The translations under genes were made by a program, and so were the position numbers. Below the pieces are notes generated by a model, which saw only the letters and a program-made list of their open reading frames with translations, made no database searches and was not told where the DNA came from. Of a stretch of DNA of 35,218 nucleotides, positions 1 to 35,218 are shown piece by piece. The stretch lies in assembly GCA_022865785.1 (NCBI GenBank), contig JALHTJ010000184.1:1-35218 (forward strand). The letters are read 5' to 3'. This DNA is from Candidatus Aminicenantota bacterium. GTDB lineage: Bacteria > Acidobacteriota > Aminicenantia > UBA2199. How positions within the stretch are numbered: the stretch's first letter is position 1; every line of letters begins with the position of its first letter.

Positions 1-212
1 ATGCAATGGCAATTCTTGCAGTCTGTTTTTTTGCCGGAGTAATCGGGACAGGCAAGCAGTGTGTTTACTTCTTTTTGCAGTTTTTCAGCAAATTTCGCCT
101 TTTCTGTTAATTCTTTAGACCTGTTAATATTATCTATAATATCCTTGATCACAGACTCTTGTTTTTGAAATGCCGGGCAGATTTTATCCGGATGTTCCGC
201 AAATATATTCAT
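1..212 (-). CDS. Small cysteine-rich protein, N-terminal part (runs off left edge)
   Basis: An open frame of 70 codons starts at an ATG at 210-212, continues without a stop to base 1, and is cut by the window edge. A strong GGGGAG ribosome site lies just upstream (about 214-219). The protein begins MNIFAEHPDKICPAF and has a predicted helical, lysine/glutamate-rich middle. It then shows clustered cysteines (ACPDY, then DCKNCHC at the edge). The C-x2-C-x-C spacing suggests a metal or Fe-S site, but this is inference. I do not recognise the family. The stretch looks more AT-rich than the genes to its right, which may mean a different origin. The sequence left of the window would give the rest. 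Confidence 0.5.
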   Translation of the reverse strand, partial: MNIFAEHPDKICPAFQKQESVIKDIIDNINRSKELTEKAKFAEKLQKEVNTLLACPDYSGKKTDCKNCHC

Positions 213-265
213 TGCTCCCCTAACTGACTCCCGAGACGTTTAAAATGAACCCCCATTTCATTTCC

Positions 266-577
266 TCAAAAAGCGAAGCCGTGGCCAACGCCAAGGAGGA
301 AACCGCCCAGCTTGACTTTGCCCGTTTCTACTTCATCGCTGGCCTGGCTGACGTCAGCCGTTCGTTCTCCAAGCCAGTTTCCGATCTGGGCGACTTTCAG
401 GTCCGCGATCGCCCGCAATTGGGCGATCTGCTCCTTGATGACGCGCTGCTTTTGAGTTTTATAATAAAAATACCCGGCCCCGGCAATGGCCATGGTCAGA
501 AACAGAAAAATGAATAATAGAGGCCAGGGCAGGGGCTGTCTCGTGGAAAGAGAGGTTCCTGTTTTCTTTTCAGCCAT
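266..577 (-). pseudogene. Truncated N-terminus of a membrane sensor kinase
   Basis: The frame starts best at the ATG at 577, which follows GAGGAG; a longer reading from 628 has no ribosome site. It encodes a basic N-terminus, one membrane helix (around PLLFIFLFLTMAIAGAGYF) and then KTQKQRVIKEQIAQLRAIAD and LKVAQIGNWLGERTADV. This helix plus 'L.AIADLK..QI..W..ER..D' pattern is the usual start of large extracytoplasmic PAS/GAF histidine kinases. The match stops after ERTADV. About 30 unrelated residues follow before the stop, so the sensor, PAS and kinase domains are missing. The gene is therefore probably a 3'-deleted relic, although a good promoter (645-674) remains. It could still make a small membrane peptide. 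Confidence 0.6.
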
Positions 578-644
578 TTCCACTTCTCCTCTTGCTTGCG
601 CGGGGCACCCAGGTGGTTTTCGCTCCAATTGTTTCTATTTAACT

Positions 645-674
645 ATAATAGGATATCTATATATCTATTGTCAA
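645..674 (-). promoter_or_regulatory. Sigma-70-like promoter before the truncated sensor gene
   Basis: Read on the minus strand, TTGACA (669-674), an 18-bp spacer and TATTAT (645-650) form a near-consensus promoter. The expected start of transcription is near 638, about 60 bases before the ATG of the relic kinase gene. The surrounding DNA is AT-rich. Confidence 0.6.
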
Positions 675-692
675 GAATGGTAAGGAGAAGAT

Positions 693-890
693 CTTCAAAC
701 TCACCCCCAACCCCCCGCGTTGCGGGATGGCATCGCCAAAGGCCTCGCGAAGCCTCGGTATAGCGATGCGTATCTCTTTGGGAAAGAGAGGGGAGTGCTG
801 TTCAGCCCCTTCTCTTTGGGAAGAGAAGGGGTAGGGGATGAGTTGACGGAACTCTTCAAACTCCCCCGACCCTCTTCTTTCAAGGAAACG
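693..890. repeat. Intergenic repeat element, copy A
   Basis: This non-coding element shares its core with copy B near 14283-14437: GCGGGATGGCATCGCC, then GCCTCGC.AAGCCTCGG and CCTCGGTATAGCGATGCG. It contains an inverted pair GCATCGC (730-736)/GCGATGC (763-769) and a perfect 11-bp hairpin CCCCTTCTCTT (806-816)/AAGAGAAGGGG (821-831). The ends carry a loose direct repeat TCTTCAAACTC followed by C-rich sequence (about 693 and 854). Short open frames here are low-complexity by-products. It looks like a dispersed, structured intergenic repeat and not a gene. Confidence 0.6.
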
Positions 891-915
891 GGAGTGATAA
901 TTTAAGGCCTGTTTG

Positions 916-1020
916 TTATTTTTTAATATCCGGATACAGCTTCTTCAGGCACTCGGGGCACAGGCCATGGCTGAAATCGGCTTGTGGGTTCTCGCTGGCA
1001 TCGAGCATTTTCTTGAAACT
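916..1020 (-). pseudogene. C-terminal remnant of a PAS/response-regulator signalling protein
   Basis: A 34-codon open stretch ends in TAA at 916-918 and is closed by an in-frame TGA at 1021-1023. It encodes ENPQADFSHGLCPECLKKLY followed by PDIKK. The 'FSHG.CPEC.KKLYP' ending is a recurrent C-terminal tail of bacterial PAS, GAF and response-regulator proteins, where it usually follows a zinc-binding CxxC segment. Nothing upstream continues the domain, so this is a decayed tail. It lies upstream, in minus-strand order, of the truncated kinase N-terminus at 266-577. The two are therefore not one gene in its original order unless rearranged. Confidence 0.55.
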
Positions 1021-1340
1021 TCAGCAAAATAGCGCTGGCCGCCTACAGGTAATTCCCTGTTCTAAATAAGTTAAATAGTTGTCAAGTTGTTTGCGGGAGG
1101 AAGAAAAAGGGAAAGTTGCGGCATACCCCTGCGACATTTTTTGCAGTGCGTGCCAATGTCGCTTTTTCCGTTTTTTACCCTATCCAGACGTGGTTTCCGG
1201 GAATTTCACCGTTTCCCTGCTCCTTTTGTCGCAACCATAGCATGCCGCTCAAAAAAGCGGGTTGGGAGAGAGCAAGATTGAAATACTTTGAAGGTATGCG
1301 ATAGAAGAGACAATTATTGCAGTTGGCTGAAATGGCAGGC
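1021..1340. other. Intergenic stretch with no supported gene
   Basis: About 320 bases separate the decayed signalling tail from the sigma-54 promoter. The only structure I can support is the terminator-like hairpin at 1131-1176, listed separately. The short open frames here lack ribosome sites and recognisable products. Confidence 0.5.
1131..1176 (+). terminator. Orphan rho-independent terminator-like hairpin
   Basis: Perfect 8-bp arms GCGACATT (1131-1138) and AATGTCGC (1155-1162) are followed directly by TTTTTCCGTTTTTT (1163-1176). The T-run makes it a plus-strand terminator by form, yet no plus-strand gene lies upstream in the window. It could end a small RNA transcribed from about 1030-1130 or be left over from a lost gene. 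Confidence 0.45.
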
Positions 1341-1357
1341 TTGGCACGGGTCTTGCT
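1341..1357 (+). promoter_or_regulatory. Sigma-54 (RpoN) promoter
   Basis: TTGGCACG, four bases, then TTGCT matches the sigma-54 consensus YTGGCACGNNNNTTGCW exactly. The -24 GG (1343-1344) and -12 GC (1355-1356) have the required 10 bases between them. Transcription would start near 1368, which leaves a very short leader before the ATG at 1380. This excludes the longer in-frame start at 1317. Such promoters need an AAA+ enhancer-binding activator; none is encoded in this window. Confidence 0.75.
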
Positions 1358-1379
1358 GTATAAAGGTGTGAGGCACAAT

Positions 1380-2402
1380 ATGGAAGAAAAAAAGATGACG
1401 AGCAATCGTGAAGTTGGTATTGGGACCATCCTCTCTCCAGGCAGCTACAAGATCGAGGAGGAAGTGATGATGCTGCGCGTGCGGGTTACGGGAACGCCAT
1501 TGTTTTGCCTGATCGACGGCGAGAGGCGGGTCAAGGAGATCGTTTCCGCCCCGGCCGCCGCCATGGACTCCAGGCAGGAGACCAAAGGGGAAGTGGCTTT
1601 TGATTCCGCTAATATCCGTGAAAATTGGCCGGGTCCGAAAAATGAAGAGGATCGTCAGAAATATGCCGCGGCCGTCGACCACCTGGCGGGAAAATTCGAA
1701 GTCGCCCTCCAGCGTTTTACGGCGGACGGCCGGAGTTGTTTGAGTAAAATGGCCGCGATTCTCGATCGTGGCAATTTCCACCTGACCAGCGAATTCCGCG
1801 ACGGCGGAGCGGCTGGTCTGAAGGCCTACCTGATCCGCGAATTGTTCAAGCGCACGGTCCGCGAGGAACGCGGCTTCAAGATACTGCTGCTCCTCAGCCA
1901 TGTGATCGCCTTTACCAACAATGGTCAGCCCGAGCGCCTTGAGCAGATGAGCCTCGAGCAGCAGAAAAAATTGCTCAAGGAGTTCATGGATTTTCTCAAA
2001 GTAGCCGGGCACAAGCGTGTCGATCCGCGCATCTTTGAGGAGATCTATGAGAAATTCAACGATCAGGAATTCACCAATCTCAACCGCGGTGGTGTAGGAT
2101 TCTTCATAAAACCTCTATATGACAAGGAAATGCAGGAACTGAAGTCCGCGATCACCAACAGTCAGAACTCCAATTATATCGAGCAGCTGTACAGCAATTC
2201 TAACCGCGAGTCGGTCGATTTCCTGTATGAAAACACCCTGGCCTACCTGAAAGCCCTGGCCATTGTCCGCTTGTATGCCAAGTCGAACCGCAAAGAGCGT
2301 GGCGGCGACAGCAAAACCGTTGAACAAATCATCCGTGACCTCATCAATTTCCGGCCGGCCTGGATCAAAGTTGCCAATCATGATCAAGCACTGACGGCAT
2401 AA
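1380..2402 (+). CDS. Unrecognised cytoplasmic protein under sigma-54 control
   Basis: The 340-residue protein has no signal peptide and no membrane helix. I chose the ATG at 1380 (MEEKKMTSNREVGIGTILSP) because GTGAGG sits just upstream and a sigma-54 promoter at 1341-1357 would start transcription after the alternative ATG at 1317. The first ~60 residues look beta-rich (LRVRVTGTPLFCLIDGERRV). The rest is charged and mainly helical, with a leucine-rich hydrophobic stretch near FKILLLLSHVIAF and a C-terminal helical region. I recognise no catalytic motif or named family. It lies upstream of a REC-HD-GYP regulator with a 170-base gap, so it may be its own unit. A role in the neighbouring signalling system is inference from position and promoter type only. 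Confidence 0.8.
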   Translation: MEEKKMTSNREVGIGTILSPGSYKIEEEVMMLRVRVTGTPLFCLIDGERRVKEIVSAPAAAMDSRQETKGEVAFDSANIRENWPGPKNEEDRQKYAAAVDHLAGKFEVALQRFTADGRSCLSKMAAILDRGNFHLTSEFRDGGAAGLKAYLIRELFKRTVREERGFKILLLLSHVIAFTNNGQPERLEQMSLEQQKKLLKEFMDFLKVAGHKRVDPRIFEEIYEKFNDQEFTNLNRGGVGFFIKPLYDKEMQELKSAITNSQNSNYIEQLYSNSNRESVDFLYENTLAYLKALAIVRLYAKSNRKERGGDSKTVEQIIRDLINFRPAWIKVANHDQALTA

Positions 2403-2439
2403 TGGAAATCCAGCGGCGGTTGGAAACAAAGCTGATGAC

Positions 2440-2468
2440 TTGCAAATTATTTTTTCTTATGCTATCAA
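2440..2468 (+). promoter_or_regulatory. Possible sigma-70-like promoter for the REC-HD-GYP gene
   Basis: TTGCAA (2440-2445), a 17-bp spacer and TATCAA (2463-2468) match each hexamer at four of six positions. It lies about 105 bases before the ATG at 2574. This is a weak candidate. Confidence 0.3.
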
Positions 2469-2573
2469 AATGAACAGACAGGGGTGGGCGGTGGTTGCGG
2501 ATTCTCGCCGGTCTTTTTGGACGGAAATACTCAAGCGGGCCGCCTTCAGTCGTGATGTGTATCGGGAGGGGAA

Positions 2574-4103
2574 ATGAATGTTGCCAAACCGAGAATCCTT
2601 TGCGTTGATGATGAGCCGGTCAACCTGAAGCTTTTTGACGCTTTCCTGGTTCCCCAGGGCTATGAAGTGCTGCATGCCCACAGCGGCCGCCAGGCCCTGG
2701 AGTTGATCAGGGAGCAGAAAGTTGACCTGGTGCTTCTGGACATCATGATGCCGGAGATGAACGGCTATGATGTCTGCCGCCTGATCAAAGAAGACCCTGC
2801 AAGCGCCAATCTCCCGGTGATCATGATCACCAGCCTGCAGGTCAAGAAAGAGAGGATCAAGGGCATCGAGGCCGGGGCCGAAGAATTCATTTCCAAGCCC
2901 ATCGACCAGGGGGAGGTGCTGGCCCGCATCAGGATGCTGCTGAAAATGAAAGAATTGCATGATCGACTGGGTCAGGCCTATGCCAGCGTGACCAGCCTGG
3001 CGGCATTCGGTGATGAGACCATTAAAATCCTTGATCCCGCGGGTTTCGACTTGATGCCCAATATTGACCGCCTGGTCAACCAGATCATCCGCCAAACTAT
3101 CGATTCAGCCGACCGGCCGCAGATCTTTATCGTCAGCATTCGTACCGTTTCGGGCTGGAAATGGTATTATTATGAATCGCCTTTCAAGGAATTGACCAGG
3201 CACGAATTCGAGCTGGACGCCCAGAATTCGCTGCAGTTGCCGGGCGATGGGGATTCGGCCATTTTGTATGCCGCTCGTTCTGAATTTGCCGCCAAGGGCC
3301 TGTCGGCTTTTGTCTCGCGCCTGGAAGCCCAGCCGCTGCCCATGGCGCCGATAAAAAATATCTTTTGTTTTTTAAGCGCCGAATTGTGCGTGTTCGCCGC
3401 CAATTACGGTCGCGAAGTCAGCGCCTACGACGCGGCGATCCTGAACACCCTGGCCACGCAGAGCCTGCTCTTCAAATTACTGTCCGATCAGGCCCGGCAG
3501 AACCAGGAGGATGTCGTCCAAACCGTAAATGCCCTGGCGCGGGCTGCCGCCTCCCATGATGTTGACAACGACAACCACGTCCTGCGCGTGGGAGAATTCT
3601 GTGCCCTGCTGGCCCGCCGTCTCGGCCTGAACGAGAATTTTTCTCGAGCCATTCAACTGCAGTCGCAATTGCACGATGTGGGCAATATTTTCATTCCGCT
3701 TGAGATCCTGAAAAAAAAAGGCGTGCCCAATTTTCAGGAATGGGAGATCATCCGCACCCATACCCGCTTTGGAGCGCAGATCATCGGCAACCATCCGCGC
3801 CTGGCCATGGCTCACGCCATCGCCCTCAGCCATCATGAAAACTGGGATGGCAGCGGCTATCCCAACTGGCTGAAAGGCGAACAGATCCCCCTGGCTGGAA
3901 GGATCGCCTCCCTGGCCGATCGCTACGACTCCTTGCGTAGCGCCAAGCCCTACAAACAGGCCATGGACCATCAAACCGTCTGTGATATGATCAGCCGGGG
4001 CAATGAACGCATCAAACCGGAGTTCTTTGATCCGGGTGTTCTTACTGCCTTCCTGGATCTGACGCCGCAGTTTGCAGAGATCTTCGAACGCCTGCAGGGG
4101 TGA
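2574..4103 (+). CDS. Response regulator with HD-GYP-type phosphodiesterase domain (REC-GAF-HD-GYP)
   Basis: The 509-residue cytoplasmic regulator starts at an ATG after GGGAGGGG. Residues 5-125 form a receiver: acidic pocket CVDDE, phospho-acceptor Asp56 in LVLLDIMMP, Thr86 and Lys108. Residues ~140-305 look like a GAF domain. Residues ~315-509 are HD-GYP-type, with HD at 367-368, HHE 420-422 and GYP 428-430 in HHENWDGSGYP. The family hydrolyses cyclic di-GMP. The usual HDxGK reads HDVGN here (Lys replaced by Asn371), so catalysis may be altered although the HD metal ligands remain. It is followed after 19 bases by a histidine kinase that may phosphorylate it. Confidence 0.9.
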   Translation: MNVAKPRILCVDDEPVNLKLFDAFLVPQGYEVLHAHSGRQALELIREQKVDLVLLDIMMPEMNGYDVCRLIKEDPASANLPVIMITSLQVKKERIKGIEAGAEEFISKPIDQGEVLARIRMLLKMKELHDRLGQAYASVTSLAAFGDETIKILDPAGFDLMPNIDRLVNQIIRQTIDSADRPQIFIVSIRTVSGWKWYYYESPFKELTRHEFELDAQNSLQLPGDGDSAILYAARSEFAAKGLSAFVSRLEAQPLPMAPIKNIFCFLSAELCVFAANYGREVSAYDAAILNTLATQSLLFKLLSDQARQNQEDVVQTVNALARAAASHDVDNDNHVLRVGEFCALLARRLGLNENFSRAIQLQSQLHDVGNIFIPLEILKKKGVPNFQEWEIIRTHTRFGAQIIGNHPRLAMAHAIALSHHENWDGSGYPNWLKGEQIPLAGRIASLADRYDSLRSAKPYKQAMDHQTVCDMISRGNERIKPEFFDPGVLTAFLDLTPQFAEIFERLQG

Positions 4104-4122
4104 CCGGCCAAGGAGCTTCTTG

Positions 4123-5088
4123 ATGAAACGAAAAAAAACACCGCATTCCGTTCTTGAGTTTGAAAACGAAGTCAGGAAACTCAAGGCGATCATCACCTTC
4201 ATTATCTATGGGCTGTTGTTTTTGCTGCTTAAAACTCTCTATGACCGTATGATCGATCTTCCCGAGGCCTCCACCCCTTTCATCATCTCCGCTTTGTCCT
4301 TTTTGCTGGTGATGATCGTTATCCTGTTCAACGGCTTTTCGAAAAAAGTCATTGAAAGGATCACGGCTTACACGGTGGCTGCCCAGGCGGCCAACCAGGC
4401 CAAATCCGATTTTCTGGCCAACATGTCACACGAGCTCCGTTCTCCCCTGAACGCCATCATCGGTTTTTCCGAGGTTTTAAAAGAGGGCCTGGCCGGCGAC
4501 CTGAGCGCCCGGCAAAAAGAATACAGCGGCGAAATTTTCAACAGCGGTCAGCATTTGCTGTTGTTGATCAACGATATCCTGGACCTGTCGAAAATCGAGG
4601 CCGGCAAGATGACCCTGGAACTGGAAACAGTCAACCTGCCCCTGCTCCTGGAGAGTTGCCTGGCCATTGTCAGAGAAAAGGCGCTGGTCCACGATATCAC
4701 TCTGAAAACCAAGGTCGCGGCCGAACTGGGCGAGGCCATGGTCGATGTGCGCAAGTTCAAGCAGATTGTCTATAACCTGCTGGCCAATGCCGTTAAATTT
4801 ACTCCGGACGGGGGCAGCGTCCTCCTGGAAGCGCAAAGAATTTCCGCCGGCCAGCTCGAATTTTCGGTAAGCGATACCGGCATCGGCATTGCCGAAAAAG
4901 ACATGGCGCGGCTTTTCGTTCCCTTCGAGCAACTGGACAGTTCCCTGGCGCGGAAATATGAAGGTACGGGATTGGGCTTGTCCATGGTCAAGCGTTTGGC
5001 CGAGCTGCATGGCGGCACGGTGAGCGTGCACAGCGAATTGGGCAAGGGCAGTTGCTTTACGGTTCGCCTCCCCTTGCGAGCGTCTTAA
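4123..5088 (+). CDS. Membrane histidine kinase without a PAS domain
   Basis: The 321-residue kinase starts at the ATG at 4123 behind AAGGAG; an upstream in-frame ATG at 4072 lies inside the previous gene and lacks a ribosome site. Two membrane helices (about residues 21-40 and 51-71) enclose a short loop of ~10 residues, so no large external sensor is present. The HisKA box FLANMSHELRSPLN carries the phosphorylatable His103. The ATPase domain follows: N-box NLLANAVKFTPDG (218-230), DTGIGI (251-256) and GTGLGL (281-286). No receiver is attached. Its position 19 bases after the REC-HD-GYP gene makes that regulator the likely partner. The stimulus may be sensed in or at the membrane. Confidence 0.93.
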   Translation: MKRKKTPHSVLEFENEVRKLKAIITFIIYGLLFLLLKTLYDRMIDLPEASTPFIISALSFLLVMIVILFNGFSKKVIERITAYTVAAQAANQAKSDFLANMSHELRSPLNAIIGFSEVLKEGLAGDLSARQKEYSGEIFNSGQHLLLLINDILDLSKIEAGKMTLELETVNLPLLLESCLAIVREKALVHDITLKTKVAAELGEAMVDVRKFKQIVYNLLANAVKFTPDGGSVLLEAQRISAGQLEFSVSDTGIGIAEKDMARLFVPFEQLDSSLARKYEGTGLGLSMVKRLAELHGGTVSVHSELGKGSCFTVRLPLRAS

Positions 5089-5148
5089 CGCGGCCGTGAA
5101 AATTTCTTCTCTTTGATTTATGTGTTAAAATAATCTATAGGAGGGGCA

Positions 5149-5553
5149 ATGGAAACAACAAGAAAGTTCGAGCGCTTTGATCCAACCACTCCTATCTTCG
5201 GCTATTTCGAATTGACCAAGGAAGTGACCGGAGAATTCCGCAACCGGGAAGAATTCCTGATAAAAAATATCTCTGTGGGCGGTTTTAACCTTATATCAAA
5301 TTACCCGCCGGCCATCGGCAATCCCTACCAGGTTTTCATCAATTACGGACAGGAAAAACACGAATTCCAGATCAAGGTCGTTCATTCCCGTATTTTGCGT
5401 TTTCAGGGCCAGCCGGAAAGCGTTCTCCGGCCTGGCGTGGTGTATTCCAGCGGTTGCGAAATCGGCTATGAAAATGAGGTTCAGAAGAGCCTGGTCCTGG
5501 AAATCATCAAAAACGACTGCGGCTATCCAGCCCCGGCCGGCTCGGGGCTGTGA
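5149..5553 (+). CDS. PilZ-domain protein, putative c-di-GMP receptor
   Basis: The 134-residue protein starts at an ATG behind GGAGGGG. PilZ domains bind cyclic di-GMP through an N-terminal RxxxR and a (D/N)xSxxG motif. Here they appear as RKFER (residues 5-9) and NISVGG followed by a beta-barrel-like sequence. There is no membrane or output domain, so it may act as an adaptor. A possible extended -10 promoter TG-T-TAAAAT is at 5123-5131, 60 bases after the kinase gene. A strong hairpin covers the last codons (5528-5550). The product is similar in layout to the PilZ parts of the two zinc-ribbon proteins downstream, but lacks the ribbon. Confidence 0.82.
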   Translation: METTRKFERFDPTTPIFGYFELTKEVTGEFRNREEFLIKNISVGGFNLISNYPPAIGNPYQVFINYGQEKHEFQIKVVHSRILRFQGQPESVLRPGVVYSSGCEIGYENEVQKSLVLEIIKNDCGYPAPAGSGL

Positions 5554-5562
5554 CGGTTGATT
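5528..5562 (+). terminator. GC-rich hairpin at the end of the PilZ gene
   Basis: Perfect 8-bp arms CAGCCCCG (5528-5535) and CGGGGCTG (5543-5550) flank a 7-base loop. The right arm abuts the TGA stop, and a moderately T-rich stretch follows. It may be an intrinsic terminator that overlaps the coding end; the lack of a clean T-run lowers confidence. Confidence 0.4.
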
Positions 5563-5585
5563 TTATTTGAATTTGTTATTATTAA
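5557..5585 (+). promoter_or_regulatory. Sigma-70-like promoter before the GAF-GAF-GGDEF gene
   Basis: TTGATT (5557-5562), a 17-bp AT-rich spacer and TATTAA (5580-5585) lie 35 bases before the ATG at 5621. The expected transcript start is near 5592. It follows directly on the preceding hairpin, so termination and new initiation would be adjacent. Confidence 0.45.
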
Positions 5586-5620
5586 AAAAAACATGAAAGG
5601 GTGATTAAGCAGAAAGAACT

Positions 5621-7147
5621 ATGAACAAAAAAAAACTTTTTTCTTTTTTTTGCCGAAACCGGACAAATGAACTCATCTATGAAATCGGCGCCCAGATCAG
5701 CGCCGAGCTTGACTCGCGGCGCCTGCTGCAATTGATCGTCGACCGCATCAAGTCCGCCCTGGGTTTTTCCTATTGCGCCATCCTGCTCAAAGAGGGAAAC
5801 GAATTGGTCATCCGCGCCGTCACCGAATATTCGGACGACATTGTCGGCAGAAAGATCCCGTTGGGGCAGGGACTCACGGGACGCTGCGCGCTGAGTAAAA
5901 AAGAATCGTTGGTTTCCGATCTCAGCCAGTGCGATTATTATATTCAAATTGATGAGCGAATATTCCGATCGGAACTCGATGTACCGATCATTTTCCATGG
6001 CAATGTCCTGGGAGTGCTCAACCTGCAGAGCGTGCGCCGGAACGCTTTCAGGCACAACGACATCCAATTCATGAAGAACTTGAGCAACCAGATCGGCGTG
6101 GCCCTGAACAATTCCAAAGTGCTGACGCAGATGGAACTGGTTCTGGACATCGGCATGAAGCTGGTCTCCATCATCAAGCCCAATGAACTTTTCGCTTCGA
6201 TCGTGGCCGAAACCCGCCAGCGCCTGCACTATGATAACTGTGCTATTTTTGAAGTCAGCGGCGACCACCTGGTGTTCAAAGCTTCCAGCGAGGAATTCCC
6301 CCAGGAACTGATCGGTTTGCAGATACCTATCGGCAAGGGCATCACCGGCCGTTGCGCCCTGGAAAGGAAAGTTATCAACGTCGGGGATGTCCGCCTCGAC
6401 CCGGATTACATTCCTTCGGGTATCGATGATATCCGCTCAGATATCGCCTGCCCGGTCATCTCCGAAGGCAGCCTGCTCGGAGTACTGACCGTCGAGAGCA
6501 AGAACGTGAACGCCTTCGGCGCGGACGATGTCCGCCTGCTTTCCATTCTCTCGCTGCAGGTGGCGGTTGGGATGCGCAACGCCAGGATGTATGCCGAAAT
6601 CGAAAAATTGGCCATCACCGACCCGCTGACCGGCCTGTTCAATTATCGTTATTTCTACCAGCGCCTGGGCTCCGAATTCGCCCGCTCGCAGCGCTACCAC
6701 CATCCCCTGTCGATCATCCTGATCGATCTGGATGATTTCAAGAAGATCAACGACCAATGCGGTCATCTGCAGGGTGACCGGGTGCTGCGCGAGGCCGCCC
6801 TGGCCATCCGCGGGAACATCCGCCGCTACGATGAACCCTTGATCATCCGGGGGGCGGAGCTTGACATCGTCTCCCGCTACGGCGGCGAGGAGTTCATTGT
6901 CATCCAGCCCGACACCCCCCTGGAGGGGGCGCTGGTCTGCGCCGAAAGACTGAGAACCATCCTGGAAACCCGGATCGGCGCCCTGGCCGGCCTGCCCTGC
7001 AACGAGGATTCACCCTCGCGGGTCACCGGCAGCATCGGCGTCGCCGCCTTCCGTGAAGGCGACACCATGGAGAGCATGATCAAGCGGGCCGATACGGCCA
7101 TGTACCAGGCCAAGGAACAGGGCAAGAACCAGGTGGTCGCTCTATAA
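5621..7147 (+). CDS. Diguanylate cyclase with two GAF domains (GAF-GAF-GGDEF)
   Basis: The 508-residue protein has no membrane segment. Two GAF domains occupy residues ~15-165 and ~172-322, with parallel motifs IPLGQGLTGRCAL and IPIGKGITGRCALE. The GGDEF domain runs from ~330 (DPLTGLFNYRYFYQRL) to 508, with active-site GGEEF at 421-425, so synthesis of cyclic di-GMP from two GTP is expected. The inhibitory RxxD site before the active site is replaced by AELD. The loop before it (RRYDEPLIIRGAELDIVSRY) is about ten residues longer than usual. Product feedback through the I-site is therefore unlikely. The ribosome site (AGAAAG) is modest. It stands alone with its own promoter candidate. Confidence 0.93.
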   Translation: MNKKKLFSFFCRNRTNELIYEIGAQISAELDSRRLLQLIVDRIKSALGFSYCAILLKEGNELVIRAVTEYSDDIVGRKIPLGQGLTGRCALSKKESLVSDLSQCDYYIQIDERIFRSELDVPIIFHGNVLGVLNLQSVRRNAFRHNDIQFMKNLSNQIGVALNNSKVLTQMELVLDIGMKLVSIIKPNELFASIVAETRQRLHYDNCAIFEVSGDHLVFKASSEEFPQELIGLQIPIGKGITGRCALERKVINVGDVRLDPDYIPSGIDDIRSDIACPVISEGSLLGVLTVESKNVNAFGADDVRLLSILSLQVAVGMRNARMYAEIEKLAITDPLTGLFNYRYFYQRLGSEFARSQRYHHPLSIILIDLDDFKKINDQCGHLQGDRVLREAALAIRGNIRRYDEPLIIRGAELDIVSRYGGEEFIVIQPDTPLEGALVCAERLRTILETRIGALAGLPCNEDSPSRVTGSIGVAAFREGDTMESMIKRADTAMYQAKEQGKNQVVAL

Positions 7148-7258
7148 GTTTCGCTGTATCAAATCTTTTTGGAATAACCTGGATTATTAACCTGCATAGC
7201 TTTTATTTGTTTTTGATTGCGGAATTATATTTTCCAGCCTCCGGGCTGCGGTTTCTTT

Positions 7259-7729
7259 TCAATTATTGGCCAGCAGTTGGTCGATGAATTGGTAATATTC
7301 CGGCGGTGCCGCGGAAATCTCCACTCCAATGTCTATTAAATTGGAAAAAGAGTGTTTGCTGTCAACCCAGCGGATGATCCCTTTTATGGTAAAAGCTTTT
7401 CCTCCGTTATCCAGGGTGATGTCTATGTGGGGATTGTTGTGGGGGAGGGGAGTGATCAGTTTCATGCCGCCTTTGGAAATGTTGCTTATCCTGGCTGTTT
7501 CCTGGTTGATTTTTGCCATCATTCTGATATTGATCCTTTTATAAGCGCGCTTTTCATCCTGAGTCAGCGGCAGGCGGGATGGATCGCGGATTTCCTCATG
7601 GTTGGTTGCGGATCTGTCCTTCTGCGTATTGTCTCCCAGGCCTTTTTGCAATCCGAAACCGCAATGCGGACACATCAAAGCCTGGTCGGACACTTTGCCG
7701 TGGCATTCGCTGCATTGTATCAATGCCAT
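7259..7729 (-). CDS. Zinc-ribbon/PilZ fusion protein, copy 1
   Basis: The 156-residue protein begins with a zinc ribbon (CSECHGKVSDQALMCPHCG, four cysteines in two CxxC knuckles). After a variable linker (~30-58) a PilZ domain follows, with KRAYKRINI, NISKGGMKL and a conserved tail GVEISAAPPEYYQFIDQLL. The start follows AAGGAGAAG, and a near-perfect promoter is at 7757-7785. It is about two-thirds identical by eye to the neighbouring copy 2, with the linker the main difference, so the pair arose by tandem duplication. A role as a c-di-GMP-responsive adaptor is inferred from the PilZ part; the ribbon may bind a partner. Confidence 0.82.
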   Translation of the reverse strand: MALIQCSECHGKVSDQALMCPHCGFGLQKGLGDNTQKDRSATNHEEIRDPSRLPLTQDEKRAYKRINIRMMAKINQETARISNISKGGMKLITPLPHNNPHIDITLDNGGKAFTIKGIIRWVDSKHSFSNLIDIGVEISAAPPEYYQFIDQLLANN

Positions 7730-7756
7730 GGGGCTTCTCCTTCTTGACTTGCATTA

Positions 7757-7785
7757 ATTATATGTGGGCAAGAAAAGTTTTTCAA
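7757..7785 (-). promoter_or_regulatory. Sigma-70-like promoter for zinc-ribbon/PilZ copy 1
   Basis: On the minus strand TTGAAA (7780-7785), a 17-bp spacer and a perfect TATAAT (7757-7762) lie about 28 bases before the ATG at 7729. Copy 1 therefore need not depend on read-through from copy 2. Confidence 0.65.
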
Positions 7786-7855
7786 CTTTTTATCTATTTC
7801 CCCTGATTTCTGGATTATATTTTCCGGTCTCCAGGCTCCGGACTGCGGTTTCTTT

Positions 7856-8326
7856 TTAATTATTGGCCAGCAGTTTGTCGATGAATTCGTAGTATTCCGG
7901 CGGCGCTGCGGAGATTTCCACTCCGAAATCGATCAGGTTGGAGAAAGTGTGTTTGCCGCTGACCCAACGGATCGTACCCTTCATTTCAAAAACCTGCTCG
8001 CCATTATCCAGGGTGATATCTACCTCCGGGATTTTGGGAGTGAAGGGAGAGGCCAGTTTCATGCCGTATTTGGAAATATTGAAAAGCATGGCTGTTTCCT
8101 GATTGATCTTGATCATCATTTTAATATCGATTCTTTTGTGGGTTCGTTTTTCTTCGTGGATCTGGGCCATATCCGCCTTGTTGAAGACCTCCTGATGGGC
8201 GGTCCTGTTCCTTTGCAGCCGCAGGAGATTTTCCAGGGTTGGCGACATGCCAAAACCGCAATGGGGGCACATCAAAGCCTTGTCGGAGACCTTGCCTTTG
8301 CACTCCTTACAATTAATCAATGCCAT
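7856..8326 (-). CDS. Zinc-ribbon/PilZ fusion protein, copy 2
   Basis: The 156-residue protein has the same length and layout as copy 1: a zinc ribbon CKECKGKVSDKALMCPHCG, a divergent linker, and a PilZ domain with KRTHKRIDI, NISKYGMKL and the tail GVEISAAPPEYYEFIDKLL. It starts after AAGGAGAG. Sequence similarity between the copies continues about 30 bases past the stop codons (TTATATTTTCC...GGTTTCTTTT), which helps define the duplicated unit. The gene is 97 bases downstream of the REC-HD-GYP gene on the same strand. I found no clear promoter of its own, so it may be co-transcribed with that regulator. Confidence 0.82.
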   Translation of the reverse strand: MALINCKECKGKVSDKALMCPHCGFGMSPTLENLLRLQRNRTAHQEVFNKADMAQIHEEKRTHKRIDIKMMIKINQETAMLFNISKYGMKLASPFTPKIPEVDITLDNGEQVFEMKGTIRWVSGKHTFSNLIDFGVEISAAPPEYYEFIDKLLANN

Positions 8327-8423
8327 GAAGTCTCTCCTTGCCTGCCGCTTTGGATTTGCTGCTGAGCTCCTCGGCCGGCCGGCAGCGTTTTTTTTTGTTT
8401 AGCGCCCCTGTCTCGAACATTCT

Positions 8424-9464
8424 TCAATTTCCGATCCTGGCGCGAATGGCCTGGAACCGGGGCAGTTGCTCCAGGAAGAGGTCGAGGATGTGCGGATCGA
8501 AATGCTCGCCGCGGCCCCCTTTAACGATGGCCAGGGCTTCGGCTTCGGGCAGGGCCGGACGGTAGACGCGATCGCTGATAAGCGCGTCATATACATCGCA
8601 AATGGCTACGATGCGGGCGCAGAGCGGAATGGCTTCGCCGCGCAATCCTCGCGGATAGCCTGCGCCGTTCCATTTTTCGTGGTGATATAGAGCAATGTCG
8701 TGCGCCAGGTTCAGAAGCGCGATCGAAGATCCTTCCAGGATGCGGGCGCCGATGCTGGTGTGCTCCTTCATCTGTTCGAACTCCTCGCTGGTAAGCTTGC
8801 CCGGTTTCCTGAGGATGGCATCGGCCACGCCGATCTTGCCGACGTCGTGCATCGAAGCGGCCAAACGCATCTCATCCACCTCTTTCGCGTCCCAGCCGAG
8901 CGCCCGGGCCAGGATGGATGCGTATTCTCCCATGCGGCGGATGTGTTCGCCCGTCTCCTCGTCACGACAACCTGAGGCGGTCACCAGCCGCACAATGACC
9001 TGTTCCTGGGTGGCGCGGATCTCGGCGGTTCGCTCCCGCACCTCGCGTTCGAGCCGTTCTTCATACTGGTCGCGTTCCATTTCTAGTTCGCGACGCCGCA
9101 GCGAATTGGTTACGTTGATGAAGAGTTCGTTGGCCTCGAAGGGCTTGATGATGAAGCCGAAGGCGCCCAGTTCCAGGGCACGAACAGCGGTCCTGTGGTC
9201 GTCGACCGCCGTCAGCATGATAAAGGCGATGTCCGGGTGTGACTTTTTGGCCGCGGCCAGAAGTTTGATCCCCGACATCACGGGCATGTTGATGTCGCTG
9301 ATGACCAGGTCGAAGCGCCCGGATGCGAGCTTTTCGATCGCCAGGGCGCCGTTCTCGCAGGTTTCACAAACATACCCCTGATTTTCGAGAAACTGCGAAA
9401 CCAGACTGGAGATATTCGTTTCGTCGTCAACGACCAGGATGCGTGTCTTGCTCCTCTCTATCAT
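8424..9464 (-). CDS. Response regulator with HD-GYP c-di-GMP phosphodiesterase domain
   Basis: The 346-residue regulator has a receiver at 5-122 (VVDDE, phospho-acceptor Asp57 in LVISDINMP, Thr85, Lys107). A charged coiled coil at ~122-155 leads to a complete HD-GYP domain: HDVGK with HD at 206-207, and HHEKWNGAGYP at 261-271. All expected motifs are intact, so phosphorylation-controlled hydrolysis of cyclic di-GMP is likely. It starts after GGGAG. A perfect TATAAT at 9532-9537 on the minus strand could be its -10 box, with a poor -35. No cognate kinase lies next to it. It differs from the first HD-GYP protein in lacking the GAF domain and in keeping the HDxGK lysine. Confidence 0.93.
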   Translation of the reverse strand: MIERSKTRILVVDDETNISSLVSQFLENQGYVCETCENGALAIEKLASGRFDLVISDINMPVMSGIKLLAAAKKSHPDIAFIMLTAVDDHRTAVRALELGAFGFIIKPFEANELFINVTNSLRRRELEMERDQYEERLEREVRERTAEIRATQEQVIVRLVTASGCRDEETGEHIRRMGEYASILARALGWDAKEVDEMRLAASMHDVGKIGVADAILRKPGKLTSEEFEQMKEHTSIGARILEGSSIALLNLAHDIALYHHEKWNGAGYPRGLRGEAIPLCARIVAICDVYDALISDRVYRPALPEAEALAIVKGGRGEHFDPHILDLFLEQLPRFQAIRARIGN

Positions 9465-9582
9465 GTCACTTCGCTCCCAACGCTTCCCCCCGGATTTGCC
9501 GCTTTGGTGGTCAGCCGGAAAGTCTGGAGTTATTATACTACAAAAAAGAAATAAATTTTAATTCAGGAGCCTGGGCGTCAAG

Positions 9583-9612
9583 TTGTGATAAAAAATACCT
9601 TCTTGTTATAAT
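9583..9612 (+). promoter_or_regulatory. Sigma-70-like promoter for the DUF2891 gene
   Basis: TTGTGA (9583-9588), an 18-bp spacer and a perfect TATAAT (9607-9612) lie 32 bases before the ATG at 9645. It shares a 180-base divergent region with the minus-strand HD-GYP gene. Confidence 0.6.
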
Positions 9613-9644
9613 ATCCCGGGCAGGAAACGCTGCGGAGGTGGAAG

Positions 9645-10772
9645 ATGAAGGATATGAAAAAAATATTTATACTAGTCGTTCTTGCGGCGATTCTTTTGAA
9701 CGGACTTTGTTGGCAACTGCGGGGCGAGAAAAAAAAGCCGTTAACAGGAATTGATCTTTTGTCAAAGCCCGGGATCGTCCTGACCCTGGAAGCGGCCGAG
9801 CGGCTGGCGCAGCTGCCCATGAAGTGCATGCAGCAGGAGTTTCCCAACAAGCCGGGCGAGACCCTGGCGGCGGCGGCCGACATTGGCTCGCCGCGCGGCA
9901 TGCACCCGGCATTCTATGGCTGCTTCGACTGGCATTCCTCGGTGCATGGGCACTGGATGCTGGTCAAACTGCTGAAGACCTTTCCCGCCCTCAAGGACAT
10001 TGAAATGATCCGTGCCAAGCTGGCCGAAAACATCAGTGCCGAGAATATCATTGCCGAGGTCAAGTACTTTAAAAGAGGCGAGGAAAAATCATTCGAGCGC
10101 ACCTACGGCTGGGCCTGGCTGCTGAAGCTTGCCGGGGAACTTCATAGCTACGATGATCCCTGGGCCAGAGACATTGAAAAAAATCTGCAGCCCCTGACCG
10201 ACCTGGTCGTGCAGCGCCACCTGGAATTCCTGCCCAAGCTCGTTTATCCCATCCGCGTCGGCGAACACACGAACACCGCCTTCGGACTGGCCTTTGCCTG
10301 GGATTATGCCAACATGATCGGTAACCGGGAGCTCAAGGATCTCATTGAAAAAAGGGCGAAGGATTTTTATCTGAAGGACAGGGGCTGTCCGCTCACCTGG
10401 GAGCCGAGCGGCTACGATTTCCTCTCCCCCTGCCTGGAAGAGGCAGATATCATGCGCCGCGTCCTGTCCCAGAAAGAATTCGCCTCCTGGCTGAAAACGT
10501 TCCTGCCGCGGCTTGCCGCCAAAAATTTCTCCCTGGCCCCCGGCCTGGTCTCCGACCGCAAGGACGGCAAGCTGGTCCACCTCGACGGCCTGAATTTCAG
10601 CCGCGCCTGGTGCCTGTATGGCATCGCTTCACTGCCGGGTTATGTTCACCTGCGCAAGATCGCCGACCAGCATATGCGTCATTCCCTGGATTCGGTCACG
10701 ACCGATTCCTACGAGGGCGGCCACTGGCTGGCCTCGTTCGCGGTCTACGCCCTGTCGGTGGCCGGGAACTGA
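9645..10772 (+). CDS. Secreted DUF2891-family protein
   Basis: The 375-residue protein starts after GGAGG. A basic N-terminus and hydrophobic stretch (KKIFILVVLAAILLNGLCW) form a signal peptide or anchor. The mature part carries the DUF2891 hallmark HPAFYGCFDWHSSVHGHW, then FERTYGWAWLLKL, VGEHTNTAFGL and a C-terminal SYEGGHWLASFAVYA. The aromatic- and His-rich, helical pattern recalls alpha-toroid glycan-acting enzymes, but the reaction of DUF2891 is not known to me. It has its own promoter. A weak GCGG/CCGC hairpin with five T's follows at 10775-10792. Its neighbour is a sialidase-fold lipoprotein, which makes a shared extracellular carbohydrate role possible, though unproven. Confidence 0.85.
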   Translation: MKDMKKIFILVVLAAILLNGLCWQLRGEKKKPLTGIDLLSKPGIVLTLEAAERLAQLPMKCMQQEFPNKPGETLAAAADIGSPRGMHPAFYGCFDWHSSVHGHWMLVKLLKTFPALKDIEMIRAKLAENISAENIIAEVKYFKRGEEKSFERTYGWAWLLKLAGELHSYDDPWARDIEKNLQPLTDLVVQRHLEFLPKLVYPIRVGEHTNTAFGLAFAWDYANMIGNRELKDLIEKRAKDFYLKDRGCPLTWEPSGYDFLSPCLEEADIMRRVLSQKEFASWLKTFLPRLAAKNFSLAPGLVSDRKDGKLVHLDGLNFSRAWCLYGIASLPGYVHLRKIADQHMRHSLDSVTTDSYEGGHWLASFAVYALSVAGN

Positions 10773-10897
10773 CCGCGGCATATCCGCTTTTTCGTGCCCG
10801 GGATCTGTTTTGTAAGCACTTTTGAAAAAGGTTGAACTCTTGCGGAAGGATCGAAAGGATGATCGCTCTTGAATTGAAAATAGCACATTTTTCCCTA

Positions 10898-10926
10898 TTG
10901 ATTTGTTTGTCGGGCCTGAATACAAT
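10898..10926 (+). promoter_or_regulatory. Sigma-70-like promoter for the Asp-box lipoprotein gene
   Basis: TTGATT (10898-10903), a 17-bp spacer and TACAAT (10921-10926) lie 42 bases before the GTG start at 10969. The hexamers match consensus at four and five of six positions. Confidence 0.55.
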
Positions 10927-10968
10927 CAATGCCAGAGAGAAATTCCGTTAAAAAGCGGGAGGTGAGTA

Positions 10969-12525
10969 GTGAAAAAAGGATTTTTATTCATCGTCTTGGT
11001 CACGCTTTTACTTTGCGGGTCCGCGTGCAGCCGCGATCTTGTCCCAGATCATATCCTTGAGGGGCTGCACAAGCCGGTGATCGACAGGCTCAGTCCTGCC
11101 GCCATTCAATTCAACGGCGCCGGTTTTTTCTTGAATGTCGCCACGGAATACCTGGAAGACGACCAATATGTTCTATACATCAATGACCGCAAGATCGGGC
11201 AGGATGTTCCCGGGTATTGGCGAACTTCCCTGGGCTGGATGCTTCCCAAGGAGCTGGTCGGTGAGCTGCTGGGCTCCAAGGAAAGCGCTACTTGCAGCGT
11301 GCGCGTCACCGGCATCAACCAGTCTTACGATATTTCCGGCGATTTCGACAAGTATGCCGATTACGTGTCCGATCCCATCCCGCTGGAGATCAAGAAGGGG
11401 GAGACGCGATTTTCTGTGTCCAGCAAGTTGTTCCCGGAGTGGACCCATTCCCGGGAGCCGCTCATTCGTTGTGACGGATCCGGCAATATCTATCTGGCCT
11501 GGCTGGAGCTGCTGAACGGTTCCTACCAGGCCTTTTTCTGCTTCTCGCGCGATGCCGGCGCAAGCTGGTCGCAGGTGTTGAACATATCTCGTTCTGACCA
11601 GAGCACTTACGATGTCGACCTTGCGGTCGACGGGCAGGGTCATTTTTATATGGTCTGGAACTGCCAGGCATGGGGCTCGAACGGCTTATCCGTTTCCGAT
11701 GTTTTTTTCAGCCGTTCGCTGGACAATGGTGCCACCTGGCATCTCCCGCGGCGGCTCAATGGCCAGGGCGAGTTGGCGACCTGCCCGGTGATCAACGTGG
11801 ACGAAGGGGGAGTCATCGCCATCGCATGGAACATCCACGTGGGGCAGAAGGTCGATGCTCTGCGCCTTAGCACTTCTCCGGACCTCGGCCAAAGCTGGAA
11901 AAGCCGGGAGTTCGCCGTGCCTGAAGCGGGCGAGTGGGATGAACCGGTGCTGGCCTCGCGAGCGGACGGCTTCCGTTGCCTGGTCAGCGGCGGCTTCCTC
12001 GATGCCAGCCATGGATTTTACTTTTTCTCATCTGCTGATCGCGGAGTCACCTGGCGCTCCCAGGAGATCTTGACAGGCGGTTATCAGCGCGTCCCTTTCG
12101 CTTATTTTTCCGCCGCCCGCTGCGGCCTTGAAGGGCAGATGTACTTCGTTTGGGGCGATAGTTCCATGGGGGTCGGCCACAGCACGTACAACGGCAATTA
12201 CTTCCTGCGCCGGGAAGCGTCCGGCGATTGGAGCGCCGTCCAGGGTCTTCATGAGATTTGCCGCACCGTGAACGAGAAGACCGCCCTCTCCGTCCGCCCA
12301 GACGGCATCGACGTGGTGCTGACCGAGAACGGCGGCCTGTTCCTTTTGCGCTCCGCCGACGAGGGACGCACCTGGTCCATTCCCGAGTTCATCCCGGGTG
12401 CCGACGGCCTGCTGGCCACCACCTCACCCGACACGGTGCGCCACCCCTCGGGGAAGACATTCCTGGTCTACATTAGAAAAAATACACCCATGGACGGTGG
12501 CCTCTATCTGACGATGTTCGAATGA
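10969..12525 (+). CDS. Sialidase-fold (BNR/Asp-box) lipoprotein
   Basis: The 518-residue protein starts at GTG, fixed by the strong GGGAGGTGAG just upstream. The signal peptide ends in lipobox LCGSAC (Cys20), so it should be lipid-anchored outside the inner membrane. The region up to ~160 looks like a separate beta domain. The rest forms a beta-propeller marked by five Asp-boxes: SRDAGASW, SLDNGATW, SPDLGQSW, SADRGVTW and SADEGRTW. The fold is shared by sialidases and non-enzymatic binding proteins. I cannot place the catalytic arginine triad and Tyr/Glu with confidence, so enzyme activity is open. It ends three bases before the convergent ABC permease gene. Confidence 0.85.
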   Translation: MKKGFLFIVLVTLLLCGSACSRDLVPDHILEGLHKPVIDRLSPAAIQFNGAGFFLNVATEYLEDDQYVLYINDRKIGQDVPGYWRTSLGWMLPKELVGELLGSKESATCSVRVTGINQSYDISGDFDKYADYVSDPIPLEIKKGETRFSVSSKLFPEWTHSREPLIRCDGSGNIYLAWLELLNGSYQAFFCFSRDAGASWSQVLNISRSDQSTYDVDLAVDGQGHFYMVWNCQAWGSNGLSVSDVFFSRSLDNGATWHLPRRLNGQGELATCPVINVDEGGVIAIAWNIHVGQKVDALRLSTSPDLGQSWKSREFAVPEAGEWDEPVLASRADGFRCLVSGGFLDASHGFYFFSSADRGVTWRSQEILTGGYQRVPFAYFSAARCGLEGQMYFVWGDSSMGVGHSTYNGNYFLRREASGDWSAVQGLHEICRTVNEKTALSVRPDGIDVVLTENGGLFLLRSADEGRTWSIPEFIPGADGLLATTSPDTVRHPSGKTFLVYIRKNTPMDGGLYLTMFE

Positions 12526-12528
12526 GCC

Positions 12529-13296
12529 CTATTTGATCAGGCGCTTTTTCATCAGGCGGACGCCTATGAAAAAAGCGATGACTTCCAGGACGAAAATGAC
12601 CAGGAAGTTGAATATCAGGCCGCGGGTATAGGTGCCGTTGAAGATGGCCCGGGAAATGGCCACGGCATGGGTCAGGGGCAGAAACAGCGAGAGGGTCTTC
12701 ATCCAAGCCGGGAACTTGTCCAGGGGAAAGAAGACGCCGGAAAAGAAGAGCATGGGAGTGATCACCAGTTCCGAATAATAATTGAAGAAATCGAAGTTGG
12801 GGGCAAAGGCGGTGACGATCATGGCCAGCGAGCTGAAGAGAATACCCACGAAGATCATGAGCAGGACGAGCAGCAGCACGCTGACCAGCGACACCGGCAG
12901 AATGCCCATGAAGATGGCCACGATCATCATCAGTGAGCCGCTGACCAGGCCGCGGAAGGCCCCCCAGGCGATGTCGCCCGCCACCGCGTCTTCGGCCGAA
13001 ACCGGGGTGGCGATCAGCGAATCGTACAGTTTTTCGTGGACCATCTTGACGAACGTGCCGTACATGCACTCGAAGCTGGCGGTCATCATCACCGAGGTGA
13101 TCAGCACGCCTGGGACCAGGAAATAGAGGTAGGGCTTGCCCCCGAAGTGGCCGATATAGGCGCCCATGCCGATGCCGAAGGTGATCAGGTAGAAAAGGGG
13201 CTGGATCAGGCTGGCCAGGAACGTGGTCAGCACAAAGCGTTTGTAGGAGACCAGGTTGCGCCAGAAAACGTAGGCGATGCGGTAGGAGAAGTTCAT
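12529..13296 (-). CDS. ABC-2 type transporter permease (NodJ/DrrB-like)
   Basis: The 255-residue membrane protein has about six hydrophobic helices, with the first entering after RNLVSYKRFVLTTFLASLIQ. This is the usual arrangement of ABC-2 exporter permeases. Family-type segments include FLVPGVLITSVMMTASFEC, YDSLIATPVSAEDAVAGDI and MLFFSGVFFPLDKFP. It starts after GGAG, and its ATG overlaps the stop of the ATPase gene by four bases (13293-13296), so the two are translationally coupled. Together they should export a lipid-like, polysaccharide or drug-like substrate, not identifiable here. The gene ends three bases from the convergent lipoprotein gene, leaving no room for a separate terminator. 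Confidence 0.93.
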   Translation of the reverse strand: MNFSYRIAYVFWRNLVSYKRFVLTTFLASLIQPLFYLITFGIGMGAYIGHFGGKPYLYFLVPGVLITSVMMTASFECMYGTFVKMVHEKLYDSLIATPVSAEDAVAGDIAWGAFRGLVSGSLMMIVAIFMGILPVSLVSVLLLVLLMIFVGILFSSLAMIVTAFAPNFDFFNYYSELVITPMLFFSGVFFPLDKFPAWMKTLSLFLPLTHAVAISRAIFNGTYTRGLIFNFLVIFVLEVIAFFIGVRLMKKRLIK

Positions 13297-14210
13297 TCGA
13301 TCAGGCTCCGCCCGGTCAGCTTCAAAAAAACGTCTTCCAGCGACGCAGGCCGGTGCACGGTGTCGGGCAGATCGAGCTCGAGAACCTTTTTCATCAGGGC
13401 GCGGCCGTCGCGGCAGTAAAAGTACAGGGTGTCGCCCACGCGTTCATGGCCGCAGGCCAGCGGGCCCAGGACGGCCAGCAGCCTGTCGTCCTGGTCGGCA
13501 GCGACGCGGATCTCGGTGACTTCGCGGCCGATCTCTTCCTCGATGAGCCTGGCCGGCACGCCGGCTTTGAGGATGCGCCCCTGGTGCATGATCACGATGC
13601 GGTCGCAGAGTTGCTGGGCTTCCTCCATGTATTGCGAGGTCAGGATCAGGGTGACGCCCTGGCTCTTCAGTTGCCGCAGCCGCTGCCAGATCAGGTGCCG
13701 GGCCTGCGGGTCGAGGCCGGTAGTCGGTTCGTCGGCGATGATGATCTTCGGCTGGTTGAGCAGGGCGCGGGCAATGAGCAGGCGGCGCTTCATGCCGGTG
13801 GAGAGCTGGTCGATCTTGCTGTCGCGCTTTTTTTCGAGTTCGACGAACTTCAGCAGCTCAGCGATCCTTTTTTTGGCCTCCGCCTTGGGGATGTCGAAGA
13901 AATGAGCGAAGACCTGCAGATTTTCCCTGACGGTGAGATCGTTGTCCAGGGTGATCTCCTGGGGGATGACCCCGGTGTTCTGCTTGATGGCCCGGTTGTC
14001 GATATTGGCGTCCATGCCCTGGACGGTCAGAGTTCCCGACGTCAGCGGCGACACGCAGTGGATCATGCGCACCGTCGAGGTCTTGCCGGCGCCGTTCGGT
14101 CCCAGGAAGCCGAAGCATTCCCCTTCAAGGATCTCGAAGGAGATACGGTCCACGGCCTTGAATTTGCCGTATTTTTTGCAGAGCTTCAGGGCTGTGATGA
14201 TGGGTTTCAT
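13293..14210 (-). CDS. ABC transporter ATP-binding protein (NodI/DrrA-like)
   Basis: The 305-residue ATPase is taken from the ATG at 14210; a longer frame to 14273 crosses the promoter at 14230-14257. Walker A is GPNGAGKT (37-44), the signature LSTGM (136-140) and Walker B IIIADE (156-161), followed by TTGLD. The switch position reads TSQYMEEAQ, so the usual H-loop histidine is Gln193, as is often seen in DrrA-type exporters. A C-terminal extension (~215-305) is typical of this class. The leader is about 13 bases with no clear ribosome site, so initiation may be near-leaderless. It is the first gene of a two-gene exporter operon. Confidence 0.92.
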   Translation of the reverse strand: MKPIITALKLCKKYGKFKAVDRISFEILEGECFGFLGPNGAGKTSTVRMIHCVSPLTSGTLTVQGMDANIDNRAIKQNTGVIPQEITLDNDLTVRENLQVFAHFFDIPKAEAKKRIAELLKFVELEKKRDSKIDQLSTGMKRRLLIARALLNQPKIIIADEPTTGLDPQARHLIWQRLRQLKSQGVTLILTSQYMEEAQQLCDRIVIMHQGRILKAGVPARLIEEEIGREVTEIRVAADQDDRLLAVLGPLACGHERVGDTLYFYCRDGRALMKKVLELDLPDTVHRPASLEDVFLKLTGRSLIE

Positions 14211-14229
14211 GCTTTTGTTACGAGAAAAT

Positions 14230-14257
14230 ATGATAACAGATTTTGCCCCGATTGCAA
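14230..14257 (-). promoter_or_regulatory. Sigma-70-like promoter for the ABC exporter operon
   Basis: On the minus strand TTGCAA (14252-14257), a 16-bp spacer and TATCAT (14230-14235) lie about 20 bases before the ATG at 14210. Its position supports the shorter start of the ATPase gene. Confidence 0.5.
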
Positions 14258-14282
14258 AACAGAAAATTCGCATATTTGCAAC

Positions 14283-14437
14283 TCATCCTCCGCCCCCCCG
14301 CATAGCGGGATGGCATCGCCAAATGCCTCGCAAAGCCTCGGCTCCGCTTTGCGGAGTGGCATCGCTTTTATACCTCGCAGAGCCTCGGTATAGCGATGCG
14401 GACATGCGATGCGTACCTTCTCGTGGGAGGAGAAGGG
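14283..14437. repeat. Intergenic repeat element, copy B
   Basis: It shares GCGGGATGGCATCGCC, GCCTCGCAAAGCCTCGG and CCTCGGTATAGCGATGCG with copy A at 693-890. Here the core is partly doubled: TGGCATCGC plus CCTCGCA.AGCCTCGG appears at about 14311-14341 and again at 14356-14388, separated by a perfect hairpin CTCCGC/GCGGAG (14342-14356). A second hairpin CCTTCTC (14416-14422)/GAGAAGG (14430-14436) corresponds to the CCCCTTCTCTT hairpin of copy A. The element lies upstream of the ABC operon and the DUF4388 gene and codes for nothing recognisable. Confidence 0.6.
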
Positions 14438-14503
14438 AGCTTTGTATCACTTTCATTGCCTGGGCACTTGATTTTTCAGCTGTTTTAGAGTTAATATCCT
14501 GTC

Positions 14504-16018
14504 ATGGACCATGATGTGGAGAGAGACCTGCTGCCCATTTTTCTGCGCCAGGTTCATTTGAAAAAACTTTCCGGCCACCTTTACGTGATGGCCCGGGATT
14601 TTCATATCAGCTTGAACCTGATCAAGGGGATTCTGGTCAACGGCATGAGCACGCGTTTTGACGAAAAGCTGCCGGTCATCCTTCACCTGATGGGGCGGAT
14701 CAATGAAGAGCAGTACAATTTCCTGGGCGGCCTGCACCAGTTTTCCGACGATCAGGTGGCCGAGATCCTCCTTGACCACAATTTCGCCAAAAAAAAGGAT
14801 ATTTATTATGCCCGCATCTACCAGTTGCGGCGCATCGCCATATCTACCTTTTCATTGCAGCGGGGCAAATGGATCTTTACTGCCGGCGAACCGGAACCTC
14901 CCTTGCGCGAGACCTATGAGATTCCCCTGGCCGGCATCCTGGTCGAGGGCGCCCGGACCATCGACCATATTTCGTTCTATGCCGGGAAATGGCAATCTCA
15001 CGTTCCGGTTCTTTTCAAGGAGATTCCTCAAGATATTGAACTCTACTTTACTGAACGTGAACAGGATTTTTATAGCGCGGTGCAGCGCCAGGGCTCGCTC
15101 AATTGCCGGGAACTCATCTCCCGGCTAAACATCCTGCCCATGGACTTCTGGCGCAGCGTGCTGGCCTTTCATTTACTGGGCATTCTCGAGTTCGAAAAGA
15201 GAGCGGGGGCCGGTGATATTTCCCGGGATATTGTGGCCCTGCTGGAGCTGAACCAGAGAATGCAGGACAGTTCCATTTCGGACCTGGAGCTGCTCGGCCT
15301 GCCGGCTTCCGCTGCTGCCGCGGCCGTCGAAAGCGCCCGGGCCGGGTTGCTGATTCGCTTCGCAGCCGAGCGCTTTGGCTCGGCCGCCGCCCCGGAGATC
15401 AAGAAGATCGCCTCCCAGGTTTGCCAGCGCCTGCAGGCATTGATGACGCGGCTGGATGTCGAGCCTGTCCTGCAAGCCGAAAAACCGCGCCGGGAATTTT
15501 TAACGGCGGCGAAATCGCTGCCAGTCGAACCCTTGTTGACGGGCGAAGTCCCAGGCCGGAAATTTTTCCCTGCTGAGGCGCCCCGGGCAGCCAGGGTGGC
15601 TGAAAGTGCCCACGAAAGGGCGTGGGAGCTGCTTTTGCAAAGCAAGGATTTGTTCGAGCGGCGGGAGTTCGACAAGGCCATCCCCAAACTCAAACAGGCC
15701 ATCAAACTGGAGCCGGGCCAGGGCGATTTTTATTATTTGCTGGGCTTGTGTCAAAGTGAAGTGGAAATCATGAAAAACGATGCCGAGATCAATTTGAAAA
15801 AAGCCGTCGAGCTCAAATCCTGGAGCGCCGATCCCGTCTATGCTCTGGGCATCCTCTATCGCGGCCAGGGCAAGCTGAAGCTGGCCGAACGCTGCTTCCA
15901 GCGCGTGAAGGAAATCGCCCATGATCATACCGGCGCCAGCCGGGAACTGGTCGACCTGCGCCGGCAAAAAGCAGGTGGCAAAGGCAAGACCTCTTTTTTG
16001 AAAAAAAAGATTTTTTAA
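14504..16018 (+). CDS. DUF4388/TPR signalling-type protein
   Basis: The 504-residue cytoplasmic protein opens with a DUF4388-like region (~8-130; SGHLYV, ISLNLIKGILVNG, VILHLMGRINEEQ), a domain common in gliding and signalling proteins of Myxococcota and Acidobacteriota. The middle (~190-300) is helical and winged-helix-like. An Ala/Pro-rich linker (~325-370) contains two related 20-residue segments (REFLTAAKSLPVEPLL and RKFFPAEAPRAA). The C-terminus (~370-490) has TPR repeats (FDKAIPKLKQAIKLEPGQ, ADPVYALGILYRGQGKLKLA) and ends in a lysine-rich tail. TTGATT (14468-14473) with TAATAT (14492-14497) would start transcription at the ATG, so translation may be leaderless. A scaffold role is inference. 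Confidence 0.8.
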   Translation: MDHDVERDLLPIFLRQVHLKKLSGHLYVMARDFHISLNLIKGILVNGMSTRFDEKLPVILHLMGRINEEQYNFLGGLHQFSDDQVAEILLDHNFAKKKDIYYARIYQLRRIAISTFSLQRGKWIFTAGEPEPPLRETYEIPLAGILVEGARTIDHISFYAGKWQSHVPVLFKEIPQDIELYFTEREQDFYSAVQRQGSLNCRELISRLNILPMDFWRSVLAFHLLGILEFEKRAGAGDISRDIVALLELNQRMQDSSISDLELLGLPASAAAAAVESARAGLLIRFAAERFGSAAAPEIKKIASQVCQRLQALMTRLDVEPVLQAEKPRREFLTAAKSLPVEPLLTGEVPGRKFFPAEAPRAARVAESAHERAWELLLQSKDLFERREFDKAIPKLKQAIKLEPGQGDFYYLLGLCQSEVEIMKNDAEINLKKAVELKSWSADPVYALGILYRGQGKLKLAERCFQRVKEIAHDHTGASRELVDLRRQKAGGKGKTSFLKKKIF

Positions 16019-16355
16019 TAGTCGGCAGTCAGAATTCGTCCGCGGCGGTCTTCAATGTTTTGGCTTTGCCTTCTTCCTTTCCAGAGCATGTACTGACTCC
16101 TATTATTCTTTTTTTATTATGATGTGACAGATGCCGCTTCATGTCAAGGGCGCGCCGGGAAATATCATTTTATCAGGTTGTAAGGCAGGAGTAAATTTTA
16201 GCCGGCAGAACTTATCAATGACCCTTGCAGCGAGTAGTGAGCGGCAACCTGGGACCATAGGAAAAATTAATTTTTCGGTGTTAAGGTTGATTTTTAACAA
16301 ATTTATGTTACTTAATATATACATCTCTGTTATTATTTTGATTATGGAGGCAATC
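16019..16355. other. Intergenic leader with a possible structured RNA
   Basis: About 340 bases hold no convincing gene. A perfect 7-bp pair, CAGGTTG (16174-16180) and CAACCTG (16245-16251), encloses 64 bases that include a smaller GCCG...CGGC pairing. It does not match a riboswitch class I can recall. The stretch from 16262 to the start codon is AT-rich, and TTGATT at 16287-16292 could be part of a promoter, but I see no good -10 partner. Confidence 0.3.
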
Positions 16356-16898
16356 ATGGCCAAGATACGGTGGGTTGTTTTTATATTGATTTTATTGTTG
16401 CTGTCCTGCTCCCAAGCCAGCGAAGAAAATCCACAAGTTCTCCAGGATAGTTCCCAAAGCAGTACAGGAAAGCTGGTCGTGTTTCTTACCGATCTGCCCG
16501 CCGGGGTGGAAAAAGTATTGGTCACCATCAGTGCCATCGACGTGCACAAGACCGGGGGAGCTTCTTTTACCGTGTTTTCCGGGGAACGTGAATACGACCT
16601 GCTCGAATTGCAGAAGAATCCCGAATTGCTTTTTGATACCAGCCTCGAAGAAGGGAAATACACACAGATCCGCCTGCAGGTCACCGCAGGGCAGATCCAG
16701 GTTTCGGGCGTGCTTTATCCTCTGACCATCCCCAGTTCCCAAGTGAAGATCAACTGCAACTTTTCGGTTTTAAGCGGGGGTACCACCCGTATTATCCTGG
16801 ATTTCGATGCCGAAAAATCCCTGCAGGTGAGTGGCAATCCCAAGAATAACAAATACAATCTGCGGCCGGTCATCAAGATAAAAAGTATCAGTTACTGA
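16356..16898 (+). CDS. DUF4382 lipoprotein
   Basis: The 180-residue protein starts at the ATG at 16356, directly after GGAGG; a longer frame from 16131 is low-complexity and has no ribosome site. The signal peptide (AKIRWVVFILILLLLSC) ends in a lipobox-type Cys18. The mature part matches DUF4382: GKLVVFLTDLPAG, KVLVTISAIDVHK, YDLLELQ, GKYTQIRLQVTAG and a C-terminal NKYNLRPVIKIKSI. The domain is beta-sandwich-like and found in surface or periplasmic lipoproteins; its function is unknown. It is convergent with the DUF2177 gene 26 bases away. A long leader precedes it. Confidence 0.85.
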   Translation: MAKIRWVVFILILLLLSCSQASEENPQVLQDSSQSSTGKLVVFLTDLPAGVEKVLVTISAIDVHKTGGASFTVFSGEREYDLLELQKNPELLFDTSLEEGKYTQIRLQVTAGQIQVSGVLYPLTIPSSQVKINCNFSVLSGGTTRIILDFDAEKSLQVSGNPKNNKYNLRPVIKIKSISY

Positions 16899-16924
16899 AT
16901 ATTCATCCCTGGGGGCAGAGAGCT

Positions 16925-17338
16925 TCAGCCTTTGAACAGCCGCAATCCGGCCAGAGTGCTTAAAAAAGAAACCGCACCCCCCAGTGCCGCTCCCCAGGCC
17001 AGGTCCACGATTGTCACCAGCAAGGGCCAGTTCTTGAGTGTGGCCAGATTGGTCAGATCATAAGTGGCGTAGGCGATGAGCCCGAAGATCGCCCCCTGCC
17101 ACAGCGCCTGCTGTGCGCCGCCGCGGCCCAGCGCCGGAACGATGACGAACAGCATCAGGCCGGCGATGAACAGCAGGTAAAACAATATGGCTGCCATCCA
17201 GTTGACCTTGGGACTCAGCATCTCCCCGAGCTGGCGCCGGTAGAAGTTCTTGGCCACCAGCCCCAGCCAGACCATGTCGATGAGAAAAAAGATGACCAGG
17301 GTGACCAGGTAAAGTGAAACCGTGTTTTTCAATGACAT
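16925..17338 (-). CDS. DUF2177 membrane protein
   Basis: The 137-residue protein is read from the ATG at 17338, which follows GGAGG; the 27 residues upstream in the same frame are not membrane-protein-like. It has four hydrophobic helices and the DUF2177 hallmarks DMVWLGLVAKNFYRRQLG, then AIFGLIAYATYDLTNLATL and a C-terminal DLAWGAALGG. The family is widespread and uncharacterised. It is divergent from the gene at 17467 and convergent with the DUF4382 lipoprotein. I see no strong promoter of its own. Confidence 0.87.
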   Translation of the reverse strand: MSLKNTVSLYLVTLVIFFLIDMVWLGLVAKNFYRRQLGEMLSPKVNWMAAILFYLLFIAGLMLFVIVPALGRGGAQQALWQGAIFGLIAYATYDLTNLATLKNWPLLVTIVDLAWGAALGGAVSFLSTLAGLRLFKG

Positions 17339-17418
17339 CGATGCCTCCGTTTGTAAACTTTTGCCCCAGCATAGCAAACCGGGAATTTTTGCGCCACTTG
17401 TTTTGTTGGCAGTGTTCA

Positions 17419-17447
17419 TTGAAATTTATATTTTTTATTGATATCAT
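17419..17447 (+). promoter_or_regulatory. Sigma-70-like promoter for the gene at 17467
   Basis: TTGAAA (17419-17424), a 17-bp spacer and TATCAT (17442-17447) each match consensus at five of six positions. The leader would be only about 13 bases and would contain the GAGAAG ribosome site. Confidence 0.6.
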
Positions 17448-17466
17448 TTTTTAGCTGAGAGAAGCA

Positions 17467-18048
17467 ATGATTAAAAATGAGACAATTTCCATAATCTTGG
17501 TTATTACTTTTTTCTGTACTTTGGCGCTGATGCCGGAGAACCGAAGTGCGGGCAGTTCTGAAAGGTTGACCGGCCCTGACCGAGCTGAGACCGATCAGAC
17601 TCCGCACTTCCGGGAAGCGGAACAGGAAAAGCAGGTCGGCCTGCCGGCCAGAAAGTTCCCCTGGCTGCTTTTCGGCGGCATCGTCGCCGGAGCCGCTGCA
17701 GGAGCTTTCCTTATATTCACGGTTTTCAAGAAAAAGGACTACGACATCCGCGGCACCTGGGATATGGACCTGTACCTGACGGAAGTGCCCCTGCGCACCT
17801 TGCGGCTCTATTTCAAGGGGAGCAAAACCAATGGCGAATACAACGGTGCTGGTCAGGGCTCCTTTTCCGTGGAAGGCAAAAAAGTGCGCTTCGGTAATTT
17901 TACCCATGCCACAAACGTGAATTTCACTGGGGAATTCTACGGCCGCGAGATGATGAGCGGGAGCTATTCTCTCGTCTCTGCCTGGGTCCCGGCGAAAACC
18001 GGGGCCTGGTGGGCGAGGAAGATATCTTCTAATACTGGAGCTGAATAG
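17467..18048 (+). CDS. Membrane-anchored protein of unknown function
   Basis: The 193-residue protein starts after GAGAAG. It has an N-terminal hydrophobic segment (ISIILVITFFCTLALM, signal peptide or anchor) and a charged linker. A clear transmembrane helix follows (~66-87, WLLFGGIVAGAAAGAFLIF), then a C-terminal domain that opens DIRGTWDMDLYL. That domain has alternating short beta strands with glycines (KTNGEYNGAGQGSFSVEG), a small lipocalin-like beta-barrel pattern. I do not recognise the family. It sits 12 bases before the small gene at 18061, so the two are probably one operon under the promoter at 17419-17447. Confidence 0.7.
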   Translation: MIKNETISIILVITFFCTLALMPENRSAGSSERLTGPDRAETDQTPHFREAEQEKQVGLPARKFPWLLFGGIVAGAAAGAFLIFTVFKKKDYDIRGTWDMDLYLTEVPLRTLRLYFKGSKTNGEYNGAGQGSFSVEGKKVRFGNFTHATNVNFTGEFYGREMMSGSYSLVSAWVPAKTGAWWARKISSNTGAE

Positions 18049-18060
18049 CCGGGACAGTTT

Positions 18061-18345
18061 ATGAAAAACACCTATGATCCGCAACTGATCTACGACATGT
18101 TCGACCGCTTCGGCTTCAAGGTCCTGCGCATCGACCAGTTCGATTCCGGTAATTTTGCCAAGATACGGGCCGAACTGGATTATGAGCGTCTGAGCCTCTC
18201 CCAGTTGCTGGAGATCACCACCAAGCTGATATCACTGGAACAAAGCGAGAATCTGGAGATCCACGTCGTCAATATCGACATGATCCACAAGACCATGCGC
18301 CTGGATTTCAGGACCAGGGAGGAAGAGGTCACGATCCAGCCATAG
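18061..18345 (+). CDS. Small unknown protein
   Basis: The 94-residue acidic protein shows no membrane helix, signal or cysteine. It reads as alpha/beta: YDPQLIYDMFDRFGFKVLRI, then SLSQLLEITTKLISLEQSEN and a beta-rich end LEIHVVNIDMIHKTMRLDF. The ribosome site is weak (CGGGAC). Codon use and GC content resemble the neighbours, and it follows the preceding gene by 12 bases, so I accept it as a real co-transcribed gene. I do not recognise it. It lies 115 bases upstream of the FHA-GGDEF gene, which could link it to that signalling protein, but this is only proximity. Confidence 0.6.
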   Translation: MKNTYDPQLIYDMFDRFGFKVLRIDQFDSGNFAKIRAELDYERLSLSQLLEITTKLISLEQSENLEIHVVNIDMIHKTMRLDFRTREEEVTIQP

Positions 18346-18460
18346 TGATGAATTTTTCATCATCCCGGTCTTCTTCATTGGCGCCGACGCCGACCCAGGC
18401 ATTTCCCGAATTGAATTTTTGCTAAAAGTGTGCTAGTTTTTATTGGGGAGTGAAGGATAG

Positions 18461-19399
<939 letters not shown>

Positions 19400-19403
19400 A
19401 AAA

Positions 19404-19547
19404 AGGGTACAGGGTCTAGGGTATAGGGTATAGGGTCTAGGGTCTAGGGTCTAGGGTATAGGGTCTAGGGTTTAGGAAAAGACAAGCTGGCAACGAACGA
19501 ACTCTGTTTCTTCCGCATCACGCGTTACTTGTCACGCGTCACGTTTA
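19404..19547. repeat. Heptamer AGGGTNT array with trailing repeat, copy 1
   Basis: About ten tandem 7-base units AGGGT(C/A/T)T fill 19405-19476. They are followed by AAAGACAAG, then TTTCTTCCGC.TCACGCG and TTACT.GTCACG. The same order occurs in copy 2 at 19565-19680. The unit resembles eukaryotic telomere repeats only in composition; here it is a short intergenic microsatellite that begins immediately after the FHA-GGDEF stop codon. No coding potential is seen. Confidence 0.7.
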
Positions 19548-19557
19548 TAGCGGGGGT
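19548..19557. repeat. Duplicate of the tRNA 3' end (10 bp)
   Basis: TAGCGGGGGT here is identical to 19690-19699, which is the 3' acceptor end of the tRNA-fMet gene read on the plus strand. It occupies the same place at the end of repeat copy 1 as the true tRNA end does at the end of copy 2. This suggests that the duplicated segment once reached into the tRNA. Confidence 0.45.
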
Positions 19558-19564
19558 GTGAAGA

Positions 19565-19680
19565 AGGGTACAGGGTCTAGGGGCTAGGGGCTAGGGGTTA
19601 GGGTTTAGGGAAAGACAAGGGAGCCACGAATGAGCTCGGTTTCTTCCGCGTCACGCGTTACTCGTCACGATAACTTGATA
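19565..19680. repeat. Heptamer array with trailing repeat, copy 2
   Basis: A shorter array (GGGTACAGGGTCT, then AGGGGCT twice, AGGGGTT, AGGGTTT) is followed by AAAGACAAGG, then CACGAATGAGCTC and TTTCTTCCGCGTCACGCG. It aligns unit for unit with copy 1 and runs up to the 3' side of the tRNA gene. The two copies therefore form a degenerate tandem duplication of roughly 140-160 bases. Confidence 0.65.
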
Positions 19681-19686
19681 GGAATT

Positions 19687-19763
19687 TGGTAGCGGGGGTA
19701 GGATTTGAACCTACGACCTTTGGGTTATGAGCCCAATGAGCTACCTGACTGCTCCACCCCGCG
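19687..19763 (-). tRNA. Initiator tRNA-fMet (CAT)
   Basis: Read on the minus strand, the 77-base gene folds into a standard cloverleaf: acceptor CGCGGGG, D-arm GAGC/GCTC, anticodon arm TTGGG CTCATAA CCCAA, T-arm GTAGG TTCAAAT CCTAC and encoded ACCA. Two initiator signs are present: three G-C pairs at the base of the anticodon stem (GGG/CCC) and an unpaired first position (C1 opposite U72). The CCA end is encoded. A near-consensus promoter lies 13 bases upstream. The spurious minus-strand open frame across it is not a gene. Confidence 0.96.
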
Positions 19764-19775
19764 ATCCAATAAAAC

Positions 19776-19804
19776 ATTATACCCGGGGCAGTGGGGAAAG
19801 TCAA
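19776..19804 (-). promoter_or_regulatory. Promoter of the tRNA-fMet gene
   Basis: On the minus strand TTGACT (19799-19804), a 17-bp spacer and a perfect TATAAT (19776-19781) lie 12 bases before the mature 5' end at 19763. This is the strongest sigma-70-type promoter in the window, as expected for a stable RNA gene. Confidence 0.8.
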
Positions 19805-20177
19805 GAAGAAAAGAGAGAAGCTTTCGGCGGTTCTTGAAAAACGGCCGATAAACAAAACCATATATGTCCTATTTTCCGCTGTTTTAAAAAATACCTGTCT
19901 TAAAAAGTGGACAACTCCCTTGGTTTTTTTTGGCAGGGAAATTGCTTTCCATTCGATCTGAGGGCAAAATGAGCAAAAAAAATCGGCTGCGGTCAAAACA
20001 CCATAGAACTTTAGTAACGAATTTAAAGGATTGGAACGGAAAGATTGAAAAAAAAGTATTTTTAATGCATTATTTATTTTACATCCATGAAAAGTAATGC
20101 AAGAAACCAAGACAAATTTTGTTTGGAAATTTGGAGTTGTATCGTATCTTGCAACTGGTGTTTAAAGGGAGGTCGAA
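19805..20177. other. AT-rich intergenic region
   Basis: About 370 bases of AT-rich DNA lie between the tRNA promoter and the TTG-started lipoprotein gene. A 42-codon frame at 19969-20097 (MSKKNRLRSKHHRTL...), preceded by AGGG, is the only plausible reading but lacks any recognisable feature. I do not call it a gene. No clear promoter for the downstream operon could be read. Confidence 0.4.
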
Positions 20178-20510
20178 TTGAAAAAAATCATCTTGCTGAT
20201 CCTATGCGTTTTTTCAATAACCGCATGCGCCGTCCATAGCTACCGCTCCGATTTCGAGTTTGCCGGCAAGTTGGCCAAAGAGGGGCTGTGGCAGGAGGCC
20301 TCTTACCGCTTGCAGAAAGCGCTGGCAGCGGGAAATGACTCGGCCGCCCTGCACAACAACATGGCCGTGGCCCTGGAAAGCCTGGGTCGCTACGAGGAGG
20401 CCCAGCGCCAATATGAGCTGGCTTTGAAACTGGCTCCCGGCCATCCGCAGATCCAGAACAACTTCAGCCAGTTCAAAAAAAACCAGAGGAAGGACGACAA
20501 TGAAAAGTAA
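20178..20510 (+). CDS. Small TPR lipoprotein
   Basis: The 110-residue protein starts at TTG (20178), fixed by GGGAGG seven bases before it and by the signal peptide that begins right there (KKIILLILCVFSITAC). The lipobox cysteine is Cys17. The rest holds two TPR-type helix pairs (FEFAGKLAKEGLWQEASYRL and ALHNNMAVALESLGRYEEA) with the typical ALKLAPGHPQI turn. TPR lipoproteins usually scaffold envelope complexes. Its 3' end overlaps the next lipoprotein gene by 11 bases, so the two are coupled. Confidence 0.85.
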   Translation: MKKIILLILCVFSITACAVHSYRSDFEFAGKLAKEGLWQEASYRLQKALAAGNDSAALHNNMAVALESLGRYEEAQRQYELALKLAPGHPQIQNNFSQFKKNQRKDDNEK

Positions 20511-21177
20511 GATCATCCCGCTGCTGCTCCTGGCCGGCCTGAGCGTGGCCTGCGTTGAATCATTCGTCTCCGTGCCCATCCCTTTCAGTGAGGAGAAAAT
20601 CGTCGATTTTAACGCTTTCCGTGATGTGTTTTTCATCGACTTTGTCTGTGATATCCCCGAGGCCGATTTGGCTGCCGAGACCGAGATCCGCAGGACATTC
20701 GCCGAAGAGATACCTTTCGCCATCGACAAGAAGATCATCCTGCTCGAGCCCGACCAGTGGGCCATGATCCGTGATATCCTGCGGCGCTACCGTTTGGCCG
20801 TGGATATTCAGTACGACAACAGCGTCTTTTTCCACAAGGTTTTCCAGGCCCACCCCAAGGCGCTTTTTTTCACCGGCAAACTGAAACTGAACATCAAGAA
20901 AATGGGCGTAGTCAAGGAGACCAGGGATGAAATGGGCAAAAAGAAAAACGCTTATGAAACGGTACAGATGTGGGAAATGGAAATGAAGGTTTTTCTCATC
21001 GACGGCGACAAGGCCAAGATCCTCAAACAGGAAACGTATACGGAGAAATTGGAACCAGGCAGCGCCAGCGCGGCCCAATTTAATTTCAACAGCATGTTCG
21101 CCAAAATGACAGCCAAGCTGACCGCGGCCCTGCAACCACGCAAAGCACTCCAGGAAAGATTTATTTTATACAAATAG
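20500..21177 (+). CDS. Lipoprotein of unknown function
   Basis: The 225-residue protein starts after AGGAAGGA and overlaps the TPR gene by 11 bases. The signal peptide KSKIIPLLLLAGLSVAC ends in a lipobox (Cys18). The mature part opens VESFVSVPIPFSEEKIVDFN and has alternating strands and helices. A central segment FFTGKLKLNIKKMGVVKE and MWEMEMKVFLIDGDKAKIL resemble the beta-strand layout of small envelope assembly lipoproteins. I do not recognise a family. It is 9 bases upstream of the zinc peptidase/barrel gene. The three therefore form an envelope operon and may act in one outer-membrane process. Confidence 0.78.
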   Translation: MKSKIIPLLLLAGLSVACVESFVSVPIPFSEEKIVDFNAFRDVFFIDFVCDIPEADLAAETEIRRTFAEEIPFAIDKKIILLEPDQWAMIRDILRRYRLAVDIQYDNSVFFHKVFQAHPKALFFTGKLKLNIKKMGVVKETRDEMGKKKNAYETVQMWEMEMKVFLIDGDKAKILKQETYTEKLEPGSASAAQFNFNSMFAKMTAKLTAALQPRKALQERFILYK

Positions 21178-21186
21178 GGTGGCAAT

Positions 21187-24033
21187 ATGAAAAAAACAAC
21201 ATTCGCCTTTTTCTGTCTGTTCTGCGCCGCGGTCCTGTTCGGGCAGTATTCCTTTTATTACGGAAAAAACAAGATCGTTCGCCAGGCCTTCGCTTGGAAA
21301 TATGTGGAAACCAAGAATTTCCGCATTTATCACTATATAGATGACCCGGAACTGCTGGGCCGGGTGGCCCGCGAAGCGGAAAAGGCCTATGAAAAGCTCT
21401 CCTCGCTTTTGAACGTGACCATCGAGGAGAAGACCCCGATCATTTTTTACAACAAACAGACCGATTTGGAGCAAACCAACCTGTATCCGGGTATCATCCC
21501 CCCCGGCAGTTTCGAGGGCTTCAACGAACCCATCGGTCACCGCCTGGTGATTTACGGCAACCGCAGCAGCGAAGACCTGGGGCGGCTGATTACTCATGAG
21601 TTGAGTCATTCTTTCGAATACGCCATTCTATACAAGAACCGCTCCTCCGGCATGTTCAATTTCAACCGCCCGCCCCTTTGGGTCATGGAGGGTTTCGCCG
21701 AATTTATGACCGACTACTGGGACAGTTTCAGCCTGATGACCGTCATCGACAATGTGCTCAGCGACCGCATCCCCGAGATCCAGGATGACGGCGACATCCA
21801 GACCGCCTTCGGCACCAACCGCACTCCCTACGATTTCGGCCATTTGATGTACGAATTTTTTTATGAAAAATTCGGCAAGAAAGGTGTTCGTGACTTGCTG
21901 TACAGCCAGCGGCGTCCGGCCTTGGTCAGCAAGCGCAAGACTTTCCTGGAACAGTTCAATTTCGTGCCCAAGACCTTCAATTATGAATTCAAAAAATACG
22001 CCCGCAACCGCTTCAAGACCTTCATCGGCCGCGAAAACCCCGAGGATTACAGCTTCATCATCGGCCCCGATTTCCCGTTTGCCTATTCTTTTTCCCACCA
22101 GGTCTCCCCGGGCGGTGAACTGCTGGCCGTGGTCACGGTCAATTACCGCACTTACAAGATCGAAATTATCCTGGTCTCGCTCAAGGACGGCAAGGTGATC
22201 AAGAATGTCACCCCGGGTTACAAATCCACTTATGACGGCATCGAAATCAAGTTCGTCCCCTCCGACGGCCGTTCCTTCAGCTGGGACCGTCGCGGCGAAA
22301 ACATCGCTTTCTTCGTGCGCAAGGAGCTCGACTCGTTCCTGGTCGTGCTCAACGCCATCGACAACCGGGTGCTGAAGGAATTCAACATCGGCGCCATCCA
22401 GAAGCCGAGCTCACCGGTTTTCCATCCCAGCCAGGACCGTCTGCTTTTCACCGGCATCGAGGGCATCCAATCCTTCCTGTACTCCCTGGATATGGGCAGT
22501 GGCCAGATCCGCAAGCTGAGCGACGGCCGAACCTACATCAAGGCGGTCGACATCAGCGGCGACGGTGAAAAGGTCGTGTACTCGGCCGGATTCGGCGATT
22601 TCGACAAGCTGTATCTGGCGGCCAGCGAAAGCCCCGACCTGGCCATGCGGCTGACCGACGGCGAATACAACGATATCGCCCCGGCCTTTTCCTTGGACGG
22701 CAAGACCGTGTATTACAGCTCCGATGAACTCGGCGCCTTCAACATCTGTTCGCTGGACCTGGAGAACAAGATCATTTACCGCCACAGCGATGTGCGCACC
22801 GGCAATTTCTTTCCGGTGGAGATCCCCAAGGATAAAGGCAAGCTGGCCATCTCTTCGTTCCATAAAGGTAGTTTCCTGCTTTTCAAAAAAGACGTCAGCA
22901 GCTATTTGACCAAGAAAGCGGTCGAGTTCACCGCCATTCAGTCCGCCGCCGCCCCGGCGGCCGCTGCTGAGGAAGCGGCCATGCCCTTCACATTGAGCGT
23001 AAAAAAATACAAGCCCTTTGAAAAGCTGATCATCACCAGTTTGCCCCCGGTCACGGTGGGCGTGGACACCAACGGCGGTTTCTTTGGCTCTTCCTATTTG
23101 AACGTGACCGATATGCTGGGTGACCACAACTTCATATTCTATCTGGCCTCCTTTTACGGCTACCGTTCCTACCATTTGGCCTATTTGAACCAGCGGCGCC
23201 GCCTGCAACTGTACACCCATCTTTTTTCCGAAAGCGATGCCTATTATTATCCCTACGTCAGCAACTATTACCTTTCGCTGCGCAGCCGCATCGGCGCCGA
23301 ATTCGCCCTGATCTATCCTTTCAGCCGCTCCACCCGCGCCGAACTGACCATGTCGGCCTACCACCAGGAAGAGGACTCTGATCTGCTCTTTTACCAGCAG
23401 GAACTTCCCTACGGCCAGTTCTTCAACGGCTTCGCCCTGCCGGTTTCGGCGACACTGGTATCCGAAACCACCCGCTTCTCTTACTATGGACCGAACCAGG
23501 GCCACACCTTTCGGCTGAGCGTCGGCAAATATTTCAAGCTTTCTTCCAAATCGCTGGATGCCTATACCCTGGAAGGCGATTTCCGCAAGTACGTGCGCCT
23601 TGACAACTATTCCCTGCTGGCCTTCCGCTTGAGCGGATTCTATTCCGGCGGCAAGAACTCCCTGCTGTACTGGAGCGGCGGCAACAATACCCTGCGCGCG
23701 GCAGATTTTCGCAGCTTGGTCGGCAACAAAGGATTCTTTTTCAATGCCGAATTCCGCTTCCCCCTGGTCCATGCCGCCCTGACCCCGATTGGCGTCGTCG
23801 GCCCGGTGCGCGGCGTGTTCTTCTTTGATTTCGGCGGCCTGTGGTTCAACGATCAGGAATATCGCATTTTCGAGCCTGGCAAGTTTCAGCTGAAAGACTC
23901 ACTGTCCTCTTATGGCTACGGCATCGAATTTTTCCTTTTCGGCTATCCCCTGCACTTCGAATGGGTCTACCGGACCGATTTCAAGAATAAGGAATACAGC
24001 GGCGTTAATTTCTGGATCGGCTTCGATTTTTAA
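21187..24033 (+). CDS. Zinc peptidase/beta-propeller/outer-membrane barrel fusion
   Basis: The 948-residue protein has a signal peptide (KKTTFAFFCLFCAAVLFG). Residues ~35-285 form a gluzincin-type peptidase: HELSH (137-141) with a third ligand Glu168 in WVMEGFAEF. Residues ~290-560 carry TolB/PD40-type propeller repeats (SPGGELLAVVT, HPSQDRLLFTG, SGDGEKVVYSAG, SLDGKTVYYSSDE). After an alanine-rich linker (~580-590) the C-terminal ~350 residues form a beta-barrel. That barrel has Omp85-like motifs (GGNNTLRAADF, NAEFRFPL) and a final Phe, the outer-membrane insertion signal. A surface-linked peptidase or assembly factor is inferred. RBS GGGTGG. Confidence 0.88.
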   Translation: MKKTTFAFFCLFCAAVLFGQYSFYYGKNKIVRQAFAWKYVETKNFRIYHYIDDPELLGRVAREAEKAYEKLSSLLNVTIEEKTPIIFYNKQTDLEQTNLYPGIIPPGSFEGFNEPIGHRLVIYGNRSSEDLGRLITHELSHSFEYAILYKNRSSGMFNFNRPPLWVMEGFAEFMTDYWDSFSLMTVIDNVLSDRIPEIQDDGDIQTAFGTNRTPYDFGHLMYEFFYEKFGKKGVRDLLYSQRRPALVSKRKTFLEQFNFVPKTFNYEFKKYARNRFKTFIGRENPEDYSFIIGPDFPFAYSFSHQVSPGGELLAVVTVNYRTYKIEIILVSLKDGKVIKNVTPGYKSTYDGIEIKFVPSDGRSFSWDRRGENIAFFVRKELDSFLVVLNAIDNRVLKEFNIGAIQKPSSPVFHPSQDRLLFTGIEGIQSFLYSLDMGSGQIRKLSDGRTYIKAVDISGDGEKVVYSAGFGDFDKLYLAASESPDLAMRLTDGEYNDIAPAFSLDGKTVYYSSDELGAFNICSLDLENKIIYRHSDVRTGNFFPVEIPKDKGKLAISSFHKGSFLLFKKDVSSYLTKKAVEFTAIQSAAAPAAAAEEAAMPFTLSVKKYKPFEKLIITSLPPVTVGVDTNGGFFGSSYLNVTDMLGDHNFIFYLASFYGYRSYHLAYLNQRRRLQLYTHLFSESDAYYYPYVSNYYLSLRSRIGAEFALIYPFSRSTRAELTMSAYHQEEDSDLLFYQQELPYGQFFNGFALPVSATLVSETTRFSYYGPNQGHTFRLSVGKYFKLSSKSLDAYTLEGDFRKYVRLDNYSLLAFRLSGFYSGGKNSLLYWSGGNNTLRAADFRSLVGNKGFFFNAEFRFPLVHAALTPIGVVGPVRGVFFFDFGGLWFNDQEYRIFEPGKFQLKDSLSSYGYGIEFFLFGYPLHFEWVYRTDFKNKEYSGVNFWIGFDF

Positions 24034-24122
24034 GCGCGCCAGCATCGACCGGCCCTTTTTCGTCCCGGCAGGATAATTGACTTTGTCCGGGGAAAATGCG
24101 AAAATGTAAAGGGCAGAATGAG

Positions 24123-25124
24123 ATGCTGATCAACCATACATCGAAACAGGTAACCGCAAAAATAGTCTATTACGGCACCGGACTGGGTGGAAAAACCACC
24201 AACCTGCAGTATATTTATTCCGTGACCAGCCCGAATACGCGCGGTGAGCTCGTCTGTATGGAAACCGAGATCGAGCGCACCCTTTTTTTTGACCTGCTGC
24301 CCGTCAATGTCGGCCTGATCAAGGGCTACGAAACCAAGTTTCAACTGTACACAGTTCCCGGGCAGGTTTTTTACGATTCCACCCGCAAACTGGTCTTGAA
24401 AGGCGCTGACGGCATCGTTTTCGTGGCCGACTCCCAGGAATTGATGGAACAAGCCAACCTGGAGAGTTTTGGCAACCTGAAAGAAAACCTGGGATTCTAC
24501 AACCATCAGATCGAGGACATTCCCCTGGTTTTCCAATACAACAAGAGGGACCTGAAAAGCATTTCATCCCTGGACAGACTGAACGGCAATTTGAACGGGT
24601 TGCAGCGGCCCTACTTTGAGGCCGTGGCCCGCAACGGCCGCGGGGTCATCGAAACCCTGCGCGAGATCTCTGGCCTGACCCTGGTCAAGATCAAGGATGC
24701 GCTGGAACACGCTACGGTTCCCGCCAAGAATGTAGCCGTGCAGTTCGATGTGAATCATGACCAGCGGATGGTCAAGATGGAAGATCTGCCTGTAAAAAAA
24801 ATCAACATGGAACAAATAGCCGCCAGCGATGCCGGGCCGGAGCCGCCTGCGAAAGCTGAGACTGTCCCGCCGGTCGCAGTTGAAAAAAACGACGGCGCAG
24901 CCAGGGAGTCAGGCCAGGCTAAACCGTTCAATCCATCTTTCGGCGAGTTGCTGAACCGCTTGGAAGATCCTACACGCATCACAAAAATTGAAAAGATCAC
25001 CGCCGGCAACGGCCGCCTGACCGTTGAGGTCAAGGACAGCGATGGCCGCAGCCTCCGTTCCTTCGACATTGTCCTGAATCCCGAAACCAAGAAGGTAAAT
25101 ATCATCCTAGATGTCAAAAATTAA
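24123..25124 (+). CDS. mglA: MglA-type small GTPase with C-terminal extension
   Basis: The 333-residue protein is read from 24123 because MLINHTSKQVTAKIVYYG matches the usual MglA N-terminus; an in-frame ATG at 24096 adds nine atypical residues. The GTPase domain (1-195) has the P-loop GTGLGGKT (18-25), the MglA hallmark TVPGQ (77-81) in place of DxxGQ, and NKRD (140-143). MglA controls cell polarity and type IV pilus motility. Normal MglA ends near residue 195; here a linker rich in Ala, Pro and Glu (~200-270) and a ~65-residue beta-rich end (FGELLNRLEDPTRITKIEKI) are added. No mglB/roadblock gene is adjacent. It starts an overlapping operon. Confidence 0.93.
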   Translation: MLINHTSKQVTAKIVYYGTGLGGKTTNLQYIYSVTSPNTRGELVCMETEIERTLFFDLLPVNVGLIKGYETKFQLYTVPGQVFYDSTRKLVLKGADGIVFVADSQELMEQANLESFGNLKENLGFYNHQIEDIPLVFQYNKRDLKSISSLDRLNGNLNGLQRPYFEAVARNGRGVIETLREISGLTLVKIKDALEHATVPAKNVAVQFDVNHDQRMVKMEDLPVKKINMEQIAASDAGPEPPAKAETVPPVAVEKNDGAARESGQAKPFNPSFGELLNRLEDPTRITKIEKITAGNGRLTVEVKDSDGRSLRSFDIVLNPETKKVNIILDVKN

Positions 25125-26502
25125 ATCCGTCCTGCTGCTTGCAGTTTTTTCCTTGCTAATTGCCTGCGCCGCATCCCGGCCCACCCTGGTTCCCGCCGCA
25201 GATCCGCTTGCTGCCGGAGGTCCGCCGGCCAGGGCCGCGGTTTATTTCCAGCAAGGCAAAACCTGTTTGGAAAAGGGCGATATGGCGGCTGCCAGGTCCT
25301 GTTTTAACCAAACCATGGATGTGCTCCTCGATGCTCGTGTTGGTGGTCAAGACGGCGACAGCAAAAATATCCTGAACGATTATGTTAAAAAAATTGCCGA
25401 TATCGAGTTGCATTTTTTGAAGGACAAAAACAGTCCGGAAAATGGCCAGCATGAGGCCTTTCTCGACCAGGTCATCTCCACGCCTCTTTTTCTGCCCACG
25501 GCAAAGGATGTTTTGGACCTGAAGCAGAAAGTAAGTGAAGCCGCGGTGGTTTCCTACAGCATGCCGGTGATCGTCAATTCTCAGGTGGTTTCCTTTCTCA
25601 AGGCCTTCCAGACCATCCGCCACGACGGCATCCAGCGGGCCCTCGACCGCATGGTCGAGTACATAGCTCCCTTCAAGGAGATTTTTCGCCAGTACGAAAT
25701 CCCGGAAGACCTGGTTTACTTGCCGATCATCGAGAGCGGTTTTCGTGTCGATGCCACTTCCCGGGCCCGGGCCAGGGGGGCCTGGCAATTCATGGCCGCG
25801 ACCGCCCGGATCTTCGGGTTGCGGGTGGATTGGCAGGTCGATGAACGGCTGGATCCGTTCAAGGCCGCCGCTGCCGCGGCCCGCTTCATGAAGGATCTCT
25901 ATCAGGAATACAACGATTGGTACATCGTTCTGGCCTGCTACAACGGCGGCCCGCGCCGGGTTAAAAAAGCCATGCGCGTACTGAAAACATCGGATTTCTT
26001 CACCATTAACCAGACCCGGCATATCCGTCGCGAAACCAAGAACTATGTGCCGGCCTTTTTGGCCTCGCTGATCATTGCCCGCGCTCCCCAGGAATATGGT
26101 TTCAAGATAAGCGGCGCTGAAGCGATTTTTACCGGCAGCAAAACCGTGGTTGTGCCGTCGCCGGCCTCGTTGTCGCATATCGCGGTCCTGCTGCAAATTT
26201 CCTATGCTGATCTGAAAAAGCTTAACCCTGAATTGCTGCGGGACTTCACTCCCAGCAACTTGAGTGAATACAGCTTGCGCGTCCCGGCTCTCGCTGATGA
26301 AGCAGCCCTGGCCGGCCTGGAAAGAATCCCGCCCGCAAAGATCCCGAAATACAATAGCTATCGGGTCCGTCCCGGGGACAGTCTATATTCCATCGCCCGC
26401 CGTCATGCTACATCGGTCAGCCAGATCAAGAAGGTCAATGGTTTGAAATCAAACTTGATCAAGCCGGGCATGAACCTGATTATTCCCCGGGGGGAAGGAT
26501 GA
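25111..26502 (+). CDS. mltD: MltD-like membrane-bound lytic transglycosylase
   Basis: The 463-residue lipoprotein (SLLIAC, Cys19) has a helical N-terminal region (~40-170), then a lytic transglycosylase domain. Its catalytic Glu208 sits in LPIIESGF, with RARGAWQFMAATAR and LACYNGGPRRVKKA typical of the family. A C-terminal LysM repeat (YRVRPGDSLYSIARRHATSV and NLIKPGMNLIIP) binds peptidoglycan. It cleaves the glycan chain and releases 1,6-anhydro products. Its start overlaps the mglA gene by 14 bases and its stop overlaps comM by four, so translation is coupled. Near an MglA GTPase, wall remodelling for pili or an envelope machine is a plausible role. Confidence 0.93.
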   Translation: MSKIKSVLLLAVFSLLIACAASRPTLVPAADPLAAGGPPARAAVYFQQGKTCLEKGDMAAARSCFNQTMDVLLDARVGGQDGDSKNILNDYVKKIADIELHFLKDKNSPENGQHEAFLDQVISTPLFLPTAKDVLDLKQKVSEAAVVSYSMPVIVNSQVVSFLKAFQTIRHDGIQRALDRMVEYIAPFKEIFRQYEIPEDLVYLPIIESGFRVDATSRARARGAWQFMAATARIFGLRVDWQVDERLDPFKAAAAAARFMKDLYQEYNDWYIVLACYNGGPRRVKKAMRVLKTSDFFTINQTRHIRRETKNYVPAFLASLIIARAPQEYGFKISGAEAIFTGSKTVVVPSPASLSHIAVLLQISYADLKKLNPELLRDFTPSNLSEYSLRVPALADEAALAGLERIPPAKIPKYNSYRVRPGDSLYSIARRHATSVSQIKKVNGLKSNLIKPGMNLIIPRGEG

Positions 26503-28031
26503 TCAGCCGGATCAATTCGGCGGTTCTCAACGGCCTGGAAGTGTTGGCCACCGAGGTCGAAGTCGGTTTCTCGCGCGGCATTCCCGGCATTGTCATCGTC
26601 GGCCTGCCCGACAATGCCGTCAAGGAGAGTCGCGAGCGGTTGAAACTGGCGATCAGCCAGGCCAATTTCGATTATCCCCAGGCCACGAAAATCGTGATCA
26701 ACCTCTCACCGGCCGATGTGCGCAAAGAGGGCTCGGCCCTGGACCTGCCCATGGCCGTGGGTATCATCAAGAACCGCTACCGCATGGAAAGCCCGGCCTT
26801 TGCCGACCTGCTGTTTTACGGCGAGCTGAACCTCAACGGTGATCTGAACCCGGTAAAGGGCGTGCTGAATATTTCCTTATATGCCCGTGAAAAAGGTTTC
26901 CGCGGCATCGTAATCCCTTTTGAAAACCGTGTGGAAGCCCAGTTTGTCAAAGATATCGAAGTATATGCCTTGAAAAATCTCACCCAGGTCATCCAGTTGA
27001 TCGAAAATCCCGCCGCTTTCACCCCCTGCCATTCCGAGATAATCAAGGAACCTCCCGGGTTTTACGATAATGATTTTTCCGAGATTAAGGGCCAGTATAT
27101 GGCCAAGCGGGTAATGGAGATCGCCGCCGCCGGGTTTCACAATGTCCTGATGATCGGCTCCCCGGGATCGGGAAAATCCATGATCTCCAAAGCGCTGCCA
27201 TCCATCCTGCCTGACATGAGTGATGATGAAATCCTGGAAACATCGTTGATCTACAGCGCTGCCGGTCTCCTGGGCGAGAAGGGCGGTTTGGTCTGCGGCC
27301 GGCCCTTTCGTTCGCCGCACCATACCATTTCTGATGTCGGCATCAGCGGCGGCGGAAAATACCCGGTACCAGGTGAGATCTCCCTGGCTCATAACGGTGT
27401 GCTCTTCCTGGACGAGATTCCCTATTTTAAAAAATCAGCACTGGAAGTGCTGCGCCAGCCGCTGGAAGACGGCAAGATAACCGTTTCCCGTTCCCTGAAG
27501 TCTTCCACATTCCCGGCCCGATTTATGCTGGTGGCGGCCATGAATCCCAGCCAGGACTCGGTCGGTTTGGGGGAAGCGGGTGGTTACGCCGCCAGCCATT
27601 CCCAAAAAAGCCGCTACTATGCCAAGCTTTCCAAGCCATTGCTGGATCGCATCGACCTGCAGATCGAAGTGAAGAAGGTCAAACTGGACGAGATCACTTC
27701 GCCGGCAATGGCGGAGAGTTCCGCTGACATCAAGGAGAGGGTGGTCGCTGCCCGCAACCTGCAATTGCATCGTTTTAAGAACTTGAAAAAAAAGATATTC
27801 GCCAACGGCCAAATGCGCAATGCCGAGATCAGAAAATTCTGCCCGCTGGACGAAAGCGGCGGCCAGCTGCTGCGACTGGCCGTGGACAAGTTCGATCTGA
27901 GCGCCCGTGGTTATTTCAGGGTATTGAAAGTGGCCAGAACCATAGCGGATCTGGATGGAGTGGAGTCGATCACCGCCCGGCACGTGCAGGAAGCCCTGCA
28001 GTACAGATCGCTGGATTTAGCCCGTTTCTGA
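26499..28031 (+). CDS. comM: ComM/YifB-family Mg-chelatase-like AAA+ ATPase
   Basis: The 510-residue protein starts in an ATGA overlap with the previous stop. It has the family N-terminus (residues 1-170, GLPDNAVKESRERLKLAI, INLSPADVRKEGSALDLPMA) and an AAA+ domain with Walker A GSPGSGKS (220-227), GRPFRSPHHTISD, Walker B VLFLDE (301-306) and the C-terminal HVQEALQYRSLD. ComM is a hexameric helicase that extends branch migration in natural transformation. Its four-cysteine zinc motif is often absent or variable, and I do not see one here. The operon continues into the rhodanese gene after 48 bases. Confidence 0.95.
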   Translation: MISRINSAVLNGLEVLATEVEVGFSRGIPGIVIVGLPDNAVKESRERLKLAISQANFDYPQATKIVINLSPADVRKEGSALDLPMAVGIIKNRYRMESPAFADLLFYGELNLNGDLNPVKGVLNISLYAREKGFRGIVIPFENRVEAQFVKDIEVYALKNLTQVIQLIENPAAFTPCHSEIIKEPPGFYDNDFSEIKGQYMAKRVMEIAAAGFHNVLMIGSPGSGKSMISKALPSILPDMSDDEILETSLIYSAAGLLGEKGGLVCGRPFRSPHHTISDVGISGGGKYPVPGEISLAHNGVLFLDEIPYFKKSALEVLRQPLEDGKITVSRSLKSSTFPARFMLVAAMNPSQDSVGLGEAGGYAASHSQKSRYYAKLSKPLLDRIDLQIEVKKVKLDEITSPAMAESSADIKERVVAARNLQLHRFKNLKKKIFANGQMRNAEIRKFCPLDESGGQLLRLAVDKFDLSARGYFRVLKVARTIADLDGVESITARHVQEALQYRSLDLARF

Positions 28032-28079
28032 TGATGTGCGGAAAAGGGCAGGGTCTTAACCGTTTCCCGGGGAATGCGC

Positions 28080-28544
28080 ATGAATAAAAAAAGCATATGG
28101 CAGATAATGCTTATGGTTCTGGCCAGTGTGTTGATTGGCTTGGGGAGTAATTTTTTCGCCCATAAGCCCCTGCCGTTGTTCCGGGAAATGCCTCCTGCGG
28201 CCCCGGCCGTTTCCGGTTTCAGTGAAGCCGATGTTGATTTTGTCCGCCAGTTCAGTGCTGACCCGGGGATTGTTTTGCTTGATGCGCGGACTGTTGAAAA
28301 TTTTGAACACGGACACATTCCCGGCGCCGCCAGTCTGCCGATTTCTCGTTTTGACGAGTTCTTCCCCCATCTGCAGGAGCGCTTGCGGGCTGCGCGGATG
28401 TTGATCGTTTACTGCAGCGGCTGGACGTGCCCTGACTCGCATGAATTGGCCTTAAGGCTCTATCAAAAAGAGCTGAAGGTCCTGTTCCTTTATAAAGGGG
28501 GCATGGATGATTGGCTGGAGAAAGGAAATGCTGTTGAGAAATAA
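28080..28544 (+). CDS. Membrane-anchored rhodanese-like sulfurtransferase
   Basis: The 154-residue protein is read from the second ATG (28080), since GGGG is correctly spaced from it and too close to the ATG at 28074. An N-terminal helix (IWQIMLMVLASVLIGLGS) anchors it, with the rhodanese domain outside (~45-154). The catalytic Cys112 lies in the loop CSGWTC, and a second Cys117 is five residues on. LLDARTVENFEHGHIPGA is the usual CH2A motif. The domain transfers sulfane sulfur or senses thiols; the CxxxxC loop also permits a redox role. It overlaps the next gene by 17 bases. Confidence 0.9.
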   Translation: MNKKSIWQIMLMVLASVLIGLGSNFFAHKPLPLFREMPPAAPAVSGFSEADVDFVRQFSADPGIVLLDARTVENFEHGHIPGAASLPISRFDEFFPHLQERLRAARMLIVYCSGWTCPDSHELALRLYQKELKVLFLYKGGMDDWLEKGNAVEK

Positions 28545-28983
28545 AATCGCCCGTATCCTGTCGGCGCGGCCGCTGCAGGTCTTGGCTCGCCTGTTCCTGG
28601 GAGGAATATTCATCTATGCCAGTCTGGACAAGATCGCCCAGCCGCAGGAATTTGCCAGGATCGTTACCAATTACGGAATATTGCCCGATTTTTTGATCAC
28701 CCTGCCGGCCCTGGCGCTGCCCTGGCTGGAGTTGATCGCCGGGCTTTGCCTGGTTTCCGGCCTGTGGGTGCGCAGTGCCGCTTTCCTGTTGTCGCTGCTG
28801 CTGCTGGTTTTTATCCTGGCCCTGGGTTTCAATGCCGCGCGCGGCATCGACCTGAGTTGCGGTTGCTTTTCATCTACAGTTGCCGATAAAGAGAACATTT
28901 ATATGCTGATCTTCCGCGACCTGCTGTTCCTGCTTCCCGGATTGCTGATCATCTTTTTCTACCGTGAAAAGAAAGGTTCTTGA
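28528..28983 (+). CDS. MauE/DoxX-family membrane protein
   Basis: The 151-residue protein is read from 28528, behind GGAGAAAGGAA, rather than from 28507. It has four hydrophobic helices and starts RPLQVLARLFLGGIFIYASL, the DoxX/MauE signature, with DKIAQP and LPWLELIAGLCLVSGLW. A CGC motif in DLSCGCFSS lies in the third loop and is typical of MauE-like redox partners. MauE proteins help disulfide chemistry of periplasmic proteins; DoxX proteins join thiosulfate or quinone-linked reactions. Coupled translation with the membrane rhodanese suggests a shared envelope sulfur or thiol pathway (inference). Confidence 0.85.
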   Translation: MLLRNKIARILSARPLQVLARLFLGGIFIYASLDKIAQPQEFARIVTNYGILPDFLITLPALALPWLELIAGLCLVSGLWVRSAAFLLSLLLLVFILALGFNAARGIDLSCGCFSSTVADKENIYMLIFRDLLFLLPGLLIIFFYREKKGS

Positions 28984-28998
28984 TTCTTTGTATACGTG

Positions 28999-29047
28999 AA
29001 GGTGCCTGTCACCTTGAGGGGATAAAACCCTTCCCTGGGTTATCCCC
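28999..29047. terminator. Two hairpins between convergent genes
   Basis: A 6-bp perfect stem AAGGTG (28999-29004)/CACCTT (29010-29015) is followed by GGGGATAA (29018-29025)/TTATCCCC (29040-29047) with an inner CCC/GGG pair. They fill the gap between the MauE-like gene and the minus-strand pilT gene; the last base is part of the pilT stop. Neither has a T-run, so if they terminate they do so bidirectionally or with Rho. Confidence 0.5.
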
Positions 29048-30123
29048 TACGGTTCCAGCGTCATGTCCCGTTCCAGCTGATCGGACTGTTCCGCCGCTAT
29101 CATGGCATCATCCATGGATATCTTGCGGGTTTTTACCAGCTCGATCAGGTGCTGGTCGAATGTCTGCATGCCCACATCGCGGTTCTTGGCTATGTGTTTC
29201 ATGATCGTATCGGTTTTTTCCGGGTTTTTCAGGCACATCTCGATGGTTTTATTCACCAGCATGATTTCGCAGGCCGGGATCATGCCGGTTTTGTCCATTT
29301 TGGGCAGCAGTTGCTGGGAGATGACGGCCAGCAGGTTCTCTGACAGGCGCTGGCGGACAGAGAGCTGTTCTTCGGGAGGGAAATACCCCAGGATACGGTT
29401 CAGGGTGCGCATGATGTCCGGGGTATGGATGGAGGTCATGACCAGGTGTCCGGTTTCGGCGGCTTTCATGCAGGTATCAATGGTCAGATGATCGCGCAGT
29501 TCACCCACCATGATGATGTCTGGATCCTGGCGCATGGCCGCCCGCAGGGCTGTGGCAAAAGATTCGCTGTCCGGGCCGATCTCCCGCTGTGAGATGACCG
29601 AAAGATTTTTTTCGAAAAGGTACTCGATCGGGTCTTCGATGGTGATGATGTGGGCGCGCCGCTTCAGGTTGATGTAGTTGATGATGGCCGCCAGGGTGGT
29701 AGATTTGCCGTTGCCGGTAGGTCCGGTGACCAGGATCAGCCCCCTCTTCAGGGAAGCGATCTTTTCCAGCACCTTGGGCAGGTTAAGTTCCTCGAAAGTC
29801 CTTGCTTTAAATGGGAGCAGCCGCAGCACGGCGGCATAACGGCCGTTCTGGCGAAAAACGTTCACCCGGAAGCGGGCCACGTCGGCCAGGGCGAAAGAGC
29901 CGTCGTAATCCTTGACCTCTCTTTGAAACTTTTCAATGTCCTCGAATTTGGCCAGTGTCCGTCCGATCAAGAGCATGTCTTCTTCGGTCAAAGGCGGATG
30001 CTTGAGGGGATAGAGTTCCCCGAAATGGCGGAGCAGGGGCGGGGACCCCACTTGAAAATGAATGTCAGATGCTCCTTTTTCTGCGGCAAAACTCAGGATC
30101 TGGCTTAAATTGACGATCGACAT
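29047..30123 (-). CDS. pilT: PilT-type pilus retraction ATPase
   Basis: The 358-residue ATPase starts after GGAGG. It has the N-terminal PAS-like region (SDIHFQVGSPPLLR) and Walker A GPTGNGKS (134-141). The Asp box is TIEDPIE (161-167), Walker B DIIMVGELRD (202-211) and the His box HLVMTSIHT (226-234). PilT and PilU depolymerise type IV pili and power twitching. The C-terminal AIRNLIRE motif of classic PilT is not recognisable, which fits PilU or a PilT paralogue better. No other pil gene is next to it. It has its own promoter. Confidence 0.93.
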   Translation of the reverse strand: MSIVNLSQILSFAAEKGASDIHFQVGSPPLLRHFGELYPLKHPPLTEEDMLLIGRTLAKFEDIEKFQREVKDYDGSFALADVARFRVNVFRQNGRYAAVLRLLPFKARTFEELNLPKVLEKIASLKRGLILVTGPTGNGKSTTLAAIINYINLKRRAHIITIEDPIEYLFEKNLSVISQREIGPDSESFATALRAAMRQDPDIIMVGELRDHLTIDTCMKAAETGHLVMTSIHTPDIMRTLNRILGYFPPEEQLSVRQRLSENLLAVISQQLLPKMDKTGMIPACEIMLVNKTIEMCLKNPEKTDTIMKHIAKNRDVGMQTFDQHLIELVKTRKISMDDAMIAAEQSDQLERDMTLEP

Positions 30124-30173
30124 ATGCAGCCTCCTAACAAGGTCTTTTTAGGGCGAACAGGGATCACGGAGTC

Positions 30174-30202
30174 ATTCTAAATGAATGATTCAGGGAATGC
30201 AA
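30174..30202 (-). promoter_or_regulatory. Sigma-70-like promoter for pilT
   Basis: On the minus strand TTGCAT (30197-30202), a 17-bp spacer and TAGAAT (30174-30179) lie about 50 bases before the ATG at 30123. It lies just after the end of smpB, so pilT can be transcribed apart from the rex-CNNM-smpB operon. Confidence 0.6.
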
Positions 30203-30224
30203 GCGGCATGGATGTCTCCGGCTG

Positions 30225-30683
30225 TCATTTTTTTCTTTTGAAGTGCTGGACGTCGCGATCCATTTCCCTCTTGATGTCGCGTTCCTTGAGTTTTTGCTTT
30301 TTTTCGTATTCCCTCTTGCCGCGCACCAAAGCAATTTCGATTTTGAACAGGCTTTTGTCCGTCATGTAGACCTGCAGCGGAATGATGCTGAAGCCGCGGG
30401 TCTTGACCTTCTGGTCCAGGCGGTGGATCTCGCGCCGGTTGAGCAGCAGTTTGCGTTTGCGTTCCGGTTCATGGTTGAAAATACTGGCCTGTACGTAGGA
30501 ACTGATGTGGCAGCGCAGTAAAAACGCTTCCCCGTTCCTGATTTCCACAAAAGAATCCTTGAGACTTATGCGCCCGGCCCTGATCGACTTGACTTCACTG
30601 CCAAGCAGGGCCATTCCTGCCTCGAATTTATCGAGGATCTCATAGTCGTGAAATGCCTTTTTATTCTGGGCTATGGTCTTCAT
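30225..30683 (-). CDS. smpB: SsrA (tmRNA)-binding protein SmpB
   Basis: The 152-residue protein shows the complete SmpB pattern: NKKAFHDYEILDKFEAGMAL, GSEVKSIRAGRISLKDSFVE, the HEPERKRKLLL segment, and a basic C-terminal tail (KREYEKKQKLKERDIKREMD). It delivers tmRNA to stalled ribosomes. Length is normal. Its start overlaps the end of the CNNM gene by 23 bases, so it is the last gene of the rex-CNNM-smpB operon. The tmRNA gene itself is not in the window. Confidence 0.97.
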   Translation of the reverse strand: MKTIAQNKKAFHDYEILDKFEAGMALLGSEVKSIRAGRISLKDSFVEIRNGEAFLLRCHISSYVQASIFNHEPERKRKLLLNRREIHRLDQKVKTRGFSIIPLQVYMTDKSLFKIEIALVRGKREYEKKQKLKERDIKREMDRDVQHFKRKK

Positions 30684-31932
30684 TGCCGATAAGGATGATC
30701 TCCTCGATTTTTCTTTTGCCCATTTTCTTGGCCACCAGCAGGTGCTTTTTCACCTTGATGCGCGCGTTTTCCTGGGGCATTTTTCCGTACTGGTAAATAA
30801 ACAGGCCGGAAATAGTGGTGTAATCCTTTTTTTCGGGGAGTTCCAGTTCCAGGCGCGAATTGATCTCTTCCACTGGTGTGCTGCCCTTGATCTGGAAGAC
30901 ATGGTTGTTCAGCTTGCGGATGTTCTTGCTGCCGATATCCAGGTCGCCCAGGATGCCCCGCAAAATGTCGCTCAAGGTGATGATGCCGATGGCAGACCCG
31001 TATTCGTCCAGTACCACGGCCAGGTTCAGTTTGTGTTTTTTAAATTCGTTCAGAATGTAATTGAGCGATGAATATTCGGAAACAAAGATCGGTTTGGCGG
31101 CAATTTTTTTCAGTTCCAATTGAGCGAAATCCTCTTTGAGCATGGCGGTCAGCAGGAGGTGGGAATCGATGATGCCGGTGATGTTGTCGGGCTTGCCCTT
31201 GTAAACAGGAATTTTGGAAAAATTCCTTTCAAGGATGATCTTTTTCAAATTAAGGATGCCGCCGCTTTCCTTGATGGCCACGATGCTGACGCGCGGGGTC
31301 ATGATAGCCTTGATATCCTTCTGGGAGATATCGATGATTTCGTTGAGCATTTTCAGGGTTTCGGGGTTATGCTTGAACAGCTGGGTTTCCATGGAAAGGA
31401 AGTGCTTGATCTCTTCCAGGCTCAGCTCTTTTTTAGCCCAGGTTTTTGTTTTCTGGCGCTTGAAAAAGAAATTCAGCAGCAGGGCCAGGCCCTTGACCAC
31501 GGGGTAGAACAGCAGGTTGAAGAATCTGATCGGGTAAACGTACAGATATGACAATTTTTCGGCGTGACGAAAGCTGTAGGATTTTGGGGTGATCTCGCCG
31601 AAGATCAACAGGATCAGGGTGGTCAACAGAGTGGCGGCGACAAGCAGCTTGCCTTCGCTGCCTTTAAAAAACCGGGTGAACAGGTAGGTGGCGCAGGAAG
31701 CTGCGGCCACGTTAGCCAGGTTGTTGCCGATCAGGATAGTGGAAAGAAATTCCTCGGGCTTTTCCATGAGCTGGGCCAGCAGCATGGCTTTCTTGTCTTT
31801 TTTTTTGGCGCGGTGGGTCAGTTTGATGCGGCTGACGGTGAGCAGGGAAGTTTCAGCCGAGGAAAAAAATGCGCTGAACAGGATCAACACGACAAAGAGC
31901 AGCAGAAAAAAAATCAGTTCATCCGGATTCAT
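30661..31932 (-). CDS. CNNM/CBS-domain transporter (CorC/HlyC family)
   Basis: The 423-residue protein has an N-terminal CNNM domain of four membrane segments (~6-150; FFSSAETSLLTVSRIKL, ILIGNNLANVAAA and IFGEITPKSYSFRHAE). Two CBS domains follow (~195-320; IMTPRVSIVAIKE and LDEYGSAIGIITLSDIL), then a CorC/HlyC transporter-associated domain (~335-415). Family members move Mg2+ or Na+; the substrate cannot be told here. The ribosome site is weak. Its stop overlaps the smpB start by 23 bases, and the rex gene ends 46 bases upstream, so it sits in the middle of the operon. Confidence 0.93.
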   Translation of the reverse strand: MNPDELIFFLLLFVVLILFSAFFSSAETSLLTVSRIKLTHRAKKKDKKAMLLAQLMEKPEEFLSTILIGNNLANVAAASCATYLFTRFFKGSEGKLLVAATLLTTLILLIFGEITPKSYSFRHAEKLSYLYVYPIRFFNLLFYPVVKGLALLLNFFFKRQKTKTWAKKELSLEEIKHFLSMETQLFKHNPETLKMLNEIIDISQKDIKAIMTPRVSIVAIKESGGILNLKKIILERNFSKIPVYKGKPDNITGIIDSHLLLTAMLKEDFAQLELKKIAAKPIFVSEYSSLNYILNEFKKHKLNLAVVLDEYGSAIGIITLSDILRGILGDLDIGSKNIRKLNNHVFQIKGSTPVEEINSRLELELPEKKDYTTISGLFIYQYGKMPQENARIKVKKHLLVAKKMGKRKIEEIILIGNEDHSPE

Positions 31933-31978
31933 GATTGGCTACCGTTGTTGCTTCTAATAATGACCGGTCCATGGCTGC

Positions 31979-32632
31979 CTATTTCTTGCTGTAGAGCTGA
32001 TATACGATCTTGTAAAGTGATGTGCCGATGCAGTCATTGATCAGTTGTATGTCCCGGGCTTCCTTAGGCACTTTCAGGATCTTGGGGGCGAAATTGACCA
32101 CGCCCCTGATTCCGTGACCGATCAGCTTGTCCAGGGTTTCCTGGGCCGCTTCTTCCGGCACGGTCAGCAGGGCGATCTTAATGTCGGGATTCTCCATCAG
32201 GTAGGTCTCCAGCCCGTCAATATGCAGGATTGGCTTTTTCTGGCCGGGCTTGCCGATCTCCGTCCCGACCAGTTCTTTCTTGATGTCAAACAGAGCCGTA
32301 ACCATGATATTGCGATCCTTGAACAATTTGTAATTGGAAAGGGCCTGGCCGATGCGGCCGGCGCCGATGATGATCACCTTGGAGCTGTGATCAATGGACA
32401 GGATCTTTTTCAGTTCCTTGAACAGTTTTTTAACCAGGTAGCCTTTTTTCTGCTTGCCGATGGAAATGCCCAGGTAAAAAAAATCCTGGCGTACCTGGTT
32501 GCAGGAGACACCGGTGACCTCTTCCAGTTTTCTTGAAGATATATAAGTGTTTTCGGGCAGGTTCAATTTCAACAGAGCTTCGTAATAAAATGAAATCCGG
32601 CGGATCACCCGTAAGCTGATTTTCTTCTTCAT
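31979..32632 (-). CDS. rex: Redox-sensing transcriptional repressor Rex
   Basis: The 217-residue regulator has an N-terminal winged-helix domain (~5-80; ISSRKLEEVTGVSCNQVRQD and FFYLG). The Rossmann NAD(H) domain has GAGRIGQAL (90-98) and Asp116 at the end of the second strand, which selects NADH over NADPH. Rex represses fermentation and respiration genes until NADH rises. A GAGGG ribosome site precedes the ATG. It is the first gene of the rex-CNNM-smpB operon. A promoter whose -35 lies within an inverted repeat (32677-32697) suggests regulation, possibly by Rex itself. Confidence 0.95.
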   Translation of the reverse strand: MKKKISLRVIRRISFYYEALLKLNLPENTYISSRKLEEVTGVSCNQVRQDFFYLGISIGKQKKGYLVKKLFKELKKILSIDHSSKVIIIGAGRIGQALSNYKLFKDRNIMVTALFDIKKELVGTEIGKPGQKKPILHIDGLETYLMENPDIKIALLTVPEEAAQETLDKLIGHGIRGVVNFAPKILKVPKEARDIQLINDCIGTSLYKIVYQLYSKK

Positions 32633-32665
32633 ATATCCCTCATAATATTGTTTAAGTTAAAATTA

Positions 32666-32697
32666 ATAGTATCCGACCATTGACCAAAAGTCAATGG
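32666..32697 (-). promoter_or_regulatory. rex promoter with overlapping inverted repeat
   Basis: On the minus strand TTGACT (32689-32694), a 17-bp spacer and TACTAT (32666-32671) form a good promoter. The perfect inverted repeat CCATTGAC (32677-32684)/GTCAATGG (32690-32697), with a 5-base centre, covers the -35 and part of the spacer. That layout fits a repressor operator. It does not match the classic Rex box (TTGTGA-N6-TCACAA), so the regulator is open. Confidence 0.6.
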
Positions 32698-32731
32698 CTG
32701 CAGCGGCGGAACTTGATTTTGATCAAAACGA

Positions 32732-34123
32732 CTATCTGCCGCCCACGGCCTTTTCAACGGCTTCCGTTTCCTTGGGGATGGGCGGCCCCAGCACTAGATG
32801 GCCTTTGCTGGTGACCAGGACATTGTCTTCGATGCGGATGCCGCCGAACTTGCGATATTTATCGACCTCGGCGTAATTAATGAATGCGGCCGATTTTTTT
32901 TCTGCCCGCCACTGGTCGATCAGGGCGGGGATGAAGTAGATCCCCGGTTCGACCGTCAGCACGTGGCCGGGTTCGAGCTTCTTGGCCAGGCGCAGGTAGG
33001 CCAGGCCGAACTGCTGGCTGCGCTTGGTTGTTTCGTCGTAACCGACGTAGGTTTCGCCCAGGTCTTCCATGTCATGGACGTCCAGGCCCATCATGTGGCC
33101 AAGACCGTGCGGAAAGAACAAAGCGTGGGCTCCGGCCGCCACGGCGTCTCTGGCGCTGCCTTTCATCAGGTTCATCTGCTTGAGGCGCTCGACCAGGATC
33201 TCGCAGGCTTTGAGGTGGACGCTGCGGTAACTGACGCCGGGCCGGATCATGGCGATGGCCGACAGCTGCATATTCAGGACCGTTTCGTAGACTCCTTTTT
33301 GTCTGGAGTCGAATTTGCCGCCCACGGGCAAGGTGCGGGTGATGTCACTGGCATACCCGGTTTCGGTCTCGCAGCCCGAATCAATGATCAATAGATCGCC
33401 TTTCTGCAGGCGGTTGCCGTGGTAATGGTTGTGCAGGGTTTCTCCGTGGATGGTGACGATGGCCGGGAAAGCCAGTTGGCCGCCTCCGGACAAGGCAATG
33501 CCCTCGATCCTGCCGGCGATCTCCCTTTCATATACGCCCGGCCGGGCCATGGCCATGGCCTGGCGATACATGGCGGCGCTGACGGCCAGGGCCGCTTCTA
33601 TTTCTTTTATTTCTTCCTGGTTTTTCAGCGAACGCTGAGCGATTACGGCCTTGACAAATTCGGCACTGGCGTAGTTCTTTGCACTTTCAGCCCGGATGCC
33701 CAGCAGCCTTTCCAGCCACAAGGAGTTTTCGCTGCGATAGGGTGGCAGGAAATGAATCTTGCGGCCCTGACGGACGGCCTTTAGCAGCGTTTCGCTTAAG
33801 TGGGCCAGAGGCTGGGAGTCGGTGATGCCGATCTTCAGGCAGCGGCTTTTCAGTGTCGGCTGCGGCCCCATCCAGATGATGTCCTCCATGTCCAGGTCGT
33901 TGCCGAAGACCGTCTGCCGGTTCTCGTCTATGTCGATGATGGCGGCCAGGCCGGGAAAATTCAATCCGAAAAAGTATAGGAAGGTGCTGTCCTGGCGGTA
34001 ATGGTAGGTGTTGGCCGGGTAGTTCATGGGGCTTTCGCTGTTGCTCAGGAAAAGTAGAAGTCCCGATTTAACCTGTTTGTATAGTTTGTTTCTTCTCTGC
34101 TGATACGTTTTTTTATCGAACAT
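32732..34123 (-). CDS. pepP: Xaa-Pro aminopeptidase (aminopeptidase P, M24B)
   Basis: The 463-residue cytoplasmic enzyme starts after AAGGAG. Residues 1-170 form the N-terminal domain and ~175-463 the pita-bread catalytic domain. The five metal ligands are present: Asp248 (IIDSG), Asp260 (SDITRT), His343 (HGLGHMMGLDVHD), Glu392 (TVEPGIY) and Glu432 (RIEDNV). It removes the first residue from peptides with proline in position two. Length is typical. It has its own promoter, divergent from that of the tricorn-like protease gene; both may serve peptide breakdown. The end lies 100 bases upstream of rex. Confidence 0.95.
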   Translation of the reverse strand: MFDKKTYQQRRNKLYKQVKSGLLLFLSNSESPMNYPANTYHYRQDSTFLYFFGLNFPGLAAIIDIDENRQTVFGNDLDMEDIIWMGPQPTLKSRCLKIGITDSQPLAHLSETLLKAVRQGRKIHFLPPYRSENSLWLERLLGIRAESAKNYASAEFVKAVIAQRSLKNQEEIKEIEAALAVSAAMYRQAMAMARPGVYEREIAGRIEGIALSGGGQLAFPAIVTIHGETLHNHYHGNRLQKGDLLIIDSGCETETGYASDITRTLPVGGKFDSRQKGVYETVLNMQLSAIAMIRPGVSYRSVHLKACEILVERLKQMNLMKGSARDAVAAGAHALFFPHGLGHMMGLDVHDMEDLGETYVGYDETTKRSQQFGLAYLRLAKKLEPGHVLTVEPGIYFIPALIDQWRAEKKSAAFINYAEVDKYRKFGGIRIEDNVLVTSKGHLVLGPPIPKETEAVEKAVGGR

Positions 34124-34148
34124 GGCTTCTCCTTGTTAAATTCAATTC

Positions 34149-34177
34149 ATTTTAATCAAACATCAAAAAAAAATCAA
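34149..34177 (-). promoter_or_regulatory. Sigma-70-like promoter for pepP
   Basis: On the minus strand TTGATT (34172-34177), a 17-bp T-rich spacer and TAAAAT (34149-34154) lie 25 bases before the pepP ATG. It faces away from the plus-strand promoter at 34188, with only ten bases between the two -35 boxes. Confidence 0.6.
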
Positions 34178-34187
34178 TGCCGCACCC

Positions 34188-34216
34188 TTGTCAATTTGCT
34201 GGGTTCGGATTATAAT
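34188..34216 (+). promoter_or_regulatory. Sigma-70-like promoter for the tricorn-like gene
   Basis: TTGTCA (34188-34193), a 17-bp spacer and a perfect TATAAT (34211-34216) lie 22 bases before the ATG at 34239. The two adjacent divergent promoters could share a regulator. Confidence 0.65.
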
Positions 34217-34238
34217 TTTTCTTTGATGAGGAGGCAGT

Positions 34239-35218
34239 ATGAGAAAAATAATAGGACTGGCTTTGGCCGTCATTTTCCTTTTTTCATGGCAGTGGGCGAT
34301 CTCCGATGCCCGTTTGCTCAGATTCCCAAATATTAACGGTGACCTGGTCACCTTTGTCTATGCCGGCGACATCTGGTCGGTCCCGGCCGCCGGCGGTGAT
34401 GCCCGGCGCCTGACCTCGCACCCGGGGCTGGAGCTGTTTCCAAAAATCTCTCCCGACGGCCAATGGATCGCCTTTTCAGCCGAATACTCGGGCTCGCGCC
34501 AGGTTTATGTCATGCCGGCCGTGGGAGGCACTCCCCGGCAGCTGACCTATTACAATGATGCAGGCATCATGCCGCCACGCGGCGGTTATGATTATGTGGT
34601 CATGGACTGGACTCCTGACAGTGCCAAGGTCCTGGTGCGCTGCAACCGCACTCCCTGGGGCGAACGCATGGGCAAATATTATTTGATTCCCCTGGCCGGC
34701 GGCCTGGAAACCCCTTTGCAGATCCCTGAAGGCGGCGGCGCCTCCTTTTCTCCCGATGCCGGCAAGATCGTCTACACGCCCATTGAAAGGGAGTTCCGTA
34801 CCTGGAAACGCTACAAAGGCGGCCGGGCTCAGGATGTTTGGATCTATGATCTGAAAAACAACACTTCGCGGCGCTTGACCGATTTTGCCGGCAGCGACCA
34901 GCATCCGGTCTGGTTCGCAGACAAGATCTATTTCGTCTCCGACCGCGATCTGACCTTGAATGTGTATTCCTTTGACCTGAGAAATGACAAGATCGAGCAG
35001 GTCACGGCTCACAAGGATTACGATGTCCTGTGGCCCTCGGGACGGAACGGCCAGTTGGTGTATGAAAAGGGCGGCTATCTTTTCAAGCTGGACCTGGCGT
35101 CGGGACGGGAAAACAGATTGGTTGTCAACCTGAATTTCGACAATCCCGGCCTTTTGCCCTATTTCAAGAACGTCTCTGAATTCATTTCCAGTTATGACAT
35201 CTCTCCCAGCGGCAAGCG
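34239..35218 (+). CDS. Tricorn-like protease, N-terminal propeller part (runs off right edge)
   Basis: The frame starts at ATG 34239 after GAGGAGG and is open to the window end (326 codons). A signal peptide (KIIGLALAVIFLFSWQWA) shows export. PD40/TolB-type propeller repeats follow: GDIWSVPAAGGDARRLTSHP, then SPDGQWIAFSAE, VMPAVGGTPRQLTYYND and DIWIYDL-like DVWIYDL. This is the N-terminal six-bladed domain of bacterial tricorn proteases (DUF/S41 family), which should continue with a second propeller, PDZ and a C-terminal S41 peptidase outside the window. The catalytic part is not visible. Next to an aminopeptidase P, a role in peptide breakdown is plausible. Confidence 0.85.
   Translation, partial: MRKIIGLALAVIFLFSWQWAISDARLLRFPNINGDLVTFVYAGDIWSVPAAGGDARRLTSHPGLELFPKISPDGQWIAFSAEYSGSRQVYVMPAVGGTPRQLTYYNDAGIMPPRGGYDYVVMDWTPDSAKVLVRCNRTPWGERMGKYYLIPLAGGLETPLQIPEGGGASFSPDAGKIVYTPIEREFRTWKRYKGGRAQDVWIYDLKNNTSRRLTDFAGSDQHPVWFADKIYFVSDRDLTLNVYSFDLRNDKIEQVTAHKDYDVLWPSGRNGQLVYEKGGYLFKLDLASGRENRLVVNLNFDNPGLLPYFKNVSEFISSYDISPSGK

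Follow-up and report, generated by a model that had tools for sequence, protein, structure and literature searches.

A predicted zinc peptidase, a TolB-like propeller and an Omp85 barrel in one chain, coupled to two upstream lipoprotein genes in Acidobacteriota

What might a protein do in the cell envelope if it carries a zinc-peptidase motif, TolB-like repeats and an Omp85-like end, and do the two lipoprotein genes in front of it belong to the same system? A sequence-only reading of a 35,218-nucleotide stretch of DNA (the window) from a Candidatus Aminicenantes (Acidobacteriota) MAG raised both questions. The host of the protein is a little-known bacterium of soil and sediment. All results presented here came from sequence and predicted monomer structures, and the gene calls were simple ORF calls. 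Conservation counts and the AlphaFold2 input were based on an alignment (A2) of 38 homologous proteins that were 29-86% identical. The features of the locus, all on the + strand, were as follows.

20178-20510, +: partner 1, predicted TPR lipoprotein, 110 aa, TTG start; lipobox ITA-C, TPR Pfam models at E 1e-7
20500-21177, +: partner 2, predicted lipoprotein, 225 aa, with a PelC/CsgG/GNA1162/FlgT-like fold (model and Foldseek)
21187-24033, +: peptidase-propeller-Omp85 barrel protein (the big protein), 948 aa, ATG start
21187-21246, +: putative Sec signal peptide, residues ~1-20, with cleavage near LFGQ and without a lipobox (direct sequence reading)
21250-22071, +: predicted clan-MA (gluzincin-type) peptidase domain, residues 22-295; Peptidase_MA_2 weakly in homologues, weak M1 profile match
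21595-21609, +: HELSH zinc motif, residues 137-141, in helix 128-148 of the model
21688-21702, +: EGFAE, residues 168-172, in helix 164-174 of the model
22072-22941, +: TolB-like beta-propeller, residues ~296-585; PD40 E 9e-8, TolB matches
23023-24030, +: Omp85 barrel, residues ~613-948; Omp85 (PF01103) E 4e-9, ~16 strands in the model
23677-23712, +: GGNNTLRAADFR at the loop-6 position; R837 invariant in 38 homologues

The combination of HELSH and EGFAE, TolB-like repeats and an Omp85-like end in one 948-residue protein, as first read from the sequence, was borne out by the ORF, Pfam, AlphaFold2 and Foldseek, which agreed. In Pfam searches, PD40 (E 9e-8) and Omp85 (residues 700-948, E 4e-9) each scored above its cut-off. 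The AlphaFold2 model (pLDDT 84.6, pTM 0.81) had three folded domains, in which a helical peptidase domain was followed by the propeller, a linker and the barrel; according to this model, peptidase, propeller and barrel are joined in one chain. Residue Q20, at the end of the putative signal peptide, was nearly invariant in the homologue alignment.

The N-terminal domain fits a predicted clan-MA zinc peptidase. It has the HExxH motif and the Glu in a downstream helix that characterize this clan, and residues H137, E138, H141, W165, E168 and G169 did not vary in 38/38 homologues, the most distant of which was 29% identical; of these residues, E168 is likely to be the third ligand of the zinc. Profile matches were weak: Peptidase_MA_2 (PF13485) was found at E<=0.1 in 19 of the 38 homologues (best E 3e-6) and not in the window protein itself, and a peptidase-domain profile compared to the PDB matched the M1 aminopeptidase 3cia at E 0.013. 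PF00149 we take to be the calcineurin-like phosphoesterase family, not an HExxH protease. It is PF00149 that defines the 'Metallo' Omp85 subfamily in the main text of PMC4104836, and it is a different family from the HExxH peptidase described here.

The propeller matched TolB in the PDB both by sequence (E 5e-7) and by fold (Foldseek E 4e-10). TolB was its nearest relative, but TolB itself has neither a peptidase nor a barrel, and the TolB_N domain was absent from the 948-aa protein in a Pfam search. An Ala-rich linker of low confidence (residues ~586-600 in the AlphaFold2 model) separates propeller and barrel. Whether the C terminus was a barrel had been left to structure prediction, and a barrel of ~16 strands was predicted; among the listed Foldseek matches to the PDB, BamA came first and Sam50 followed, at E ~1e-9 to 6e-9. 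The C-terminal Phe was invariant, and GGNNTLRAADFR, with its invariant R837, presumably occupies the place of the Omp85 loop-6 (V/I)RGF motif. By Pfam, model and Foldseek, the C-terminal domain has the 16-stranded type of barrel of the Omp85 superfamily. POTRA domains, which are typical of the superfamily and not universal in it, were not found in the 948-aa protein by Pfam, and in the model the propeller leads straight to the barrel.

The two lipoprotein genes overlap by 11 bases, and the second ends 9 bases before the big gene. The AlphaFold model of partner 2 had a pLDDT of 88.7, and Foldseek matched it to HpaA (2e-6), PelC (2e-5), GNA1162 (2e-5), CsgG (3e-5), FlgT (2e-4) and LptE (1e-3). 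With E values from 2e-6 to 1e-3 and TMt values of 0.3-0.6, these matches place the modeled partner 2 in the PelC/CsgG/GNA1162 fold, a predicted fold that is that of outer-membrane-associated lipoproteins. By sequence, partner 2 had no usable match in the PDB, PelC and CsgG included. Among 27 homologues of partner 2, the FlgT_M Pfam model was detected in 6 (best 5.5e-5) and TolB_N marginally in 1 (E 0.12). A strict lipobox pattern missed most of these homologues, so the predicted lipidation rests on the signal-peptide Cys, which was kept in 25/27; at least two distant homologues are without it.

The two lipoproteins had been suggested as partners of the big protein, and both were found to co-occur with it across the phylum. 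Our sample was 198 Acidobacteriota genomes, orthologues of the big gene were called when the peptidase domain matched at E below 1e-80, and absence was judged from MAGs and profile searches. By this threshold, 88 of the 198 genomes carried an orthologue. Among 60 close relatives, 59 had a match, in a few of them to a divergent second type, and the named relatives were mostly Candidatus Aminicenantes MAGs. Adjacent partner genes were counted in the 87 loci that had enough upstream sequence. Both partners were present in 69 loci (as separate genes in 60 and fused into one polypeptide in 9), neither was present in 18, and one partner alone was found in 0/87.

A single FastTree run on the big protein placed the 18 loci without adjacent partners (L058, L060-L065, L067, L069, L097, L099, L101, L102, L106, L108, L110, L115 and L124) in one clade, which we refer to as the unlinked clade, and the fusions in two separate groups of 3 and 6. 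Each of the 18 genomes in the unlinked clade had a PelC-like gene at another locus, and a TPR gene stood beside it in 8/8 genomes inspected. At the level of whole genomes, 86 of the 198 had both the big gene and a PelC-like gene, 2 had the big gene only, 3 had the PelC-like gene only and 107 had neither, which corresponds to agreement in 193/198. The two genomes with only the big gene by threshold did have the partner in place when their loci (L049 and L055) were read. The three with only the PelC-like gene all belonged to one Aminicenantia family. A Fisher test on the 198 genomes overstates significance because the genomes are not independent; coupling is better supported by the unlinked clade and by the fusions than by this genome-level test. 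The big protein and its two partners are tightly coupled in evolution, and this co-occurrence points to a machine for upkeep of the outer membrane that has so far gone undescribed.

Several further observations concern the distribution of the genes. In one of the three genomes with only the PelC-like gene (L145, 6215-7299), the TPR-PelC pair lies directly before dnaA, where relatives have the big gene in between, and the big gene has apparently been lost there. The divergent second type (L148 on G055:C18, L133, L134 and L135) is ~26% identical, is 1020-1130 aa long and has the same three domains; no partner genes adjoined it in the 4 loci checked. It was the only type found in one Aminicenantia family (f4). 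Outside the phylum, a Salinibacter ruber plasmid encodes a peptidase-propeller protein without the barrel. We considered a version split into peptidase and barrel on this plasmid and rejected it, as the next gene encodes a carboxypeptidase and not a barrel. Relatives of the big protein were not found in a scan of viral contigs.

The source genome has separate genes for BamA (with five POTRA domains) and TolB, so the module is additional to them, and the idea that it replaces either one was discarded. Across genomes, the module was flanked by dnaA/dnaN, rpsP, topA or genus-specific genes. These neighbors included no conserved genes for a cargo or for polysaccharides, nor were pel genes seen there or curli genes nearby. 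The gene directly downstream of the big gene in the window (24096-25124, +) encodes an MglA-like small GTPase that is extended at its C terminus. After it come the genes for an MltD-like transglycosylase lipoprotein with LysM (25111-26502) and for a ComM-like Mg-chelatase (26499-28031). These three were conserved neighbors of the module within the genus only. The GTPase and the transglycosylase were considered as partners and set aside, given that the GTPase adjoins the module in the genus only. Elsewhere in the window, a tRNA-Met(CAT) gene on the other strand lies a short way upstream of the module (19687-19763, -), and a likely diguanylate cyclase with FHA and GGDEF domains is encoded nearby (18461-19399, +). 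Two adjacent 156-aa proteins with a zinc ribbon and a PilZ domain (7259-7729 and 7856-8326, -) are probably a tandem duplication, and another PD40 propeller protein, which looks tricorn-like, starts at 34239 and is cut by the window end (34239-35218, +).

The reading that we favor, with a probability of roughly 0.45, is that the products of the three genes form a single complex at the outer membrane, an anchored periplasmic protease that clips or removes envelope proteins. The big protein would be anchored in the outer membrane through its own Omp85 barrel, and the zinc peptidase would be held in the periplasm beside the TolB-like propeller. Propeller and lipoproteins could bind substrates and gate access, and the complex would then act where the outer membrane borders the periplasm, on envelope proteins that might be exported precursors or outer-membrane proteins that have stalled. 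We infer each of four elements here, namely, the periplasmic side, the physical complex, the proteolysis and the kind of substrate, and the barrel may be only an anchor. The three genomes in which a PelC-like gene is retained and no orthologue of the big gene was found are a counterpoint to the complex. A bolder version, which we put forward tentatively and hold to be somewhat doubtful, is that the module is a proteolytic machine of the outer membrane that is complete in itself and is ancestral in a large part of Acidobacteriota. It would then be an Omp85 system of another kind than BAM, TAM, two-partner secretion or PlpD, and its partners may be arranged as a ring or gate at the barrel.

The side of the membrane on which the peptidase acts was at issue from the start, as the sequence-only reading had allowed for a surface protease, with the peptidase outside the cell on its own barrel. 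Such a layout was proposed in the original PlpD model, and some Omp85 proteins do translocate proteins, according to the main text of PMC4104836. However, later work showed that the PlpD enzyme domain is not secreted, as had been assumed, but lies in the periplasm, as does the region N-terminal to the barrel in the Omp85 proteins that have been studied (PMC11116518), and the partners here look like periplasm-facing lipoproteins. On the precedent of these pre-barrel regions and of PlpD, peptidase and propeller are expected on the periplasmic side and not on the surface; the surface location was set aside, and we regard it as very improbable.

The main rival to the protease complex is a machine for export akin to PelBC or FhaC, in which the barrel would be a pore or translocase (like FhaC, or like PelB with PelC), the lipoproteins would form its periplasmic entry and the peptidase would trim cargo. 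The Foldseek matches of partner 2 to PelC, PelBC (9h80) and CsgG, all of them parts of outer-membrane export systems, are in line with this explanation, as is the retention of R837 at the loop-6 position, which is also found in translocating Omp85 proteins. We nevertheless consider it unlikely, given a neighborhood without conserved cargo or polysaccharide genes and a barrel whose listed Foldseek matches were BamA and Sam50. A degradative peptidase for general peptide turnover in the periplasm, with the barrel as an anchor only and the propeller as the kind of sieve known from tricorn and prolyl oligopeptidase, would find a parallel in the barrel-free relative on the Salinibacter ruber plasmid, but would leave the strict coupling to two dedicated partners and the strong conservation of the barrel unexplained; we think it distinctly unlikely. 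Less probable again is a BamA-like assembly factor without proteolysis, whose peptidase fold would serve as a binding scaffold. The Omp85 proteins studied so far do mostly assemble or translocate proteins (PMC11116518 and the main text of PMC4104836), but the three putative zinc ligands and the catalytic Glu, invariant in 38 homologues, would be needless in a scaffold.

For the favored protease complex, the distribution of LptD bears on the kind of substrate. LptD is the best-known substrate of BepA. It was present in 55/88 genomes with the module and in 72/110 without it (P 0.77), and LptD (PF04453) was undetected in 18/18 genomes of the unlinked clade, where TolB_N was present in 18/18. LptD thus does not track the module, the substrate of the module is probably something else and LptD-specific quality control, as by BepA, is disfavored.

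How does the module compare with known systems? PlpD and other patatin-Omp85 proteins likewise join an enzyme domain to an Omp85 barrel in one chain, but PlpD is a phospholipase with POTRA domains and no propeller, whereas the protein here has a peptidase and a propeller and no POTRA. In PelB/PelC, CsgG and LptD/LptE, an outer-membrane pore is combined with a lipoprotein of the fold of partner 2, and PelB also has TPR. In contrast to PelB/PelC and CsgG, the barrel here is of the Omp85 type, and at the sequence level no similarity of partner 2 to PelC or CsgG was detected. BAM and BepA of E. coli share the barrel, a propeller (BamB), a TPR lipoprotein (BamD) and an HExxH protease with the module; BepA, an HExxH protease with TPR, cleaves outer-membrane proteins stalled on BAM (PMC13067283, PMC7950410). 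In E. coli, however, these parts are separate chains, BepA belongs to M48 and has its own TPR, and there is no partner of the PelC/CsgG fold. The most likely role of the module is the processing or removal of envelope proteins, as in BAM plus BepA.

The closest published relatives are the WD40-Omp85 proteins, one of ten Omp85 subfamilies, which have a TolB-like propeller and were proposed to be BamA-BamB-like fusions (main text of Heinz and Lithgow 2014, PMC4104836). Beyond the main text of that paper, nothing on a combination of peptidase, propeller, barrel and partners appeared in the open-access literature, and full-text searches of this literature found no functional study of propeller-Omp85 proteins. 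The 948-aa protein falls within the subfamily as defined in that main text, with a propeller N-terminal to the Omp85 barrel and no POTRA, in addition to BamA. The sequence-only reading had called the protein unusual; this is only partly so, as it occurs widely in Acidobacteriota and propeller-Omp85 proteins had already been published. An HExxH domain or partner lipoproteins are unmentioned in the main text of PMC4104836, and the protein here differs in having an HExxH peptidase domain before the propeller and two coupled partner lipoproteins. With a peptidase and two obligate-looking partners named, an orphan subfamily from 2014 can be put to the test as a complex of three components. Little is known of envelope biology in this phylum, and some of its members are culturable. 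What is new is the coupling to two partners, and attention is best directed to the module of three parts.
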